DNA of 64,000 nt, from assembly GCA_028284905.1 (NCBI GenBank), contig JANQQU010000060.1, positions 62,001 through 126,000 on the forward strand. The letters are read 5' to 3'. The notes under the pieces are model-generated. The model was not told the DNA's origin. It saw nothing but the letters and a program-made list of their open reading frames with translations, and did no database searches. The stretch comes from Calditrichia bacterium (GTDB taxonomy: Bacteria; Calditrichota; Calditrichia; RBG-13-44-9; J075). Made by a program: the position numbers and the translations under genes. Shown piece after piece: positions 1 through 64,000 of this stretch. Position 1 is the first letter of the stretch. The number at the start of each line of letters is the position of its first letter.

Positions 1-764
1 TAGGCACCGAGAAAAAAGGATGGGGTTGGGTAAATCCCATTCGTCATGATCGCCTGAGTATTGGTATTGTTTTAAACAATGACTATGTAAAGGCACAACG
101 CAAATTGCTGACGGAAAATGGCGAAAGCGATTGGAAAGCAGCATTATACAAAAAAGAGCTTTTTGCTTCGGAATACCTCCAGTCCTTGTTGGCAAAGGCT
201 AAAACTGCTATGCCAATTATAGTCAACGGAAACTACTCGTACTATTCCGAAAAGAAATACGGCGACAACTTTGTTATGATCGGTGATGCCGCTTCATTCC
301 TCGACCCGATTTTTGCCAGCGGGGTATATCTCGCCATGAATAGCGCACGATTGATCGCTAAATCTGTCGATCATATGTTTCGCGGCTATGAAGGTGAAGA
401 CAAGTTGACTATAGAAGGCGCATACGAAACGATCAACGGCGCCTACGGCCTGATGGATAAATTTATCCGACTATTTTATGATCCGGAAACAATCGACTTT
501 GCACAGTTGGGACATGCCTTTCAAACTTTTGATAGCAAACTGGAGTTTGCATACGCCCTCTCCTATTATCTCGTTGCCGGGGATTTTTTCCATAATCATG
601 ATGAATACCATCAGCTATTGGACAAACTGCGTGATCCGCAAGTTGTTGCTGCATACAAACGGATTTACATGGACAACCCGGTTTTCGAAGAGGAAGTGAT
701 TTCCTGCGGTGTTGATCGAAACGTAATTTTTGCAGCTTCATTAAGCGAGGAAACGACAACGTAA
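1..764 (+). CDS. Flavin-dependent halogenase-like FAD oxidoreductase, copy 1 (5'-truncated by window edge)
   Basis: Only the C-terminal half is present. The reading frame is open from base 3 and runs into a frame that a Met at 105 would cut short, so the true start lies left of the window. The visible part begins with a K-K-G-W-G-W-V-N-P stretch aligning to the WxWxIP motif of flavin-dependent halogenases, with Asn where Ile is usual. It continues with the conserved flavin-proximal G-D-A-A-S-F-L-D-P and S-G-V-Y-L-A-M segments. It is a close paralog of the next gene along its whole visible length, ending with a Cys-Gly-Val-rich tail. Family members oxidise FADH2 to a hypohalite that halogenates aromatic substrates, often on a carrier protein; an ACP gene sits 1.5 kb downstream. 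The altered motif may mean weaker activity or a non-halogenating role. Confidence in the family is good; substrate and activity are unknown. Confidence 0.82.
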   Translation, partial: GTEKKGWGWVNPIRHDRLSIGIVLNNDYVKAQRKLLTENGESDWKAALYKKELFASEYLQSLLAKAKTAMPIIVNGNYSYYSEKKYGDNFVMIGDAASFLDPIFASGVYLAMNSARLIAKSVDHMFRGYEGEDKLTIEGAYETINGAYGLMDKFIRLFYDPETIDFAQLGHAFQTFDSKLEFAYALSYYLVAGDFFHNHDEYHQLLDKLRDPQVVAAYKRIYMDNPVFEEEVISCGVDRNVIFAASLSEETTT

Positions 765-827
765 TTTTTCTAATCAAAGGAATTTTCACATTATCGAATA
801 AATCTTAAACAGGGTGATTTTAAAAGC

Positions 828-2215
828 ATGGATGCAAAAAATCAAATATTAGATGTCGCGATCATCGGCGGCGGTCCGGCAGGGTCTACAGCAGCGACCT
901 ACCTGACACGAATGGGTTATTCCGTAACGGTTCTGGAAAAAGAAAAATTCCCCCGGGAGCATGTCGGTGAGTCTTTATTGCCATTTTGCTATGAAGTTTT
1001 CGAGGAACTTGGCGTTTTGGAGGAAATGAAAAAACGGTTCGTACGCAAGCCGGGTGTACGCTTTGTTGGTACAGATGGAGAGACGCAGAACACCTGGTGT
1101 TTTGGACATGTCATCAAAGATCCCAGTGCGTTGTCCTTTCATGTTATTCGCGCAGAATTTGACGATCTCCTTCTAAAAAACAGCGCGAAGAATGGCGCAA
1201 CTGTCCATGAAGAAATGCGCGTTAAAAAAGTAACGCATGACACACCGGATGATATCGCACAAATCGAAGCCGTCGATGCTGCTGGCGAAGCCCACACTTT
1301 TCAGGCACGCTTCGTAATCGACGCTAGTGGACAACAAACCTTTATGGCTCGCCAGAATAAGTGGAAAAGCAGCATTGAAGACCTGGATCGGGTAGCACTT
1401 TCTACCCACTGGACCGGTGCAGAGTTTGTTGATTCTCTCTCTGAAGGGCTTCTGCAAATCGTCTATCTCGGCGGAGAAAAAAAAGGCTGGATATGGGTTA
1501 TTCCCGTTAGTGATCAGCGCTTGAGCATCGGTGTTGTTTTAAACAACAGCTATGTAAAGGAGCAACGGAAAAAACTCGAAGGTGACGGGGCAGACAGCTG
1601 GCGGGAAGCGCTTTATCGCCAGGAACTGTTTTCCTCTCCATTCCTCGCTAAAATTCTTGCCAATGCTGAGATCGCACAGCCGTTAATGCTAAATGGCAAC
1701 TATTCATATTATTCGCAGAAAAAATATGGAAAGAACTTTGCGATGATCGGAGACGCTGCATCCTTTTTAGATCCGATCTTTGCCAGCGGCGTCTATCTTG
1801 CAATGAATAGTGGGCGGATGATCGCAAAAGCAATTGACCAAAAACTTTCAGCCTCCGAAGCAAGTGAAGCATTAACAATCGATGTTGCATACCAGAAGAT
1901 AGAAGGCGCTTATGTTTTAATGGACAAGCTCATTCGTCTTTTCTATGACCCGGACGCAATTAATTTTGCCCAGTTGGGTCATGCCTTCCAGGTATTTGAT
2001 AGTAAGTTAAAATTCGCCTATTCCTTAACCTACTATCTGATTGCGGGAGACTTTTCAACAATCACGACAAATACCTTCACCTGCTGGACAGGTTGCGGGA
2101 TCCCCAGGTCGTCGAAGCTTACAAACGCGTTTATATAGACCGCCCCCAATTTGAAACCAGTATTACATGTGGAGTTGAGAAGGAAGAAGTTTTCGCAACT
2201 TCAATCGAAGAGTAA
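828..2215 (+). pseudogene. Flavin-dependent halogenase-like FAD oxidoreductase, copy 2, with a one-base frameshift near the 3' end
   Basis: The Rossmann FAD motif G-G-G-P-A-G is at residues 14-19, a V-G-E-S-L-L-P segment at 46-52, and the halogenase signature W-I-W-V-I-P at 221-226, followed by the G-D-A-A-S-F-L-D-P flavin segment. These mark the tryptophan-halogenase/CmlS-like superfamily, which halogenates aromatic (often carrier-protein-bound) substrates with FADH2, O2 and halide. The uninterrupted frame stops at 2138 after a nonsense tail. In the next frame the expected C-terminus continues (N-N-H-D-K-Y-L-H-L-L-D) to a TAA at 2213-2215 and matches copy 1. The shift lies at the T run 2052-2055, where copy 1 has a longer run. 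One missing T explains it, so it could be a sequencing or assembly error, a recent mutation or a slippage site. The gene follows copy 1 by 63 bases and precedes the ACP by 33. Confidence 0.8.
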
Positions 2216-2248
2216 ACAAGTTAGATCATTACAACAGGAGAAATAGCC

Positions 2249-2521
2249 ATGGACCGGCAACATATTACCAACGAACTCATTCGTATTTTTTCGTCCGAAG
2301 ATCATCTCGGTGCAAATTTTGACTCATCTCAGTTGACCGAAGAAACGTCATTAATACATGATCTCGGTCTGGAATCTATTCGGATTCTAAACCTGGTGGT
2401 TGATATTGAAAATTGCTTTCAGATCACCCTGAAGACTGAAGGCAGTATCATGGACCTGTTCGACCGTTTTGGCAACCTGCTGGACTTTATTGCGGCCAAG
2501 AAAACGGCAGCGGTGTCATGA
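2249..2521 (+). CDS. Acyl carrier protein
   Basis: A 90-residue stand-alone carrier protein of the phosphopantetheine-binding (PP-binding) family. Ser43 in the L-G-L-E-S-I motif is the predicted 4'-phosphopantetheine attachment site, and the hydrophobic/acidic pattern around it fits the four-helix ACP fold. An AGGAG ribosome site precedes the ATG. It overlaps the start of the next gene by four bases (ATGA), implying translational coupling to the chorismate-lyase-like protein. Its position between halogenases, a hydroxybenzoate-forming enzyme and an MBOAT acyltransferase suggests it carries an aromatic acyl group, in the way DltC carries D-alanine for DltB. No adenylating ligase or phosphopantetheinyl transferase is seen in the window. 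A role in fatty acid synthesis is less likely because no fab genes are nearby. The carrier identity is secure; the cargo is inferred. Confidence 0.9.
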   Translation: MDRQHITNELIRIFSSEDHLGANFDSSQLTEETSLIHDLGLESIRILNLVVDIENCFQITLKTEGSIMDLFDRFGNLLDFIAAKKTAAVS

Positions 2522-3120
2522 ACGGCATAAAGCCGGATGCATACCCCTTTTCTGAACTGTATGATTTAAGCGGCATGGACGCGCCGAAGCTTGAGTTTAT
2601 TCCCGGGCAACAAATTCCTCTACCGCAAAAAGATCTATTGGTACATCAATGGGATATGACATCCACATTGGAGAATTTTTGCCGGCAACGCATCCATGTA
2701 AAGCCATTGCAAATTCTCAAGAAAGGCACCGACTACCTCAGGCAAGTCGTTTTGGAATGCGACAATGAGCACCCGGTTTTGTTTGGGGCAATACGCATAA
2801 ACCTCGCCCTGCTTCCGGAGGATATTCAGGATATTATTCTTGGCAACCGAGAGCCGCTTGGCGGTATCCTCAACAAGAACAACATACCCTATGCCAGCCG
2901 GCCGAAAGCATTCTTTCGTGTTAACTCGGACAGCTTAATGGACGAGGTATTAAATATCCACTCATCCTCCCAGCTGTTTGGCAGAGTAAATCAACTAATA
3001 ACGCCTAATGACGAGATACTCGTGGATGTCGTTGAAGTTTTGACGAACAATTTCCACCAGCCGAAACAGGAATTCACCCCTATCCCCTCGGCAGCTCTGG
3101 TACAAAAAAAGGAAATTTGA
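2518..3120 (+). CDS. Chorismate pyruvate-lyase-like protein (DUF98/Rv2949c or UbiC type)
   Basis: The 200-residue product has the layout of chorismate lyases, which convert chorismate to 4-hydroxybenzoate and pyruvate. A T-S-T-L-E N-terminal helix is followed by Y-L-R-Q-V-V-L with Arg75 in the place of the chorismate-binding Arg of UbiC, then R-E-P-L-G-G (111-116) matching the family P-L-G segment. F-G-R (154-156) comes next, then a strand ending V-V-E-V-L in which Glu173 aligns with the UbiC catalytic-site Glu. The R-I-N-L and S-R-P-K-A-F-F-R-V stretches resemble the Rv2949c/DUF98 branch more than E. coli UbiC. The start overlaps the ACP stop (ATGA). In this context it would supply 4-hydroxybenzoate for loading on the ACP and possible halogenation. 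The assignment rests on motif reading, so a related lyase or a binding-only protein cannot be excluded. Confidence 0.72.
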   Translation: MNGIKPDAYPFSELYDLSGMDAPKLEFIPGQQIPLPQKDLLVHQWDMTSTLENFCRQRIHVKPLQILKKGTDYLRQVVLECDNEHPVLFGAIRINLALLPEDIQDIILGNREPLGGILNKNNIPYASRPKAFFRVNSDSLMDEVLNIHSSSQLFGRVNQLITPNDEILVDVVEVLTNNFHQPKQEFTPIPSAALVQKKEI

Positions 3121-3124
3121 TACC

Positions 3125-4624
3125 GTGTTATTCAATTCTTTTCACTTTCTGCTGTTTTTCCCGGCAGTAATGATGGTCTATTTCGCTATTCCACAACGGC
3201 ATCGCTGGCCGTTTCTGCTAATAGCAAGCTATTATTTTTATGCATGTTGGAAAATCGAATACATTTTCTTACTGGCGCTCAGCACCGGTATTGACTATTG
3301 GGCTGGCATCCAAATGGATAAAAGATCCGAAAAACCAGCCCGTTGGCCATTTTTACTGATTAGTATGATATCCAATTTGGGAATATTGTTCTCATTCAAA
3401 TATTTCAATTTTGTCAACGAAAATATCCGGGCAGCCTTTCAGGCTTTTAATATTTTTTATGATGTGCCGGCATTTGAAGTATTGCTGCCAGTCGGTATCT
3501 CGTTTTATACATTTCAAAGTCTCGGGTATTCTGTAGACGTTTACCGCGGCAAACAAAAAGCGGAAAAAAACCTGGGCATTTTCGCGTTATATATCAGCTT
3601 TTTTCCCCAGCTGGTTGCTGGTCCCATAGAACGTTCTCAAAGGCTGTTACCTCAGTTTCGAAAAACCCATGAGTTTGATTATGACCGTGTCACCAATGGT
3701 TTACGACTAATGGCCTGGGGCTTCTTCAAAAAACTGGTAATTGCCGATCGCCTGGCGATCTATGTAGACCAGGTATACAATAATCCGGATATGCACACTG
3801 GCTGGCCGATCATTCTCGCTACCTATTTTTTCGCATTTCAGGTTTACTGCGACTTTTCCGGTTATTCGGATATTGCCATAGGTGCCGGCCGTGTACTCGG
3901 TTATGATTTAATGATCAATTTCAAGCGCCCATTCCTCGCAAAGAATATCGGAGAACTTTGGCAACGCTGGCATATTTCTCTCACTACCTGGTTGAAAAGC
4001 TATTTGTTCTACACGCTATCACTTGGCGGGCACAGCACTTCGAAGACACGCTGGATCACCAGTATGTTTATCACCTTCATTGCCGTCGGTTTTTGGCATG
4101 GAGCGAAATGGACATTCATAGTGCTGGGCATGATACACGGTTCTTTTCTGGTCTCCCGGATGCTCACTTATGCCTGGCGGGAAAAATACTGGCAGCGCTT
4201 TAGAAAGTGGTTTGCCGCGACATTTGCCGGTAACAACGAAAAGGCTTTCGCATTAAAAGGATTTGACAGTATCCGCACTTTATGGTCTGTATTTATCACT
4301 TTTCAGCTTTTTAGTTTCAGCTGTCTCTTTTTCCGCGGTAACTCCATGGCGGATGTATATACGCTTTTGAATAATATGCTGGATTTCAGCGCTGGCTTCC
4401 ACATACAGGTAAGTGGTTTCAACAATTTTGAATTGATGGTGTCGTTCGCAGCAATCGCTTTCCTGATGTTAGTCCACATTTTTGAAGAGGTAAAGGAAAC
4501 TGTTGTCACCTTAATCGCGACCAAACCATTGGTTTTTCGTTGGGCGATTTACATTACTTTTTGTTTGACTATTATTCTTTTCGGAAAATTCGAAGAGCGG
4601 GAATTTATCTATTTTCAATTTTAA
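3125..4624 (+). CDS. MBOAT-family membrane O-acyltransferase (AlgI/DltB-like)
   Basis: A 499-residue polytopic membrane protein of the MBOAT family. Hallmarks are V-A-G-P-I-E-R (164-170), the cytoplasmic-face segment G-E-L-W-Q-R-W-H-I-S-L (276-286) and F-W-H-G-A (323-327), whose His325 matches the catalytic His of AlgI and DltB. These enzymes move an acyl group from a cytoplasmic donor through the membrane to an extracytoplasmic polymer. DltB takes its group from the carrier DltC; AlgI feeds AlgJ/AlgX. The start is GTG with an AAGGAA ribosome site 9-10 bases upstream, five bases after the preceding stop. An ACP immediately upstream and three SGNH/DltD-like genes downstream make a carrier-fed transfer system the best reading. 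The donor acyl group is inferred to be hydroxybenzoyl or its halogenated form; acetyl remains an alternative, as in alginate acetylation. Confidence 0.88.
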   Translation: MLFNSFHFLLFFPAVMMVYFAIPQRHRWPFLLIASYYFYACWKIEYIFLLALSTGIDYWAGIQMDKRSEKPARWPFLLISMISNLGILFSFKYFNFVNENIRAAFQAFNIFYDVPAFEVLLPVGISFYTFQSLGYSVDVYRGKQKAEKNLGIFALYISFFPQLVAGPIERSQRLLPQFRKTHEFDYDRVTNGLRLMAWGFFKKLVIADRLAIYVDQVYNNPDMHTGWPIILATYFFAFQVYCDFSGYSDIAIGAGRVLGYDLMINFKRPFLAKNIGELWQRWHISLTTWLKSYLFYTLSLGGHSTSKTRWITSMFITFIAVGFWHGAKWTFIVLGMIHGSFLVSRMLTYAWREKYWQRFRKWFAATFAGNNEKAFALKGFDSIRTLWSVFITFQLFSFSCLFFRGNSMADVYTLLNNMLDFSAGFHIQVSGFNNFELMVSFAAIAFLMLVHIFEEVKETVVTLIATKPLVFRWAIYITFCLTIILFGKFEEREFIYFQF

Positions 4625-4649
4625 TAGAATACACTGAGTTGGCAATGAC

Positions 4650-5744
4650 ATGTCAAGATTATTTTTTAAAACCATATTCTTGTTCACCGGGCTTGGGATC
4701 CTCTTGTTAATTCTGAACCAAAGAGAACTCAAGTCTCCGGATAATGACGTCGCCTACAAAACACAATCCGTTCTTGCGAATGCAACTTCGGTAAACACTA
4801 TTTTTTTTGGCAGTAGCGCAACGAAGCACACCTTTGATCCGCAATTGTTCGACAGTTTAATGCGAGTCAACAATGTCCATACGAATTCATATAATTTTGG
4901 CATTAGCCAAATGAAAGTTTTAGACCTGCAGTTTCATATGGAAAAGTTGTTGGCCAATAGGTTTCCAAACTTAAAACATATCGTATTTGAACTATCTTAT
5001 ATCAATCCACACCAAGAGCTAGAGTCGTTAAATAGCTGGCGATTTATAGAAACTCACGATTGGAGACGCTTCAAATCCTATTACAATCATTTTTGGCGAC
5101 AGTTTGGTGGGCGTAGTCGGATACCAACAATTTCCAAGCGGCTCTATATTTTTATTCGCAACATCACTCTTGCTGGCAGGGCAGAACAGTTAATTGAATC
5201 CTTAACCGCATATCAAGCTGAAATTACTCCACCAACCCCGCACTTTAGAGTTGAGCAACCGGATGGATTTCGCCCACTTGATATCGAGACAAAAGAAGCG
5301 ATTCTCAAGAGAAGGATAGCAATAAATCCAACGGAAAAAGAGAATTTAATCAAGAGCATCAATCTACTGGCAACGCCCGAACAGCTTAAGAAACATCGCA
5401 AGGAAGACAAACTGCTTATGGAAATCTACAAAACTATTGCCGAACAATGTAAACAAAATGGCATTCAGCCAATCTTCCTGGTACCACCGAAGCCCTACGA
5501 CTACTCATCCCTTTCGAATGAATTCGAGATCGGTGGTATAAATGCGCCGCTCATAGTAATGAACGACCCGAACAAGTTTCCGGAATTATTCAATATTCAA
5601 TACTGGTATGACAGCGCTCACCTAAACTGGACCGGAGCGAAATTGGCCACGGAGACTTTAGCACAATTAATGCTGAGGCTTCCTGAATTTTCTAAATCCA
5701 GGCAAACAGAGACGCCAGTTAACATCGACTCAAACCTGAATTAA
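4650..5744 (+). CDS. Membrane-anchored SGNH/DltD-like protein, paralog 1
   Basis: 364 residues with one N-terminal membrane segment (about 5-23) and no signal cleavage site, so it is predicted to be anchored facing the periplasm. A strand ending in F-F-G-S-S (Ser56 in the invariant G-x-S) and a late Y-D-S-A-H-L-N block (Asp321, His324) look like the first and last blocks of an SGNH hydrolase or AlgJ/AlgX/DltD-type acyl-transfer protein. A middle block, F-E-L-S-Y-I-N-P, is shared with the other two copies. It follows the MBOAT gene by 25 bases. In alginate, cellulose and Dlt systems such a protein works with the MBOAT partner to place the acyl group on its acceptor. No exact family could be named; catalytic residues are assigned only from conservation among the three paralogs. 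Confidence 0.72.
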   Translation: MSRLFFKTIFLFTGLGILLLILNQRELKSPDNDVAYKTQSVLANATSVNTIFFGSSATKHTFDPQLFDSLMRVNNVHTNSYNFGISQMKVLDLQFHMEKLLANRFPNLKHIVFELSYINPHQELESLNSWRFIETHDWRRFKSYYNHFWRQFGGRSRIPTISKRLYIFIRNITLAGRAEQLIESLTAYQAEITPPTPHFRVEQPDGFRPLDIETKEAILKRRIAINPTEKENLIKSINLLATPEQLKKHRKEDKLLMEIYKTIAEQCKQNGIQPIFLVPPKPYDYSSLSNEFEIGGINAPLIVMNDPNKFPELFNIQYWYDSAHLNWTGAKLATETLAQLMLRLPEFSKSRQTETPVNIDSNLN

Positions 5745-5829
5745 CAATCGTGTTCGAAAAGCCCAATAATTTACTGATTTAAGCGAAGAAATCTTAAATT
5801 TTAAAACCTTTTATTTGCAAACAGTTGTT

Positions 5830-6966
5830 ATGAGAAGACTATTTTTAAGGGTAACATTCTTACTCCTTATTATTACAGCCATTAGTTGGTTGTTTAATGA
5901 TTCACTCCCGATCAAGGACCACCTCTTATCCAAAAAAGAACGGACTATTGGTGCTCAAGCGAAGGAGATTAATACTCTTTTAGTTGGGGCAAGTCCGGTC
6001 TATCGTAGCTTTGACCCTGCACAACTGGATAGTCTCATAAATTCAGCCGGTATTCAAACAACTACATTTAATTTTGGCATTCAGGGGATGGCATTGCTTG
6101 AAACTGAGTATATCCTGGAGAAGTATCTATTCCCTCAGTTGCCAAATTTGAAACTCCTTATTCTGGAATCAAAATTATTCGATCCACTCGATAAGATTGA
6201 CAACTTCATGAGTTGGAGAATGGTGAGATTTCATGATTTTAAACGCACGGTTGACGCCGTTTCGGCTATCCTGGATACTGATACCACAAACATGGTAAAG
6301 TATTCGAAAATACAAACACGTATTCGCTTATTTACAAAGCGTAGCTATCTGGCCGGAGAAGGCAAAGGCGTTTTAAAATCATTATTAAATCATATATCCC
6401 CAGGTAAAAGTAAGCACAATGCACCTCCAACCTACAATGGCTTTAGAGCACTCGACACCGAAACCCAATCGACTTACACAAAGCGTAAAAACAATTTTCA
6501 TTTACCTGAAAACATTATGCAATTCCATACAGAGGTAGCAAAAGATATAAATTCAGATCTATCTCAACCAGAAGATTATCCCGGTCAACAGATCGCAATT
6601 CATACCATGCACAATATTGCCCAAGAATGCCAGAAAAGAGGGATAATGTTTATTGTTTTGGCAACACCGGGAAAATCAAAGAAAGAGAAACGCAACTATG
6701 TTTTGAACAAGCTGCAGCTAATTTCTCCCGGCACGATTATAATAAGAATGGACTCTCCCCTAAAATATCCGGCTTTCTATCAAGTTGAAAACAGATATGA
6801 TGCAGGGCATTTGAACCAAAAAGGCGCTCGAATAGCGACTCGGGAACTAGCCAATCTGTTAATCCCGTTATTAAGTGATCATTCTGGTTTTAGAGATATT
6901 TCAAAACCTGATATTCCGGGGTTTTCTGATTCCGACTATCCAAACTCTCAGTACCTAGCACAATAA
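5830..6966 (+). CDS. Membrane-anchored SGNH/DltD-like protein, paralog 2
   Basis: About 378 residues, homologous in layout to the genes on either side. It has an N-terminal anchor (about 4-22), L-V-G-A-S with Ser55 in the conserved G-x-S, a shared N-F-G-I-Q-G block, and Y-D-A-G-H-L-N-Q-K-G-A near the C-terminus (Asp324, His327). It is the most divergent of the three: the F-F-G core reads L-V-G and the F-E-L-S-Y block reads L-E-S-K-L-F. The ATG at 5830 is preferred over an upstream TTG at 5815 because it makes the N-terminus match the other paralogs (M-R-R-L-F-L next to M-S-R-L-F-F). No clear Shine-Dalgarno site is seen for either start. The coding sequence looks AT-rich. Its role is inferred from position beside the MBOAT, perhaps with a distinct acceptor. 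Confidence 0.7.
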   Translation: MRRLFLRVTFLLLIITAISWLFNDSLPIKDHLLSKKERTIGAQAKEINTLLVGASPVYRSFDPAQLDSLINSAGIQTTTFNFGIQGMALLETEYILEKYLFPQLPNLKLLILESKLFDPLDKIDNFMSWRMVRFHDFKRTVDAVSAILDTDTTNMVKYSKIQTRIRLFTKRSYLAGEGKGVLKSLLNHISPGKSKHNAPPTYNGFRALDTETQSTYTKRKNNFHLPENIMQFHTEVAKDINSDLSQPEDYPGQQIAIHTMHNIAQECQKRGIMFIVLATPGKSKKEKRNYVLNKLQLISPGTIIIRMDSPLKYPAFYQVENRYDAGHLNQKGARIATRELANLLIPLLSDHSGFRDISKPDIPGFSDSDYPNSQYLAQ

Positions 6967-7006
6967 TTAATCGATCATTTTGCAGGCCAATAACCACATT
7001 AGCCCA

Positions 7007-8128
7007 ATGCTTAAACTATTAATAAAAACTCTCATTGTTTTTTTCATTGTTGGGGGCATTCTTTACCCATTAAACCAACTTGATTTAAAATCTCTGGATT
7101 CACTGGTTGCAAACAAAACTCGCGGATTAAAGCAACAATCCCGGAATATCAATACCATCTTTTTTGGCACCAGTGCGACCAGGCATGGTATTGACCCGCT
7201 CATACTGGACAGTCTAATGGCTAATGCAGGATTTCCGACGCGCACATTTAACTTTGCGATTAATGGTTTGCCGACTATCGGACAGCAGTTTCACCTGGAA
7301 AAATTTCTTGACCATAATTCCCCCAGGTTGAGAACAGTTTTCTTTGAACTCTCTTATCCGTTTAGCTTTTTGAGTCCCGCGGATTTGTATTCCTGGCGAT
7401 TTATCGAAACTCACGACACCAAACGTTTTCGGCAATACACCAACTATCTCTGGTGGCAATTTGGTGGCTTGAGCCGCCTTACAACAATCACTGACCGGGC
7501 ATATCTTTATAGTAGGAGCATCTCCCTTTCCGGGAGAGCAGAACAGATTCATGACGCACTGTATCCAGCCCCAATTGCCCTATCTCCTCCTGCATCTCAA
7601 ACCGAGCGCTACACTGGATTTACTCCCTGCGAAGAACTTAGCGCGGTGATAATTGCTACCCGGCTGCTAATTAACGAACCGGGGGGCGAGGAGCAATTCT
7701 ATCATTTCCTTACGAAAAAATCCGAGATTCCGGAAAGGATTAAAACCCGCAAAGAGGATGTTGTTCTGATTAATATTTTCCAGGAGATTATCGATGTTTG
7801 CAAAGCCCGTGGTATTCAGGTAATTTTCTATCTTCCTCCAAAGCCATACCATTATCGCTCATTGGTCCAGGCATACCGGCAGCGCAACCTGGAAGCGCCA
7901 TTAATCAATATGAATTTGCCGTTAAAATATCCGGAATTGTTCAGCATTGAAAACTGGTTCGATATTAGCCATGTGAATCATAAAGGTGCAAAACTGCTTA
8001 CCAGAACCTTTGTAGAGCAAATTCTTGAATTGCCACAATTTAGCATACCATCTCAAGCGATTATTCCTTCATCTAAACATTACAGCGATTTATTGCCATC
8101 GGAATATAATGCGGAGCCCCAATATTGA
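7007..8128 (+). CDS. Membrane-anchored SGNH/DltD-like protein, paralog 3
   Basis: About 373 residues and closest to paralog 1. It has an N-terminal anchor (4-22), F-F-G-T-S-A-T-R-H with Ser56, then N-F-A-I-N-G and F-F-E-L-S-Y, the shared W-R-F-I-E-T-H-D segment, and F-D-I-S-H-V-N-H-K-G-A (Asp319, His322) at the end. ATG at 7007 is chosen over a TTG at 6980 because it aligns with the other two N-termini. The stop overlaps the TTG start of the ABC transporter (TTGA), so the two are probably translated together. That links the acyl-transfer proteins to export of the substrate. The W-R-F-I-E-T-H-D segment shared with paralog 1 shows duplication followed by divergence. Enzymatic function is predicted, not established. 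Confidence 0.72.
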   Translation: MLKLLIKTLIVFFIVGGILYPLNQLDLKSLDSLVANKTRGLKQQSRNINTIFFGTSATRHGIDPLILDSLMANAGFPTRTFNFAINGLPTIGQQFHLEKFLDHNSPRLRTVFFELSYPFSFLSPADLYSWRFIETHDTKRFRQYTNYLWWQFGGLSRLTTITDRAYLYSRSISLSGRAEQIHDALYPAPIALSPPASQTERYTGFTPCEELSAVIIATRLLINEPGGEEQFYHFLTKKSEIPERIKTRKEDVVLINIFQEIIDVCKARGIQVIFYLPPKPYHYRSLVQAYRQRNLEAPLINMNLPLKYPELFSIENWFDISHVNHKGAKLLTRTFVEQILELPQFSIPSQAIIPSSKHYSDLLPSEYNAEPQY

Positions 8129-9933
8129 GAATAATACATAACCAGGAACTCAACTTCCTTCTACGCTCCCTTCATCCCTACTGGCATTTTTTGCTTTTAG
8201 TCTTCTTTTTATCATCCCTCGCGGCCATATTCGAGGGTGTTTCAGTTGGTATGTTAATCCCATTGTTAAGCAGTTTTCAGACGGAAAGTAATACTACTGA
8301 GCTCCCCGGATTCGTCGCTTTTCTCCTGACTCTTTTTGACGGTTTATCCCCGCAAATGCAATTTATTTCTGCCATTGGTATTCTTGTTTCCGGCATTGCT
8401 CTAAAAAACCTGCTGGTCGTCATCTCAATCTATATCGGTTATTGGGTTAACAGCAAGGTTGTTGCCGGCCTACAGGAAAAAGCAATCGATATGTTGATGA
8501 CCGTCGACATCAGCTATTATCACGATGTTCGCACCGGGGAACTGGCTGACAAGATTCTTGACCACACCTTCAAAGTATGGTTTGTCATCCAGGGAGCAGT
8601 TAAGTTTTGTGTTTACGCTATCACACTGATGATGCTTTTCTCTTTAATGCTGATATTCTCCTGGCATCTGACTCTGCTATCTGTTTTAATGGGCGCTTTT
8701 ATTGCATTAATCATCAGCAAATACAGTCAGCACATCTATCGCATGAGCAGCACCGCTACAAATTTCCGGCAATCGCTGGCAGCAACACTGGTGGAAAATA
8801 TTAGCGGCATCCAAACAATACGGCAATCCACGAAGGAGGAGCAACAAACATCACGGTTTTTAGAATTGGTGAACAACTATCGGATCAGTATCTACAAAAT
8901 GTTTGCAGGATTTTCCAGCATTAGTGGCATTAGTGAAGGGCTTGGGGGACTTGTTGTCGGCGTTCTGGTCATTGTCGGGGTATTTTATTTACAAATGGGA
9001 CAGGCAAAACTGATGACCCAACTCCTCCCTTTTATTTACATCCTCTCCCGAATGTTACCGGCGGCGAAAGAAATGAACCAGGGCTGGGGACAAATTGCCG
9101 GGCACTGGACTTTTCTTTACAGAGTAAACCAATTACTAATGAAAGAGAACAAACCTTTCACAGTAGACGGCAAAAAGGATTATCCAGGATTAAAAAAATC
9201 AATAAGCATAGAAAATGTCACCTTCTCCTATAATTCCGGCGAAGAGCAAGTATTGAGGGATATTAACTTTACAATTCCCCAGGGGAAAAAGACGGCGATT
9301 GTCGGCACTTCCGGATCAGGCAAGACAACGCTCATCAATTTATTGCTAAAATTCTATACGCCTCAAAACGGGAGAATACAAATAGATGATACGCCATTAA
9401 AAGAGATAAGTGCTCAGTCTTTACGTAGTGCCATTGGCATTGTTAGTCAGGATACATTCATCTTCAATGATACAGTTGCAAACAATATTGCTTTCGGAAC
9501 TAAAGGAGAAATTTCCGATTCAGCGATCAGAGCTGCAGCGCTTAAAGCAGGTGCGCATGAATTCATCAGCAACTTATCGGAAGGGTATGAGACTATTCTC
9601 GGAGATCGTGGCATAAAACTTTCCGGGGGGCAACGGCAACGAATTTCCATTGCCCGGGCAATTCTAAAAGATCCGGAAATTCTCATCCTGGATGAGGCGA
9701 CCAGTTCACTGGACAATCAAACCGAAAAGAAGATTCATCAGGCAATTATGGAACTAAGCCACGATCGCACTGTGATTATTATTGCTCATCGCCTCTCAAC
9801 GATTAAGGGGGCGGATCAGATAATTGTATTGAAAGACGGCGCCATAGCAGAGCAGGGCCATGAAAGTGATTTATTGAAACAACAAGGAGAGTTCTTTAAG
9901 ATTGCCCAATCAATCATCGAGGACAAGCATTAA
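8125..9933 (+). CDS. ABC exporter, fused membrane and ATPase domains (MsbA/lipid or glycan flippase type)
   Basis: A 602-residue half-transporter with six predicted membrane helices (about 15-325) and a C-terminal ATPase. Walker A G-T-S-G-S-G-K-T-T is at about 394-402, the signature L-S-G-G-Q at about 499-503, Walker B with D-E-A-T-S-S-L-D just after 520, and the H-loop in I-I-A-H-R-L-S-T-I. This is the MsbA/PglK type that works as a homodimer and moves lipids, lipid-linked oligosaccharides or drugs across the inner membrane. The start is a TTG overlapping the stop of the preceding gene, consistent with coupling. It is the last plus-strand gene of the cluster and meets a glycosyltransferase tail-to-tail 22 bases on. 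It probably flips the glycolipid or lipid-linked product that the neighbouring genes build or decorate. The substrate cannot be read from sequence. Confidence 0.88.
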   Translation: MRIIHNQELNFLLRSLHPYWHFLLLVFFLSSLAAIFEGVSVGMLIPLLSSFQTESNTTELPGFVAFLLTLFDGLSPQMQFISAIGILVSGIALKNLLVVISIYIGYWVNSKVVAGLQEKAIDMLMTVDISYYHDVRTGELADKILDHTFKVWFVIQGAVKFCVYAITLMMLFSLMLIFSWHLTLLSVLMGAFIALIISKYSQHIYRMSSTATNFRQSLAATLVENISGIQTIRQSTKEEQQTSRFLELVNNYRISIYKMFAGFSSISGISEGLGGLVVGVLVIVGVFYLQMGQAKLMTQLLPFIYILSRMLPAAKEMNQGWGQIAGHWTFLYRVNQLLMKENKPFTVDGKKDYPGLKKSISIENVTFSYNSGEEQVLRDINFTIPQGKKTAIVGTSGSGKTTLINLLLKFYTPQNGRIQIDDTPLKEISAQSLRSAIGIVSQDTFIFNDTVANNIAFGTKGEISDSAIRAAALKAGAHEFISNLSEGYETILGDRGIKLSGGQRQRISIARAILKDPEILILDEATSSLDNQTEKKIHQAIMELSHDRTVIIIAHRLSTIKGADQIIVLKDGAIAEQGHESDLLKQQGEFFKIAQSIIEDKH

Positions 9934-9955
9934 TCTTGTTTGACTTCCAACGGGA

Positions 9956-10909
9956 TTAACTTCCCGGCAGTAATTTACTTCTCAAGGTTTCTAAATACCG
10001 GGGTGACCACAAATATAGCATCGTGTAAAGCAGGTCTTTATAATGCGAAATTCCGCCGGTTAGGACATTTGTCTGTAAACTTTTTTTGAAATACTTCCGG
10101 GCTTCCCGCCAATTTTCATTATGTCGGTATAATTGTGCAAGATATAAATACTGAGAGGCAAGATACTTGGCAATGTGTTTGTCATATGCTGGCTTTAGAT
10201 GCGGCCTCACGAATTCCCGGGTTTGAATATTTAATTTAGCCTGACTAATGTTGCCCATCGTCGACCAAACCCCGCCTTCATGTATTCGATAACAAACCAT
10301 GACTTCATCCAGATAGCCTATTTTGCCATTTTCCCCCATCATCACATAGAATGGCCAGTCTCCAATAATGAGGGTTTCGTCCCGGAACCACTGCGGGAAT
10401 CCCTTGAAGGCAGAGCGGCGGAACATGGTAGAACCGGAATGCATGAACGTATATCGTGAGAGCAAATCTTCATAAGTATATTTTTGTTTTCGCCCCGGTG
10501 GAAAAACGGCTTTTGATTCGCCGTCAGGGGTCAGCCATCTGAAGGCATGAGAGCAGATGGTGCAATCCGGATTGCTCTCAAAAAAATCGACCTGCCGCTG
10601 AAGTTTATGGGGAGACGTCCAGTAATCATCACCATCGATAATTGCAATAAATTCCCCCTGGCACGCATTGATCGTACGAATAAAATTTTGGCGAGCGCCT
10701 TTATTTTTTTCCGGAAATTCAGTTCGAATAATATCAGGGTGCTTTCGCTGGTACTCCGTTATGATTTCCCGGGTTTTATCCGGTGAACAATCTTCTCCGA
10801 CAACAACTTCAAATTGAAAATCAGTTTTCTGAGAGAGAATACTTTCCAGCGCCTGCGCAATAAATTTTTCATGGTTATATGAAATAACTGCGACACTTAC
10901 CTTTATCAT
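9956..10909 (-). CDS. Family 2 glycosyltransferase
   Basis: 317 residues with a GT-A nucleotide-sugar-binding N-terminus. V-S-V-A-V-I-S-Y-N-H opens the fold, G-E-D-C-S-P-D is at 38-44, and the metal-binding D-G-D-D-Y-W is at 92-97. A probable acceptor-side region with F-R-R-S and G-D-W-P-F-Y-V-M segments follows. GT2 enzymes invert the donor sugar onto a lipid- or glycan-bound acceptor at the cytoplasmic face of the membrane. No membrane helix is evident. The gene begins two bases after the aminotransferase stop, so both are in one operon. With the aminotransferase, sulfotransferases and acyltransferase upstream, it belongs to a surface-glycan or glycolipid pathway. Sugar specificity is unknown. 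Confidence 0.88.
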   Translation of the reverse strand: MIKVSVAVISYNHEKFIAQALESILSQKTDFQFEVVVGEDCSPDKTREIITEYQRKHPDIIRTEFPEKNKGARQNFIRTINACQGEFIAIIDGDDYWTSPHKLQRQVDFFESNPDCTICSHAFRWLTPDGESKAVFPPGRKQKYTYEDLLSRYTFMHSGSTMFRRSAFKGFPQWFRDETLIIGDWPFYVMMGENGKIGYLDEVMVCYRIHEGGVWSTMGNISQAKLNIQTREFVRPHLKPAYDKHIAKYLASQYLYLAQLYRHNENWREARKYFKKSLQTNVLTGGISHYKDLLYTMLYLWSPRYLETLRSKLLPGS

Positions 10910-10910
10910 C

Positions 10911-12161
10911 CTAACCTACCCAGCTTTCATCTATAATTACTTGCTCTGTTGCAGGCTGGCGTTCTTCGTGAATACGTGTGTTGATTTCTTCACTATTATC
11001 GACGATGAGGCGAATAATTTCAGCGACAGATTGAATGTCACCTTTATTGACGGATGTCCCTGTAGGCAAAGAGAACAAACGTGTGGTAAGCCTTTCTGTA
11101 ACTGGTAATTTTATATTTTGATAAATTGGGTTAGAATTATACGGCTCCATTTTATGACATCCGGGATAAAAATAGCGGCGGGCAAATACCCCTTCCGCCA
11201 TCAACAGATCGACGATACAGTCCCGATCGACGCCGGCAATTGCGCTATCCACGTCGAGGACAATGTTATGATAGTTATAGTCGTTAGTGTCATCATATTC
11301 CATTAGCCGCACTCCCTTGATTCCTGAAAGTGCTTTTTTGTAAGCCAAATAGTTTTCTTTGTTCGCCTGAAGAAATTTTGGTAGAGAATCCAGCCCTGCC
11401 AATCCCATAATTGCGGACATCTCATTCATTTTGCCGTTGATTCCCAAAAAAGAAACCTGATCCGTATCGGAAAAACCAAAATTTTTCAAAAGCCGGATTC
11501 TTTTTGCCAGCGCGTCATTGTTTGTTACTATGGCGCCACCTTCAAAGCTGTTAAACACCTTTGTTGCATGGAAGCTAAAGACTTCCATATCACCAAAATG
11601 TCCAATCTTTTGGCCATTATGAGAACAGGCAAATGCATGACATGCATCATAAACTATTCTGAGCTGATGTTGCCTGGCGAGTTTTTCTATACTTTCAGCA
11701 TCACATCCTCTCCCCCAAAGATGCACGCCGAGAATCGCAGAGGTTTGTGGGGTAATCAACTCTCTTGCATGGTTAGGGTCAAGCGTAAAAGTTACCGGGT
11801 CAACATCGCAAAATACCGGCTTTATTCCCTGCCACTGTAATGCATGCGCTGTGGCCACAAAGGTAAAAGACGGCACAATGACCTCTCCACGCAGCTCGAG
11901 TGCCTTGAAAGCGATCTGCAAAGCAATCGTACCATTACAAAGGGCGATGCAATGCTTGACGCCAAGATAGCTCGCGAGTTTTTCTTCGAACCTGGCGATA
12001 TAGACACCGTCGTTGGTAAGCCATTTTCTATTGAGGATGTCGTCGAGATGTTTGTGTAGAAATGCCCGGTCGCCGATATTCGGGCGGCCAACAAAAAGCT
12101 TGTTTGGAAACGCTTGCTTTCCCCCAAAAAAGCAAAGGTCTCCAATTCGTTCCTTTTTCAT
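10911..12161 (-). CDS. DegT/DnrJ/EryC1/StrS-family sugar aminotransferase
   Basis: 416 residues, a PLP-dependent enzyme that typically transaminates a nucleotide-linked keto sugar using glutamate. Visible motifs are C-N-G-T-I-A-L-Q (75-82, phosphate-binding turn), P-S-F-T-F-V-A-T (97-104), Y-D-A-C-H-A (171-176, Asp172 to the pyridine N) and S-F-H-A-T-K (196-201), with Lys201 the Schiff-base lysine. The family splits into many sugar-specific branches, and the exact product (for example a 3- or 4-amino sugar) cannot be told here. A NeuD/PglD-like acyltransferase 2 kb upstream on the same strand could N-acylate the amino sugar, as PglD does after PglE. It is cotranscribed with the GT2 gene. Confidence 0.88.
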   Translation of the reverse strand: MKKERIGDLCFFGGKQAFPNKLFVGRPNIGDRAFLHKHLDDILNRKWLTNDGVYIARFEEKLASYLGVKHCIALCNGTIALQIAFKALELRGEVIVPSFTFVATAHALQWQGIKPVFCDVDPVTFTLDPNHARELITPQTSAILGVHLWGRGCDAESIEKLARQHQLRIVYDACHAFACSHNGQKIGHFGDMEVFSFHATKVFNSFEGGAIVTNNDALAKRIRLLKNFGFSDTDQVSFLGINGKMNEMSAIMGLAGLDSLPKFLQANKENYLAYKKALSGIKGVRLMEYDDTNDYNYHNIVLDVDSAIAGVDRDCIVDLLMAEGVFARRYFYPGCHKMEPYNSNPIYQNIKLPVTERLTTRLFSLPTGTSVNKGDIQSVAEIIRLIVDNSEEINTRIHEERQPATEQVIIDESWVG

Positions 12162-12475
12162 ACAAATCCCTTTGTATCTTTCCTGTCCCTGTCATCATAA
12201 AACAGATCAACATCTGCTTTTCCAGAAGAATATACCTCCCTGCAATTTCCTGAAAGCACCCAAAAACATTTTAGGGGTTTAAAAAATCATAACCAAATCC
12301 ATCCCTAGCAAAGGTATTTTCATTATAGAACAAATATTTTCTGCCATTGTGAACAATGACATAGGGACAGCAAATCATTTCCGAATACCAACAGGCGGAT
12401 AAAATTTCAATTCCGAATTTTTTATCCAATCTCGCCCACATTTCTCCAATTCAAGCATTTTCTATTAACTTCTTA
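12162..12475. other. Intergenic stretch of 314 bases between aminotransferase and sulfotransferase-like gene
   Basis: The right two thirds hold the propeller-gene remnant at 12271-12462. The remaining 110 bases (12162-12270) precede the aminotransferase start and could contain its promoter, but no convincing -35/-10 pair or operator was identified. Confidence 0.6.
12271..12462 (-). pseudogene. Decayed C-terminal copy of the beta-propeller glycosidase-like gene at 13195-14133
   Basis: Read on the minus strand, this stretch encodes about 60 residues that line up with the C-terminus of the intact propeller gene 0.9 kb away. M-I-C-C-P-Y-V-I-V-H-N-G-R-K-Y-L-F-Y matches M-I-C-Y-P-C-V-V-V-H-K-G-R-K-Y-M-F-Y, followed by G-F-G-Y and a stop at 12271-12273. 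An in-frame TGA at 12451-12453 and the lack of any upstream coding region show it is a remnant. It fills most of the space between the end of the sulfotransferase-like gene and the aminotransferase. This is best explained by a duplication of the propeller gene followed by loss of most of one copy. Confidence 0.85.
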
Positions 12476-13177
12476 CTAGCTGGCAGATTTGTTTAGATGA
12501 GGCATTCTACTAATTCGATCTTTAGGCAAACCCAAGAAGTCTACAATCTTTGAAGTATCTTTTTCTTTGCCAATATCAATAACCAGCAATTGATTTCTCC
12601 TGCCCTGAAAATATCTTATAATCTCCTGATTTCTTGCTTCATATATAGCTATCCGAAACGCCCTGTCATAGATTAATGACCACTCATAAGAAATCTTATC
12701 TCCCTTAACAATTGCGGCATTTCTCCGGGCTGCACGATATAAATAGTTTTTCCGTATATAAATATTTTTATCTTTAAACGTATCCTCATTAAATTCTTCG
12801 ACCTTCTTTAGCCCTGCTTTTTTCAATATCCCACCGAGATGAAATCTTACCAGGCTGTCAAACCATGCATTTGAATCCCGCACGGTAAGTATGAATTTAC
12901 TTTCGGGATACATACTATCGAGCACAGCATAGGTAACCCCTTGCGAAAAAGGCATATCCTGGAAAGCCTCAAATTTGTCGCACAGTGCTTTTAACGGTCG
13001 AAAATCTCCGTCGAATAACGCTTCAACAACAAGCGCTTCCTGCTCAACCTGAACAGGCATACGGTAACCAAGATCTCTCAACAACCGTTCTACTGAAGTC
13101 GTACCGGTTTTGTTATAGCCGATACAAAAAACCTTTGTCCGTTGCTGTTTTTCAAACAAACTGATTAGTTTCTTCAA
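12476..13177 (-). CDS. Sulfotransferase-family protein (P-loop)
   Basis: 233 residues. The N-terminal F-C-I-G-Y-N-K-T-G-T-T-S (about 17-28) is the PAPS-binding loop of sulfotransferases, and F-I-L-T-V-R-D-S-N-A-W (about 114-124) fits the second, 3'-phosphate-binding motif. A D-x-G segment and a G-L-P-K-D tail resemble small sulfotransferase-family proteins found in polysaccharide clusters. These enzymes transfer sulfate from PAPS to a hydroxyl, usually of a sugar. It lies 17 bases after the propeller gene. PAPS-forming enzymes are not in the window. The substrate is unknown, and it may be a non-sulfating family member. Confidence 0.75.
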   Translation of the reverse strand: MKKLISLFEKQQRTKVFCIGYNKTGTTSVERLLRDLGYRMPVQVEQEALVVEALFDGDFRPLKALCDKFEAFQDMPFSQGVTYAVLDSMYPESKFILTVRDSNAWFDSLVRFHLGGILKKAGLKKVEEFNEDTFKDKNIYIRKNYLYRAARRNAAIVKGDKISYEWSLIYDRAFRIAIYEARNQEIIRYFQGRRNQLLVIDIGKEKDTSKIVDFLGLPKDRISRMPHLNKSAS

Positions 13178-13194
13178 ACTTATATATCCTGAAC

Positions 13195-14133
13195 TTATTC
13201 GCTGTTTAAAACAGCATATCCAAAGCCGTTTTGGCCAAATGTATTACCATTATAAAACATATACTTTCTGCCCTTGTGAACTACAACGCAAGGGTAACAT
13301 ATCATTACCGAATCCCAACCACTTTCAGAGATATCAATTCCCACCAAATTATCCTTACGTGTCCAGGCTACACCGTTCGCAGATTCTGCATATCCGATTC
13401 TATAACTGTTTTTCCGGTTTTCCCGATAATCATATCCGTTTCGGTAGGCATACCACATTTTATAAATTTCATTCTCTTTCAGGACTGAAGCCCGAACAAT
13501 CCCACCTTCCGCCTCCGTTGCATAATCGATAGCGACCAGGCCTTTTCTTTCCCAGTTAATGCCATCAGAAGATTCTGCATATTTGATATGGTAAAAAGGT
13601 TCCGGCTGGCCATTAAACACTTCCCATTTAGTGCAGGACATATACCAGTTTTTCCAAACACCATCTTCTATCAGCACGCAAGATGTTCCGGTGAAATAGG
13701 GTTCCTTCCAGGTGGAAGCGAACAAAGGCCCGGCAGCAAATCGTTCAAAGTTCTTTCCGCCATCCTTACTTATTGCCAGGCCAATAGCATTGTGATAGGG
13801 AATGGTTTGGCGAACCGTCCAGCCGATATAATAAAGGTATTTCACATTACCGATGGTAATGATCCAGGATGGCATTACGCCGCAATCATCAAACCGACCG
13901 AGAATTCCCGGTGTCATAATCGGTTCCGGATGCTCATAAATGATGTTGCCCGGATTCCCGGCCTCCACCTCAATATAGCTGATATGAGATCGATTGGTTT
14001 CATCGCGAGTCGCGTAATAAATCCGCCATATTGCTTCATCAATAACATCAACCGTGGGGACCGATGCATGTGACTGGTTCCAGGATTTGTCTTTCCGCGG
14101 AGAGAATATATGTCCTAGTTTTTCCCATTTCAT
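13195..14133 (-). CDS. Five-bladed beta-propeller glycosidase-like protein (GH43/GH130-like fold)
   Basis: 312 residues with repeated blade elements: W-R-I-Y-Y-A-T-R-D (near 35), G-V-M-P-S-W-I (near 78), Y-L-Y-Y-I-G-W, W-Y-M-S-C-T-K-W, Y-K-M-W-Y-A-Y-R-N-G and R-K-Y-M-F-Y-N-G-N. This pattern is typical of the five-bladed propeller glycoside hydrolases and their non-catalytic relatives in exopolysaccharide loci. No signal peptide is present. The open frame extends to 14355, but that part overlaps the acyltransferase in another frame. The ATG at 14133 has a strong GGAGGT five bases upstream and sits one base after the acyltransferase stop, so this start is secure. A decayed copy of its 3' end lies at 12271-12462. 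Whether it cleaves, phosphorolyses or only binds a glycan is not known. Confidence 0.75.
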   Translation of the reverse strand: MKWEKLGHIFSPRKDKSWNQSHASVPTVDVIDEAIWRIYYATRDETNRSHISYIEVEAGNPGNIIYEHPEPIMTPGILGRFDDCGVMPSWIITIGNVKYLYYIGWTVRQTIPYHNAIGLAISKDGGKNFERFAAGPLFASTWKEPYFTGTSCVLIEDGVWKNWYMSCTKWEVFNGQPEPFYHIKYAESSDGINWERKGLVAIDYATEAEGGIVRASVLKENEIYKMWYAYRNGYDYRENRKNSYRIGYAESANGVAWTRKDNLVGIDISESGWDSVMICYPCVVVHKGRKYMFYNGNTFGQNGFGYAVLNSE

Positions 14134-14134
14134 A

Positions 14135-14797
14135 TTACACCTCCAAATCTTTGCTGGAAACTTTTCCCTTCTTTGCCGGCACTCCCATATAAACACTCCA
14201 GTGATCTGTATTGCCAACAACGCAGGCACCCATTGCCACCAGGGTTCCCTCAGCCAGATGTATTTGATCCCGAATTGTAGAATTAACACCGAAGTAACAA
14301 TATGGCTCAACAATACAGTGCCCGGAAAGCACCACATGCGAGGTAAAAAACACATGATCTTTTATTTCCCCATGATGCCCGATGTGATTGCCGCTCCAAA
14401 GAACAACATTATTACCTATTGAGGTAAATGGTTGAATCGTATTGTCTTCGAAGATAAAACAATTTTCCCCAATTTTATTTATTGGGAAAGTCGTCGCCTT
14501 GGAACTAACATAACTGATTAAGGAATAGCCTTTTTCCTTAACTTCGTGGTAAACAGACTCTCGCAATCGATTCATTTTTCGCCCGGTCAGTGGTGCGAAG
14601 AAGGCGTATTGGTTAGGGTTGAAATACTCTTCAACTGTTTCAAAGGGAACGACCGGCAGCCCCTTGAATTGTTTTTCTGCTGGCATATATGCTTCATGCA
14701 CGCTAAAAGCAACAACTTCATGCTCGCTGTCAGTTGACAAATAATAATGTGCAAGCTCAGCTAAATCCAATAATCCGAACACAACAACTTTTGCCAT
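14135..14797 (-). CDS. NeuD/PglD-like sugar O/N-acyltransferase, left-handed beta-helix
   Basis: 220 residues. The N-terminal M-A-K-V-V-V-F-G-L-L-D is the Rossmann-like sugar-nucleotide-binding part of the NeuD/PglD family. From about residue 100 the hexapeptide pattern of a left-handed beta-helix appears (I-G-E-N-C-F-I-F, I-G-N-N-V-V-L-W, H-I-G-H-H-G-E-I, V-V-L-S-G-H-C, V-G-N-T-D), ending in V-Y-M-G-V-P-A-K-K-G. The G-x-H-I-G-H-H segment is the usual site of the catalytic His. Such enzymes acylate amino or hydroxyl groups of nucleotide sugars in the cytoplasm with acetyl-CoA or a similar donor. AAAGGTAG precedes the ATG. The DegT-type aminotransferase in the same gene group is a natural source of the amino-sugar substrate. 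Confidence 0.85.
   Translation of the reverse strand: MAKVVVFGLLDLAELAHYYLSTDSEHEVVAFSVHEAYMPAEKQFKGLPVVPFETVEEYFNPNQYAFFAPLTGRKMNRLRESVYHEVKEKGYSLISYVSSKATTFPINKIGENCFIFEDNTIQPFTSIGNNVVLWSGNHIGHHGEIKDHVFFTSHVVLSGHCIVEPYCYFGVNSTIRDQIHLAEGTLVAMGACVVGNTDHWSVYMGVPAKKGKVSSKDLEV
14139..14144 (-). promoter_or_regulatory. Ribosome binding site deciding the start of the propeller gene
   Basis: Minus-strand GGAGGT five bases before the ATG at 14133. It lies inside the last codons of the acyltransferase region and rules out the longer reading to 14355. Confidence 0.85.
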
Positions 14798-14887
14798 GTT
14801 ATCTACCTTTCACTTCTCGATTATTTCCTGGTGACTATGACAACTTATTCCGTCTTTCGGAAGATTCCTATCGGTAATATCCGATTA

Positions 14888-15724
14888 TCAAAATCCCCAA
14901 CGACGATATTCCCGGCCGGTGAAAGCAGCCAGTTTTTTAACATCATCAAACAGCGCTTCTTTGAATTGCGCTTCTGATTTTTTGCTAAACTTCGGCTTCT
15001 TTAGCTGGCGGGAGAAGGGATAATAGACAACTCTTTCCAGATGCCAGGCAACACCATCCGGCATTTTTTTTAGCAAACGCATGGCAGCGCTTTTATTTAA
15101 AGCTTCACCAAACCTGGTGCGTTTCCGTTTGGCATTGCTACGGTGCCACTCTTTTCGGAATTTTTCACTGGTAAATGTGTCATCGACTGCCAGAAAACGA
15201 AAGATGTCATGCATTGTCTTTTCTGTGCTGCATTTGAGATCATTTGAATCGACAACCAAGATATTGCTTTCGGGGAAATATTCTAAATATTGTTCCAACT
15301 GATAATAATAACTGGCTGTATCAATATAGAATCGCCTTTTTTCCGAATTGAGCAATTCTTTTTCAAAATCCTCATGCGCTTTCCCTTCGGCGAGAAGATG
15401 TAAATAAGTTGACAAAATCTTTTCCAGCGGATTACGCACCAGGTAAATGAGTTTCACATCGGGAATGAGTGAGTGTATCCGCTCCGGCACGCCATCATAA
15501 AGGGGATGCATACTATACAACGGACTGGCTTCCCCGCGGACCGGAAGCTTGGCTTGAAAATGAGATTTATACCATTTTAATCCTTTATCCCAATTCTTTT
15601 CGCTAACAAAAAAATGTGTTTCCTTCATTTCCGACATGTGAATCTCGGGATGCAGCTTCAAATAGTTGTGTAAACTGGTGGTACCACACTTCATAGCACC
15701 AATGATGATAAGGTTAGGCAGCAT
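14888..15724 (-). CDS. Sulfotransferase
   Basis: 278 residues with a clear PAPS-dependent sulfotransferase layout. The 5'-phosphosulfate loop I-G-A-M-K-C-G-T-T-S-L is at about 8-18, and L-I-Y-L-V-R-N-P-L-E-K-I-L-S-T-Y carries the Arg and Ser of the 3'-phosphate motif near 95-110. A C-terminal G-R-E-Y-R-R-W-G-F is seen in bacterial heparan-sulfotransferase-like proteins. It is predicted to place sulfate on a sugar hydroxyl or amine in the cytoplasm. It is first in the minus-strand group that continues into the acyltransferase, propeller and second sulfotransferase-like gene. Two sulfotransferases in one locus suggest a sulfated surface glycan. Family identity is secure; the acceptor is unknown. 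Confidence 0.9.
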   Translation of the reverse strand: MLPNLIIIGAMKCGTTSLHNYLKLHPEIHMSEMKETHFFVSEKNWDKGLKWYKSHFQAKLPVRGEASPLYSMHPLYDGVPERIHSLIPDVKLIYLVRNPLEKILSTYLHLLAEGKAHEDFEKELLNSEKRRFYIDTASYYYQLEQYLEYFPESNILVVDSNDLKCSTEKTMHDIFRFLAVDDTFTSEKFRKEWHRSNAKRKRTRFGEALNKSAAMRLLKKMPDGVAWHLERVVYYPFSRQLKKPKFSKKSEAQFKEALFDDVKKLAAFTGREYRRWGF

Positions 15725-15881
15725 ATTGTTTGTTCTTTTTGTTTAACAACTTTAATAATAATACTTTTACACAGCGATATGTGTGTGATCAATTTAGCAG
15801 TTTATGAGTACTTTTTTGGCAGTCTTATCGAAACATAATTTCAAAAATGTCTTATACTAACTTGTGCGATCCAAACTTTTC

Positions 15882-15888
15882 GGAGGAG
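15882..15888 (+). promoter_or_regulatory. Ribosome binding site deciding the start of the kelch-type protein
   Basis: GGAGGAG three bases before ATG 15891. It favours this start over an upstream in-frame GTG at 15864. Confidence 0.8.
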
Positions 15889-15890
15889 AC

Positions 15891-16889
15891 ATGAGATTTT
15901 CCCCCCTTATTAAATTACGATTTATTCCAACGGTCTTACTAATGTTCATTTTCATGATATTGGGCCTTGCAAAAGCAGAGACGATGTCCGGTGAAGACGC
16001 AATCAGCGCCCCTCCCCCACTCGCATCGCATGTGATGGTATATCACGACAGACTGGAGATGGTCGTGCTTTTCGGTGGATCAAACCCGGAGCGTCAAATG
16101 TCCAATAAACTTTGGGGATGGGATGGCAAAGCATGGCATTTGCTTTCCGACAGCGGGCCTGAACCGAGAATCCATGCTGGTCTGGCTTACGATTCGTCCA
16201 GAGATAAGCTGGTGCTTTACGGTGGCATTAAAAGTCGTGCAGAAAGTTTTGCAGATACCTGGGAGTGGGATGGCAAATCCTGGACGCAAGCTGCAGACAG
16301 CACTAACGCACCGAACATAAGAGACCACCATGCGATGGTTTATTACCCGGAAATGGAATCTGTGCTTCTGTTTGGTGGACAAGATCAAAACGACAATTTC
16401 CTGGGAAGCAGTTGGCAATGGGATGGAAAGACCTGGCGTTTAGTTAGTGAGGAAGGGCCGTTGCCCCGCAGCACTCATCGCCTAACTTATCATTCTCAGA
16501 ACAAATCGATTTTGCTATATGGGGGCTGGGGAGCAGATGGGCACCTCGGCGATACCTGGCAATGGGACGGTAAAAGCTGGCAGTCTTCCTCGGGAGAACA
16601 GCCATCGGCTCGTGCAGCAGCCCGGATTGCCTACGACAAAGCAAATCAACAAGCGGTGCTTTTTGGTGGCATGGTCGTTCGTTCCCCAAGCAATGAAACC
16701 TGGGTTTATGACGAAAAAGGTTGGCGTCAATTAACAACGGAGAATGTTCCTCCGCGCAATGTTCATGGCATGGCATACGACGTTAAAAGACAGCGGGTCG
16801 TGCTTTACGGCGGCATTGGCACCAATGGTAGAATGGGTGATGTTTGGGAATGGGATGGTCAAGCATGGGCGCAGGCATTTTCTCAATAA
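15891..16889 (+). CDS. Secreted kelch-repeat beta-propeller protein
   Basis: 332 residues with a signal peptide (basic start, hydrophobic core about 10-25, A-K-A cleavage site near 27). The rest is six repeats of about 50 residues, each with V-L-F-G-G or V-L-Y-G-G followed by W-x-W-D-G-K-x-W, the kelch/galactose-oxidase propeller signature. The W-x-W-D-G element is very regular, and each repeat begins with a P-R-x-x-H-x-x-x-Y-D segment. Kelch propellers bind proteins or glycans; no copper-oxidase residues can be assigned. It is divergently oriented from the sulfotransferase with about 165 bases between, and ends tail-to-tail with the dioxygenase gene over a shared hairpin. The role is unknown, probably binding in the periplasm or outside. 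Confidence 0.85.
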   Translation: MRFSPLIKLRFIPTVLLMFIFMILGLAKAETMSGEDAISAPPPLASHVMVYHDRLEMVVLFGGSNPERQMSNKLWGWDGKAWHLLSDSGPEPRIHAGLAYDSSRDKLVLYGGIKSRAESFADTWEWDGKSWTQAADSTNAPNIRDHHAMVYYPEMESVLLFGGQDQNDNFLGSSWQWDGKTWRLVSEEGPLPRSTHRLTYHSQNKSILLYGGWGADGHLGDTWQWDGKSWQSSSGEQPSARAAARIAYDKANQQAVLFGGMVVRSPSNETWVYDEKGWRQLTTENVPPRNVHGMAYDVKRQRVVLYGGIGTNGRMGDVWEWDGQAWAQAFSQ

Positions 16890-16917
16890 AAATTACAGCT
16901 GTTATTTTTAAACAATC

Positions 16918-16957
16918 ATTTTTAGCAGATGAGCAAAGATGCCCATCTGCTAAAATT
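16918..16957. terminator. Bidirectional intrinsic terminator between convergent genes
   Basis: Inverted repeat ATTTTAGCAGATG (left) and CATCTGCTAAAAT (right), extended by a GC pair, with a short loop. A-rich and T-rich flanks on both sides let it end transcription of the kelch gene and of the dioxygenase gene. Confidence 0.75.
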
Positions 16958-16973
16958 CAGTAAAGAACCAACT

Positions 16974-17780
16974 TTAAAGTTTCTCTTTTAAATCTGCGTA
17001 ACCTTTGCGAATATCGATGCCTTCTGATTCATCATTAAAAGGCGTCGAGCAAAATCCCAATACAGCTTTCTGTGAATCGCTTAATTGATTGTATATATCA
17101 GATGGCAGGTTTCCCGGGATATCAAAATTCTGTTTTATCCACCACCTCGAAAATGTAGCGATCATAGACCACCGGGTGTTATTTGTTGTGTTCTTCCCGG
17201 CACCGTGCCACAGCCGGCTATCCCAAATAACAATATCTCCAGCATGGGATTCAATCGGTACAGCATTATCCATCGCCTCCTGCTTCGCATACTCCCCAGT
17301 ATTGTGCGACCCCGGCACCACCAGCGTACAACCATTTTCAACGGTTTGATCTTCCAGGATAATCGCTGCCTGCATAACAAACGGATGTTCGCTTTTATAA
17401 GGCACAAAGGAATCAATATGCAACGGTAATGGCGTATTACTGCTCCTGGCCAGATATGCCCGCAAAATATAATTCGGTTGATCAAGTGGAATTTGCTTAT
17501 ACCAAACATCGTTAAGGAAGTGAACAAGTATTTTCTGAAGCGAATCTGATGAAAAAAGCAGTTCCAGAAAGTAATGGTTCTTGTTCTGTAAATTGTAAAC
17601 CATCCGTTGGTCCCTGTTTAGGAATGGAATATTTTCCAGATCACCATCCAATCGCTCATCATAGCACTTCAGTACTAAAGATCGCGCTTTCTCGACCTGG
17701 GCACCGGAAAAGACTCCAGGAATGATGCAATACCCATCAGCACTTATTTTCTCTATCATTTTCATTGAATCAATATTCAT
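16974..17780 (-). CDS. Phytanoyl-CoA dioxygenase (PhyH)-family Fe(II)/2-oxoglutarate oxygenase
   Basis: 268 residues. The N-terminal D-G-Y-C-I-I-P-G-V-F is typical of the PhyH family. The iron triad can be read as His121 and Asp123 in L-H-I-D, and His192 in W-H-G-A-G, with Arg203 as the likely 2-oxoglutarate ligand. P-G-S-H lies at 156-159. Such enzymes hydroxylate (or, rarely, halogenate) small molecules in the cytoplasm. The Asp is present, so this is not a non-haem iron halogenase of the SyrB2 type, which has Gly or Ala there. Placement beside a halogenase/MBOAT/glycan locus suggests tailoring of a lipid, sugar or aromatic group. It follows the acyltransferase-like gene on the same strand. 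The substrate is unknown. Confidence 0.87.
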   Translation of the reverse strand: MNIDSMKMIEKISADGYCIIPGVFSGAQVEKARSLVLKCYDERLDGDLENIPFLNRDQRMVYNLQNKNHYFLELLFSSDSLQKILVHFLNDVWYKQIPLDQPNYILRAYLARSSNTPLPLHIDSFVPYKSEHPFVMQAAIILEDQTVENGCTLVVPGSHNTGEYAKQEAMDNAVPIESHAGDIVIWDSRLWHGAGKNTTNNTRWSMIATFSRWWIKQNFDIPGNLPSDIYNQLSDSQKAVLGFCSTPFNDESEGIDIRKGYADLKEKL

Positions 17781-17840
17781 CGCAACCTCACATTTCGGTT
17801 TCTGAAACTATCCTTATTGCACATCTTTTTTTACATCCAT

Positions 17841-18776
17841 TCAAGTGAATTCACCCCTTCGATAGGAGGGGAAAAATTCATTTTTTTTACTGCTTACCTC
17901 ATTCGTAAGCGTTAAGTACGATTTAGCATCAAATATTCGTCCAACAAAATATACCGGCCTGCTGGCATTAGACCAGCCGGATTTAAAACGGTCTAAGCCA
18001 TTTGAAGGATCAACCGTCAAACCGCTGCCGGCCCCTAAATTTAAACAGTGTATTCCCTCTGCGGAAAAATAGTCTATCGCATAGCGGAACAATGCAAACG
18101 AGGCTTTTAATGTATAACCGGTTTCATCATAGGCACCCAAATGATAGTAGGCATGAGTGCCCTGAACATACCAGAGTAACATTCCGACCACCTGCTCCTG
18201 ATAAAGTGCTTTGAATGCCATCAGTCCCGGTACCGCGAATTGTTTCTGAAATGCATTTCGTGAAAACGCACTTATCCCCCGAATATTATGACGAATTTTC
18301 AGGATGTCATACAGGCGCTGCCAATCATTCAACGCTTTTTCCGAATTTTCCACTTCCTTAATACTCAAATGCTTAAATGCATATCGAGCATTCCGTTGAT
18401 GGTGCTTAGAAAAGTTGAAAACATCGACAGCTTTTAAATCAACCAGGTAATGCATTTTGAAAACTTTGCAGACATCAGGGAAAAGCAATGCGAGCGATTT
18501 AGTATCATACGAACCAAATGGGTCGATGACTGCTGAAAAAGCGACCACCTCTTGTCCTAATTTATGCAGATCTTCGGCTAAGCGATCCCAATATCTGCAG
18601 GTAAACAACGGATAACAGCCCATTGCGTCATACATTTTCGTTCCCGGGATCGGCCGCTTTAAAACCCACCCATCACTCCAGGGTAAGTGAACCGGTTCTC
18701 CAAACTCCCGAAGAGAGGCGGCATATTCCGGATGCAAGTACCCGAACGAATTTATTTCGATTGAATCAACTGACAC
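17841..18776 (-). CDS. GNAT-superfamily acyltransferase (FemAB/acetyltransf_6-like)
   Basis: 311 residues with a GTG start. The N-half has a FemAB-like layout (Y-D-A-M-G-C-Y-P-L-F-T, H-H-Q-R-N-A-R-Y-A with basic residues). The C-half carries a GNAT-like core, with F-K-A-L-Y-Q-E-Q-V-V-G-M-L-L and Y-Y-H-L-G-A-Y followed by L-K-A-S-F-A-L-F-R-Y-A-I and L-N-L-G-A-G-S-G-L. This matches the acetyltransf_6 (BioF2-like) type often encoded in exopolysaccharide and natural-product clusters, where it acylates an amine on a sugar or small molecule. No signal or membrane segment is visible. The 60-base gap to the dioxygenase suggests co-expression. Donor and acceptor are not predictable. Confidence 0.78.
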   Translation of the reverse strand: MSVDSIEINSFGYLHPEYAASLREFGEPVHLPWSDGWVLKRPIPGTKMYDAMGCYPLFTCRYWDRLAEDLHKLGQEVVAFSAVIDPFGSYDTKSLALLFPDVCKVFKMHYLVDLKAVDVFNFSKHHQRNARYAFKHLSIKEVENSEKALNDWQRLYDILKIRHNIRGISAFSRNAFQKQFAVPGLMAFKALYQEQVVGMLLWYVQGTHAYYHLGAYDETGYTLKASFALFRYAIDYFSAEGIHCLNLGAGSGLTVDPSNGLDRFKSGWSNASRPVYFVGRIFDAKSYLTLTNEVSSKKNEFFPSYRRGEFT

Positions 18777-18943
18777 GCTTGCCGTCCTTCTACTACAGAT
18801 ATAGGAATATAAGCATTCTCAATTTTTTACTTGCCTCCCGACAGAAAATCTACGACAATTTTATTAGAGTATATTGCTAAACAGGAATATTTGAAAAGTT
18901 TATTTTAAATCCAGATTTCCAGCAGCGTTCAGGGGGCCGATAC

Positions 18944-19777
18944 ATGTTAAATTCTAAAGTAAAAGATGAGCTGAAGTCTTTCATATCAAACAATTCCAAC
19001 ATTACGGTTCTCACCGGGGCAGGCGTTTCTGCCGAAAGCGGTATTCCGACATTTCGCGGTCCGGAGGGATATTGGACAGTTGGCTCGGAGAATTATCAAT
19101 TTCAGGAAATTTCAAATTTCCGAATGTTTCAGTTTCAGCCAAAAGAAGTTTGGAAATGGTTCCTCTTTCGCAGGGGCGTTTGTAATCGCGCGCAGCCAAA
19201 TTCCGGCCATTTTGCTTTGGCAGATTTAGCCAAGATACTGCAAGACCGCTTCACCCTGATCACGCAAAACGTTGACGGACTTCACCTTCGGGCCGGCAAC
19301 CAGTTGGAGAACACTTTCCAAATACACGGCAATTTAAACTATATGCGTTGTGCTGCAGAATGCTGCGACAAAGTTTATCCTGTACCGAATGAGATTCCTT
19401 TTATCGAACGCGGGGAGAATCTTGAGGCGAAATACTGGGATTTATTAGTATGCCCGCATTGCGAGAGTATAACACGTCCCCATGTGTTACTTTGGGACGA
19501 AACCTACAATGAGCCATATTATCGCTATGAGAGCGCTATGCGGGCAGCATTTACAACAGACTTACTTATCATCGTCGGTACTACCGGGGCAGCCAACCTC
19601 CCCAACCAAATTGCCCATGTCGTATTTCGGCAACAGGGATACATTTGGGATGTTAATATCGAGCGCAATCATTTTTCAGAAATTGCCGAACGGAGTAATG
19701 GCCTTTTTGTTCAGGCAGAGAGTGGTTCAGCCTTGCCCGAAATTGCAGCGGCATTGAAGTCTTTTATAGATAATTAG
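18944..19777 (+). CDS. Sir2-family NAD-dependent protein deacylase
   Basis: 277 residues. The NAD-binding G-A-G-V-S-A-E-S-G-I-P (25-35) is followed by T-F-R-G; Q-N-V-D-G-L-H (108-114) and the catalytic H-G (His128) are intact. A zinc site is formed by Cys136 and Cys140 (or 141) with Cys170 and Cys173, in a C-x3-C ... C-P-H-C arrangement. I-I-V-G-T-T-G-A-A-N lies near the C-terminus. Sirtuins remove acetyl or longer acyl groups from lysines in the cytoplasm, releasing O-acyl-ADP-ribose and nicotinamide. The ATG follows a GGGGGC ribosome-like site. It stands in a divergent intergenic region with the acyltransferase at 17841, perhaps sharing regulation. Confidence 0.93.
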   Translation: MLNSKVKDELKSFISNNSNITVLTGAGVSAESGIPTFRGPEGYWTVGSENYQFQEISNFRMFQFQPKEVWKWFLFRRGVCNRAQPNSGHFALADLAKILQDRFTLITQNVDGLHLRAGNQLENTFQIHGNLNYMRCAAECCDKVYPVPNEIPFIERGENLEAKYWDLLVCPHCESITRPHVLLWDETYNEPYYRYESAMRAAFTTDLLIIVGTTGAANLPNQIAHVVFRQQGYIWDVNIERNHFSEIAERSNGLFVQAESGSALPEIAAALKSFIDN

Positions 19778-19892
19778 TATACCCCTTCTGACAGATACCG
19801 CTCATCAACCTTGTGAGGCAGCAATGAAAAGAAATATTTTTGCTTATTGGGTTCCCGCTTACTATCTTTTCTGAAAATAACCGGGAAAAGAA

Positions 19893-20540
19893 TTGACGAC
19901 CTTAATCCCTGAATACATCACTTGTGCCATTTGTGGCAAGGGAAGCAATCACAGGTTACTTGGCAGCTCCAATCAATTCGGCCTGCCGGATCTGGATTTC
20001 CGACCTCCACCAATGATGCGGGATACCCTTCCCTATTGGATACAGCGATGCCCACATTGCGGCTATAGCAATACAAATCTGGCCGAGCTATTACCCCAGG
20101 CAGAAGAGCGCATTGCGTCATCTCAATATCAGGCGATTCTAAAGGACAAAAAGCTGCCGACACTCGCTATTAGTTTTTCCTGTTTTGCTTTGCTAATCGC
20201 CTCGGAAAAGCCCATTAATGCTGCTCAGGCCTATTTGCATGCTGCCTGGGCCTGCGATGATGACAGGGACGACGAGATGGCTCAGAGGTGCCGGAGAGAG
20301 GCCATAAACACCTTAAAGACACTTCAACCGTTTAACCATGATGAAGCTGGTCTCTGGATGGGGCTGGTGCTTATCGATCTCTTTCGCCGTTCTGCTGAGT
20401 TCCAATCTGCAGTAACCGCTTGTAGTGATGTGGAAAATTTTGAAAATGCAAATGAGGTCAGTTCAAAAATTTGTACGTTTCAGAAAGTATTGATTGCTCA
20501 AAAAGACACGAAGGCGCATAGCCTTTCTGATGCCCCCTAA
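19893..20540 (+). CDS. Zinc-ribbon protein of unknown function (DUF2225-like)
   Basis: 215 residues, start TTG. Two Cys pairs, C-A-I-C (11-14) and C-P-H-C (53-56) separated by about 40 residues, look like a split zinc ribbon as in DUF2225-type proteins. The remainder is helical with a TPR-like pattern (A-A-Q-A-Y-L-H-A-A-W-A-C, R-R-E-A-I-N-T-L-K-T-L), which also occurs in that family. It follows the Sir2 gene by 115 bases on the same strand. No function could be assigned. The TTG start is the best open frame, but an unusual start makes the N-terminus uncertain by a few residues. Confidence 0.65.
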   Translation: MTTLIPEYITCAICGKGSNHRLLGSSNQFGLPDLDFRPPPMMRDTLPYWIQRCPHCGYSNTNLAELLPQAEERIASSQYQAILKDKKLPTLAISFSCFALLIASEKPINAAQAYLHAAWACDDDRDDEMAQRCRREAINTLKTLQPFNHDEAGLWMGLVLIDLFRRSAEFQSAVTACSDVENFENANEVSSKICTFQKVLIAQKDTKAHSLSDAP

Positions 20541-20582
20541 TCCTGTTACCCCAAACTTAAACCAACTCTTAAGAGAGCACTG

Positions 20583-22442
20583 ATGAAATCAACTATTACT
20601 CTTCTGCTACTGCTTACCGCTTTAATTTTTTCCCAGGAGGACATTCGTGTCGAGCCGCCATTCTGGTGGGCAGGAATGAACAATCCTGATCTGCAGCTAT
20701 TGGCCCATGGCAGTGACATCGCTACCTGCGAAGTCTTTCTGACAGGAAGTGAAGGCGTCGAACTAAAGCAAACCACACGCCTGAAAAGTAAAAACTACCT
20801 GTTTCTTGACTTATTGATATCTCCATCCGCCACATCACAGGATTTTACAATCGAATTCCGCAGAGGTGCTGAAATCATATATAGCTATGAGTATAAATTA
20901 CATCAACGAGTTGAAGGGTCTGCACAACGAAGCGGTTTCGATGCCTCGGACGTCATGTACCTAATCACCCCGGATCGTTTTGCAAATGGTAATACCGGAA
21001 ACGATGTTGTTGCCGGCATGCAGGACACACTCGATCGATCCGCACCACTTTCCCGGCATGGAGGGGATATTCAGGGTATTATCAACAGTTTGGACTATAT
21101 TTCGGACATGGGCTTTACAGCTATTTGGCTAAACCCCGTCCTCGAAAACAACATGCCGCGCGCCTCTTATCATGGATATGCGATTACAGATTTTTACAAA
21201 ACGGATCAGCGCTTCGGCAGTAACGAACAATATCTTGAACTCAGCCGGCTGGCTTCCCAAAAAGGTATAAAGTTGATCATGGATATGATTCTCAACCACT
21301 GCGGCAGTAAACATTGGTGGATTGAGGATTTGCCTTCCTCCGATTGGTTAAATTTTCAAGAGGAAGCGAACGAGGGCAACATCACCATCACATCACATCG
21401 AAAAACTGTTATACAGGACCCTTACGTTGCCGATATAGACCGCAAAAAATTTACCGATGGCTGGTTTTGGTACAGCATGCCGGATTTAAATCAACGTAAC
21501 CCCTTCCTGGCAAAGTATCTCATCCAGAATACAATTTGGTGGATTGAATATGCTGATCTCGCCGGCATCAGGATGGACACTTACCCGTATCCTGACAGCG
21601 ATTTTATCAGCGACTGGACCTGTGCCATCAAAGCGGAATATCCGGAGTTTAATATTGTCGGAGAAGAGTGGCATAACAATCCGGCCATTGTTTCCTATTG
21701 GCAAGAAGGCAAACACAATGCAAACGGCTACACTTCCTGTTTGCCTTCCCTGATGGATTTCCCTTTAATGGAGGCGCTTCCCAAGGCGCTAAACGGCGAA
21801 GAAAGTTTGCGAAGTGGCTGGATTAGCGCCTATGAAACACTTGCCACAGATTTTCTTTATGCAGATCCCTTTGAGCTGGTTGTTTTCCCGGACAATCACG
21901 ACGTCAGCCGTTTTTACACCCAGGTAAACGAAAACTTTGATCTGTTCAAGCTGGGCATTACTTATTTCCTGACCATTCGTGGCGTTCCACAGATATATTA
22001 TGGTACCGAGATTTTAATGTCCAACCCCGGCACTAATGACCATGGCATTATACGTTCCGATTTCCCCGGAGGCTGGGCCGGTGATAACATTAATGGTTTC
22101 ACCGGCAAGGGGTTAACTGCAAAACAAAAGGAAGCACAAGCGTTTCTGCGAAAACTGCTCAACTGGCGCAAAGGCAATACGGTGGTTCACAACGGCCAAT
22201 TAATGCATTTCACACCTGAGGATGGTATCTATGTATTGTTTCGTTATACTGATACCGGAAGAGTAATGATTGTCCTAAATAAAAACACAACGGAAACAGC
22301 TTTGCCTTTGGGCCGGTTTACCGAGATCATTGGGAGTGCAACGGAAGGCAAAGAGGTATTTAGCGGTAGACAACTATCTCTGAGAGAGCAACTATCTGTT
22401 CCTCCAATGTCCCCAATGGTTATAGAATTCGAATCCAAATAA
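20583..22442 (+). CDS. Secreted GH13 alpha-amylase/neopullulanase-type enzyme
   Basis: 619 residues with a signal peptide (hydrophobic core 5-16). An Ig-like N-terminal domain (about 20-110) like that of cyclomaltodextrinases precedes a TIM-barrel. The four GH13 regions are visible: D-M-I-L-N-H-C-G (region I), G-I-R-M-D-T-Y-P-Y with the nucleophile Asp (II), V-G-E-E-W with the acid/base Glu (III) and F-P-D-N-H-D (IV). A beta-sandwich tail begins near 540. The N-domain, the G-G-D-I-Q-G-I segment and the total length fit SusA/neopullulanase-type enzymes that cut alpha-1,4 (and some alpha-1,6) glucans outside the cytoplasm. It is followed by an M14 peptidase gene 20 bases on, suggesting joint transcription. 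Confidence 0.92.
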   Translation: MKSTITLLLLLTALIFSQEDIRVEPPFWWAGMNNPDLQLLAHGSDIATCEVFLTGSEGVELKQTTRLKSKNYLFLDLLISPSATSQDFTIEFRRGAEIIYSYEYKLHQRVEGSAQRSGFDASDVMYLITPDRFANGNTGNDVVAGMQDTLDRSAPLSRHGGDIQGIINSLDYISDMGFTAIWLNPVLENNMPRASYHGYAITDFYKTDQRFGSNEQYLELSRLASQKGIKLIMDMILNHCGSKHWWIEDLPSSDWLNFQEEANEGNITITSHRKTVIQDPYVADIDRKKFTDGWFWYSMPDLNQRNPFLAKYLIQNTIWWIEYADLAGIRMDTYPYPDSDFISDWTCAIKAEYPEFNIVGEEWHNNPAIVSYWQEGKHNANGYTSCLPSLMDFPLMEALPKALNGEESLRSGWISAYETLATDFLYADPFELVVFPDNHDVSRFYTQVNENFDLFKLGITYFLTIRGVPQIYYGTEILMSNPGTNDHGIIRSDFPGGWAGDNINGFTGKGLTAKQKEAQAFLRKLLNWRKGNTVVHNGQLMHFTPEDGIYVLFRYTDTGRVMIVLNKNTTETALPLGRFTEIIGSATEGKEVFSGRQLSLREQLSVPPMSPMVIEFESK

Positions 22443-22462
22443 GATGAAGGAGCCGCAATTAT

Positions 22463-23269
22463 ATGAGAAACAGAGTATTAGCTATAGTATATTCCCTACT
22501 TGTTATTTTCAGTGTACTTATGCTTAACTGTTTTGCATTTCAGAAAGCTGATTCAAAACCTGATTTAAAAGAGGATGGCCCGACATTGTTGAAGAAAATT
22601 GAAAAGAGCGAACTTCCCTGGCAAGTTTTCGGAAAATCCGTCAAAGAAAAGAACATCCATTATTTAGCACTCGGCAGCGGTGAAGAAACTATCATTATCT
22701 TCGGAGGCTTTCATGGTGATGAATTGCTCGGCGCCCGGCTTGTTTTTCAATATGCGGAGTATTTAGCGACGATGGATCGGGTGCAACCGGTGAGAATTGT
22801 TATCGTGCCGGTCATGAATCCGGACGGTTTATTTCTGAATACCCGCACCAATGCAAACGGTGTGGACATTAACCGCAATTTTCCGACTGAAAACTGGAAA
22901 GCCGACAGTCGTTCCCCACGCACAAACCCCGGCAAAGCGCCAGCATCCGAACCAGAGACCAGGGCAGTCATGAAATTATTGGAGAAATATCCACCCAACA
23001 GAATCGTTTCTGTTCATACACCACTGAAAGTTGTTAATTATGATGGCCCGGGTAAACTAATGGCAGAAGCGATGGCTGTCCACAATCAGTACCCGGTGTC
23101 TGGTGACATTGGGTATCCAACGCCGGGCTCTTTTGGCACTTTCGCCGGTGTTGAACAAAACATTCCGACAGTAACACTGGAGCTTCCCCGTGGGGTATCA
23201 ATGGCAGATGTTTGGGAGGCAAATCGCAATGCGCTAAATGCAGCGGTCAATTTTAAGCAGAAACAATAA
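22463..23269 (+). CDS. M14-family zinc carboxypeptidase (MpaA/murein-peptide amidase-like), exported
   Basis: 268 residues. The N-terminal hydrophobic segment (5-22) suggests export; the L-N-C at 21-23 is not a good lipobox. Zinc ligands are His84 and Glu87 in H-G-D-E and His185 in V-H-T-P; the catalytic Glu240 lies in T-L-E-L-P-R. V-D-I-N-R-N-F (134-140) is the substrate-binding segment of M14 enzymes. The small size and the missing C-terminal prodomain resemble MpaA, which cuts the gamma-glutamyl-diaminopimelate bond of murein peptides. It ends tail-to-tail with the SDR gene, five bases apart. A general peptidase role is an alternative. Confidence 0.87.
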   Translation: MRNRVLAIVYSLLVIFSVLMLNCFAFQKADSKPDLKEDGPTLLKKIEKSELPWQVFGKSVKEKNIHYLALGSGEETIIIFGGFHGDELLGARLVFQYAEYLATMDRVQPVRIVIVPVMNPDGLFLNTRTNANGVDINRNFPTENWKADSRSPRTNPGKAPASEPETRAVMKLLEKYPPNRIVSVHTPLKVVNYDGPGKLMAEAMAVHNQYPVSGDIGYPTPGSFGTFAGVEQNIPTVTLELPRGVSMADVWEANRNALNAAVNFKQKQ

Positions 23270-23274
23270 CAAGT

Positions 23275-24093
23275 TTAGACAGGCTCCCGCTGAAGCTCCG
23301 TTTGCAATTTTTTGGCCATTTGCCGGGCATAAATACCCGGCACAAGCTTCTGCGTCCAATAGGCTAATTTTGCCACTTTCCCCAACAACAGTTGCTTCTT
23401 GTTATGGACAGCTGCGTCGAAGATCTTTTCTGCCGCAATGTCTGCACTCATAAAATTACCAATCGGCACCTGACGATGTGTTACCAAATTGCCGTCCGCC
23501 CCAAGCGCGTTACGCCCAATATTCGTTTTGATAAAACTGGGACATACCAACATCACTGCAACACCACTGCCTGAAACTTCGCTGCGCAGACTGTCAAAAA
23601 ATCCATGCACGGCATGTTTACTGGCGGCATAGCCTGTACGGGCAATGAGCGGGGAAAATCCGGCAACGCTGGAGACAGAGATAATCATGCCTTTCTGTCT
23701 GATGATTCCCGGCAACAGAACATCAGTGCAATAAACAGCCCCAAGATAATTTATCTCCATTACCTTACGAATAACCGACGCTCTGGTATAGAGGAATTCC
23801 GAGCGATGGGAAATGCCAGCATTATTAATCAAGACGTCTACATCACCTTGACCAAGCACTGAATGCAGTATTGCATACAGCTGTTCTTCATCCCGAATAT
23901 CACAGGTATGAGTTACGAATCGTCCATTAATAGCTTCAATAGCAGTAGCAGTTTGTTGCAGCCCTTTCGGATCCAGATCAATTCCTATTACCGTTGCGCC
24001 TGCTCGGCAAAATCGCGAGCTTAACGCTGCACCAAGTCCGCTACCTGCTCCCGTAATTAAAACGCGTTTGTTTTGAAAATTTCTTTTCGGCAT
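23275..24093 (-). CDS. Short-chain dehydrogenase/reductase
   Basis: 272 residues, classical SDR. Cofactor motif T-G-A-G-S-G-L-G is at 14-21 and N-N-A-G in the middle. The catalytic Ser is in S-S-V-A-G and Tyr/Lys in Y-A-A-S-K, followed by a C-terminal tail with basic and aromatic residues. Such enzymes oxidise or reduce alcohols/ketones with NAD(P)H. The tail and the S-G-V-A-V-M-L-V-C-P-S-F-I-K-T-N segment resemble SDRs acting on lipids or acyl groups, but specificity cannot be read. It is the last gene before a plus/minus convergence and follows the large kinase by 72 bases. Confidence 0.9.
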   Translation of the reverse strand: MPKRNFQNKRVLITGAGSGLGAALSSRFCRAGATVIGIDLDPKGLQQTATAIEAINGRFVTHTCDIRDEEQLYAILHSVLGQGDVDVLINNAGISHRSEFLYTRASVIRKVMEINYLGAVYCTDVLLPGIIRQKGMIISVSSVAGFSPLIARTGYAASKHAVHGFFDSLRSEVSGSGVAVMLVCPSFIKTNIGRNALGADGNLVTHRQVPIGNFMSADIAAEKIFDAAVHNKKQLLLGKVAKLAYWTQKLVPGIYARQMAKKLQTELQREPV

Positions 24094-24165
24094 TCCATTC
24101 CCAGATTAGATTTACGGGCGAGCGAACTCGAATACTTAAAAGTGCTATACCGATAGAATATCGAA

Positions 24166-26682
24166 TTATTCTTTACCATTACCATCGACACGCTCGCGCA
24201 TTTTCGAAATATCTGCATCAACCTTCCCAAGTAAATCGCTGAACCGTTTGTTGGTATGAAGGGACTGCAACAGCGGGTCGATCCTGGCCCGATCCGTCAC
24301 CCGCCATCCATATTCGACAGCTTTCCTCAGCGCATCGTAGGCAGTATCCTCATCTTGCTGCACCGCTTTAATTGCAGCGATTTCGTAATATCGCCATGCA
24401 TCCTCACTGCCATTTGCTAAATGCTTGTTTACGATTGCCAGCCCTTGCCGGAGCAAGTTTTCAGCTTTACTGCTATTGCTATTAAGTAGCTCAATGTACC
24501 CCAGGAAAGCGAAGGATGAACTTGTAGATGCCGCAAAATGTCCAGCAGCCGAGATGGATATGTCTTGAGCGATATGTTTTTCAAAATACTGCCTTGCCTG
24601 TGCGGCATTCCCCATCAATAATTCTGCAAAGCCCGCCGTCCAGATGGCATCCATATGATTTTCGTCCACTTCAAGAATAGCAAGCGCCTTATCTAATCCA
24701 GCATTAAAGCGCCTTCGCAAGAGGTCCAGATTGGCGAAAAAAATCTGGCCTTCGTAAAAATCCGGCTGCATTTCTTCTGCCCGTCTATACCATTCTTCTG
24801 CCTGATTATATTTTTTCAGGAGTACATTAACATCTCCCATATCAGACGACGCCATGGCAAATGTAGGATTGATTCTCCAGGCCTGCTTCAAAAAAGCATG
24901 GGCCTTATCCAATTTGCCTAATCGAAGATATGTATATCCTGTATTCGGCATGGAATAGGTGGGGTTATATTGCAATGCTTTCAGATGCGCATCAAGCGCC
25001 CCCCGAAACTTCCGCCGGGCTTCAAGTTGCAAGCCCCGAGCTTTATAGGCCTCGGCAGATTCCGGATCAAGCTTCAGTGCTTTTTTCACCTGGGCTTCGG
25101 ATGAATCCAACCACGCATCACCGAAGCCGAATCGGTAAACCCGTTGATTGTAAGCGTCGGCCAGTCCGGCATAAGCTAGAGTATAATCAGGATCCAGATC
25201 TATCGCTTTTCGAAACAAGACGATTGCCTGCTCGTTTGCAGCGGTTTCATATTGACGGTAATATTCCCGCCCTTTCAAATAGTAATCATAGGCGTTCAGA
25301 TTATCCGTCGAAGTGTGGATTAACCTTTTTTCCTCTACCGGACTTAATTCGGTTTTAAGTGCCGCAGCAATCTGCCGTGAAACATCGGTTTGTATTTCAA
25401 AGATATCGTTAAGTTCACGGTCATATGTTTTTGCCCAAAGATGCTCATCGGTGTTTGCATCAATTAATTGTGCGACAATACGTACTTTATTCTTGTCCCT
25501 CCGGACGCTCCCTTCGAGAATTGTTGCAACATTCAGTTCCTTCCCGATCTGGCGAATGCTTTTTCTGGTATTCCGGTATCTCATGCTTGAAGTGCGGGAG
25601 ATGACCCGTAAGTCACTGATTTGTGAGAGGTGGGTTAGAATGTCTTCAGTAACGCCGTCACTAAAATAAAGATTTTCTTTATTTTCACTCAGATTATCAA
25701 ATGGTAATACAGCAATAGATTTTCGATCGGAAGGGACGGCATGTGGCGAAAAAAGCTCTGTCCCCAGAAACACAGCTGCAGCAAGAACAACGACGCCTAT
25801 GCCCCAAACAGCTTTCCTTATGAGCTTATTTTCAGCCAACTGCCGCTTCGGCATCCCCTGCCGGGCAGAAGAAGTTTCGGATTCTTTTACATTTAATTCT
25901 CGAAGAATCTCTGAGAAGCTTTCCTGGCGTTGGCCTGGGTCTTTTTGCAGTGCACTGTTTATTATATTCTTCAACGCTGCAGGCAGTTCTTTGCTTTCCA
26001 ATGGTTGTGGCGCTTCATTAAGAAGCGCATAGATTACGGCCTGCTCATAATCGCCGGGAAAGGGGAGATTCCTGCTGCACATTTCGTACAAAACTACCCC
26101 AAAGCCCCAAATATCCGCTTTATGATCAACTGTTTTCCCACGAGCCTGCTCCGGGGACATATATGCGACTGTTCCCATTATCGCACCGGCATTCGTGGTC
26201 TTTGTTTCTCCTCGAATTTTTGCCAGGCCAAAATCCATAATCTTGACCTGGCCATCTTCGGTGATCATAATGTTGCTACTTTTAATATCCCGATGTATAA
26301 CGCCTTTCTTATGAGCAGCATCAAGGCCAGCGGCAATCTGCCGGGCATAATTAAAGACTTGCTCGACGGTCAACGGCTGGTTGCCCAGGATGTGTTCTTT
26401 TAACTCCTGTCCTCGAATAAATTCCATTACGATAAACAACTGATCATCGTGGGATTCTATATTGTAAATGGTTGCAATATTGGGATGGTTTAGTGCGGCA
26501 GCAGCTTGTGCTTCAAGCTTAAAACGGTTGCGTTTTTCATCATTGGCAGCAACATGATCGGGAAGAAACTTGATTGCGACCTCGCGCTTCAGATTGGTAT
26601 CCAGCGCTTTATATACCACTCCCATACCACCGGCGCCGAGTTTTTCGACAATTCTGTAATGAGAAATGGTTTTACCAATCAT
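24166..26682 (-). CDS. Membrane Ser/Thr protein kinase with TolB-like domain and TPR repeats
   Basis: About 838 residues from the ATG at 26682, where the family-typical M-I-G-K-T-I-S-H-Y begins; the frame is open to an ATG at 26751. The kinase domain (about 8-265) has a P-loop G-A-G-G-M-G, Lys38, H-R-D-I-K-S-S-N (130-137) and D-F-G (150-152), all active-looking. A single membrane helix follows (about 290-310). Next comes a TolB/FlgO-like periplasmic domain beginning S-I-A-V-L-P-F-D-N-L-S (about 322-452), and then tandem TPR motifs to the end. This architecture is frequent in FCB-type and Acidobacteria-like genomes and suggests a sensor linking an envelope signal to phosphorylation, though targets are unknown. 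No kinase substrate or phosphatase is next to it. Confidence 0.9.
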   Translation of the reverse strand: MIGKTISHYRIVEKLGAGGMGVVYKALDTNLKREVAIKFLPDHVAANDEKRNRFKLEAQAAAALNHPNIATIYNIESHDDQLFIVMEFIRGQELKEHILGNQPLTVEQVFNYARQIAAGLDAAHKKGVIHRDIKSSNIMITEDGQVKIMDFGLAKIRGETKTTNAGAIMGTVAYMSPEQARGKTVDHKADIWGFGVVLYEMCSRNLPFPGDYEQAVIYALLNEAPQPLESKELPAALKNIINSALQKDPGQRQESFSEILRELNVKESETSSARQGMPKRQLAENKLIRKAVWGIGVVVLAAAVFLGTELFSPHAVPSDRKSIAVLPFDNLSENKENLYFSDGVTEDILTHLSQISDLRVISRTSSMRYRNTRKSIRQIGKELNVATILEGSVRRDKNKVRIVAQLIDANTDEHLWAKTYDRELNDIFEIQTDVSRQIAAALKTELSPVEEKRLIHTSTDNLNAYDYYLKGREYYRQYETAANEQAIVLFRKAIDLDPDYTLAYAGLADAYNQRVYRFGFGDAWLDSSEAQVKKALKLDPESAEAYKARGLQLEARRKFRGALDAHLKALQYNPTYSMPNTGYTYLRLGKLDKAHAFLKQAWRINPTFAMASSDMGDVNVLLKKYNQAEEWYRRAEEMQPDFYEGQIFFANLDLLRRRFNAGLDKALAILEVDENHMDAIWTAGFAELLMGNAAQARQYFEKHIAQDISISAAGHFAASTSSSFAFLGYIELLNSNSSKAENLLRQGLAIVNKHLANGSEDAWRYYEIAAIKAVQQDEDTAYDALRKAVEYGWRVTDRARIDPLLQSLHTNKRFSDLLGKVDADISKMRERVDGNGKE

Positions 26683-26905
26683 TTTCTGCTCAATTAGATT
26701 ATTTTGAGATACACTTTGATTGAAGGAAGCCAAATCAGCAAAACGCGTCATGAACTCATGAGTACGTACAGTTTTCCAACCCTAAAATATCAACATTCGC
26801 AATATAAGCAGGATTCCCGGCAACATTGAAGAAAAAACACAATCCTTTCACATATATCCGCTTATCCATTTTTCCCATGCGATGAGGTATCAACGACAAA
26901 CAGTT

Positions 26906-27871
26906 CTAAAAAGGCAATAGCCCCCTGTTTTTTGCATAAAACAAAAAAACTTCCCGACTGGATTTTTTAGGCTGATAGCCAAACTCGTTTTTCAGTCGAT
27001 CATTGGCCAGCACCGGACGGTACCGTAAAAAATCGATTTGCTCCGGACCGTAAGTAGATAGCTGCAATTTTTTCAGAACAGCAAAGGTGTTTTCTACCAG
27101 TTTTGGTGGTAGCGTTAAAATGCGTTTATTCAGCAGCTTTGCGATTTCGAAGATGGTCAGCGCGCCATCTCCGGCCACATTGTAGATACCATCTTTTCCC
27201 ATGAGCGCAGCCCGGATAACACAACCGGCGACATCTTCGTCCCAGATAAATACAAACGGGCTATCGCTGCCTTTCAGCGCCAGCATCAGATCTCGCTCAA
27301 ATAATGCTGTAATTTGATTGTTGACATTTTCCCCCAGAATAGTACCAATCCGAAAAATGGTCTGCTTTAAATCGGGGTGTTCTTCCCGGTATTTGGCAAG
27401 CATTTCCTCGATCAGCCGTTTGTGATAGCTATACGCAAAGGCTTCATTGCCACGAATCGCCACGTCTTCGGATATCCAGGCCGGATTGTCGGCATAGTAT
27501 CCATAAGCAGCGCCACTGGAAGATATAATGATCTGCCCTACCCCATTTTTCACCGCAGCCTGCAGCAGCTTTTCCGTTCCGCCAACTTCAACATCATACA
27601 AAAAATCCCGGGACATATTTTTCCCGGGATTGACAATTGCAGCCAGATGAATAATGGTGTTAATTTTATTCTTCGCGATAATTTCCGGGATATTCTCGCT
27701 ACGCACATCTGCGACGATATATTCAACGTGCTTACTGCGTTGTTCCGCTGGCGTTTCCCGGACATCCATCGCCCAGATGTTACATGGGGTGCCTGTCAGT
27801 TTTTCCTGCAGCAATTTCCCCAGCACCACTTTGCCTAAATATCCGGCAGCGCCGGTAATCAGAATATTCAT
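26906..27871 (-). CDS. NAD-dependent epimerase/dehydratase-family protein
   Basis: 321 residues, extended SDR. G-A-A-G-Y-L-G (7-13) binds the dinucleotide, the catalytic Ser is in S-S-S-G-A-A-Y-G and Tyr/Lys in Y-S-Y-H-K-R. The family includes nucleotide-sugar epimerases and reductases as well as lipid-acting members. The V-F-I-W-D-E-D-V-A and Y-N-V-A-G-D-G segments fit a substrate-binding C-terminal domain. No sugar-nucleotide partner gene is nearby, so I do not name a substrate. Upstream, 39 bases separate it from the SBF-type transporter, so co-transcription is likely. Confidence 0.87.
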   Translation of the reverse strand: MNILITGAAGYLGKVVLGKLLQEKLTGTPCNIWAMDVRETPAEQRSKHVEYIVADVRSENIPEIIAKNKINTIIHLAAIVNPGKNMSRDFLYDVEVGGTEKLLQAAVKNGVGQIIISSSGAAYGYYADNPAWISEDVAIRGNEAFAYSYHKRLIEEMLAKYREEHPDLKQTIFRIGTILGENVNNQITALFERDLMLALKGSDSPFVFIWDEDVAGCVIRAALMGKDGIYNVAGDGALTIFEIAKLLNKRILTLPPKLVENTFAVLKKLQLSTYGPEQIDFLRYRPVLANDRLKNEFGYQPKKSSREVFLFYAKNRGLLPF

Positions 27872-27910
27872 TAGCGATGGCCATATTTCAAGTTCACGAT
27901 TTACGGTTAG

Positions 27911-28840
27911 CTATAATTCATCCGGCAAAACACCACCGGCCTCAACCGGTGCCCCTCTCCCCCAATACAATGCCAGGGACAAACCGCTAACGATGTGCCA
28001 GATGCCCCACCAGGCTGCAACAAGCATCATGCCGCCCAATCCTCCGAAAAAATTGAATATCAACATCAAACCTAGTCCGGAATTTTGAATACCAACCTCG
28101 ATAGCAACCGCTCGTTGATCTTTTTCCTCAAGCCCCAAGGCCCGGGCAGAAAAAAAGCCAAGCGCCAACGCCATCCCATTATGGATCAAAACAACAAAAA
28201 CCACCAGGTGAACATATTTCAGGAAATTGTCAAAATTAACTGCCCAGGCGCCCAACACAAAAAGTGTAAAGAAAGCAATTGAGGCATACTTCATCGGTTT
28301 CTTGGTTCGATTAGCGAAATCAGGGAAACGATGCGCTACCCACAAGCCCAGCGCCAGTGGCAGTCCTAACAGCAGGAAAACAGCGATGGCCATATCCCAG
28401 GGATTCAAAGAGATATTTGTAAGCATATTAGCCGCCGGCGGGTAAAAGCTGCTCCAGAAAGCGAAATTAAACGGCGTCATAAAAACGGCACATGCGGTGG
28501 AAATGGCAGACATGCTTACCGAAAGGGCAGTATTACCGCGTGCGACATAAGTAAAGAAATTTGACATATTTCCACCGGGGCAAGCGGCGACCATCATCAT
28601 ACCCAGCGCCATACTGGGATATGGTTCGAATAGGTAAATCAAGAGCAAGGTTAAAGCAGGCAAAAAGAAGAATTGGCTGAAAAGACCAATAAAGGCAGAG
28701 CGGGGAAAAGACATTATCGCCCGGAAATCCGACACCTTCAAATCCAGCGCAATCCCGAACATTATGATGCCCAAAATAATGTTCAGTAGAAAAAGGCTTT
28801 CCGGATTAAAATTTAGTTTTATTAAATCAATTTCTGCCAT
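27911..28840 (-). CDS. Bile acid:sodium symporter (SBF)-family transporter
   Basis: 309 residues with eight to ten hydrophobic segments. L-F-S-Q-F-F-F-L-P-A, A-C-P-G-G-N-M-S-N-F-F-T and the crossover-type E-V-G-I-Q-N-S-G-L-G are the family sodium/substrate-site signatures of BASS transporters. Bacterial members import organic anions such as pantoate, pyruvate or bile-acid-like molecules with sodium. It lies 17 bases downstream of the FMO gene, so the FMO, transporter and epimerase may be one unit. The cargo is not known. Confidence 0.9.
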   Translation of the reverse strand: MAEIDLIKLNFNPESLFLLNIILGIIMFGIALDLKVSDFRAIMSFPRSAFIGLFSQFFFLPALTLLLIYLFEPYPSMALGMMMVAACPGGNMSNFFTYVARGNTALSVSMSAISTACAVFMTPFNFAFWSSFYPPAANMLTNISLNPWDMAIAVFLLLGLPLALGLWVAHRFPDFANRTKKPMKYASIAFFTLFVLGAWAVNFDNFLKYVHLVVFVVLIHNGMALALGFFSARALGLEEKDQRAVAIEVGIQNSGLGLMLIFNFFGGLGGMMLVAAWWGIWHIVSGLSLALYWGRGAPVEAGGVLPDEL

Positions 28841-28857
28841 AAAGGTCCTGGAAGCAA

Positions 28858-30174
28858 TTATTCATGTGGCTGAAGAGATTTCGCAGCACTTTTGAACTTA
28901 GCCATATGCTGTCGTAACTTTTTTAAATAGGTATCTTTGTGAACGTAATAAGCCATACGGTCGATGTCCATATAGTTAAATCCGCCATCCATTTTAGTAC
29001 TGACATCCTTTTTCATCTTATTAAAATTTGCAGCTGCCGGCAATTGGTGATGCATAGCGCGGATATATTCGGCGACCAGTGCGGCTTGCTCATATCGTCC
29101 CTGCCAGCCAATACCGGCAGCTTCAACCAGTCCGAGGATAAAAATATTGTGATATTCCGGATGAAAACAATTTAAATAAAGCCGGGGAATACTGCCTTGC
29201 CAATTTAAATGCTCCCGCTCAATAAATGGGTAATGAAGTTTGTATCCGGTCGCCAGCACGATCAAATCGAATTCCTGCTGACTGCCATCGACAAAGTGGA
29301 CCGCTTGATCTTCCACGCTTTCAATGTCCGGTTTTACAGCGATATCTCCATGAGCGGCATAATGCAATACCAGGGAGTTGACAATCGGATGGGATTCATA
29401 AATTTTGTGGTCCGGTTTAGGGAAGCCATATTTCTCAGGATCACCGGTAAACAGTTTCAGCAATCGGCCATCAATTGCTTGTTTGATATTTGCCGGTAAA
29501 TTAAAAAGCCCGCCGATAGTATCCGCCGGGCGACCTAAAATAAACTTTGGCACAAAATGGTATCCGCGTCGCAGACTCATTGTAACGCTCTCTGCCCGGT
29601 GAACAGCATCAACGGCAATGTCGCACCCGCTATTGCCGGCACCGACGATCAGGACGCGTTTTCCGGCAAAGATGTCGGCTGACTTATATTTTGCAGAATG
29701 TAACATTTCGCCATTAAAATGGCCGGTTAAATTCGGCATATTCGGTTCAGATAGAATGCCATTAGCAATCAGCACACCACTGTAAAGCGCTGAATTTCCT
29801 TTGCTGTCTTTAATGCGCCACAGGCCATTTTCCGGCATAATTTTTTCGACGGCTGTCGAGAACTGGAAGTGCTCGTATAACCCGAATTCCTTTGCAAATC
29901 CGCGGAAATACGCCAGCAATGCCCGATGGCTCGGATATACGGCGACATCCTCCGGCATTGGATACTCCGTAAATTCCGTCATCTTTTTCGAAGAAATCAG
30001 ATGGGCGGATTCATAAACTGTGCTCTTCGGGTTTTCAATATCCCAAAGCCCGCCGACATCACTGTGGCTCTCAAAGCCGACAAATGGAATGTTCAGGCGT
30101 TGAAGGTTGCGAGCACCAGCCAAACCGGATGGGCCGGCCCCGATAATTGCATACGGCTTTTCATAAGTTGTCAT
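28858..30174 (-). CDS. Flavin-containing monooxygenase-type oxidoreductase
   Basis: 438 residues. FAD motif G-A-G-P-S-G-L-A-G-A is near residue 12 and the NADPH motif G-A-G-N-S-G-C-D-I-A near 178. A family-type H-S-A-K-Y segment sits before the NADPH motif, and A-T-G-Y-K-L occurs late. FMO/Baeyer-Villiger-like enzymes oxygenate nucleophilic S, N or carbonyl groups. The ATG overlaps the stop of the upstream 2H-phosphoesterase-like gene (ATGA), so the two are translated together. It is followed by the SBF transporter gene. The exact branch (FMO or BVMO) cannot be told from the visible motifs. Confidence 0.88.
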   Translation of the reverse strand: MTTYEKPYAIIGAGPSGLAGARNLQRLNIPFVGFESHSDVGGLWDIENPKSTVYESAHLISSKKMTEFTEYPMPEDVAVYPSHRALLAYFRGFAKEFGLYEHFQFSTAVEKIMPENGLWRIKDSKGNSALYSGVLIANGILSEPNMPNLTGHFNGEMLHSAKYKSADIFAGKRVLIVGAGNSGCDIAVDAVHRAESVTMSLRRGYHFVPKFILGRPADTIGGLFNLPANIKQAIDGRLLKLFTGDPEKYGFPKPDHKIYESHPIVNSLVLHYAAHGDIAVKPDIESVEDQAVHFVDGSQQEFDLIVLATGYKLHYPFIEREHLNWQGSIPRLYLNCFHPEYHNIFILGLVEAAGIGWQGRYEQAALVAEYIRAMHHQLPAAANFNKMKKDVSTKMDGGFNYMDIDRMAYYVHKDTYLKKLRQHMAKFKSAAKSLQPHE

Positions 30175-30905
30175 ATCTTTTTCCAGGTCATCGTAAAAGG
30201 ATCGCGGACAAATTCCCGGTAAATTTCCCAGGGCTGATCATCTGCCCACTGAACTACCAGGCTTATAGTATGAACAGGAATGTGAGTAAAAGCGGCAAAT
30301 CGTTTTGTCAATCGTTTCTTCAACCGGCGGTGATGTTCACCCTTATAGGGATTAAGCAACGTAAAATGGGGAGAATAACTATCAAAGACAGTTGGGCTGT
30401 AGACATTTTTAATCCGGGATGCCCGATGCGGAGAATAATCTTCAGGAAATTTTTTATACTCATCATAATACCCGGAGCCTTCGCCTAACGGATTTATCCG
30501 GGAAGTCACCAACGTATGCAATATTTTCAAAGCTTCACTGGCATGATACCGCAATACAACAACAGATCTTTCATAGCGCCAATAGGTAAGGAATTTTTCC
30601 TCGCGCCAACTAAGTGATAATGGATTGCGCGGGCTGATCCAACCTAGAATTTTCGAGAGTTCTTTTTCAACTTTTCCCAATACGGACTTGTTTTTAAATC
30701 GAACCGCATCTCCGATAGTCATATGAAATCCGTAAGGCCGGGCAATGTCAGTCCAATGGACATCGAACTCATCAAAGTCATACTTTAACGTCTTCGGAAT
30801 CGTCAGCTCAGATTTGGCACGGATATCGTACCCTAAAACAGCTGAACCAATTTTATAAAAATCATCGGTAGCAGGTGGAATGTGAAAAACAGCGAAGTTC
30901 GGCAT
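30171..30905 (-). CDS. 2H phosphoesterase-like protein (DUF1045/LigT-like fold)
   Basis: 244 residues from the ATG at 30905, which has an AGGGAG ribosome site; an open extension to 31073 runs into the terminator region and is rejected. Two H-x-T motifs, H-M-T (61-63) and H-F-T (180-182), separated by about 120 residues, define a 2H phosphoesterase fold as in LigT, CPDase and DUF1045 proteins. These hydrolyse or ligate cyclic phosphodiester or 2',3'-cyclic nucleotides. The four-base overlap with the FMO gene suggests joint function, although no known pathway joins these families. Specificity is unknown. Confidence 0.7.
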   Translation of the reverse strand: MPNFAVFHIPPATDDFYKIGSAVLGYDIRAKSELTIPKTLKYDFDEFDVHWTDIARPYGFHMTIGDAVRFKNKSVLGKVEKELSKILGWISPRNPLSLSWREEKFLTYWRYERSVVVLRYHASEALKILHTLVTSRINPLGEGSGYYDEYKKFPEDYSPHRASRIKNVYSPTVFDSYSPHFTLLNPYKGEHHRRLKKRLTKRFAAFTHIPVHTISLVVQWADDQPWEIYREFVRDPFTMTWKKI

Positions 30906-31054
30906 AATCTCCCTGAAGTAATGAATCGATGCGTCGTTTGGCAACGCGATTAAGTTGGCAACAATTAATAGCTTAGAAAATACTGAAAAAGAAGAAAAGT
31001 TACCAGAGGGAGATCGTTTTTTTGAATATTTTTCAGGGAGGCGTTGTAAAGGAT

Positions 31055-31090
31055 AAAGAAAGGCAGCAATCATGCTTCACGATTGCTGCC
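31055..31090 (-). terminator. Intrinsic terminator downstream of the DUF2911 gene
   Basis: Perfect ten-base-pair inverted repeat GGCAGCAATC / GATTGCTGCC (31062-31090) with a nine-base loop. Read on the minus strand the stem is followed by TTTCTTT, and it starts 12 bases after the gene's stop. Confidence 0.82.
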
Positions 31091-31101
31091 CTGAAGATTA
31101 T

Positions 31102-32250
31102 TTAACTGGACTGCAAACGGGCGAGAATCCCCTGAATTCTGCTCTTCTGAGCTTCAGGTGCTTTCTGTAAGGCAGTTTTGTAATTTTTGATAGCATCGCG
31201 AGTATTTCCGGCGCGATCATATCCTTCCCCAAGACTATCCCAGACATTCCAGGAATCGGGGTGGCGTTTCACATTAAGTTTGAAAATGCGCACAGCCTCT
31301 TCCACATTATTCTGGCCAAGCAATTGATACCCATAATTGTTCAGTTCATTTTCGCTACCAACATCTACCGCTTTTTTCATTGCTTTTTCAGATTCTTTTT
31401 TATTCCCCATGCCATCCAAAAGGCGGGACTTCGCTTGCAGAGTCGCAAAGTTGTCCCCCATACCAACAGCCTCATTAATTGTCGCTAATGCGGCATCATT
31501 TTGCCCATCGGCGAATTGTAAACGCGCTTTAACGGCGAGATTGTTCTGATTCCTGTTCCGGTTAATTGATTGCTCAATCAGAGACAAGCCTTCCTTGATA
31601 TGCGTGTTGTTGTTCAGACAATACGTTGCTGCTTGCCTCCAGCCCAACTCATTGAATCCTGGCAGGCTCATTAACTCATCCCGCATGTGGGACAACACAA
31701 TGCCATGGCCATCCATTTCAATGGAGAAAGGCACTTTTACTTTTTCCCAATGCATATAAGCGATAACAGAAGTTCCGGTCACATCTTCAAAATCATATCC
31801 CAGCCATTCACGATGCTCAGCAGAGACTGGTGAAACATCAACGCGCAGCGCGTCTTCAGCTTCCCGGTAATTAAAACTTCCCCAGGCGGTATGGTCCTTG
31901 TTGAAAATTATCGTCCAACGGGATTCGCCAGGAATCATGTGCACGCCATAAGTACCTGCCGGTAAAGCTTTGCCTTCGATAACTACATCATAGTCGAATG
32001 TAATAGTTGTATTCTCATTCGCACCGGCTCTCCAGATACTGCTATAAGGAACGATGCCATTCCAAACCTGGCGATTGCGTACTGATGGTGCATGATAATT
32101 GATAGTAATATCATTGAACCCAATTCGAATAGCCGTTTCGCGTTCGGGGCTCACCCGTGGAAACGACACCGGCCTTTGTGCCAAAAGATCCAACGATAGA
32201 CTACCGACCAAAACTAGTGCTGTCAATAACAGTACAGAATAACGCTTCAT
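31102..32250 (-). CDS. Exported DUF2911 protein with C-terminal TPR repeats
   Basis: 382 residues with a signal peptide (A-Q at about 25). The N-terminal half holds DUF2911 signatures: A-P-S-V-R-N-R-Q-V-W-N-G, V-P-Y-S-S-I-W-R-A-G-A-N-E and L-P-A-G-T-Y-G-V-H. Together these form a beta-sandwich often described as acting in the envelope. The C-terminal half has at least three TPR-like repeats (I-N-R-N-R-N, S-W-N-V-W-D-S-L-G-E-G-Y-D-R-A-G-N, K-A-P-E). DUF2911 proteins are common in FCB-group bacteria and have no settled function. A strong terminator follows. The 5' leader contains an unusual hairpin at 32401-32459. Confidence 0.88.
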   Translation of the reverse strand: MKRYSVLLLTALVLVGSLSLDLLAQRPVSFPRVSPERETAIRIGFNDITINYHAPSVRNRQVWNGIVPYSSIWRAGANENTTITFDYDVVIEGKALPAGTYGVHMIPGESRWTIIFNKDHTAWGSFNYREAEDALRVDVSPVSAEHREWLGYDFEDVTGTSVIAYMHWEKVKVPFSIEMDGHGIVLSHMRDELMSLPGFNELGWRQAATYCLNNNTHIKEGLSLIEQSINRNRNQNNLAVKARLQFADGQNDAALATINEAVGMGDNFATLQAKSRLLDGMGNKKESEKAMKKAVDVGSENELNNYGYQLLGQNNVEEAVRIFKLNVKRHPDSWNVWDSLGEGYDRAGNTRDAIKNYKTALQKAPEAQKSRIQGILARLQSS

Positions 32251-32400
32251 ATGCTTCTCCTTTATTTAGTGATCAAGAAAGGATATAGCCACTTCCCACG
32301 GCTACACCCGATGAATGTAAACAAGCAATCTCCAAGATACTTTTATCGCGAATCGATTCAATCCCCCAAAAGAGTGTTTTGTAAATCCGAAAAGAATATC

Positions 32401-32459
32401 CCGTTGCTGCTCGTCATAATTGACATCATCAATTATACTACGAGCGCTAGTAGCAACGG
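32401..32459. repeat. Imperfect long inverted repeat (hairpin-forming)
   Basis: Arms CCGTTGCT (32401-32408) and AGCAACGG (32452-32459), TCGT (32411-32414) and ACGA (32440-32443), and ATAATTGA (32416-32423) and TCAATTAT (32429-32436) nest in register. They form a stem of about 20 pairs with small bulges and a five-base loop. It lies 151-209 bases upstream of the DUF2911 start. It has no T-run, so it is not a simple terminator; it may be a leader RNA structure, protein site or palindromic repeat copy. Confidence 0.7.
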
Positions 32460-32546
32460 GGTCTGGCAATGCAAGTTGCGCAGGTGGGATGAATTGCAAA
32501 AACAGGGATAAAAAGTGAGATTTAGGAGAAGCTCAGAGTATCTAAA

Positions 32547-32579
32547 TAAAAAAGGCGCTCGATCGGAGCGCCTTTTTTA
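32547..32579. terminator. Intrinsic terminator of the metallopeptidase gene (bidirectional type)
   Basis: AAAAAAGGCGCTC and GAGCGCCTTTTTT form a GC-rich stem with a short loop, giving a U-tract on either strand. It lies 19 bases after the metallopeptidase stop. Confidence 0.88.
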
Positions 32580-32597
32580 TATTACTAAAGTTAGAAA

Positions 32598-35540
32598 TTA
32601 CTTCAAGAGCATCAGCTTATTCGTTTGCACAAATCGCTCATTTCCGGAAACAGCCTCCATCCGATAAAGATAAATACCGGAAGCGACCTGGGAGCCAGTA
32701 TTGCTGGTGCCATTCCACTCAACAGCATAACGGCCGGCTGCCTTATTATCGGAAACCAGCGTGCGCACTTCCTGGCCAAGCAGATTGTATATTTTAATGA
32801 CAACCTGAGCATTTGCCGAAACGGCATAGCGAATGGTCGTGCTCGGATTAAACGGATTCGGGAAGTTTTGCGACAATTCAAATGCATCAGGTAAAGTATT
32901 CTCGAGATCATCAATACCGGTAACGCTGCCGAGTGCGAGTATTTCGATATCGTCGACACATGCTTCTACCAGGGAGCCACCGCCGAGGTCAGCTGCGACA
33001 AAGCGGATTTGCATGCTGTCTGTAGCAACCAAATAATCTTCCAGGTTGAATTGGACAGATTCCCAACCATCGGTCGAAGAATTCGTATTTTCAAGATTCA
33101 CCCAGGTTTGTCCGCCATCATTGGAAATATCAACGACCCAGAAGTCTTGCCCCGGATTATTCCCGAGATTATTTGAATACCACTTATAATAGCTCAATAC
33201 CGGGTTCTGCATACCATCTATGTTGATAATCGGAGAGAATAATGTTGTTTTTCCGCCATCGACATCAAAGGTACCAGCACCGCCGGAATTACGGCCATCA
33301 GTAACAAAGCAATCAGTGCCATTGGGCGTATTGTCATTTTCCGGTTGGCTGCCGAGACTCGTTGCCTGCGGATCCATCCTGTTCCAAATACCGGTAGTGG
33401 CATTATCATCCGGTGCACCAATCGTCCACCCGCTTTCCTCTTCCAGGGGATCAAAAAGAATTTGATCATAGCCGACGAGGAAAGTATAGGACCCATTGCG
33501 CGGGAAACGAACATCCTGATTTGCCGCAACATCCAACATGTGAATATAATAGTCTACTTTTGCGCCCCGTGCCTGTGCAGGAATGTCTGCCTGGTATTCA
33601 TTCGCATTTATTTCCTGAGCCTCCACACGTATTTCTGTCTGGAATCCATCGAGAGAATAGTATACCGCGAGTGAGTCAACACCAGGTCCGAAACCGGTAA
33701 CCTCGAATATAACCGGGTAAGCGCTGGTTGTATCTGGCGTATTCGCCACAGGAATGTGATTAAAAGATGACAGAATAAATAACGAACTGCCAATACCGTG
33801 ATTATTAAAGGCTTCTACAATCTGATCCATATGCGGGGTGCCGTTGTCCAGGTTGCCGTCATCGTCATCAGTGATTAGCACTTCAAGGAACCACTCACTA
33901 AATGCGGTGCCAAGATCCGCGTCATCCGGGGTTCCCCAGCGGGCAAAGTGGAACAAGTCCCGGGCAACTTCACGAGAAGTTAGTTGACGCAAATCCCAGA
34001 AAGCGCCACCGATAATCAAACCGTCACTATGGGAAGAACCGGTTACATTTTCCGGATAACGACGAGTATTGGAAACAAAGCGCAAGGTAGTTCCCGGTCC
34101 AAAAAAGCCGCGGCCGATATTCGGTACATCTTCTACCATTGCAGACAAGACATCCGCTATACCTTCATGAGTTGCACCATTAATCATACCAAACTGCGCA
34201 CCCGCTTGCTGAAACAAGCGATCATTAACACCATGACCATATTCATGGTAAACAACTGAAGGCATTTGTCCGATATCCGGGCAACCACCACCGGCATTGA
34301 AGAAGTTGATACCAACCCCGTCCCAAAAAGCATTACAGGGCCAAATCGGGTTTTCTGGTCCAATATTCACAGAGCAAGGCATGCTGTAATCCATCGCAGT
34401 CATATTCGGATCCAGAGTTTTTAAGAAATTGTAGACGAGTGTGCCGTGGAAATAAGAATCTCTTTCGGAAGCCAGGGAATTGTTGTCATCCCAGAGGATA
34501 TCCAATGTATCACCGGGATCGACAGTACCACTAAAATCCGCGTTGGGGCCGTTCGCATTTCGAACATCCAGCCAGGGGCTGGAAAGCCGGGCAGTAACAT
34601 TGCTGGTTGTTGTAATATCTGTCTCGGCATAGCCCGTGCTGTCTGTTACCAATTGGGCACCGTCAACGGATACGCGCAGGTCTGTCATACCTTCTTCAAC
34701 AAAAGGACCGGTCGGGATTTCCAGCTGAACCATACCATTTACCTGCACGCCAGTTGATTCATGACGAACACGATTATGGCGCCAAATAATTTCGCCGGTA
34801 TGAGCATCAACAAAAACATGATAATTTCCCGGAGTGCTTTTCATCTGGACATTTACCTCGTATACCAGGTGATAAGTCAGATTCTGACCATCGCGCACAG
34901 GCAGTACATACAGTGTCCCTTCCCCGGAAACATTATCAGTGGCAGAATTAAACTCCAGACCTTCCAGCGCCATAAACTGGGCATCCTGATAGGAAATTAA
35001 CGGATTCATATCCAGCTCGATTTCCGGATAGAAATCGACACCAAAAGCCATCAAATTGCCATTTTCAAAAAAACGTAATTCAATTTCTGAAAAAAGCACC
35101 TGCACATCGCCCTTCATTTGCTTAAAGGAGACGTACCATTTATTCCGCACTTTTTGTGCGCGAGTCATTGTCAGCTGAGAGGTCTCCAAACGGAGTGCCT
35201 GGCTGTTGTTTTGCAAGAACGTTCTGGAGGCAGCTTCGATGTTGTCTTTCGTCAGGACACCAAAACCTTCCACCGGAATCCCTTTTCCAAAGGCACGATG
35301 CGGTGTGCCGGTTGCCTCATTCCATTGCACCGACCAATTTCCATGTTTCCGTTGAAATTCCTGCCATTGGAAAGATCTTGTCATTTGGGATTGTTTAGAG
35401 CGATCAAAAGACATCTCGGTATTCATTTGCGCAGGCAACAGAATAGACCCGTCTGCCTCAGCCTTGTGTTGCCCATTCAGCGCTGCCGGAATCAGCACCA
35501 AAAGGGTCAGTAAAATTATTGTGAAACGAACTCTCTGCAT
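32598..35540 (-). CDS. Secreted M36 (fungalysin)-like metallopeptidase with C-terminal sorting domain
   Basis: 980 residues from the ATG at 35540, chosen over 35555 because GGAAAGGA lies just upstream. A signal peptide (about 1-24) is followed by an FTP/PepSY-type propeptide region (to about 260) and a PA-like stretch. The protease core has the zinc motif H-E-Y-G-H-G (near residue 430) and downstream E-G-I-A-D with the third ligand Glu, as in M36. Beta-rich domains follow. The last 95 residues, N-F-P-N-P-F-N-P-S-T onward, form a FlgD/Ig-like T9SS-type sorting module. The enzyme is predicted to be exported and auto-activated, then attached or released at the cell surface. The neighbouring secretion system is not in the window. 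Confidence 0.9.
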   Translation of the reverse strand: MQRVRFTIILLTLLVLIPAALNGQHKAEADGSILLPAQMNTEMSFDRSKQSQMTRSFQWQEFQRKHGNWSVQWNEATGTPHRAFGKGIPVEGFGVLTKDNIEAASRTFLQNNSQALRLETSQLTMTRAQKVRNKWYVSFKQMKGDVQVLFSEIELRFFENGNLMAFGVDFYPEIELDMNPLISYQDAQFMALEGLEFNSATDNVSGEGTLYVLPVRDGQNLTYHLVYEVNVQMKSTPGNYHVFVDAHTGEIIWRHNRVRHESTGVQVNGMVQLEIPTGPFVEEGMTDLRVSVDGAQLVTDSTGYAETDITTTSNVTARLSSPWLDVRNANGPNADFSGTVDPGDTLDILWDDNNSLASERDSYFHGTLVYNFLKTLDPNMTAMDYSMPCSVNIGPENPIWPCNAFWDGVGINFFNAGGGCPDIGQMPSVVYHEYGHGVNDRLFQQAGAQFGMINGATHEGIADVLSAMVEDVPNIGRGFFGPGTTLRFVSNTRRYPENVTGSSHSDGLIIGGAFWDLRQLTSREVARDLFHFARWGTPDDADLGTAFSEWFLEVLITDDDDGNLDNGTPHMDQIVEAFNNHGIGSSLFILSSFNHIPVANTPDTTSAYPVIFEVTGFGPGVDSLAVYYSLDGFQTEIRVEAQEINANEYQADIPAQARGAKVDYYIHMLDVAANQDVRFPRNGSYTFLVGYDQILFDPLEEESGWTIGAPDDNATTGIWNRMDPQATSLGSQPENDNTPNGTDCFVTDGRNSGGAGTFDVDGGKTTLFSPIINIDGMQNPVLSYYKWYSNNLGNNPGQDFWVVDISNDGGQTWVNLENTNSSTDGWESVQFNLEDYLVATDSMQIRFVAADLGGGSLVEACVDDIEILALGSVTGIDDLENTLPDAFELSQNFPNPFNPSTTIRYAVSANAQVVIKIYNLLGQEVRTLVSDNKAAGRYAVEWNGTSNTGSQVASGIYLYRMEAVSGNERFVQTNKLMLLK

Positions 35541-35693
35541 AGCATTCCTTTCCATTGAATTAAGCTTAGCTTCTTAGCCAATTAAGATGTAAACGCCTCT
35601 AAAACGATGTGCCAATATTTCGGATAGATATATTAGATGTGCTAAAAAATGTAGGCATCTATAGAAACAATCCCTGCTTCGGAAATAAAAAAA

Positions 35694-36446
35694 TCAATAT
35701 ACACCCAAAAGCTTTAAGGCAATCATTAGTATTGCTACAAATAATACCGCTTTAATTGCCTTGTCCCCCCTCCGAACGGATAATTTTGCCGCCCACCAGG
35801 CGCCGAAAGAATTACCCGCTGCGAGGCCGAGCCCTAACAACCAATCTATTTTCCCATTTAGCATAAACACCAGCAAAACCGGTAAAGTATATATGAACAC
35901 AATAAATACCTTGTGCATATTTACCTTCACCAAAGAAACTTGTAGTAAATGAAACAGTGCGGCCATCAGCAGGAACCCAACACCGACCTGTATAAACCCG
36001 CCGTAAAAACCAATCCCCAACATTGCCGGGTAAACCAGCCAGCCTCTTTTTTCAGATTTTAAGGCGTCAACATCACCTTTACCAACCGGCGAAAAGAGCA
36101 TCGAAATTATCACGCCAATTAATACAATTGCCAAAATGCGCTGAAACCAGGCATCACCAATTTTTACAGCAGCAATTGCCCCGGCAATGCCTCCCGGCAA
36201 AGTCCACAGCGCCAATTTAAAGCTTAGCTTAAACTCGGACATTTTTTCCTGGCGAAAAGAGAGAATGGCAAAAATATTTTGGATTAAGATAGCCACCCGA
36301 TTGGTGCCATTCGCAAGCGCGCTATCCAGCCCCATAAAAATCAGCGCCGGCAAAGTCAATGCGGAGCCACCTCCGGCCATAACATTGATCATTCCCGCGG
36401 CAGCACCGACTGCAAACAAAATTAAGAATTGCCCATATTCCATCAT
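35694..36446 (-). CDS. TauE/SafE-family sulfite/anion exporter
   Basis: 250 residues with about seven or eight hydrophobic helices. G-A-A-A-G-M-I-N-V-M-A-G-G-G-S-A-L-T-L-P-A-L near the N-terminus and G-F-Y-G-G-F-I-Q-V-G-V-G-F mid-protein are the two repeats of the TauE/SafE (DUF81) fold. Members carry sulfite, sulfoacetate or related anions across the inner membrane. It overlaps menD by four bases (ATGA) and ends the menaquinone operon. A direct link to menaquinone is not known, so co-location may be incidental. Confidence 0.9.
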   Translation of the reverse strand: MMEYGQFLILFAVGAAAGMINVMAGGGSALTLPALIFMGLDSALANGTNRVAILIQNIFAILSFRQEKMSEFKLSFKLALWTLPGGIAGAIAAVKIGDAWFQRILAIVLIGVIISMLFSPVGKGDVDALKSEKRGWLVYPAMLGIGFYGGFIQVGVGFLLMAALFHLLQVSLVKVNMHKVFIVFIYTLPVLLVFMLNGKIDWLLGLGLAAGNSFGAWWAAKLSVRRGDKAIKAVLFVAILMIALKLLGVY

Positions 36447-38188
36447 TGACCTTCCAGGTTGCGAACAATTTCCGCTTTCAAAGCTTCGTGCAGGCGAGCG
36501 TTGGCTCCTCGATCAGTCTTAACTTCTATGATTGCTGATCGACCATCATTCTGTAACTGACAATAGACATCGCGAAATTCTTTCTTATTATCAGGGCAAA
36601 AATACGGCAAGCCGGCAAAATCGGCAATTAAGGAAAACTCATAATTATGGGGTGTCCCAAAGTTATCTTCGAATACATCACCGACTTTAGCGATCGGCAA
36701 GAATGAAAAAATCCCTCCCCCGCCGTTGTTTATCACTACGACAATCACCGGATATTCATTTTCTGCAATTTGAACAACACCATTCATATCATGAATAAAT
36801 GCCAGGTCGCCAACAATTAACGTCACAGGCTTTTTCAGTCCTTCTGCAAAACCGGCTGCAGCGCTAATAGTGCCATCGATACCGCTGGCACCACGATTTG
36901 CAACAACTCTCGCATTTTTTCCGGGCACACCAAAGACATCCATATCGCGAACCGGCATACTGGCGGCAAGGAACAGGCCATTGCCTGCGGCAATCTCCGC
37001 TGAGACTAATCTTGCGACAGCGACTTCATCGATTTCTTCTGAATTCTTATCATGCCCCTTGAACACCTCGGCAGCTTTATTTGAGTATAACTGCCAATGC
37101 TTTAAATAATTACTGGATTGGGCGTTTTGTATTTGCGGAATAATGCTATTAACAAATCCGGTAATATCGCATGTTAATCGCAAACTTATCTGATGCGTTG
37201 GATCGTATTTTTGGCCTCCCGGCAAAACAGCAATGTAATTTTCCGGTGAACAGCGCTCCAAATAGTGTGACCATTTTTTAGAAACCATCCGATAGCCGAC
37301 ATGGAGCACTGTGTCCGGCTGAAGGTTTTCGGCCACAGCTTGAGAGGACAATACTGCATCAAAATAGGGCACATGCTGAGGAAAGTTTTCCAGACGCAAT
37401 CCGGAAGTAATATCTGCAAACACCGGCCAGTTTAGCAAGTCTGCTAAACTTCTTACTGCTTCAATTTCAGTGAGGGATGACAATCTCCCAATACTTAATA
37501 TTCCCTTTTGAGTGCTTTTGATGACATTCGCCAACTGCAAGAGCTCATCCATTGCGGGCAAGGTTACTTGCCGGGCATATTGGCTATAGGGTTGATCGCT
37601 TTCTTGCCAGCGTTTAGCAATACTTTCACCCCAGGCAACCGGTTCACCAAGAGGGACAAGCGGCTCCCTGAACATACAATTTAAATGCGCCACACCTGCC
37701 GGTTGGGAAACAGCCTGGAAGACCAACTGGTCAATCGTTGTCAACAACATTTCGGTTTTAATATGTGGTTCCGGGCAGGGCAAGTCGAAAAACCATTTTG
37801 CGTAATTACCAAACAATCCAACCTGGTCAATGGTTTGATTCGCACCGGTCTTTCGTAATTCCGGCGGCCGGTCTGCAGATAAAACGATGATAGGAATATT
37901 TTCCTGGGCAGCTTCAATAATTGCCGGATAATAATTCGCGGCAGCTGTTCCGGAGGTGCATATCAATACTGCCGGCACACCCGTTGCCCGGGCATAGCCG
38001 AGTGCGTGAAAGGCGGCACCGCGTTCGTCATAGAAGATTCTTGTTTTTGCTTTCGGGTGGCGGGCAGCTGCAACAGTTAGTGGTGTGGAACGGGAACCGG
38101 GAGAAATACAAAAATAATCGATCTCGTTGCGTATTAATTCCTCAACGATCAACTGCCCCCAAAGGTCGTTGATATTAACAGCTTCCAT
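36443..38188 (-). CDS. menD: MenD, 2-succinyl-5-enolpyruvyl-6-hydroxy-3-cyclohexene-1-carboxylate synthase
   Basis: About 581 residues, a ThDP-dependent enzyme that joins isochorismate and 2-oxoglutarate in menaquinone synthesis. F-C-I-S-P-G-S-R-S-T-P-L (family signature near residue 26), Y-D-E-R-G-A-A-F-H-A (with the catalytic Glu) and A-N-R-G-A-S-G-I-D-G are visible. The Mg-ThDP segment starts V-G-D-L-A-F-I-H-D-M-N-G and ends in V-V-I-N-N-G-G-G-G-I-F. ATG at 38188 is preferred, as M-E-A-V-N-I-N-D; a TTG at 38200 is also possible. It follows menF by about 40 bases. The usual genes menH, menC, menB and menE are not in this window. Confidence 0.95.
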   Translation of the reverse strand: MEAVNINDLWGQLIVEELIRNEIDYFCISPGSRSTPLTVAAARHPKAKTRIFYDERGAAFHALGYARATGVPAVLICTSGTAAANYYPAIIEAAQENIPIIVLSADRPPELRKTGANQTIDQVGLFGNYAKWFFDLPCPEPHIKTEMLLTTIDQLVFQAVSQPAGVAHLNCMFREPLVPLGEPVAWGESIAKRWQESDQPYSQYARQVTLPAMDELLQLANVIKSTQKGILSIGRLSSLTEIEAVRSLADLLNWPVFADITSGLRLENFPQHVPYFDAVLSSQAVAENLQPDTVLHVGYRMVSKKWSHYLERCSPENYIAVLPGGQKYDPTHQISLRLTCDITGFVNSIIPQIQNAQSSNYLKHWQLYSNKAAEVFKGHDKNSEEIDEVAVARLVSAEIAAGNGLFLAASMPVRDMDVFGVPGKNARVVANRGASGIDGTISAAAGFAEGLKKPVTLIVGDLAFIHDMNGVVQIAENEYPVIVVVINNGGGGIFSFLPIAKVGDVFEDNFGTPHNYEFSLIADFAGLPYFCPDNKKEFRDVYCQLQNDGRSAIIEVKTDRGANARLHEALKAEIVRNLEGQ

Positions 38189-38228
38189 ATTTTCGCACAA
38201 CCCTTATTGCACTTGCAACGCATTCGCT

Positions 38229-39623
38229 TTAGCCACGATATCCAAAGACCTTCAGAAATCCGGCAATCTTATTTTCTATTTCTTCCCATTCTTTTTCCGG
38301 GGATGATCCCGGTACAATGCCTGCGCCGGAATATAAAAAGAGCTTATTTGCAACTACCAGTCCGGAGCGAATTGCGACAGCGAACTCCGCCGCATTATGA
38401 TTGACCCAACCGACCGGACCGGCATACCAGCCCCGATCGAAGCTTTCTAGTTGATCAATCTGGTCGATAGCCGAATGCTTCGGCAATCCGCCAACAGCGG
38501 GTGTGGGGTGTAGCGCGGAAAGGATTTCTCCGTCATCCACATTCTTTTTAAGGAATCCCCGTAAACGCATATATAAGTGCTGTAACTTTGCCAGTTTTAG
38601 CACCGAGACGTTATCCGGTGTTTCAATCCAGGTACAAATCTTGTCAAATGAAGAGCGAATACTATCAACAACATAGCGGTGCTCCCGGCTATCTTTTTCG
38701 CTATCGAGCAACTCCTTTTCGATAACGGCATCCTGCCCTCTGGAATTACCCCGGGGGCGAGTGCCGGCAACAGCTTCACTGAAAATATGACGATGCTCCC
38801 GGCGGTAGAGACGTTCCGGGGTGCCGCCAATAAAGGCATGATCCTCATCAGGTTGAAAACAGAAATAAAAGGCCCGGGCATCGTTTTTCTGAATATGAAA
38901 CAACAGCGCCAATGCATTCAGGCTGCTCACAAAGCGAAATTCTGATCGCCGTGCCAGGACAATTTTCTCGATTTTATTGCCCTGAAATAACTGAGTGGCT
39001 GCCTTGATATTTTTCCACCATCCCTGCTTGTTCGGGAAATCTATTCGATTTAGCAACACCGGCATTTGGGAGAAGACTGTTGGTTTTTTCCATACCACTT
39101 CATCCAACGACGCCAGGCATTCGTTGAGTTGTTCGTAAACATCTCTTGAAGGATTAAACAAATGATTGAGCGCAAAGAACCACTTGTTTTCGCGGGAAAG
39201 TATTTCTAACCGAGGAATAACAAAATAATAGGATCCGAAGCGGCGCCAGTTTTCATCAGGTTTCTTCTTGGAACGAAAACGGATACCACCATAATAGCGA
39301 GCAGTTGTTACCGTTGCATCAAGATGTTCAGTGAGGCGACGAAACAAACCAGAGGGATCGGAAATTCCTTTGTTTCCCTGCACATAATCAGCACGGCCGA
39401 CTCCAGCCATTTCTACCCTTTTTTTCCGGTCACACCAGTAGGTCTTGTGCGGAGATTTTTGATTCATCAACCAGGGCAAGGGCTGAATGTTGTCTACGGG
39501 TATCTCAACACGAATCAACCGGCGCTTATTGTTGAAAGATGCCAGATCGAGCGATGCGAATGTTTTCTCCAACTGTTCGCACATTGTTTGGTGGATTGGA
39601 TGGTGTTTTATAGTCAATTCCAT
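38229..39623 (-). CDS. menF: MenF, isochorismate synthase
   Basis: 464 residues with the chorismate-binding enzyme fold. K-I-V-L-A-R-R is the substrate-side strand, A-G-T-R-P-R-G is the family motif, H-P-T-P-A-V-G-G-L-P is present, and the C-terminal F-A-V-A-I-R-S-G carries the Mg-binding Glu. It converts chorismate to isochorismate at the head of the menaquinone pathway. The frame is open to 39719, but that part overlaps mltG; the ATG at 39623 with GAAGGCGG upstream is the likely start. The downstream partner is menD. A siderophore-type isochorismate synthase is unlikely in this context. Confidence 0.93.
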   Translation of the reverse strand: MELTIKHHPIHQTMCEQLEKTFASLDLASFNNKRRLIRVEIPVDNIQPLPWLMNQKSPHKTYWCDRKKRVEMAGVGRADYVQGNKGISDPSGLFRRLTEHLDATVTTARYYGGIRFRSKKKPDENWRRFGSYYFVIPRLEILSRENKWFFALNHLFNPSRDVYEQLNECLASLDEVVWKKPTVFSQMPVLLNRIDFPNKQGWWKNIKAATQLFQGNKIEKIVLARRSEFRFVSSLNALALLFHIQKNDARAFYFCFQPDEDHAFIGGTPERLYRREHRHIFSEAVAGTRPRGNSRGQDAVIEKELLDSEKDSREHRYVVDSIRSSFDKICTWIETPDNVSVLKLAKLQHLYMRLRGFLKKNVDDGEILSALHPTPAVGGLPKHSAIDQIDQLESFDRGWYAGPVGWVNHNAAEFAVAIRSGLVVANKLFLYSGAGIVPGSSPEKEWEEIENKIAGFLKVFGYRG

Positions 39624-39648
39624 ATTATCGCCGCCTTCGGTCCAAAAG

Positions 39649-40782
39649 TTATTTTCCTGACGCAGACTTTTTACGTGCATTTTTTCGATGTTGCCGCCGT
39701 ACTTCATTAAATTTGGCATGCCAACGATTGTGCTCCCTCAAGGTCCTGGAAAACTTATGACTTCCATCTCCGATTGCCACCATATAAAGATACGGTGATG
39801 CAACGGGAAAAATACAGGCTAAAACGGATAATTTTCCCGGGTTGTTTATGGGGCCGGGAGGCAAGCCTGCATATTTATAAGTATTATAAGGCGAATCTAT
39901 TTCAAGATGCTTGTAAAGCAGCCGTCTTGGCGGACCCGGCAGAATATACTGGATCGTGGGATCTGCCTGCAAAGGCCAACCGAGACGCAGTCGATTGTAA
40001 TAAAGCGAGGAAATAACGACTCTTTCCGAATCTACAAGCGCTTCACCTTCAACGATTGAAGCAAGGGTAAGGATTTGGTACGGATCTCGGGAGATTAATT
40101 CGAGTTGTTTTCTTACGGAATCAGAATCGAAGATGTCCAGCATTTCCTGAACGAGGTGGGTGATAATTTTTTCTTCGGAAGTTTTCCATTCGAAGAAGTA
40201 CGTCTCCGGTAACAGGTAGCCTTCCAGGGAATGTGCGCCGGGGACTAACTTGTTTGCGAACGCACTATCATTTACCAAAGACACAAAGCGGGCGGAATCG
40301 ATACCAACAGCTTCCTGGAGTAGACTGGCCATTTTGTCGGATAAAATACCTTCCGGCAAAGTAACTTTTGAACGATGCGGCGGCGCATTTTCCAGATAGT
40401 TAAGCAATCTCCAGGGAGAAAGGTTTCTCGGTATATCGAACAAACCTGCACGCACCTTTTTTTCTTTCCCGGTAATTCTTCCCAGCAGCAGAAACAGCGT
40501 CTTATTGCTTAACAAATCTTTTTTAATTAACGAGTCAGCCACCTGATGAAAAGATGCACCGGCAGGAATCAGCAAAGTGCTTTTCGCTTCGTTATTATTT
40601 GTAACCTCTCCTGTGCTTTCCCAAAAAACAAGGTAGGTAAACAGCAACAATGGCACTCCGGCCAATGCCAGCTTTCCCAGGATTGTATAGCGTATAACAA
40701 ACCAAAGAAAGTGCCCAATCAGGAATACAACAAACCCGATTCGGGAAATGATATTATTTATTTTTTGAAGAAAAATATTCAA
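39649..40782 (-). CDS. mltG: MltG, endolytic murein transglycosylase
   Basis: 377 residues with a short cytoplasmic tail, one membrane helix (about 25-52) and a periplasmic YceG domain. S-I-V-E-G-E-A (242-248) has the catalytic Glu245; L-Q-A-D-P-T-I-Q-Y and Y-N-T-Y-K-Y-A-G-L-P-P-G-P-I-N-N-P are the diagnostic downstream motifs. The enzyme cuts nascent glycan strands and is thought to set chain length. The start is TTG with AGGA upstream. It precedes menF by 25 bases and follows the trpC-like gene by 39, so a multi-gene operon is likely. Confidence 0.94.
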   Translation of the reverse strand: MNIFLQKINNIISRIGFVVFLIGHFLWFVIRYTILGKLALAGVPLLLFTYLVFWESTGEVTNNNEAKSTLLIPAGASFHQVADSLIKKDLLSNKTLFLLLGRITGKEKKVRAGLFDIPRNLSPWRLLNYLENAPPHRSKVTLPEGILSDKMASLLQEAVGIDSARFVSLVNDSAFANKLVPGAHSLEGYLLPETYFFEWKTSEEKIITHLVQEMLDIFDSDSVRKQLELISRDPYQILTLASIVEGEALVDSERVVISSLYYNRLRLGWPLQADPTIQYILPGPPRRLLYKHLEIDSPYNTYKYAGLPPGPINNPGKLSVLACIFPVASPYLYMVAIGDGSHKFSRTLREHNRWHAKFNEVRRQHRKNARKKSASGK

Positions 40783-40821
40783 GATTCACATCCTGTAAAC
40801 AATCAACAGCTTGTTAAGTAA

Positions 40822-41619
40822 TTACAGTGCTTTCGTCCAATTTTGAATTTCCTGATATGCCCGGGAAAAATCAGGCTGCTGCCAAAAAGCGTCGTTCAGA
40901 ATCATACACTGAAACCCGCTTTGTTTTATCAGCTTTAAATCATTTCCGCTCTTCGGAAATGTTCGAATCAACGCCAGACAGCCTTCAGGGATATTTTTCC
41001 GATATTCACCAAGCTCATTAATGGTAAACCCATCAGCCGGGCAATCCACATTAACCACTACGCCATGAACCTCTTCCGGGTTTAGATTTTCTGGCAGAAA
41101 TCCATTCGGTGTTTCCAAATAAACTTCCAGTCCCATTTCATTAATCGCAGCAACGATATCGACAATTTTATCCGTTGGTGTAATTTCCGGGTCCAGAATA
41201 AATGCATCGCTGCCGATTGCTTTACCCTGGTATATTTGGACCGGATCCAGGAAAAAGTCCCGTTGAATGACCGGATATTCCATACGCCTTTTTACCAAGT
41301 TTATCCATCCGGGGTCCCCGCCCAAAAAATAAGGGTCAGTTGAAATAATCAGGCCGGCATTCAGGCCAATCTGTTGAAGTGATTTTAAAACCAGCAAAGG
41401 ATCAAATTGTTCAAGAGAAACCATTTCCGGAAAAAGGATTGATTTCATTTCTACTAACACAGGTAGTTCTTTTGCAGTCTCGATATCCACTTCCAGACTA
41501 CGGAAATCGCGACCAACAGAAAATGCAGCAGCTTTCAGAAAGTCCGCATCAAAATTTGTAGTTAATGCAGCAATTTCCGGTGTTTTAGCAGCTTCTATTT
41601 GTTTGAACAATTGACTCAT
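40822..41619 (-). CDS. TrpC-like (indole-3-glycerol phosphate synthase fold) protein, divergent active site
   Basis: 265 residues with a (beta/alpha)8-barrel pattern similar to TrpC. V-E-M-K (56-59) keeps the family Glu-x-Lys, but the phosphate loop A-S-P-S after it reads S-I-L-F. P-V-I-Q-R-D-F-F (116-123) has Arg120 where the catalytic general acid Lys of K-D-F lies. The L-V-E-V-H block reads V-Y-L-E-T (Glu169), and I-N-N-R-D-L reads V-V-V-N-V-D. A trpD-like gene immediately upstream makes a trpDC-like pair, but none of trpE, F, B or A is nearby. The changes suggest altered or lost IGPS activity; fold assignment is moderate. Confidence 0.68.
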   Translation of the reverse strand: MSQLFKQIEAAKTPEIAALTTNFDADFLKAAAFSVGRDFRSLEVDIETAKELPVLVEMKSILFPEMVSLEQFDPLLVLKSLQQIGLNAGLIISTDPYFLGGDPGWINLVKRRMEYPVIQRDFFLDPVQIYQGKAIGSDAFILDPEITPTDKIVDIVAAINEMGLEVYLETPNGFLPENLNPEEVHGVVVNVDCPADGFTINELGEYRKNIPEGCLALIRTFPKSGNDLKLIKQSGFQCMILNDAFWQQPDFSRAYQEIQNWTKAL

Positions 41620-42633
41620 CTATAGATTCCGGCTAAACTCTATCAAATCTTCCAATTTTTTGAGCGCTGCACCGCTGTCAATCGCAGTCGTTGCCTGGGT
41701 TACACCATCTTTTATATCTTTCGCTACGCCGGCCATTTTCAAGGCAGCGGCAGCATTATAAATGCTTATGTCGCGAGGGGCACCTTTTTCCCCTTTTAAG
41801 ATATCCATCAGTATTCGGTAGTTGTCTTCGATGTCGCCGCCCTTAACGTCGTCAATCGAATGGGTTTTCAAGCCAACATCTTCCGGGAAAAGTTCATATT
41901 CCCGTATGTCATTATCTTCCAACTCAACCACATAGGTTTTGCCGGCAATATTCAGCTCATCCAGCCCATTTTCTCCGCTAACAATCATCGCCCGGAAAAG
42001 TCCGAACTCCCGAAGTACTTCTGCGACCAAGTGTCCAAGGGTATGATCATAAACGCCGATCAAATGGCGTTTGGTTAATGCCGGTTTTGTTAAGGGATCC
42101 AGGATGTTGATCATGGTTCGGACACCGAGTGTTCGTCGAACCCCGGCGAACTGCTTGAAGGTTGGTTTATAGCGAGGTGCAAAAATAAAGGCAAGGCCAA
42201 TTGCTTTGAATACTTTATAAAACTCATCCGGAAAAAGTTCGGTTTTAATACCGAGCTTCTTCAATATATCCGCACTGCCGCATCGACTGGAGATGGAGTG
42301 ATAGCCATGCTTAACGACCTTTGCGCCAGCGCCCGCTGCAATAATCGCCGCGGCTGTCGAAATGTTAAATGTGCCTAAATTATCGCCACCGGTGCCACTG
42401 GTGTCGATAGCGTTATCATCATCAATCGAAAGTGGTGTCACTCTTTTCCGGTATGCATCGACGGATCCGGCGATTTCATCCACTGTACCACCCTTCAACT
42501 GCAGCGCAACCAGAAAAGCGGAAATCTGCGCTTCGGTTGCCTTGCCGGAAAGAATGTCATCCATTACCAGAAATGCTTCCCGGCGAGAAAGGGACTCTCC
42601 CTGGATAAACTTGTTAATCGCCTCTTTAATCAT
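41620..42633 (-). CDS. TrpD-like anthranilate phosphoribosyltransferase-family protein
   Basis: 337 residues, similar in length to TrpD. The PRPP-binding G-T-G-G-D (80-84), N-I-S-T-A-A-A (90-96) and S-S-R-C-G-S-A-D (115-122) are intact, as is a late D-E-L. The anthranilate pocket differs: K-H-G-N-R is K-H-G-Y-H (Tyr111) and G-P-L-T-N-P is D-P-L-T-K-P (179-184), although Arg172 is kept. The gene abuts the TrpC-like gene with no gap and follows the 5'-nucleotidase-like lipoprotein by 18 bases. It probably transfers phosphoribose, but the acceptor may not be anthranilate. Tryptophan synthesis remains possible. Confidence 0.83.
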   Translation of the reverse strand: MIKEAINKFIQGESLSRREAFLVMDDILSGKATEAQISAFLVALQLKGGTVDEIAGSVDAYRKRVTPLSIDDDNAIDTSGTGGDNLGTFNISTAAAIIAAGAGAKVVKHGYHSISSRCGSADILKKLGIKTELFPDEFYKVFKAIGLAFIFAPRYKPTFKQFAGVRRTLGVRTMINILDPLTKPALTKRHLIGVYDHTLGHLVAEVLREFGLFRAMIVSGENGLDELNIAGKTYVVELEDNDIREYELFPEDVGLKTHSIDDVKGGDIEDNYRILMDILKGEKGAPRDISIYNAAAALKMAGVAKDIKDGVTQATTAIDSGAALKKLEDLIEFSRNL

Positions 42634-42651
42634 CGTCTTACCACTTCCCTA

Positions 42652-43548
42652 TCAATCATTTAAACGTATTTGCCGATAATATTCTTCCACAATCATCATT
42701 GCTTCCGGGCTTATGGGCAAACTTTCCATTATCGGCAAGAACTCATGCGTAAAACGCCAGCTATCAGCTTCTTTCTTTGCAGAAATCTTACCCAAGAGTT
42801 CACCATCTCCACCGCATTCTGCTAAAGCGGTTTTGCCGACATACTCGAAACGACTTTCCTGATTATTGCCCAGCAAAATGAGATTGAGCCAGCTAAAATC
42901 TGCGGCCAACTTACGTGCACTTTCCCAATCTCCATGATATAGAAGCACATGAAAATCGTTTTCCTCGGCCGCTGCGGAGGCGGCAGTCAATACTTCTCCG
43001 GCTGCTTTAAATTGCATTCCGGATGGTTGAATAAAATGAAAAGTTTCTTTATTCACAAGCCCCAAAATAACAATTTTAAATTCCTGGTAACTTATTTCTT
43101 GCGAACGGATTAGTGGAATTTTTTCCGGCTCCTCTAAAAACAAATTAGCGGAAAGGAATGGCAATTCCGCTTGCTTATCAATGGTGTTTTCTTTCAGGAA
43201 ATCTACAGACTCAACAAACTCCTGGTCACCCAGGTTAAGCGCGTCATATTTAGCCAGCCAAAGCATTTTCAACATGGCCTGATTGGCAGCCGGCAATGAG
43301 TAGCTTGTTAACATATCCCCGGTGTCCAGCAAAATGGTATTAGGATTTTGGGTGCGGATGTTCTTGAGTTGGGCGAGAATGCGATCAAATCCACCAACAG
43401 TGTCTCCACCACATTGGCAGTCTTCGATTGCACCATTAAGGTTCGAGGTAAAAACGATTTCGATCACGTCTTCATTTCCCTCTGCACATGCATTGCAAAG
43501 GAAAAGCAAAATCAACAAGAACAAGACGTTAAGCTTTCCAAACACCAT
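42652..43548 (-). CDS. 5'-nucleotidase/UshA-like metallophosphoesterase, predicted exported protein
   Basis: About 298 residues from the ATG at 43548; the frame is open to 43596, but a terminator ends at 43610, leaving no room for a promoter. A hydrophobic N-terminus ends in L-C-N-A-C, a weak lipobox. F-T-S-N-L-N-G-A-I-E-D-C-Q-C, G-G-F-D-R, L-L-D-T-G-D and N-L-G-D-Q-E-F follow the order of 5'-nucleotidase-type metal-site motifs, but the first Asp-x-His is replaced by Asn-Leu-Asn, as in a subgroup with C-x-C. It is first in the probable trpD-trpC-mltG-men operon. Activity and substrate are uncertain. Confidence 0.72.
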   Translation of the reverse strand: MVFGKLNVLFLLILLFLCNACAEGNEDVIEIVFTSNLNGAIEDCQCGGDTVGGFDRILAQLKNIRTQNPNTILLDTGDMLTSYSLPAANQAMLKMLWLAKYDALNLGDQEFVESVDFLKENTIDKQAELPFLSANLFLEEPEKIPLIRSQEISYQEFKIVILGLVNKETFHFIQPSGMQFKAAGEVLTAASAAAEENDFHVLLYHGDWESARKLAADFSWLNLILLGNNQESRFEYVGKTALAECGGDGELLGKISAKKEADSWRFTHEFLPIMESLPISPEAMMIVEEYYRQIRLND

Positions 43549-43607
43549 AGGCTGACTTTCTCGCTTTGCTCGACTTCGACATTCACCAAACAACAACTTC
43601 GGCTAAA

Positions 43608-43638
43608 AAAAATAAACCGCCTGTGAGCGGTTTATTTA
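43608..43638 (-). terminator. Intrinsic terminator of the DUF4388 response-regulator gene
   Basis: AAATAAACCGC / GCGGTTTATTT (43610-43637) with loop CTGTGA; on the minus strand the stem runs straight into a long T-run. It lies about 30 bases beyond the stop at 43666. Confidence 0.87.
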
Positions 43639-43665
43639 TAAAACTTATAAATGTATTGATAAAGA

Positions 43666-44394
43666 CTAGTCGTTCAGGTTATGCTCATCTTCCAGCCGGC
43701 ATGCTTCGATTAGCACATTCATCGTTGAACCAGTGATGTTCTTTTCAACCTCTTTCATTCCCGGCTCAAAACGAAATTTGCCCTTAGATGACGGCACAAC
43801 TTTGTAAATTGCGTCTTCACCTAGCAAGCTACCATATTTACCGTAGGCCATCTGACCATAATGAAATACGATCTCGCCTTTTTCAGAGGCTTCGACATAA
43901 AGCGTACCACTGCGCTGATTGAGATTCAACAATTGAATTACTTCTGCCAGGGAAAGATCAGCCAGATTGCCTTCAAATCCTTTTACGGATTCACCGGGAT
44001 TATTGTCAAAAGATTTTACCCGATTCGCTCTTTCCAAAAGGGTTTCCACTTTTTCCAGCAACACGGATCTGTCAACCGGTTTTACCAGGTATTCGTCTGC
44101 GCCGGCCCGGAAACCACGAATTTCCATTTCCTGGTCCTCTAAACTGGTAAGAAAGATAAACGGCACCATTGGGATCGGGGAATTCTCCCGAATCATCCAA
44201 CAAAACTCAATGCCATCAGTCATAGGCATCATTACATCCGAGATAACCAAATCCGGCAATACCTTTTTTGCCTCTTCAAGTCCTTCGTCGCCATTTCCTG
44301 CCTGAGCGACATCATATCCGGCCTTTTCCAGACTAATTTTCAGAAGCTTTAGGACGTGCTCATTGTCATCCACGATCAGAATTTTCTTTCCCAT
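43666..44394 (-). CDS. Response regulator with receiver and DUF4388 (PatA-N-like) domain
   Basis: 242 residues. The receiver (about 1-120) has D-D-N near the N-terminus, the phospho-acceptor in V-I-S-D-V-M-M-P (about 50-57) and a late K-P pair. The C-terminal part holds L-I-L-N-L-N-Q-R-S-G-T-L-Y-V and F-H-Y-G-Q-M-A-Y-G, typical of DUF4388/PatA-N modules in gliding and developmental regulators of several phyla. It has no DNA-binding domain, so it probably works by protein contact. A second response regulator lies immediately upstream on the same strand, and a terminator follows. Confidence 0.9.
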   Translation of the reverse strand: MGKKILIVDDNEHVLKLLKISLEKAGYDVAQAGNGDEGLEEAKKVLPDLVISDVMMPMTDGIEFCWMIRENSPIPMVPFIFLTSLEDQEMEIRGFRAGADEYLVKPVDRSVLLEKVETLLERANRVKSFDNNPGESVKGFEGNLADLSLAEVIQLLNLNQRSGTLYVEASEKGEIVFHYGQMAYGKYGSLLGEDAIYKVVPSSKGKFRFEPGMKEVEKNITGSTMNVLIEACRLEDEHNLND

Positions 44395-44450
44395 TGCTTA
44401 TCTCGACCTATGTTAAATGATATATATTATATACAATCTTTTATTTTGAC

Positions 44451-45458
44451 TCAAGCTAATTCGGAGAATCGAATGGTCATATTTCGTCCGTTCTTTTTCG
44501 CCTGATTCAGTGCATTCTCTGCTTGTTTGTTCAAATCTCCGGCAACAGGACTTACTAATCCTAAAGCAGCCAGCCCAATACTGGAAGTTACGTGCATTGG
44601 CGTTTGTCGCCGATTTGAAGTTGCGGCAAAATCCTGGTCAAAATATTTTGTTTGCAATATAGCGGACCGTACTTTTTCTGCCTCATAGAACGCTGTCTTT
44701 TCATCCGTCTCCGGTAACAGAATCGCAAATTTATTATTCTTTAAACGAAAAACAATGTCTGAAGGACGTGTATTTTTAAGAATCACATTCGCGATCCGGA
44801 TTAATACATAGTCGCCAGTTTTCTCTCCGTATGCTTCATTGACTTTCCGAAAGTAATCAACGTCAACCAAAACCAGGGAAAGGCTCGCCTGATTTTTTAC
44901 GGCATTTTCTAATTCTTTTTCAGAACGCCGGGCGAAAGAATCATTGTTATATAAACCAGTAAGCGAGTCTGTGATTTGATTATTCTCAAGCTCCGGCACT
45001 TTTTTTTGTAATAAATCATCCCCGGGGATATTTCGCCCTTGCTTTTTCAGGATCAGCTGATTATCACTTCGCAGGCGGCTCATCAGTTGTTTATGATGCA
45101 GCAACGCATTTGTTTTTGCGATTAACTCTTTGGCATTAAAGGGTTTAAGGAGGTAATCATCTGCCCCCATTTCCATCCCTTTTTCGCGATGCTCACGGTC
45201 TGTATAATTGGCAGAAAGAAAAATTATGGGAATATCTTTGGTTTTCGGACCGGTTTTTAATTTATGGCAAGCTTCAAAGCCATTCATTACCGGCATTAAT
45301 GCATCAAGAATAATCAGGCCGGGTTTTTCGCTTTCTGCGATTTCCAGACCGATTTGTCCATTTTCGGCTCTTAATACTTCAAAATCATAAAAGATGAACA
45401 GATGTTCCAGCGTATCCAGCATGTCAACATTGTCATCAACAATTAATATCTTAGCCAT
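44451..45458 (-). CDS. Receiver-GGDEF response regulator with degenerate diguanylate cyclase site
   Basis: About 335 residues from the ATG at 45458. A receiver (to about 120) has D-D-N and I-I-L-D-A-L-M-P. A linker leads to a GGDEF-type domain (about 165-320) showing D-S-L-T-G-L-Y-N-N and V-D-V-D-Y-F-R-K-V-N-E. In place of G-G-D/E-E-F it has K-N-N-K-F, so the metal/GTP-binding signature is lost and diguanylate cyclase activity is unlikely; it may bind GTP or c-di-GMP or serve as a signalling scaffold. It lies 56 bases upstream of the DUF4388 regulator, and both may be one transcript. Confidence 0.88.
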   Translation of the reverse strand: MAKILIVDDNVDMLDTLEHLFIFYDFEVLRAENGQIGLEIAESEKPGLIILDALMPVMNGFEACHKLKTGPKTKDIPIIFLSANYTDREHREKGMEMGADDYLLKPFNAKELIAKTNALLHHKQLMSRLRSDNQLILKKQGRNIPGDDLLQKKVPELENNQITDSLTGLYNNDSFARRSEKELENAVKNQASLSLVLVDVDYFRKVNEAYGEKTGDYVLIRIANVILKNTRPSDIVFRLKNNKFAILLPETDEKTAFYEAEKVRSAILQTKYFDQDFAATSNRRQTPMHVTSSIGLAALGLVSPVAGDLNKQAENALNQAKKNGRNMTIRFSELA

Positions 45459-45506
45459 AAAAAACAAAATTCCGCTGCTTATGAGATGGGTAGTTCAATA
45501 AACAAC

Positions 45507-45540
45507 AAAGCCCGACGCACCTAAGAGGTAACCGGGTTTT
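45507..45540 (-). terminator. Probable intrinsic terminator of the accB-accC-gcvH operon
   Basis: AAAGCCCG / CGGGTTTT with an inner ACCTCTTAGGT stem; on the minus strand the stem is followed by a T-rich stretch. It lies about 115 bases past the gcvH stop and before the GGDEF-regulator gene, so it may insulate the two. Confidence 0.55.
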
Positions 45541-45654
45541 ATTGATTTAGAAAAACTATAGCATTTACTTGACCCATCTGATATTACACGAATAAGATCC
45601 ATTTACTCGTTATTAGTCTACTTCCATCTTCTCAGCTAAACACCGAGAAAAATC

Positions 45655-46038
45655 TTAACTGGCTTCAATAAAACTATTATAATCAGAGGCATTGAGTAAA
45701 TTATCAATTTCTTGCATATCAGAAATTTTAATTTTTAACAACCAGCCTTTTTCATAGGGATCTTCGTTAACTACTTCCGGATTATCTTCCAAATCCTCGT
45801 TTACCGCCACGACTGTACCGGTAAGTGGCGCATACAAATCACTAACCGCTTTTACAGCTTCAACGGTTCCGAAGGTATCGCCAGCAGCAACCTCATCATT
45901 AACTTCCGGAAGTTCGAGATAAACGATATCCCCTAACTGTTCCTGCGCATAATCGGTAATTCCGATTGTGGCAACGTCACCCTCTATTTTTGCCCATTCA
46001 TGCTCTTTTGTATAACTCAAATTGTCAGGAAGGTTCAT
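45655..46038 (-). CDS. gcvH: Glycine cleavage system H protein
   Basis: 127 residues of the usual length, with the lipoyl-lysine in V-E-A-V-K-A-V-S-D (Lys63) and the preceding G-D-I-V-Y-L-E-L-P. The lipoylated H protein shuttles the aminomethyl group among the P, T and L proteins. It overlaps the accC stop by four bases (ATGA), so it is coupled to biotin carboxylase. The other gcv genes and lipoate enzymes are not in this window. H proteins can also serve as lipoyl donors, and this one may have that role. Confidence 0.95.
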
Positions 46039-47426
46039 CTCTTGATCTCCAATCTCGATTCTTCGGTTTCAATTTGCTCTTTTATCTTGTCATAGATTTT
46101 CTCAAGAAAATGGGTATCAAAATCACCCTCGACAAATTCAGGTGTTTGGATTACCTGCTGATGAAATGGCGTTGTCGTTTTAATGCCTTCGATTACAAAC
46201 TCATGCAATGCCCGCTTCAAACGATTGATCGCTTCGCTTCGGTTACGGGCATGGACGATCAATTTTGCAATCAAAGAATCATAAAACGGCGGCACTCGAT
46301 AAGAATTATAGATATGGGTATCTATACGAATCCCCGGGCCCCCGGCAAAGTGAAGACTGGTAATTTCTCCCGGGGAAGGCATAAAGTTATTGACCGGGTC
46401 TTCAGCATTAATTCGACATTCAATAGAGTGGCCACGCGGGTATAAATCTTTCTGGCGAATTTTCATTTCTTCACCAGCCGCGATACGAATCTGTTCTTTA
46501 ATAAGGTCAACCCCATAGACCATTTCCGTCACCGGATGTTCTACCTGGATACGGGTATTCATTTCCATAAAATAAAAGTTATTGGAAGAGTCGAGTAAAA
46601 ACTCAATTGTGCCGGCGCTTTCGTATTTCACAAATTTTGCGCCTTTTACAGCAACGTCGCCCATTTTTTTACGAAGCTTTTCATCAACGACCGGCGATGG
46701 TGCTTCTTCGATCAATTTTTGATGACGGCGCTGAATCGAGCATTCACGTTCGCCAAGATGGACAACATTGCCAAACTTGTCCCCCAGCAGCTGTATCTCA
46801 ATGTGGCGAGGGCTCTCAATATACTTTTCAACATAAAGGTCAGGATTGCCAAAGCCGGCATCCGCCTCTGCAGAAGCCATCATGTAGCTATTCGAAAGGC
46901 TTTGCTCATCACGCACGATGCGCATTCCTTTCCCGCCGCCACCAGCTACTGCTTTGAGGATAACCGGGAAACCAATTTCCTTGGCAACTTTCATTGCTTC
47001 TTCTTCCGACTCAACGATACCATCACTGCCAGGCACCCCGGGCACACCGGCCTTCTTCATGGTTGTTTTTGCAACTGCTTTGTCTCCCATTTTGCGAATA
47101 ACATCCGCAGAGGGGCCGATAAAGGTGATGCCGCATGTGTCGCACATCTCGGCAAATTCAGCATTTTCAGCAAGGAATCCATAACCGGGATGCACAGCAT
47201 CCGCACCGGTAATCTCTGCAGCAGAAAGGATACTGGCTTTATTCAAATAGCTTTTGGTACTTTCCGGTGGGCCGATGCAAACACTTTCGTCAGCAAAGAT
47301 GGTATGTGAAGCGGTGGCATCCTGAGTCGAATATACCGCAACTGTTTTTACGCCAATTTCTTTACATGCGCGTATAATTCTTAGCGCAATTTCACCGCGG
47401 TTCGCGATCAGAATTTTTTTAAACAA
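46035..47426 (-). CDS. accC: AccC, biotin carboxylase of acetyl-CoA carboxylase
   Basis: 463 residues, slightly longer than E. coli AccC because of a charged C-terminal tail. [11 protein letters not shown] is at the start, the ATP-grasp G-G-G-G-K-G-M-R loop is mid-protein, and [14 protein letters not shown] carries the catalytic and metal-binding residues. It carboxylates biotin on AccB with ATP and bicarbonate. The start is TTG with GAGGTAGA upstream. It lies about 70 bases downstream of accB; accA and accD are elsewhere. Propionyl-CoA carboxylase biotin carboxylase is an alternative, but the accB neighbour and the length fit AccC. Confidence 0.94.
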
Positions 47427-47497
47427 AGAATCTCTACCTCCAGTTCATCTCGGAAAAAGTAATACTGTTTTCGCGGAAGTTCTCTATAGGGTAAGCG

Positions 47498-47995
47498 CTA
47501 TTTTTCCAGCAGGAACAGGACTTGATTAAATTCTACCGGAGAAGCATTCTCTACCATGATCTTGGCAATTTTGCCAGCATGTTCCGATTCGATTTCATTC
47601 ATCAGCTTCATCGCTTCTACGATACACAATACGGCGCCCTGGGCGACAGTGTCACCTACTTCTACATATGAATCAGCATCCGGTGCCGGTGAGCGATAAA
47701 AAGTGCCGACCATGGGTGAACGCACTTCGATATATTTGTCTGTGTCAACTGCTTCGGCTGCAGCAGCAGGTGCTGCAGTTGCAGCGGGAGCCGCTGCGGC
47801 GGGTGCGGCTGCTTCTACCTGGGTAACAGGCATTTGAGGTTGTACATAGACCGGATTCACCATGCCGTTCGCCGGGGCTTCCGGGTTGCTATGTTTGAGA
47901 ATACGGATTTTACGACCGTCCTCTTCTAACTCCAGTTCGCTGATATCACTTTTTTCAACGATTTTGATTAACTGCTTAATCTCCTGTATATCCAT
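47498..47995 (-). CDS. accB: AccB, biotin carboxyl carrier protein
   Basis: 165 residues from the ATG at 47995, which has GGAGGT just before it; the longer frame to 48115 lacks family sequence. An N-terminal helical part ([10 protein letters not shown]) is followed by an Ala/Pro-rich hinge (about 60-82) and a biotinyl domain with E-A-M-K-L-M (Lys130 biotinylated). It carries carboxybiotin between AccC and the transferase. The leader carries a perfect nine-base inverted repeat (48023-48095), which could regulate it. Confidence 0.94.
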
Positions 47996-47998
47996 GCC

Positions 47999-48004
47999 AC
48001 CTCC
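47999..48004 (-). promoter_or_regulatory. Ribosome binding site deciding the accB start
   Basis: Minus-strand GGAGGT three bases before ATG 47995; supports the short start. Confidence 0.8.
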
Positions 48005-48022
48005 GGTAGATTGACTTGTGGT

Positions 48023-48095
48023 TAAGACCAGAAAATATAGTTCTTTGTTAAAATTTTTGCAAGCTAAATTTAGATCGAAACAGGCGCTGGTCTTA
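48023..48095. repeat. Spaced perfect inverted repeat upstream of accB
   Basis: TAAGACCAG at 48023-48031 is repeated inverted as CTGGTCTTA at 48087-48095 with 55 bases between, in the region before accB. This could form a leader hairpin or two operator half-sites. No known regulator consensus was matched with confidence. Confidence 0.55.
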
Positions 48096-48164
48096 GTAAA
48101 AATGCCCCTAATCAATTGATAAACATTAACGTATCGCTATATATAAATCGGTAATTTTCAATAT

Positions 48165-48848
48165 TTATTTTTGAGAGCGATCACCCGCATCGGCTTCTCT
48201 TCCCCCACCCTGCCTATCTGCATCTACTGGCAAATATACTCCATGCTCATATATATAATTTTCAACAACTTCCGGTAGACTGTATTTAATGCTTTTGCCC
48301 GCGCTTATCCTTGCGCGAATTTCCGTTGCGGAAATTTCCATCAAAGGTGTTTCTACAAAATGAAAACCGGCAGTTAAAGGATGCTCTGTGATACGGTTGT
48401 CATAGCCGGGTCTGCCAAATGCGATAAAGTCACAAAGTGTTACTAGCTGCTCAGCCCCCTTCCAATCTGGAAAGCCTGTCAGGTTATCTGCCCCAACAAG
48501 AAAAAAGAACTGATAATTATCCGCAGAATATGTTTGACGCAATATTCGTATGGTATCTATGGTGTAAGATACCTTATCGCGATCCAATTCACAGGTGTCA
48601 ACTGCAAAGGAAGGATTCCCCTGGATTGCTAGTTCTAGCATCTTTAAGCGATGGTGAGCTTCGGCGATTTCAGCGTTTTTCTTGAAAGGATTTTTTTTCG
48701 CCGGGATAAAGATAATTTTATCCAGTGCACAAGCTTCCCGAACAGTTTCCGCAACAAGTAAATGTCCCAAATGAACCGGATTAAAACTGCCGCCGAACAA
48801 CCCTATACGCTTAACTATTGTCTCGCTCGCTAAGCTCGGCAGTACCAT
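48165..48848 (-). CDS. nadD: NadD, nicotinate-mononucleotide adenylyltransferase
   Basis: 227 residues with the nucleotidyltransferase motif G-G-S-F-N-P-V-H-L-G-H and the late I-S-A-T-E-I-R segment. It makes deamido-NAD from nicotinate mononucleotide and ATP. The ATG at 48848 overlaps the bamD 3' end by 38 bases; an internal TTG would be the only other start close to the first motif. The C-terminus adds a short polar tail. It is cotranscribed after bamD. Confidence 0.92.
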   Translation of the reverse strand: MVLPSLASETIVKRIGLFGGSFNPVHLGHLLVAETVREACALDKIIFIPAKKNPFKKNAEIAEAHHRLKMLELAIQGNPSFAVDTCELDRDKVSYTIDTIRILRQTYSADNYQFFFLVGADNLTGFPDWKGAEQLVTLCDFIAFGRPGYDNRITEHPLTAGFHFVETPLMEISATEIRARISAGKSIKYSLPEVVENYIYEHGVYLPVDADRQGGGREADAGDRSQK

Positions 48849-49623
48849 CAGGGCTCGGGGAATTCAGGTTTTCTTCAGCCTGGGAAATACGTTTTTTCAC
48901 CTTGCCAATCCAGCCACTCTCCGGATATTTTTCCGCAAAGATGATAAAGGTGTTTTGAGCTTCCGTATATTTTTTCAATTGAAAGAGGCATTCGCCTTTC
49001 CAATACAGCGCTTCTTCGACATGTTCAGTATCGTAATATTCACTAAGAATAATGTCATAATAGATAACCGCCGCATCATTAATCCCCATCTTGCGATAAG
49101 TTGTTGCCCCGAGGATTCTCTTCTTGGCAAGCTTTTCGCGTAATTTCAAACGCAATTTTTCTGCATTCTCGCGCAGCTCATGATTGGGATTTTCTTCAAT
49201 AAAAGCCTGAAATTGGCGCAGGGCCTTTTTCGTAAAATCCTGATCCAGTTCCGGGCGAAGAGAAAGATTATAGTAAGATAAAGCAACTTTAAACTGGGCA
49301 AGCACATAGTAAGAGCTTTGCGGATAGTCACTCATCAATTTTTGATATTCAGAAATCGCAATCAGGTAATCTTTTTGCTTAAAGTGGGATTCAGCGAGGT
49401 AATATTGTGCATCATCAACAATCGGGTTACCGCTAAAACGAAGCGTAATAATCGTAAACTCTGTTACTGACGTTAGATATTTTCCATTATCGAACTTTGC
49501 TTTTGCGTATTCAAAATACTCATCCGGTCCTAAATCCCTGGTTTTTACTTTTTTGCCACAACCGGAAAGCAAAACAAAGCCTGCCAGAAGGTTCACAATT
49601 ATCAAATTTCTTATCGTCGGCAT
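48811..49623 (-). CDS. bamD: BamD, outer-membrane assembly lipoprotein
   Basis: 270 residues, lipoprotein signal with lipobox L-L-S-G-C (about 18-22), then TPR-like helix pairs: P-D-E-Y-F-E-Y-A-K, D-A-Q-Y-Y-L-A-E-S-H-F and Q-S-S-Y-Y-V-L-A-Q-F, followed by the family A-L-R-Q-F-Q-A-F segment. BamD works with BamA in beta-barrel insertion, proof of an outer membrane. Its end overlaps nadD, and a small envelope gene of unknown function starts 2 bases upstream. Confidence 0.92.
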   Translation of the reverse strand: MPTIRNLIIVNLLAGFVLLSGCGKKVKTRDLGPDEYFEYAKAKFDNGKYLTSVTEFTIITLRFSGNPIVDDAQYYLAESHFKQKDYLIAISEYQKLMSDYPQSSYYVLAQFKVALSYYNLSLRPELDQDFTKKALRQFQAFIEENPNHELRENAEKLRLKLREKLAKKRILGATTYRKMGINDAAVIYYDIILSEYYDTEHVEEALYWKGECLFQLKKYTEAQNTFIIFAEKYPESGWIGKVKKRISQAEENLNSPSPDGTAELSERDNS

Positions 49624-49625
49624 TA

Positions 49626-50270
49626 CTATTCACTCCTTAGCGTATAAAATAAGTATCCCACTGTCATCGTCGATGCGGTAATTATGACAGGTTCTAACCA
49701 GCGTTTTATAAACGGATCAGCGGATTTAGTTCCTTTTGTAAACGGTAACGCTTCATTTTCCGCCGACTTTAGGAAATTACCGGGAATAACATCCTGATAT
49801 TCTCCTGAAATTTCCTGACTAAAGAGCACCTGGTTTTCTTTATTACGAAATTGCAGGTGACTCTTGCTGGCTATTATTCGTTGAAACCCTTTTGAACCAA
49901 ACAACCATTTTCGCCCGGTTGATTTGTAATTAATTTCAACGGCAGTGCCGGATATCTCCAGGAGAATAGCATCGGCACTGTCTTTCTTGGGGTAAGAATA
50001 AACTAAATAATTATGCTGAAGGCAACTGTCGGTTAAAATTTGCTGAAACCAACTCTCAAACTGATTTCCAGAAGCTGCATAAATTGTAATAGCTTCTGCC
50101 TCCGGCAAGTTCGTTTTCAACTTTTCTAATGTTGATTTCACAAGTAAATCTGCAATAACATCTTCATTAACCGGGTAAGAAGTCTGTGGCTTTACAAAGC
50201 CTGTCAGAGCCATTAGAATAAGGATCAGAAACAATTCGGATCGTTGCCCGATTCGCACTGATTGCAACAC
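49626..50270 (-). CDS. Envelope protein of unknown function
   Basis: 214 residues, not recognised. GTG start overlapping the previous stop by one base. An N-terminal hydrophobic segment (about 14-27) suggests export, and a second at 193-208 near the end suggests a C-terminal membrane anchor. The middle is a mixed alpha/beta stretch with D-A-I-L-L-E-I-S-G-T-A-V-E-I-N-Y and F-S-Q-E-I-S-G-E-Y. It lies just before bamD in the same transcript, so an envelope role is plausible, but no function can be named. Confidence 0.7.
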   Translation of the reverse strand: MLQSVRIGQRSELFLILILMALTGFVKPQTSYPVNEDVIADLLVKSTLEKLKTNLPEAEAITIYAASGNQFESWFQQILTDSCLQHNYLVYSYPKKDSADAILLEISGTAVEINYKSTGRKWLFGSKGFQRIIASKSHLQFRNKENQVLFSQEISGEYQDVIPGNFLKSAENEALPFTKGTKSADPFIKRWLEPVIITASTMTVGYLFYTLRSE

Positions 50271-51301
50271 TAGAGGGTAATCTCCCGATTGGTCTTTAGT
50301 GATGCATATATGGCATCAATAATACTGTGAATATGGACCGCATCGGCAATGGTGGATTCCAGATATTTCGTTTTCCCGACCAGAAAATCAACAAAATGCT
50401 GGATTTCATCAGCATAGGCTTGCTTAAAAAGTATCGGCGCACGCCGTTCGATACCAGTGGGAGTAATGTTTTGTGATTTTCCGTTGCGAATTTTTTCGAG
50501 ATGAAAAGGGTTGAGGTTGACAGATCCTTTCGAACCAAAAATTTCGGCATGAAAACGATCTTTTGCGATGGGAAAATTCCAGCTGGCGTGAAATGCCATT
50601 TTAAGATTGTTGGAAAATTTCAAATAGAAACTGCAGAAATCTTCAACTTCCAGAGTTGAATTGATCTGTTGTGAATAGGCCTTTACAGATTCTATTTTCG
50701 GCTTTCCGGTTAACCACCAGCTGGTATCGACTAATTGAATCCCCAGGTCCAACAAGACGCCACCTCCAGAAACCCGTTTATTTAGCAGCCAGGGTTGTTT
50801 TATCGATTGAAATTTGGCCTGCAGCCATTCAGCTTTGATGAAAAAGATTTCTCCGAAGGTCTTTTGGTCAAGGTATTTTTTCACTGCTTGCATGTCTTCC
50901 CGAAAGCGCGTGTGCATCCCGACCATTATGTGCCGTTGGGAGCTTTGAGCTGCAGCGGCGAGGCGTTGGGCTTCCTTGGTGTTTCTAGCTCCGGGCCTCT
51001 CGATAAAAATATGTGCCCCGTTTTTCAGAGCAATGAGACTCATCGGCAAATGCATATTGCTGGGCGTAAGAATAAAAACGGCATCCAGCTTACACTGCCG
51101 GAACATCTCTTCAATATCTCCGAAAATTCGTTTAACACCGAAGCGGTTCGCAACGATTGTTGCTTTACGAACATCGACGTCACAGAGTGCGACAACATCT
51201 ACATCAGGCATCTTTTTCAATACCGGCAAGTGAACAACCTGTGCAACCCCACCACAGCCGACGACGCCAACTTTCAAAGGCAATGCATCAACATCCGCCA
51301 T
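50270..51301 (-). CDS. Gfo/Idh/MocA-family oxidoreductase
   Basis: 343 residues. G-V-V-G-C-G-G-V-A-Q-V-V-H opens the Rossmann domain; D-A-V-F-I-L-T-P-S-N-M-H and a H-I-F-I-E-R-P segment (where Lys often replaces Arg) follow, then the alpha/beta dimerisation domain with G-G-V-L-L-D-L-G-I-Q-L-V-D. Members oxidise or reduce sugars or sugar nucleotides with NAD(P). The E-K-P motif reads E-R-P, so the usual catalytic Lys is replaced. It heads the group that continues into the unknown envelope gene and bamD. Confidence 0.87.
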   Translation of the reverse strand: MADVDALPLKVGVVGCGGVAQVVHLPVLKKMPDVDVVALCDVDVRKATIVANRFGVKRIFGDIEEMFRQCKLDAVFILTPSNMHLPMSLIALKNGAHIFIERPGARNTKEAQRLAAAAQSSQRHIMVGMHTRFREDMQAVKKYLDQKTFGEIFFIKAEWLQAKFQSIKQPWLLNKRVSGGGVLLDLGIQLVDTSWWLTGKPKIESVKAYSQQINSTLEVEDFCSFYLKFSNNLKMAFHASWNFPIAKDRFHAEIFGSKGSVNLNPFHLEKIRNGKSQNITPTGIERRAPILFKQAYADEIQHFVDFLVGKTKYLESTIADAVHIHSIIDAIYASLKTNREITL

Positions 51302-51334
51302 AATCTACCCAGAGTTTGTATCGTTTTTAGCTAT

Positions 51335-51369
51335 AAAAAAACCGTTCTTCAGCAGTCCTAAAGAACGGT
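51335..51369 (-). terminator. Intrinsic terminator of the HU gene
   Basis: ACCGTTCTT / AAGAACGGT (51341-51369) with an 11-base loop; on the minus strand the stem runs into TTTTTTTA. It lies about 56 bases past the gene's stop. Confidence 0.85.
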
Positions 51370-51424
51370 AATTTAGCAAAATTGAATTTCAGATCAATTT
51401 ATTTATTAATATGAATCCGAATAT

Positions 51425-51733
51425 TTATTTGTCCAGAGGGGTTTTCAATATATCCTTTAAAAGCTTACCGGGCTTAAAGTGTGTTTTTCTGCGCGCCGGC
51501 ACATAGATGATTTCGCCAGTGCGAGGATTACGCGCTTTTGGCTTCGGCTTGGTCTCCTTTACCTCAAACACACCAAAGTCGCGAATCTCAATTCGAATTT
51601 CCGGATCGGCTTCACTGAGAATTTCTCTTAAGGCTTGAAAAACCGCATTTACGAATTCTTCGGTGATGTATATTTTTTGCCCCATCATTTTTGCAACCCG
51701 CTTGGCAACTTCCTTTTTCGTAACGGTCTTCAT
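51425..51733 (-). CDS. HU/IHF-family nucleoid DNA-binding protein
   Basis: 102 residues, typical length. The family arm signature R-N-P-R-T-G-E-I-I-Y-V-P is followed by K-P-G-K-x-L. An N-terminal helix pair begins K-K-E-V-A-K-R-V-A-K. It binds and bends DNA. A GGAGG ribosome site lies before the ATG; the gene is monocistronic, with a terminator downstream. It could be HU or IHF; the sequence does not distinguish. Confidence 0.95.
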   Translation of the reverse strand: MKTVTKKEVAKRVAKMMGQKIYITEEFVNAVFQALREILSEADPEIRIEIRDFGVFEVKETKPKPKARNPRTGEIIYVPARRKTHFKPGKLLKDILKTPLDK

Positions 51734-52007
51734 TTTGCGCTGCCTCCAACATCTTTAGATGACATTTTTTTATATACTTAGCCGGTATAATGCTACGAAA
51801 ATAACCGGGGGAAACTTATTCTGCAAGTTTTAATTTATTTTCACAGTATAAACTTCTGTGAATTATAGCCTTAAAGCGATCATTTTAATTATTGCTGAAT
51901 AATATACAGAACTTAGACGAAATAGAGAAGGGGTAAACCAAAAAAAAATAAATTTTCTTTAAATAACGGTTAATTATCCCCTTGCAGTCTGCGTTTCGCC
52001 GGTTTTG

Positions 52008-54629
52008 TCACCGTAATTTTTCTTTTAATTCCTGAAGTTTTAGCAGCGCTTCGATAGGTGTCAGGGTATTGAGATCCAATTTCTTCAGAGCTTCCTCGAT
52101 TTCAGAAGGCTGGCGTGCATCAAACAAGCTTAGTTGATTCTGATCCACGTTACGTCCCCCCTGCCGCTTCCCTAATCGGGAGGTGTCATTAGGGGTTAAT
52201 TCGTTCGCTTCCAGGTTTCTTAACACTTCTCTCGCCCGTTCAACGACCGGACTGGGCAGACCAGCCATCTGGGCAACATAGATACCATAGGAATTGTCCA
52301 TCCCGCCTTCTTCAATTTTCCTCAGAAAGACAACATGATCCTCGTGCTCCTGAACGGCTACCCGGTAATTTTTGATGCGGGGATACAGCATCGCCAACTC
52401 GGTTAATTCGTGGTAATGTGTGGCAAAGAGTGTTTTCGCAGCAATTTTCTTGTTGTGATGCAGATATTCCGTCATCGCCCAGGCAATTGACAACCCGTCA
52501 AAAGTACTGGTCCCCCGCCCCACTTCATCAAGTAGTATCAAACTTTTCGGGCTGGCATTATTGAGGATGTTGGCAGCTTCCAACATTTCCACCATAAAAG
52601 TACTTTCTCCAAAGGCGAGATTATCCGAAGCACCGACCCTGGTGAATATTCTGTCGACGATGCCGACATGTGCACTTGCCGCCGGCACAAAAGAACCGAT
52701 CTGCGCCAGAAAAACGATCAGGCCCACCTGGCGAAGGTAGGTGGATTTACCCGACATGTTCGGGCCGGTTATTACCATAATTTGCGTATCGGCATTGCTG
52801 AGGGAAATATCATTTTCGATAAAGGGCTCATCGTGCGGCAATAATTGTTCGACGACCGGATGCCGTCCATCAACAATCCGGACTTCATGTCCATCATCAA
52901 TCGTTGGTTTTACATATTTATATAAAGCCGCAACATGCGCAAGCGCTGCCAGGCAATCCAGTTCGGCAATCAGGCGTGCATTGTTCTGGATGACCGCTCC
53001 CCACCCGGCGACCGCTTCCCGAATTTGCTGGAAAAGGGCGTATTCCAATTCAGCCATTTTTTCTTCTGCGCCAAGCACTTTCTCTTCAAACTCTTTCAAC
53101 TCCGGGGTAATATAGCGCTCGGCATTGACAAGCGTCTGCTTGCGGATAAAATATTCCGGCACCTTATCCTGATGAGTACGGGTAACTTCAAAATAATAGC
53201 CAAACACTTTATTGAAGCCGATTTTCAGTGTCGGGATTGCTGTTTTCTCCCGTTCCTGGTTTTGCAGATTTACAATCCAAGATTTCCCTTCCCGACTAAT
53301 TTCACGCAATTCATCCAGATCAACATTGTATCCGTCACGAATGATACCACCTTCGGTAATATTCTGCGGTGGATTATCCGCAATAGCAGTATTGATCAGC
53401 TGTACGACCTCATCGACATCCTCCAGGCATTCACCATAAAAAGTCAGTGCATCATGCCCGGATGCCCGGATCGACGCTCGAACCGGTTCGATATAGGTCA
53501 GGGCATTCTTCAGGGTTACCATATCACGGGGACTGGCCCGGCCCGTTGCCATTCTGCCCAGCAATCTTTCCAAGTCGCTAATATTTTCGAAATTCTCACG
53601 AATCGAATTTCGCAGATCACGATCCTGAAAGAATGTATCGACACGATCCAGTCGTTCCTGAATTTTATCCAGAGCGACCAGTGGATGGGTGATCAGCTGC
53701 TTAAACATTCGCCCGCCCATTGGGGTAATGCTATGATCAAGAATAGAGAGCAGCGTCCCTTCCCGTTCCTGCCCGATAATCGGGTTAAGGATTTCCAGAT
53801 TACGGCGCGTCGATGGATCGAGAATCATAAAATCATCAGAGGAGATCACCGACAATTTTTGTACATGCACCGGATTGCTTTGGAAATTTTCCTTGGTATA
53901 GTGCAAAATGGCGCCGGCTGCGACAATGCCCAGTTTGAAAGACTCGGCACCGAATCCTTTCAGATTCGTTGTGCGAAAATGGGATGTCAGTGTGTCATAA
54001 GCAAATTTGTAGGTAAAGATCCAGTCATCCATGCGGGAAAAAATCGCGTTAATCTGCCGGTCAAATGATTGCTGTATTTGATCGAGCATACTATTGGAGA
54101 CCAGTAATTCTTTCGGGGAAATTTCCTGGATATAGTTCAGCAGGTTTTCCAGGGGCACTTCACTAATATAAAATTCCCCGGTGGAGAAATCGCCGTAACT
54201 AACGCCGGCGGTTGCCCCCTGTAGGTAAATCGCAGCCAGGTAATTATTACTTTTATGATCCAGCAACTTTTCCGAGAGAGCAGTGCCCGGCGTAACCACC
54301 TCCACCACTTCCCGTTTTACGATCGTCTTCGCCTGCTTCGGATCTTCTACCTGCTCGCAGATCGCCACGCGATGGCCAGCCTGCACGAGCCTTGGGAGGT
54401 GCGCATCCAGGGCATGATGTGGAAAGCCTGCCAAAGGCACATCGGCAGATTTACCGTGGGCTCGTTTGGTTAACGCAATACCGAGCACGCGTGAGATTGT
54501 TTTTGCATCTTCGTAAAAGGTCTCGTAAAAGTCCCCCATCCGATAGAGCAAAACCATATCAGCATAATCCGCCTTGATAGAGAGATATTGCTCCATGAGC
54601 GGTGTGGTAGCGTTTTTTTTCTTGGCCAT
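52008..54629 (-). CDS. mutS: MutS DNA mismatch repair protein
   Basis: 873 residues. The N-terminal mismatch-recognition motif G-D-F-Y-E-T-F is at about 32-38, the Walker A G-P-N-M-S-G-K-S-T lies near 630, L-L-D-E-V-G-R-G-T-S follows, and the C-terminal helix-turn-helix region ends near 870. The Phe-x-Glu pair of MutS1 reads F-Y-E, so this is MutS proper rather than MutS2. It binds mismatches and recruits MutL; mutL is not in the window. Upstream is the histidine kinase gene with about 125 bases between. Confidence 0.96.
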   Translation of the reverse strand: MAKKKNATTPLMEQYLSIKADYADMVLLYRMGDFYETFYEDAKTISRVLGIALTKRAHGKSADVPLAGFPHHALDAHLPRLVQAGHRVAICEQVEDPKQAKTIVKREVVEVVTPGTALSEKLLDHKSNNYLAAIYLQGATAGVSYGDFSTGEFYISEVPLENLLNYIQEISPKELLVSNSMLDQIQQSFDRQINAIFSRMDDWIFTYKFAYDTLTSHFRTTNLKGFGAESFKLGIVAAGAILHYTKENFQSNPVHVQKLSVISSDDFMILDPSTRRNLEILNPIIGQEREGTLLSILDHSITPMGGRMFKQLITHPLVALDKIQERLDRVDTFFQDRDLRNSIRENFENISDLERLLGRMATGRASPRDMVTLKNALTYIEPVRASIRASGHDALTFYGECLEDVDEVVQLINTAIADNPPQNITEGGIIRDGYNVDLDELREISREGKSWIVNLQNQEREKTAIPTLKIGFNKVFGYYFEVTRTHQDKVPEYFIRKQTLVNAERYITPELKEFEEKVLGAEEKMAELEYALFQQIREAVAGWGAVIQNNARLIAELDCLAALAHVAALYKYVKPTIDDGHEVRIVDGRHPVVEQLLPHDEPFIENDISLSNADTQIMVITGPNMSGKSTYLRQVGLIVFLAQIGSFVPAASAHVGIVDRIFTRVGASDNLAFGESTFMVEMLEAANILNNASPKSLILLDEVGRGTSTFDGLSIAWAMTEYLHHNKKIAAKTLFATHYHELTELAMLYPRIKNYRVAVQEHEDHVVFLRKIEEGGMDNSYGIYVAQMAGLPSPVVERAREVLRNLEANELTPNDTSRLGKRQGGRNVDQNQLSLFDARQPSEIEEALKKLDLNTLTPIEALLKLQELKEKLR

Positions 54630-54755
54630 GATTTTTGTAAGGCTTGCGATTAAACTTCGGCGTTGTTTCTAGTATCCCCGGAAGCACTCCGTTCAGCAAA
54701 ACGTCGCTTTGCAAACGGAGGTTCAATAGTAAGCAGTAAATTTGACTTTGTCAAT

Positions 54756-57700
54756 TTACTTTGCAATTTTTTCGGTGGCAGTAGCAATTGGTAGGAGGAA
54801 AATAAATTCGCTGCCGGCATCCTGGGCGCTCTCCACCCAAATCTTGCCGCCATGCAGCATTACGATCTCTTTGCAAATGGACAGCCCTAATCCGGTCCCC
54901 CGGACATTAAAGGCCTGATTCTCATCCACTTGCTCATACTTGTCGAAAATGTGAGGCAGTTTATCGGCAGGAATACCCACGCCGGTATCTTTAACAGAAA
55001 CCCGCACGAATGCTTCTTCCTGCCCGTCAACCATCTCTTTTTCCTGGTGAGAGTTAACGGTAATGTTGCCATTTTCCGGCGTAAACTTCATTGCATTACT
55101 CAGGAGGTTATTAAGCACCTGGTCAATGCGCATGCTATCAAATGGTAATAAGGGAAGATCGCGATCCAGATCGACGTCGATTTTGATATTCTTGGTTTTT
55201 ACGAGCACTTTATGGTTCTCAACCTGGCGGCGAATGAGTCCATTCAAGTCATCCAGTTTCGCGTCGATTGAAAATTTTCCGACTTCCAGCTTGGATGCGA
55301 CCAGGAAGTTGTCCACCAACGCGAGTACTTTTTTGACATTCTCTTTGGCAATATCCAGTAACTCTTCCTGCTCAGTATTTATTTCCCCAACTACCCGGTT
55401 GCGTATCAGCTCCAGGAAGCCCTGGATAACATTCATCGGAGAACGGAGATCATGAACAATCATCGAGTTGAAATCGGCTTTCATGCGTTCCATTCGTTTG
55501 ATCATTCGCAGATCATTTACGATCAGGAAGTAACCAATTTTTTTCCGGCGTTCATAGAACGGGAAAGCCAGGGCGGAAACCGGGATCACTTCTTCGGTTT
55601 TGCTGAGCATATCAAATTCAAGATCTTCGAGGCGTTCAGTGTCGTCTGTTGTTGCCAACAGCTGCGTGGTTACGCCCTCTAAAGAGACATGACTGTCTTC
55701 GGGGAAAAAATTGATCAGCGGATTGCCAACCAGTTCATTCTCTTCGTAGGCCAGCAGCTGCTGCAAAGCAGGGTTCGCATAAGTGATAACGCCTTGTTTA
55801 TCACAGGTAACCAGGCCGATACTCATCGTTTCCGCGAGAGAACGGTAGCGGGTTTGGCTGGCCAGCAGCTCCTCATATAGAGTAGAATTTTCTACCGCGA
55901 TGGCGGCCTGGTTCGCGTAATATTCCAGGGAAATAACTTTTTCCCGGCTTGGCCGAAGCCGGTCCACCGGATCGTGAACCACCATATAACCTAGCACTTT
56001 ATTGCGGGTCTCAATGGGTATAATGAGCAGGTCATTATCCTTCCACTCAACAACGGTTGGTGTTTCCAGTGGTTGCTCCGCTTTACCATTGGCCTTCACA
56101 CTGGCGCGGGATTTTTGCAGGAAATAGGTATTCCCAATGCGTTCCCCCAGATCTACCAGGGTACTGTTGAATGATTCCACCGGGATCTTTTGGGTAAAAT
56201 CGAAAGGCAAACGCTGCTGCCGGTTAAAACCAACAATGTTGCTGGCAAAGAAATTTTCGCCGAATTCATCCCGGAGTAATATCAAGACATCGTTCCAGCC
56301 GAGCGTTTTTCGCAAACTGCCGGTAATTCTCGCTAAAATCTCTTTAAGACTAAGGTTCAGCTTAATTTCGTTACCCAATTCAAAAATACGGGAAAGCTGT
56401 TTTAGCTTAAGATTCGCCTCCTTAACGGAATTGGCATCTTCGATAACCTTTTGCGTGCGCTTGAAAATCTCTTCCGCTTTATGAATTTCCCAGATATTAA
56501 ATCGATCCCGATCCTGATATTTGTTCACAATCAGTGCACCGGTAATTTCTCCGTGAATCTTCAAAGGGATAATCAGAATGTGATGATAGTTGAGCTTGGA
56601 GAAAATATCCCGGGTGCTGGCGGCAATTTTATCATTGAGAAGCACGTTCTCGATCGACTGAATTTTTCCGGCAGCAATTAACTGACTGAGGAAGCTTTCC
56701 TTGTTGAGAAAGATCATGTCCTTTTCCCGGGGTTCGCCGGCGCTGCCGCCCTCCAGGAAATAAAAATATTTCGGAAAAAGAAAACCGAAGCCTTTGTTAT
56801 ACTTCCAGTAAATCGCACTGGATGCCCGGGTAACCTCACTCAGTTTCTGAGTGGCATGATTAAAAATGGCATCTTCGTCGAAATTTGTTGTCAACAGCTG
56901 ATCGGAAAAGTCACTGACCTGCTGCACTTCTGATTGCGTGAGGTTCTCATCAACGATTCGCTTCGAGATAAACTGCACGATCTCATTCAGGAAACGGATT
57001 TCCTGGGCGCTCATCTGATGGCCTTTGATATTCCCGGCCATAATTCCGCCAATAGCGCGATCCTTCATATTGATCGGCAGAAAATAGAGCTGCCCCACCG
57101 GCCATCCCCAGTCACTTAAATTGCGGAATGCCTCCGGCTCATCTTTGCGGGTTTTCAAAAATGGACGGCCATCCTGCAGCCACTGCAACGCCAGGAGCTC
57201 CAGATTCTGACTAAGTGATGTTCGCTTATTTTTCGTTGGAGGAATAAATTGTGCAAAATATTCGATATGACGCATCTGACGATCGATTGTAAAAATCCCC
57301 CAATAGTCAGCGGCAATAATTTTCGGAAAATAATTAACCAGGCGTTCAAATATCCGGCTCAGATTCTTTTCCTGATAGATGATCCGCAAACAGTGATTAA
57401 TGTTTTCTTCAAATTGATTTTGGGAAGCCTGCTGTGTCATCGATTGAACAATGTGTTTAATCGAAAGAATGTTGTGAGCAATCTGCTGATGATCAACATC
57501 TTCCGGTTGAATCAGAATGCGCTTAACCGGGAGTGCACTGCGAATTTCCGCAGTAGAAAGGTTTTTGCCGAGTAATAATAAAATCCAGACATTTTCATTC
57601 GCATTGATATTGCGAATCGTCTGCAATGATGCTTCCAGCTTGTCGGGATCTGACCCAATAGACATCAGGACAATACGAGGATGAATGCGCTGAATATACT

Positions 57701-57827
57701 GCTCCAGCTCTGCGCCAGAGGGCAGATAAAACAACTCAAGATTCTGGTAGATCAAGTTGTTGTGGAGATACTTATACAAAGTATCCGTTGGCATATTGAT
57801 AATTATTTTAAAGTATCGATTCCCCAT
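54756..57827 (-). CDS. Multi-GAF/PAS sensor histidine kinase with N-terminal pseudo-receiver
   Basis: 1023 residues. The N-terminal 130 residues look receiver-like but V-L-M-S-I-G-S has no phospho-acceptor Asp. Three GAF-type domains follow (about 150-290, 300-450, 490-650), then a PAS domain (about 665-780), a His-kinase H-box with His792 in V-H-D-L-R-S-P-M-N, and an ATPase with N-box N-N-L-L-S-N-A-M-K (about 905) and G1/G2 boxes D-T-G-V-G-I-P and G-T-G-L-G-L-S. No membrane segment is seen, so it is probably cytoplasmic and senses small ligands or redox/light cues. Its partner regulator is not adjacent. Confidence 0.92.
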   Translation of the reverse strand: MGNRYFKIIINMPTDTLYKYLHNNLIYQNLELFYLPSGAELEQYIQRIHPRIVLMSIGSDPDKLEASLQTIRNINANENVWILLLLGKNLSTAEIRSALPVKRILIQPEDVDHQQIAHNILSIKHIVQSMTQQASQNQFEENINHCLRIIYQEKNLSRIFERLVNYFPKIIAADYWGIFTIDRQMRHIEYFAQFIPPTKNKRTSLSQNLELLALQWLQDGRPFLKTRKDEPEAFRNLSDWGWPVGQLYFLPINMKDRAIGGIMAGNIKGHQMSAQEIRFLNEIVQFISKRIVDENLTQSEVQQVSDFSDQLLTTNFDEDAIFNHATQKLSEVTRASSAIYWKYNKGFGFLFPKYFYFLEGGSAGEPREKDMIFLNKESFLSQLIAAGKIQSIENVLLNDKIAASTRDIFSKLNYHHILIIPLKIHGEITGALIVNKYQDRDRFNIWEIHKAEEIFKRTQKVIEDANSVKEANLKLKQLSRIFELGNEIKLNLSLKEILARITGSLRKTLGWNDVLILLRDEFGENFFASNIVGFNRQQRLPFDFTQKIPVESFNSTLVDLGERIGNTYFLQKSRASVKANGKAEQPLETPTVVEWKDNDLLIIPIETRNKVLGYMVVHDPVDRLRPSREKVISLEYYANQAAIAVENSTLYEELLASQTRYRSLAETMSIGLVTCDKQGVITYANPALQQLLAYEENELVGNPLINFFPEDSHVSLEGVTTQLLATTDDTERLEDLEFDMLSKTEEVIPVSALAFPFYERRKKIGYFLIVNDLRMIKRMERMKADFNSMIVHDLRSPMNVIQGFLELIRNRVVGEINTEQEELLDIAKENVKKVLALVDNFLVASKLEVGKFSIDAKLDDLNGLIRRQVENHKVLVKTKNIKIDVDLDRDLPLLPFDSMRIDQVLNNLLSNAMKFTPENGNITVNSHQEKEMVDGQEEAFVRVSVKDTGVGIPADKLPHIFDKYEQVDENQAFNVRGTGLGLSICKEIVMLHGGKIWVESAQDAGSEFIFLLPIATATEKIAK

Positions 57828-57921
57828 AGTGGCTCAATTTTGTTTTTCCGATAGCAAAGGCATCGTTTTGCTAAACATCGTCGCAGGTTTTCCTAACCTG
57901 TATAATAAGTGACATTATAAT

Positions 57922-58692
57922 CTATTTTTTACTGTTACGCCAGTATATGCTTATCAATCCATCCAGAACCAGCTGTGGCTCCACATTCATTTTGAATTTG
58001 CTCTGCGGCGCAATGGTTTTACTAAAACCACCGGTTGCCACCAATGCCGGTTCTTCCTGCATCTCTTCCGAAATCATCTCTATCAGTCCGTCGATCAACT
58101 TAACGGTACCATACATAATGCCGGACTTCATGCTGTCTTCCGTTGTTTTCCCGATAACACTTTTCGGAAATTCGTAAGCAATTGTCGGCAACTTGGAGGC
58201 ACGCAAGTGCAGTCCGGAGGCAGCTGTTTCCAATCCGAGCGCTATGACGCCACCCTCGTAAACTCCTCCCCTCGCGACGACATCGAAAGTTGTCGCGGTG
58301 CCAATATCAACGATTATGCAAGGCGATTGATATTTTTCATATGCAGCAACAGCATTACAAATACGATCCGCACCGACACTATGCGGCGGATTGTAGGCGA
58401 TAGATATTTGCAAATCCAGTCCATGATGCACACAGAGCGGCCGAAGCCCCAAATACTTTTCACACATTCGAATGTAGATTTGGTTTACGCCCGGCACCAC
58501 AGATGAAATAGCAACGCCACTAATTTCGTCAATTTGCCTTTGCTGTTGCGCCAAAAATTGTTTTACAAAGACCATTAGTTCATCTTCAGTGCGATGAACA
58601 CCGGTAGCAATCTTCCAGCTATCCAGATAGTCACGATCGATATAGAGCCCGATCTCAGTATGGGTATTGCCAATGTCTACAGCTAGAATCAT
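57922..58692 (-). CDS. coaX: CoaX, type III pantothenate kinase
   Basis: 256 residues of the usual length. D-I-G-N-T-H-T-E-I-G (5-14) is the ATP-binding phosphate loop, H-S-V-G-A-D-R-I-C-N-A and I-V-D-I-G-T-A-T-T-F-D-V are further motifs, and V-A-T-G-G-F-S-K lies near the C-terminus. It phosphorylates pantothenate in the first step of CoA synthesis. The start is ATG at 58692. A 131-base intergenic region separates it from birA, in which no clear promoter was found. Confidence 0.94.
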   Translation of the reverse strand: MILAVDIGNTHTEIGLYIDRDYLDSWKIATGVHRTEDELMVFVKQFLAQQQRQIDEISGVAISSVVPGVNQIYIRMCEKYLGLRPLCVHHGLDLQISIAYNPPHSVGADRICNAVAAYEKYQSPCIIVDIGTATTFDVVARGGVYEGGVIALGLETAASGLHLRASKLPTIAYEFPKSVIGKTTEDSMKSGIMYGTVKLIDGLIEMISEEMQEEPALVATGGFSKTIAPQSKFKMNVEPQLVLDGLISIYWRNSKK

Positions 58693-58823
58693 TCTACCCT
58701 AACGCCCCAATATACTTTTTAACAATGTCAAAAAATTGACTTATAACAATATTTTTCAATAGATTGTTTGACAAATCTAAATCACCGTTAAACAGATGTA
58801 AATTGTTAAAACCCAGATGCTTT

Positions 58824-59633
58824 TTATCTTTCCTGATGCAGGTTTTCCCCGAAGACATCTCCGGCAGTAATTTCAACTTGCTGCCCATTTCGCTCCAACA
58901 GCATGTAACCCTCCGGGGAAATGCCCCGAAAGACACCTGTCATGTTTTCACTACCATCGCTGACGGATATTTTTTCGTTAAGGAACAACACCTTTTTCGT
59001 ATATAAGGCCGCCAGGGAGCTGAAATTGTCCTGGGCGTAGTGCATATATCCATCATAGAAATAATCCAGGAAACCGGCCAGTAATTTTTCCCGGTCAATC
59101 GATTTACCGAGGAACATTTGCAATGAGGCTGCTTTTTCACGCAGCTCCGGTGGAAAATCGGCAATCAGATGTTTTACATTGATCCCAATGCCGACGACTA
59201 CATACTGAATACTGTTTGCTGTAAAGCTTCCCTCCAGCAGTATTCCCGATATTTTTTTTCCGCGGACCAATAAGTCGTTCGGCCATTTCAGATCAACAGA
59301 TAATTCCGGAATACCGTTTTCCCGGAAGACACTTTCCAAATATGTCGCCAGACTGTAGGCGCTGTAAAGGTTAATCAGATTCAGGCGCGTCGGAGGCAGC
59401 GTGGGACGCAATAGCATGGAGAACCAAACACCCAATCCGGGCGGACTTTCCCACTGACGCTGATGGCGTCCTTTCCCTTCTGTTTGCCGATCCGCGATAA
59501 CCACCTGCCATTGCGGTGCACCATTCCGCGCCTCCCCAGCCAGGTATGCATTGGTAGAACCTAATTCCGGAAAGCACGCCAGTTCAAAAGCAGCGCTGTG
59601 GCGCATTTTATTTAAAATAGATGCAGCTTTCAC
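58824..59633 (-). CDS. birA: Biotin-[acetyl-CoA-carboxylase] ligase (BirA-like, no DNA-binding domain)
   Basis: 269 residues. The biotin-AMP loop reads G-K-G-R-H-Q-R (53-59) instead of G-R-G-R-x-G-R, but the L-K-W-P-N-D segment and G-I-L-L-E-G follow. The short C-terminal SH3-like part (M-T-G-V-F-R-G-I) is present; there is no N-terminal winged helix, so it does not repress transcription. It attaches biotin to AccB and probably to other carboxylases. The GTG start overlaps the meaB stop by four bases, so it is coupled to meaB. This may tie biotin supply to propionyl-CoA metabolism, but that is speculative. Confidence 0.9.
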   Translation of the reverse strand: MKAASILNKMRHSAAFELACFPELGSTNAYLAGEARNGAPQWQVVIADRQTEGKGRHQRQWESPPGLGVWFSMLLRPTLPPTRLNLINLYSAYSLATYLESVFRENGIPELSVDLKWPNDLLVRGKKISGILLEGSFTANSIQYVVVGIGINVKHLIADFPPELREKAASLQMFLGKSIDREKLLAGFLDYFYDGYMHYAQDNFSSLAALYTKKVLFLNEKISVSDGSENMTGVFRGISPEGYMLLERNGQQVEITAGDVFGENLHQER

Positions 59634-60751
59634 TCTTCATCTTCCCGGTTTTTCATAAATGCGGCAAGTAATTCACGGGCGCCAGCCGTTACTGGTAGTT
59701 GCCCTGCCACTACGTCGGATTCTACCTGTTTCAATTTAGCACCGACAGCTGGGTTTTTCAGGAATATGGTAGTCAAATATTCATTTATCAAAGCATGCAT
59801 CCATTCTCGTGATTGTTCCTTCCGGCGCTGTTGAAAAACGCCGCTATTAGTAGTTGTTTCCTGAAATGTTTCTACCACCTGCCACAATTTTTCAACTCCA
59901 TCACCACTCTGTGCGGAGCATGTATAGGCTTTTGGCTGCCATCCCTCCGTTGCCGGTGATAGATAGTGCAGCGCCCGGGAGAGTTCCTGCCGGGCAACCT
60001 TGGCCCGGGAGATGTTGTCGCCATCTGCTTTGTTGACAAAAACAGTATCGGCGATTTCAATAACACCTTTTTTAATTCCCTGCAGTTCATCTCCGCCACC
60101 GGCAATTTGAAGCAGCAAAAAAAAATCGACCATCGAGCGCACTGCAATTTCACTTTGCCCAACCCCGACAGTCTCGACTAGGATTGTATCAAATCCGGCA
60201 GCTTCGCAGATGAGCATCGTTTCGCGGGTTTTTCGGGCGACGCCCCCCAGCGCACCACCGGAAGGTGACGGCCGTATAAAAGCATTGTCTTCCCGCGCCA
60301 GTTTCTCCATACGGGTCTTATCTCCCATAATACTGCCACCGGTAATACTGCTGGTAGGATCGACGGCCAGCACAGCCACCTTGTGGCCGGCAGTCAACAG
60401 GTAAAGTCCCAATGCTTCGATTAAAGTACTCTTGCCAGCACCGGGAACGCCGGTAATTCCCACCCGCATCGATTTTCCGGTATGCGGCAATAGTGCCTGG
60501 AGCATCTCCTGCGCTTCCGTGATATGGGCGGCAGCATCGCTTTCAATTAGCGAGATTGCCCGTCCCATAATCGCCCGATTGCAGGCAAGCACCCCTTTCA
60601 CGTAATCGTCGACCGTCAGCCGGGGCCGCCGCGGCGTTTTTTTGCCGCTCTTCCGCCCCTTTGAGGAGAGGCTGCCCGGAATTACTTTGCCGGCAAAAGC
60701 GTCTCCACCTTCTTTTGGCGCCCATGCCGGCAATTTTGATTTCTTTGGCAT
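59630..60751 (-). CDS. meaB: MeaB/ArgK-family GTPase, methylmalonyl-CoA mutase chaperone
   Basis: 373 residues with Walker A G-V-P-G-A-G-K-S-T (101-109), D-P-T-S-S-I-T-G-G-S-I-M-G-D-K-T-R and N-K-A-D for guanine. An unusual basic N-terminal extension of about 40 residues precedes the family start. The GTPase loads and protects the B12 cofactor of methylmalonyl-CoA mutase. It lies 15 bases downstream of mutB. Family identity is secure. Confidence 0.94.
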   Translation of the reverse strand: MPKKSKLPAWAPKEGGDAFAGKVIPGSLSSKGRKSGKKTPRRPRLTVDDYVKGVLACNRAIMGRAISLIESDAAAHITEAQEMLQALLPHTGKSMRVGITGVPGAGKSTLIEALGLYLLTAGHKVAVLAVDPTSSITGGSIMGDKTRMEKLAREDNAFIRPSPSGGALGGVARKTRETMLICEAAGFDTILVETVGVGQSEIAVRSMVDFFLLLQIAGGGDELQGIKKGVIEIADTVFVNKADGDNISRAKVARQELSRALHYLSPATEGWQPKAYTCSAQSGDGVEKLWQVVETFQETTTNSGVFQQRRKEQSREWMHALINEYLTTIFLKNPAVGAKLKQVESDVVAGQLPVTAGARELLAAFMKNREDEE

Positions 60752-60766
60752 CGCAGACTGCGGAGC

Positions 60767-62950
60767 CTAAGCCCCAATCCTTTCCATTAATTCATTTAAG
60801 ATTTCAACAGCGGCTTCCGGAATGACGGTGCCCGGACCGAAAATCGCAGATGCGCCGTTTTCATAGAGATAATCATAATCCTGGGGAGGAATAACCCCAC
60901 CAACCACAACCATAATATCTTCACGATCAAGTTCGCGCAATGCCGCAATTAGTTGTGGCATCAAGGTTTTATGTCCGGCAGCCAGAGAGCTCATGCCGAT
61001 GATGTGCACATCATTTTCTACCGCCTGCCGGGCTGTTTCCGCCGGCGTTTGAAAGAGCGGACCAATGTCGACATCAAACCCGAGGTCGGCGAATGCAGTA
61101 GCGATAACCTTTGCGCCACGGTCATGGCCGTCCTGTCCCATTTTGGCGATCATAATCCGCGGACGCCGTCCTTCGATTTCGGCAAATTTTTCCACGATTT
61201 TACGGACTTTTTCCACTTGCTCGTCCTTTCCATATGCACTGCTGTAAACACCGGAGATTGATCTTATCACGGCCTTATGCCGACCGAATACTTTCTCCAT
61301 CGCCGAGGACATCTCTCCAAGCGTCGCGCGGGCACGAGCTGCATTTACACACAATGCAAGTAAATTGCCTTCTCCGGATGCTGCGGCTTCGGTAATAGCG
61401 GTCAGGGCATTTTCAACGGCCGCTTCATCGCGTTCATTCCGCAGCTGCCGTAGCCTTTCCAGTTGTGATTCCCGTACTGCAGTATTGTCAATTTCCAGAA
61501 TGTCGATCGGCGCTTCTTCCTCCAGGCGATACTTATTGACGCCGACGATGGTTTCTTTACCGGCATCAATCCGGGCCTGGCGCCGGGCAGCCGCTTCTTC
61601 GATGCGCATCTTCGGAATGCCGGTTTCTATCGCTTTCGCCATTCCACCCAGGGACTCAATCTCTTCTAAGTGTGCCCAGCCTTTTTCCATTAGGGCATTG
61701 GTCAGCGATTCGACATAATAGGAGCCGCCCCAGGGATCAATCACCCGGCAAATACCGGTTTCTTCCTGTAAATATAATTGGGTATTGCGGGCAATGCGTG
61801 CAGAAAAATCAGTCGGTAACGCAATTGCTTCATCAAGGGAATTGGTGTGCAGCGACTGAGTGTGTCCCATCGCAGCGGCCATCGCTTCAATGCAAGTGCG
61901 GGCAACATTATTAAACGGATCCTGTGCGGTAAGGCTCCAACCGGATGTTTGCGAATGGGTCCGAAGCATCAAGGATTTGGGATTTTCCGGATTGAATGGT
62001 TTGATCAACTTCGCCCAGAGCACCCGTGCAGCGCGCATCTTGGCGATTTCCATAAAATAATTCATGCCAATCGCCCAGAAAAAGGATAGACGCGGTGCAA
62101 AGGCATCCACCGGAATGCCGGCCTTAATTCCGGTGCGCACATATTCTAATCCATCCGCAAGCGTGTAAGCCATTTCCAGATCTGCGGTAGCGCCGGCTTC
62201 CTGCATATGGTAACCGGAGATACTGATACTATTAAAGCGCGGCATCTTTTCCGATGTGTAGGCGAAGATGTCCGCGATGATCCGCATGGAGTGTTCCGGC
62301 GGATAAATATAAGTATTCCGCACCATGTATTCTTTCAGGATATCATTCTGAATCGTCCCGCTAAGCTTTTCCGGTGAAACACCTTGTTCTTCAGCAGTCA
62401 CAATATAAAAAGCCATGATGGGCAGAACAGCGCCATTCATGGTCATGGACACTGAAATTTGATCCAGGGGAATGCCATCAAAAAGAATTTTCATATCCAG
62501 GATAGAATCGATGGCGACGCCGGCCTTGCCGACATCGCCCACTACCCGCGGGTGATCGGAATCGTATCCGCGATGCGTTGCCAGATCGAATGCCACCGAC
62601 AATCCTTTCTGCCCGGCAGCAAGGTTCCGGCGATAGAAAGCGTTGCTCTCTTCCGCGGTAGAAAAACCGGCATATTGCCGAACCGTCCAGGGGCGCATCA
62701 CATACATCGTTGCATAGGGCCCTCTCAGGAAAGGTGGCATGCCGGCGGAATAATTCAGATGGGGCAAGTTGGCGATGTCGCTCTTCCGGTAGAGCGGCTT
62801 CACCGGAATTTGTTCGTAAGTTTCCCAATCTTTCAGAGTGCCATCATTGTTGGTTTCCGCCAAACAGTTTTCTTCCCAGCGGGAAAACTCCACCGTTTGC
62901 TCAGGTTCGTTGGATAAAGCGATTTTCGTGAAATCAGGATACTTTTTCAT
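60767..62950 (-). CDS. mutB: Methylmalonyl-CoA mutase, large (catalytic, B12-binding) subunit
   Basis: 727 residues. The TIM-barrel half has [11 protein letters not shown] and the family Q-T-S-G-W-S-L-T; the C-terminal B12 domain has D-G-H-D-R-G (607-612) with His609 as the cobalt ligand, and later S-S-L-A-A-G-H. It interconverts methylmalonyl-CoA and succinyl-CoA. It begins inside the mutA stop (TAATG), so it is translationally coupled to the small subunit. Together with MeaB it forms the mutase complex of propionate metabolism. Confidence 0.96.
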
Positions 62951-64000
62951 TACATCACCCCCGTTCTTTTCAAAATCTCCGCCAGCACTTCATAAACATT
63001 CGCTCGAATATGAATAAAATCATCTATTCCTTGGGACCGGAATTCGTCAATCTTGTCTTTCGGATACCCTGCCAACAACACCATTGACTCGGAATTTTTT
63101 GCCCGAAATTCTTTCATGAATGCCGGCACAATTTCCGGATAACTGTCATCAGTAGAGCAGAGAACGACGACAGCAGCCTGGCTTTCAAGCGCTGCTTTTG
63201 CTAAAAGCGCCGGGTCATTTTCTCCCGAAGGATAAACCGTTTTAATGCCAGCAACTTGCAAGAAACCAGCACTAAAATCTGCCCTGGCTTTATGCTGTTT
63301 TAATGGTCCGGCGTTTGCGAGATAAGCCGTTAATGCAGAACCATTGTTTTTCTCCCAATCAGACGTTTTGTACCGCAGGGCCTCAAACATCGCAGCACCC
63401 CGTTCCAGCGGCAACGGTTTTACAGCCAGATGATTCGCGCCATTCTTGGATGTATTGGCAGCTCTCAATTGTTTACTGTTGCCAGCTTGAGGCAATATCT
63501 CATTTGGATTCGGATAAATATTACTGCCGATCAGCAGATCTTTGCGCTTGCCAAGGTTTTGCTTCTTTTCTGCTGCAGTAGCGGCAACTGTTTCCTGGAT
63601 AAAATTTGTTTCCAGGGCTTTAAAAAAACCTCCCTGTGCCTCGACATCCTGAAAGAGTTGCCATGCTTCTTCAGCTAAATCATCCGTCATTGTTTCTACA
63701 AATGTGCTGCCCCCTGCCGGATCAATTACTTTGTCAAGATGCGTTTCCGTTTTTAGAATCTCATGCAGATTGCGGGCAATTCTTTGGGAAAGTGCATCGG
63801 GTTCCCGGAACAACGCATCGAACGCATCAATTTGCAAACTATTGCATCCTCCGACGATACCGGAAAATGCCTCGGTTGTCGTACGGAGCATATTCACATA
63901 CGGATCCGTAACGGTTTTATTCCAAAATCCGGTACGGGCGTGGATACGCATTTGCTGGGAATTTTCATCGCCGTCAAACGCGGCAACAATCTGTGCCCAG
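62950..64000 (-). CDS. mutA: Methylmalonyl-CoA mutase, small subunit (5' part cut by window edge)
   Basis: The reading frame remains open past the right edge; an internal Met at 63951 is not the start because the frame before it reads F-D-G-D-E-N-S-Q-Q and joins H-A-R-T-G-F. The visible part has [12 protein letters not shown] (mutase barrel), D-P-A-G-G-S and a C-terminal B12-fold-like part lacking D-x-H-x-x-G, as expected for the non-catalytic partner. It pairs with MutB as a heterodimer. Its promoter lies outside the window. Confidence 0.92.

Follow-up and report, generated by a model that had tools for sequence, protein, structure and literature searches.

Two operons that converge on each other and encode complementary-looking functions invite the question of whether they serve one pathway. 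In the 64,000-nucleotide stretch of a Calditrichia bacterium contig analyzed here (the window), a plus-strand operon with halogenase, MBOAT and ABC exporter genes meets, tail to tail, a group of minus-strand genes for amino-sugar synthesis, glycosyl transfer and sulfation (Table 1). A sequence-only reading had suggested that the product of the minus-strand genes, a sulfated amino-sugar glycolipid, may be the acceptor of the acyl group handled by the MBOAT operon. Our analysis leads to a different answer. The minus-strand genes between 9956 and 18776 are probably a cassette of mosaic make-up that spreads horizontally and makes an N-acylated 4-amino-4,6-dideoxyhexose; this sugar would be attached to, and sulfated on, a surface glycan, independently of a halogenase-MBOAT operon that is its neighbor by chance.

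The six minus-strand genes first noted at 9956-15724 (GT2, DegT, two sulfotransferase-family genes, propeller and NeuD-like) are indeed present according to Pfam and NCBIfam matches, single-gene identities being family matches throughout, and exactly 22 bases separate the end of the ABC gene (9933) from the GT2 stop (9956). Judged from relatives in the same cassettes elsewhere, the PhyH and GNAT genes belong to the cassette too, which makes it larger than this interval. With a plus-strand kelch gene lying among them, the minus-strand genes fall into two or more transcription units. Promoter and terminator scans were uninformative, with 17 sites against 15.8 expected and 4 against 6.8 expected, respectively. 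For the propeller we prefer a start at 14133, a single base past the NeuD stop codon, to the 14355 given in the list of open reading frames (ORFs).

Table 1. Features of the minus-strand cassette and its boundary (positions within the window).
Feature	Coordinates	Strand	Length	Basis or remark
HepA/MsbA-like ABC exporter (closing gene of the halogenase-MBOAT operon; marks the boundary and lies outside the cassette)	8125..9933	+		PF00005/PF00664; NF045513 HepA family 492.5 bits, under the 725 cut-off
GT2 glycosyltransferase	9956..10909	-	317 aa	PF00535 1.3e-26; relatives in 45/80 propeller loci
DegT/DnrJ/EryC1/StrS sugar aminotransferase, DesI/VioA-like	10911..12161	-	416 aa	PF01041 2.2e-106 (356.5 bits, above the family threshold)
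Remnant of a second propeller copy (C-terminal part; pseudogene fragment)	12277..12450	-	57 aa	56% identity, E 2e-19 against the intact propeller; detected again in a second search
Sulfotransferase-family protein (Sulfotransfer_4)	12476..13177	-	233 aa	PF17784 4.2e-20 (73 bits, above the gathering score of 22.8)
Five-bladed beta-propeller protein, GH130/GH43-like fold	13195..14133	-	312 aa	AlphaFold2 model and structural match
NeuD/PglD/VioB-like hexapeptide acyltransferase	14135..14797	-	220 aa	TIGR03570 6.1e-43 (below cut-off); Hexapep
Sulfotransferase-family protein (Sulfotransfer_1)	14888..15724	-	278 aa	PF00685 1.8e-19 (70.6 bits, above the gathering score of 22)
Kelch gene	15864..16889	+		Between minus-strand genes
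PhyH-type 2-oxoglutarate/Fe(II) oxygenase	16974..17780	-	268 aa	PF05721 1.3e-26; outside the first-noted interval
PF13480 GNAT acyltransferase	17841..18776	-	311 aa	PF13480 5.3e-9; outside the first-noted interval

One part of the earlier proposal holds up: a DegT-type aminotransferase, a NeuD-like enzyme, two sulfotransferases with PAPS motifs and an APS kinase make a sulfated N-acylated amino-sugar glycan plausible. The role of that glycan as acceptor for the MBOAT acyl group found no support. Joint conservation of the two halves in relatives, which had been suggested as a check, was not seen. The propeller occurs in five other genomes among the 40 of the class, all without the halogenase half: neither the 200-aa protein nor the third DHHW protein of the operon has a match in any of them, and their best halogenase matches are at most 30% identical. 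Propeller and halogenase above 36% identity are found together in this genome alone among the 40. The separation also runs in the other direction, since a second locus of the same genome (contig C89) combines an AMP ligase, a halogenase, an ACP and two MBOATs, and the 38 kb read there hold no match to any of the eight cassette proteins. Each half is thus found without the other, the outcome named beforehand as refuting the link, so the adjacency looks like chance rather than a shared pathway, and a joint pathway was rejected. The convergent orientation does not imply a shared transcript either. The 200-aa protein (2518-3120), provisionally labeled UbiC/chorismate-lyase-like, matched no Pfam or NCBIfam model.

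These class-wide whole-genome searches carry the argument for separation, not the counts from propeller loci, for which we compared the best 80 of 496 propeller relatives with flanks of at most 8 kb (42/80 loci exceed 16 kb). Halogenase, ACP and the 200-aa protein appear in 0/80, a weak count for the halogenase because the window's own MBOAT already lies 8.6 kb from the propeller. Two genes of the operon are within reach of such flanks: the ABC gene, 3.3 kb away, has relatives in 3/80 loci (29-35% identity), and for the third DHHW gene, 5.1 kb away, tblastn finds relatives in 0/80 and a laxer search in 2/80. It is unlikely that the cassette makes a sulfated amino-sugar glycolipid to which the MBOAT adds a halogenated aromatic acyl group before export by the ABC protein. 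Beyond the 22-base adjacency, that scheme can draw on an MBOAT within the flanks of 4/80 propeller loci, a DHHW relative in one locus (L040) and a partial one in another (L043), a further contig of the same genome (C41) on which a 25-kb span holds MBOATs, glycosyltransferases and a Sulfotransfer_4 relative, and a Stf0 sulfotransferase ~11 kb from the C89 halogenase; against these stand the convergent genes, the five propeller genomes, the C89 locus and the single co-occurrence in the class. The four MBOAT-bearing loci and the C41 gene set leave room for some acylation of such glycans.

If the cassette does not belong to the operon, its recurrence elsewhere should indicate what it is. By tblastn, the 80 loci contain DegT in 65, NeuD in 63, WbqC in 56 and GT2 in 45. 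Gene order could be scored in 74 loci, the propeller ORF having been missed in 6 where an overlapping ORF was longer, and NeuD lies directly upstream of the propeller in 46 of these. PhyH of either of two types occurs in 29/80 loci, and in L035 the gene that immediately follows the propeller is 57% identical to the window's PhyH. PF13480 GNAT relatives are present in 8/80 and in all five Calditrichota propeller islands (37-50% identity; the G039 copy is cut by a contig end). Another acyltransferase type (GNAT of ~186 aa, PF13302) is found in 7/80, never alongside NeuD, and 10/80 have neither, among them four whose flanks are nearly complete (L071, L097, L104 and L107). Two Calditrichota islands (G021 and G022) carry a formyltransferase between DegT and propeller; both also hold a NeuD relative (43%) further along, so one acylating enzyme does not simply replace another. 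ABC-type exporter genes are frequent companions (an ATPase cluster in 16 loci, Wzt by eye, and an ABC2_membrane cluster in 15).

Overall, the propeller is accompanied by sugar aminotransferases and N-acyltransferases in many bacterial phyla and in two archaeal records (L074 and L106). It matches 32 plasmid records, 19 of them from Rhizobium, and no phages. In the propeller tree, the three named Calditrichota sequences form a clade with one Myxococcota and one Bacteroidota row (100/98) that leaves the window's propeller outside, its nearest row being a gammaproteobacterium (94/91, not starred). A horizontally moving cassette of mosaic make-up is the best reading of these sequence relationships.

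The sugar predicted for the cassette follows from its aminotransferase and acyltransferase. The DegT protein carries an SFHATK motif and is 49-55% identical to DegT of seven propeller loci from Verrucomicrobia, Planctomycetes and Acidobacteria (L048, L054, L067, L072, L076, L096 and L113). Its closest NCBIfam model is TIGR04427 DesI (516.8 bits; cut-off, 650), which would place the amino group at C4. The acyltransferase scores 146.8 bits over the full length of TIGR03570, just under the cut-off of 160.8, and is best called NeuD-like rather than assigned as a NeuD/PglB/VioB member. No rmlA or rmlB was seen within the cassette; RmlB scores above cut-off elsewhere in the genome (contig C85), and in a Vibrio locus (L041) RmlB and RmlA, read by eye, stand directly ahead of DegT-WbqC-NeuD-propeller. 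Because both enzymes fall below their best-model cut-offs and the cassette has no rmlA/rmlB, the sugar is unproven. Its N-acyl group would more likely be added by the cassette's own NeuD-like enzyme than by the MBOAT.

The DesI match also recalls antibiotic sugars, and the surroundings of the C89 halogenase (O-methyltransferase, UbiA prenyltransferase, P450 and sulfotransferase) would suit an amino sugar that tailors a secreted halogenated aromatic small molecule or lipid of the plus-strand operon instead of a surface glycan. We regard this as decidedly improbable, given that the DesI score is under its cut-off, that propeller loci often hold ABC-type exporters and glycosyltransferases, or flagellar genes, and that the operon's halogenase, ACP and 200-aa protein are absent from all 80 within the flanks searched.

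Sulfation of the surface glycan is suggested by two proteins with paired motifs, GAMKCGTTSL and VRNPLEKILSTY in the Sulfotransfer_1 protein and GYNKTGTTSV and VRDSNAWFDSL in the Sulfotransfer_4 protein, which we take to be the P-loop-like 5'-phosphosulfate motif and the 3'-phosphate motif of PAPS-dependent sulfotransferases. An APS kinase on contig C19 (PF01583, 1.6e-71) could supply PAPS. Sulfotransferase relatives occur in 13/80 propeller loci by tblastn and 14 by phmmer. The Sulfotransfer_4 protein has a 53-54% identical counterpart near the G022 propeller; the Sulfotransfer_1 protein has a single relative among the compared loci (L043, 30%).

The propeller is the least familiar member of the cassette. 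Its AlphaFold2 model (mean pLDDT, 96.9) has as best structural match the GH130 1,2-beta-oligomannan phosphorylase 9fj8 (Z 30.3, rmsd 2.2, 269 residues), and the modeled protein is accordingly placed among the five-bladed beta-propellers of the GH130/GT108 superfamily. Pfam GH130 (PF04041) gives the 386-aa ORF 20.9, short of the gathering score of 26. No GT108 entry is among the structural matches listed, although the protein may yet be GT108-like. The EDPR motif of GH130/GT108 holds the catalytic aspartate. This motif is absent from all 79 aligned propeller sequences, which does not demonstrate loss of the catalytic residue itself, since a profile alignment with GH130 (at most 15 usable rows from 20 GH130 loci) placed the propeller in several blade registers. 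Among the 79 propellers, the window's own is the closest relative of the remnant (score, 175; next, 160), which points to a local duplication followed by decay and disfavors the scar of an older, different propeller. Decay of the whole locus into a functionless relic, as the remnant, the mosaic make-up and the kelch interruption might suggest, is very improbable, for all eight genes are open, alignments to relatives span more than 90% of seven of them (81% for the Sulfotransfer_1 protein, ST1), and the NeuD-propeller and DegT-GT2 pairs keep the one-base spacing frequent in coupled genes.

Three known systems help to place the cassette. DegT-WbqC-(methyltransferase)-NeuD-propeller cassettes in O-antigen-like loci likewise have NeuD before the propeller (up to 63% identical), with DegT and GT2 nearby; the window differs in that its Pfam-scanned ORFs include neither WbqC (PF08889) nor the small methyltransferase. 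In the viosamine (glycosylation) island of Pseudomonas syringae pv. tabaci (PMC3927599), vioA, vioM, vioT, vioS, vioB, vioR and acp are listed; the aminotransferase VioA and the acetyltransferase VioB yield N-acylated modified viosamine, which VioT adds to flagellin. The window shares the pair of sugar aminotransferase and acyltransferase, and relatives of its cassette adjoin flagellar genes in 4/5 Calditrichota genomes. The seven-gene list has no propeller, sulfotransferase or PhyH, whereas the window has no VioS/VioR/ACP set and its transferase is 317 aa rather than 1,173 aa. Flagellin as acceptor here was ruled out, as this genome has no match to Flagellin_N (PF00669) in a search that was positive in 4/14 named control genomes, and the flagellar surroundings seen in relatives therefore cannot provide the acceptor in this organism. 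The GH130 phosphorylases and GT108 transferase-phosphorylases (PMC8950772) share the five-bladed fold; besides the score and motif differences given above, the window's setting is one of sugar synthesis, not breakdown.

Assembled in order, the general RmlA/RmlB route would supply dTDP-4-keto-6-deoxyglucose, DegT would aminate it at C4, the NeuD-like enzyme would N-acylate the product in the cytosol, and GT2 would transfer the N-acylated sugar. The same sugar may be the substrate of the propeller, whose activity could be glycosyl transfer, phosphorolysis or trimming. Sulfate from PAPS would be added by the sulfotransferase pair, and PhyH and GNAT could introduce further modifications.

Keyword searches of the literature (none by sequence) found no described function for this propeller, its absence being unproven, and nothing pairing WbqC with NeuD; among the matches listed for O-antigen biosynthesis gene clusters there was no GH130. 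We tentatively raise the possibility that the propeller represents a widespread uncharacterized GH130-fold family for N-acylated amino-deoxysugars, a glycosyltransferase or a sugar-1-phosphate-using synthase (cf. GT108) that recognizes the freshly N-acylated amino sugar. In such a dedicated family, this recognition would tie the propeller to the N-acylating enzyme of its locus, be it NeuD-like, GNAT or formyltransferase.

To conclude, a tempting reading of the neighborhood is corrected here, since comparison with relatives, and with the other halogenase locus of the same genome, separates two convergent operons that look complementary. The link between the propeller and sugar aminotransferases and N-acyltransferases in turn names a definite class of substrates on which an enzyme family lacking an assigned function can be tested.

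The six minus-strand genes to which a sequence-only reading of the window had assigned families (GT2, DegT, two sulfotransferase-family proteins, a propeller protein and a NeuD-like protein) were all recovered where it placed them, with the same families, and so was the 22-base gap to the facing exporter gene (GT2 stop at 9956, ABC stop at 9933). A single base separates NeuD from the propeller gene and, likewise, DegT from GT2. The cassette extends past the interval first proposed: after an intervening plus-strand kelch gene, the minus strand continues with PhyH and PF13480 GNAT genes. On the other side, the first halogenase is followed by a second one (71% identical over residues 2-409), an ACP, a 200-aa protein without a family match, an MBOAT protein, three proteins without a Pfam match that we take to be DHHW/AlgJ-like, and a HepA/MsbA-like exporter.

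Features of the window (window coordinates) and of loci elsewhere (coordinates with contig or locus prefix)
Feature	Position	Strand	Remark
AMP ligase	C2:59814-61304		Upstream of the window start
First halogenase			Begins upstream of the window and runs into it
Second halogenase, last ~30 residues	2046-2138		Differ from the first halogenase; by eye, resemble a reading-frame change
Propeller C-terminus remnant	12277-12450		Between DegT and Sulfotransfer_4 genes; 57 aa, 56% identity; nearest relative is the window's own propeller
Kelch-repeat protein	15864-16889	+	Signal-like start by eye; interrupts the minus-strand cassette genes
PhyH	16974-17780	-	Shares 57% identity with the gene that immediately follows the propeller in locus L035
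GNAT (PF13480)	17841-18776	-	Relatives in Calditrichota propeller islands and wider loci
Second halogenase locus (L158)	G000:C89:95288-103850		AMP ligase, halogenase, ACP, MBOAT and DHHW genes, also O-methyltransferase and UbiA-type prenyltransferase; P450 and Stf0 sulfotransferase in the next stretch of C89
Cluster around 200-aa protein, own genome	L033:5255-9884 (G000, C36)
Cluster around 200-aa protein, G003	L032:9556-14010
Propeller behind SpsF- and PseG-like genes	L112:3043-5695		Pseudaminic/legionaminic-acid type locus; genes labeled by eye
Peptidase_C14 locus	L009:66-12309		Two large caspase-like proteins, one with nSTAND1 and WD40 repeats; two Trypsin_2 proteins adjoin

The proposal that the cassette makes a sulfated amino-sugar glycolipid accepting the MBOAT acyl group named its own refuting observation, relatives with one half but lacking the other. 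This is what was observed, in propeller-carrying genomes of the class and, conversely, on contig C89 of the window's own genome (G000; 8.55 Mb in 93 contigs, the window being C2:62001-126000). Among 98 genomes, G000 included, 21 gave propeller matches at E <= 0.001, and full-length orthologs (E <= 1e-60) were confined to G000 and five genomes from other families of the class (G039, G031, G023, G021 and G022). The 200-aa protein occurs in two of the 98, G000 and G003, the latter without a propeller match. Across 40 class genomes, halogenase relatives at E <= 1e-20 were found in 25, with matches of at least 35% identity only in G000 and G003; the third DHHW protein was found in G000 alone, at ten places, and MBOAT matches in nine genomes, with seven places in G000. 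Two of the five other propeller carriers have an MBOAT gene: in G021 one copy shares a contig with the propeller at a distance of ~268 kb and a second is on another contig, and that of G031 lies on a contig other than the propeller's.

The halogenase on C89 (54% and 61% identical to the first and second window halogenases, respectively) has an AMP ligase (42%) and an ACP (43%) for neighbors, together with DHHW proteins and two MBOATs (55% and 57%). A tblastn search (E <= 1e-3) of 38 kb of this contig gave no match to any of the eight cassette proteins, to the 200-aa protein or to the ABC exporter. The 200-aa protein also belongs to a second cluster type common to G000 and G003, with halogenase-like, hotdog thioesterase-like, small membrane and CoA-ligase-like partners (labels by eye except for the halogenase and the 200-aa protein). 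Adjacency is the sole evidence linking the cassette to the halogenase operon.

By itself, the cassette is of an ordinary surface-sugar type, as the sequence-only reading had correctly seen. Scanning the genome collection by pattern yielded 496 propeller relatives, and the best 80 loci were analyzed with flanks of at most 8 kb (42 of the 80 exceed 16 kb, and some near relatives are counted apart), scoring presence by tblastn at E <= 1e-8 over at least half of the query. DegT was present in 65, NeuD in 63, WbqC in 56, GT2 in 45 and a PhyH belonging to either of two types in 29. Lower counts were obtained for sulfotransferase relatives (13), PF13480 GNAT (8), a second GNAT type (7), MBOAT (4) and HepA-type ABC (3). 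Halogenase, ACP, the 200-aa protein, DHHW and formyltransferase were found in none of these 80 loci; a laxer search of the same loci picked up DHHW relatives in L040 and L043, the latter partial. Of the 74 loci with a called propeller ORF, 46 have NeuD as the gene immediately before the propeller. The second GNAT type never accompanies NeuD, and ten loci have neither. These include L071, L097, L104 and L107, despite near-complete flanks, and L110, where the gene before the propeller is another GNAT by eye. In G021 and G022, a formyltransferase sits between DegT and the propeller, with a NeuD relative further along. From these locus counts, we infer an association of the propeller with an N-acylating enzyme, to which L071, L097, L104 and L107 are exceptions. 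The Peptidase_C14 locus L009 is possibly a defence island.

The island adjoins flagellar genes by eye in G031, G023, G021 and G022, four of the five Calditrichota relatives, and Pfam, applied to one protein each, gave FlgK in G031 and Flagellin_N in G023; the contig of G039 does not reach far enough to show this neighborhood. A similar arrangement is described for the viosamine island of Pseudomonas syringae (PMC3927599). Flagellin was not found in the G000 genome, and the acceptor of its cassette must therefore differ from the flagellar setting of the relatives. Every one of the five Calditrichota propeller islands contains a relative of the PF13480 GNAT (37-50% identity), truncated in G039, where the contig ends. 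The sulfotransferase queries also have one or more relatives in each of the five; in G039 these are only of the TSHGW type, which has no Pfam match. Four Calditrichota flagellar clusters with sugar islands (L028, L029, L030 and L031) carry beside DegT and the propeller a GNAT in two cases and a formyltransferase in two.

The cassette also appears to us to be a mosaic. The window DegT is 49-55% identical to those of loci from Verrucomicrobia, Planctomycetes and Acidobacteria versus 40-43% to Calditrichota. In a tree of 79 propeller sequences, the three named Calditrichota rows group with a single row each from Myxococcota and Bacteroidota (100/98). The window propeller is not part of this group; its nearest row is gammaproteobacterial (94/91, not starred), and it is absent from every starred set comprising up to half the rows. 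All 13 groups together require 28 changes on this tree (minimum, 12; shuffled mean, 40.7), counts that, as the tool warns, are no proof of transfer.

The GH130 catalytic motif, which we take to be EDPR, occurs in none of the 79 propeller sequences, and FDDxG occurs in 66. The structure model of the propeller is confident (mean pLDDT, 96.9), and its best solved matches are GH130 1,2-beta-oligomannan phosphorylases (9fj8; Z, 30.3; 269 residues; 2.2 A; 18% identity) and related glycosidases. The five-bladed fold is common to GH130 and GT108, and members of GT108 are dual transferase-phosphorylases (PMC8950772). Profile alignment fits the propeller to several blade registers, so its active site is not assignable from sequence. 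The propeller is the part of the cassette that most deserves laboratory work.

Follow-up and report, generated by a model that had tools for sequence, protein, structure and literature searches.

Anthranilate phosphoribosyltransferase (AnPRT, TrpD) and IGPS (TrpC) are the described proteins closest to the gene pair reported here. In the AnPRT of M. tuberculosis, Asn138 contacts anthranilate and Arg193 holds the anthranilate carboxylate (PMC9835598). Yeast AnPRT has Gly-Lys at the place of the Asn-Arg pair, so a change of this Asn alone would not be decisive (PMC9835598). The residues Lys53, Lys110, Glu159 and Asn180 are essential in IGPS (S. solfataricus numbering; PMC7681013), and the K119R substitution in M. 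tuberculosis IGPS, at the equivalent of Lys110, lowers kcat more than 2700-fold (PMC10591298). We analyzed a window of 64,000 nucleotides from a Calditrichota genome in which neighboring genes code for altered forms of both proteins, called TrpD* and TrpC* below.

TrpD* is a TrpD-family protein of 337 amino acids (41620-42633, minus strand). Its gene abuts that of TrpC* (40822-41619, minus strand), an IGPS-derived (beta/alpha) barrel of 265 amino acids, with no gap at the 41620/41619 junction. Scans for promoters and terminators gave results at about chance level. TrpD* matches the TIGR01245 trpD profile at 364.7 bits, well above the curated cut-off of 199.05, so annotation pipelines will name it an AnPRT. 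The YbiB model gave 62.8 bits against a cut-off of 185. Structural modeling, as proposed in a first-pass annotation of this DNA, produced an AlphaFold2 model of TrpD* with a pLDDT of 87.3, and Foldseek matched it to AnPRT structures at a TM of ~0.9. Sequence identity to AnPRTs in the PDB is ~32-42%, with the two best structural matches at 37-42%. The protein ends in the C-terminal helix typical of TrpD.

The PRPP site of TrpD* is intact and its acceptor pocket is rebuilt. The PRPP loop reads GTGGDN. The KHGNR motif of ordinary TrpD has become KHGYHS (42295-42312, minus strand), with Tyr111 and His112 in place of Asn-Arg. Lys156 (42166-42168, minus strand) replaces the invariant His of FAPxxHP, and DPLTKP (42082-42099, minus strand) carries Asp179 and Lys183 where GPLTNP has Gly and Asn. 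We searched 40 genomes of the phylum and found close TrpD* copies in 11 relatives besides the window genome. Ten of these are full length and 67-71% identical to the window copy; the copy in G038 is a fragment. We compared the 11 full-length proteins (window copy counted, all from Calditrichota) with 22 ordinary TrpDs. The Lys at the conserved His position occurs in 11/11 TrpD* proteins and the His in 22/22 ordinary ones, and the same counts hold for DPLTKP and its ordinary counterpart. KHGYH is likewise invariant in the 11 TrpD* proteins, which come from three families of one order, and 22/22 ordinary TrpDs have Asn at the Tyr111 position. Thus, none of the three signatures of an anthranilate pocket (the Asn of KHGN, the His of FAPxxHP and GPxxNP) is present in any full-length TrpD*. 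The first-pass annotation had singled out KHGYH and DPLTKP in the window protein; both are there, and their invariance among the full-length copies shows that they are not chance changes.

The extent of the switch is narrow. Of 37 positions that are invariant among the ordinary TrpDs, exactly five carry new fixed residues in all 11 TrpD* proteins (N111Y, H156K, F175I, G179D and N183K), and all five lie in or near the anthranilate pocket. The remaining 32 are retained, except for partial variation at A121 and N176. The PRPP and magnesium residues (GTGGD, NxS, the Lys of KHG, Ser and Asp-Glu) are kept in 11/11 and no PRPP residue is among the five, which bears out the earlier observation that the pocket changed around an intact PRPP site. 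The carboxylate-binding Arg (Arg193 in M. tuberculosis) is also invariant, as R166. A scan of 84,980 species, which required short conserved stretches and may have missed diverged copies, found no KHGYH outside Calditrichota; its sole match that was not Calditrichota-like has KHGNR. We found nothing on such a subfamily in the literature searched. Judged from these alignments, the TrpD* proteins form a fixed subfamily and are not noise.

The trpD* gene is under strong purifying selection. Its dN/dS was 0.057 in the pair G030/G031 and 0.022 in G026/G027, the lowest among the genes compared in both pairs, although such ratios are approximate because several of the pairs have a dS close to saturation. 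The adjacent response-regulator gene follows closely at 0.025. In G037/G039 the ratio was 0.032, a value that cannot be ranked because the dS of the neighboring genes is saturated. The TrpC* gene evolves faster, with a dN/dS of 0.16-0.22 that still indicates some purifying selection.

Both genes sit between two anchors. Upstream lies 5NT, a gene for an UshA-like metallophosphatase-type lipoprotein (42652-43596, minus strand), and downstream lies the gene for MltG/YceG (39649-40782, minus strand; PF02618, 260 bits). An orthologue of 5NT in L041 matches NF041198 (UshA_like_PCGU) and PF00149. In almost every genome examined, 5NT precedes trpD or mltG, and mltG follows the trp remnant wherever the contig extends that far. 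Two genomes, G020 and G021, show the order 5NT-trpDCFBA-mltG with ordinary motifs, and G024 reads 5NT-trpD-C-F-B up to the contig end. The arrangement in the window's taxonomic order is 5NT-TrpD*-TrpC*-mltG, with one additional opposite-strand gene adjoining TrpD* in G030 and G031. At this site TrpC* is missing from G038 and G039, which have TrpD*, and TrpD* is missing from G033, which has TrpC*. Families f4 and f6 have 5NT-altered TrpD-mltG, where the motif is KHG[HTKYSQ] followed by R, K or H. Seven genomes have nothing between 5NT and mltG (G034, G032, G001, G006, G012, G016 and G017). Three genomes of the same family, G032, G033 and G034, do without TrpD*, a point that counts against the interpretation favored below.

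We built a TrpD tree from which the pocket columns had been removed. The syntenic TrpDs formed one clade (support 97/90). Gene order and this tree together therefore indicate that the window pair is the remnant of a trp operon at the 5NT-mltG site. A common origin of all altered TrpDs was considered and discarded, since a single clade was rejected (p-AU 1.8e-5). On the tree, position 111 must have changed three times; read most simply, this means several parallel losses of the anthranilate Asn. Constraint on the copies in f4 and f6 seems looser than in the window's order: the altered TrpD of f4 has a dN/dS of 0.125 (G009/G011), the motif varies, and an altered TrpD in G014 (L087:1-765) combines KHGYH with GTGGA and so has lost the PRPP Asp. 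The G014 gene shares its contig with ordinary trpEGDCF and is possibly a decaying copy.

The upstream flank has features of its own. In the window copy of 5NT, LNLGDQEF takes the place of the GNHEF of UshA-type enzymes, and to judge from this motif the protein may be inactive. Farther upstream, positions 43666-44394 encode a response regulator with a C-terminal DUF4388, which is ~73-82% conserved upstream of 5NT in several relatives.

The distribution of tryptophan genes separates TrpD* from tryptophan synthesis. Other trp genes had been reported as absent, which holds within the window and fails for the genome (G000; 8.55 Mb in 93 contigs). The search for a canonical operon that the first-pass annotation had called for found a full trpE-G-D-C-F-B-A on another contig (G000:C26:4331-11409), with the canonical motifs KHGNR, GPITNP, KKASPSAG and KDF. 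The genome's third Glycos_transf_3 gene lies on C40 and, to judge from its sequence, probably encodes a pyrimidine nucleoside phosphorylase. In five TrpD* carriers (G030, G031, G036, G037 and G039), genome searches did not find trpA, trpB or ordinary trpC and trpD; the sole trpA match in G036 is a sub-threshold fragment. The best trpE match in these five, where there was any, scored ~145-149 bits against a cut-off of 517.7 and is MenF-grade. G029 shows the same pattern in a fragmented draft. Gene absence in a draft may reflect missing sequence and is weak evidence genome by genome, and we accept the retention of TrpD* without trp genes because five genomes agree and one of them, G039, is a single contig. 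From their gene content, the five would be tryptophan auxotrophs. That several carriers appear to lack tryptophan synthesis argues that TrpD* works outside it. Together with the canonical operon elsewhere in the window genome, this supports the earlier proposal that the pair does not serve tryptophan synthesis.

Two genomes of f4 show a related pattern. G009 and G011 encode a TrpB ~53% identical to that of the window genome (G009:C7:144335-145468 and G011:C9:7106-8248), and trpA, trpC, trpE and trpF were not detected in either; the altered TrpD still stands at the 5NT-mltG site. Indole salvage is a possible role for this TrpB.

TrpC* departs further from its parent family. EMKSILFPEM stands where EIKKASPSAG is canonical, and QRDF replaces RKDF, with RDF at 41254-41262 (minus strand). 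The missing ASPS loop and the RDF noted in the first-pass annotation are thus both seen in this reading frame. The catalytic Lys of KDF is L, H or R across orthologues. In the alignment of orthologues, the equivalents of Lys53, Lys110, Glu159 and Asn180 vary within the TrpC* clade, as do those of the phosphate loops. TrpC* cleared PF00218 by a narrow margin (40.8 bits) and missed every NCBIfam IGPS cut-off by far. Its model is a confident barrel (pLDDT 90.2) whose best structural match is IGPS, at a TM of ~0.7-0.78. Phylogeny had been suggested for both proteins, and the TrpC* clade proved well supported (100/100) on a very long stem. Grouping with the syntenic TrpCs was not rejected (p-AU 0.228), and a stem of this length keeps the tree from showing an origin, so descent from the syntenic trpC is argued from gene order. 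These residue patterns make TrpC* a probable pseudoenzyme, which would act structurally or as a partner protein.

We propose that Calditrichota ancestrally had a trpDCFBA operon flanked by 5NT and mltG. As synteny and the TrpD tree show, trpF, trpB and trpA have disappeared from the site, and the window's order retained trpD and trpC. TrpD* has kept its PRPP, magnesium and carboxylate-Arg residues, and five otherwise invariant positions were swapped. We consider it probable, though well short of certain, that TrpD* is a neofunctionalized phosphoribosyltransferase and that the pair is an operon remnant. The enzyme would be an active PRPP-dependent transferase whose acceptor is not anthranilate and is probably still a carboxylate, because the carboxylate Arg is kept. 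No neighbor common to all TrpD* carriers names this acceptor. TrpC* would be a catalytically dead barrel in an accessory role, perhaps as a binding partner of TrpD*, and dispensable in some lineages.

Strong conservation would also suit a non-catalytic TrpD*. The protein could be a PRPP- or nucleic-acid-binding sensor, regulator or partner protein of the TrpD2/YbiB kind, with TrpC* as its partner. TrpD2 provides a precedent (PMC10123104), the very strong constraint falls on a gene that relatives can lose, and the TrpC* next door resembles a dead enzyme. TrpD2, however, lacks the PRPP motif and shares <20% identity with AnPRT (PMC9835598), whereas TrpD* keeps all canonical PRPP and magnesium residues and is changed in or near the acceptor pocket; we regard a sensor or partner role as rather unlikely, though a serious contender. 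A back-up or salvage AnPRT with a tolerated pocket would fit the high TIGR01245 score and the retained carboxylate Arg, and the Asn is missing from yeast AnPRT too (PMC9835598). Such a copy would hardly be expected to change five invariant residues together and then fix them, to persist where trpE, trpA, trpB and ordinary trpC were not found, or to adjoin a TrpC* that has lost the IGPS residues, and we give it little credence.

The first-pass annotation had read the pair as a new phosphoribosyl pathway. Its substrate change agrees with the transferase reading of TrpD*; a pathway of two successive steps catalyzed by TrpD* and TrpC* appears very improbable. The two genes are adjacent and gapless in the window, the selection on TrpC* is partly purifying, and the Glu and Lys of EMK are kept in the window copy. 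Against a second enzyme stand the variation of the Lys110, Glu159, Asn180 and phosphate-loop equivalents within the clade, the fast evolution of TrpC*, and the genomes in which either protein occurs without the other. Menaquinone genes nearby had also been noted. Only in the window's family is MltG followed by MenF and MenD; other carriers have UvrD or unrelated genes there, so we treat these neighbors as incidental. A PurF-like PRPP-amine role was dismissed because nearly all genomes, apparent tryptophan auxotrophs included, have PurF and thus no gap to fill.

A TrpF (PRAI) paralogue of the window genome (G000:C20:41802-42497; L096:7802-8497, minus strand) has Ala in place of the Cys of KICG, giving IQ[IV]AG, and keeps Asp126 and the phosphate loops. 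We take this Cys and Asp to be the catalytic residues of PRAI. Relatives of the Cys-less TrpF occur in L097-L100, L102, L104, L106 and L107, also in genomes without trpA, trpB or trpE. It is present in 9/12 TrpD* genomes and in G034, which lacks TrpD*, and at comparable similarity in 0/24 genomes outside the order. We do not regard it as an obvious operon partner, since its neighbors are not conserved and its co-occurrence with TrpD* is imperfect. We can imagine an undescribed route in which TrpD* phosphoribosylates a new aromatic carboxylate, the Cys-less TrpF reworks the product and TrpC* is a scaffold. The TrpF link comes from co-occurrence, and we think the route unlikely. A second TrpF-like group with KICC in place of KICG (L101:7377-8060, L103:6617-7285, L105:7845-8567 and L108:1515-2174) is scattered and has no conserved neighbors.

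An AnPRT label on TrpD* would predict a tryptophan step in bacteria apparently unable to make tryptophan. The 5NT-mltG site is a natural experiment: in several lineages trpD survived there after its pathway had gone, and one of these lineages arrived at a new pocket that is tightly conserved. How an enzyme of primary metabolism is recruited to a new substrate can be tested directly here, with the sister enzymes of G020, G021 and G024, which retain the pathway, as controls.

Compared with described systems, TrpD* is closest to AnPRT (TIGR01245; PDB 9ucw, 4hkm and M. tuberculosis TrpD), with which it shares fold, length, PRPP and magnesium residues and the carboxylate Arg. It differs by N111Y, R112H, H156K, F175I, G179D and N183K in and around the acceptor pocket, and it is not tied to tryptophan genes. 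Class II nucleoside phosphorylases such as thymidine phosphorylase have the Glycos_transf_3 domain in common with TrpD*, which lacks their extra C-terminal alpha/beta domain and gives far lower scores with their profiles. TrpC* resembles IGPS in its barrel fold and partial PF00218 match, whereas the catalytic Lys, Glu and Asn and the phosphate loops are lost or variable. Finally, the DNA-binding TrpD2/YbiB proteins, like TrpD*, use a TrpD-derived fold outside tryptophan synthesis, and the PRPP motif that they are missing is kept in TrpD*.
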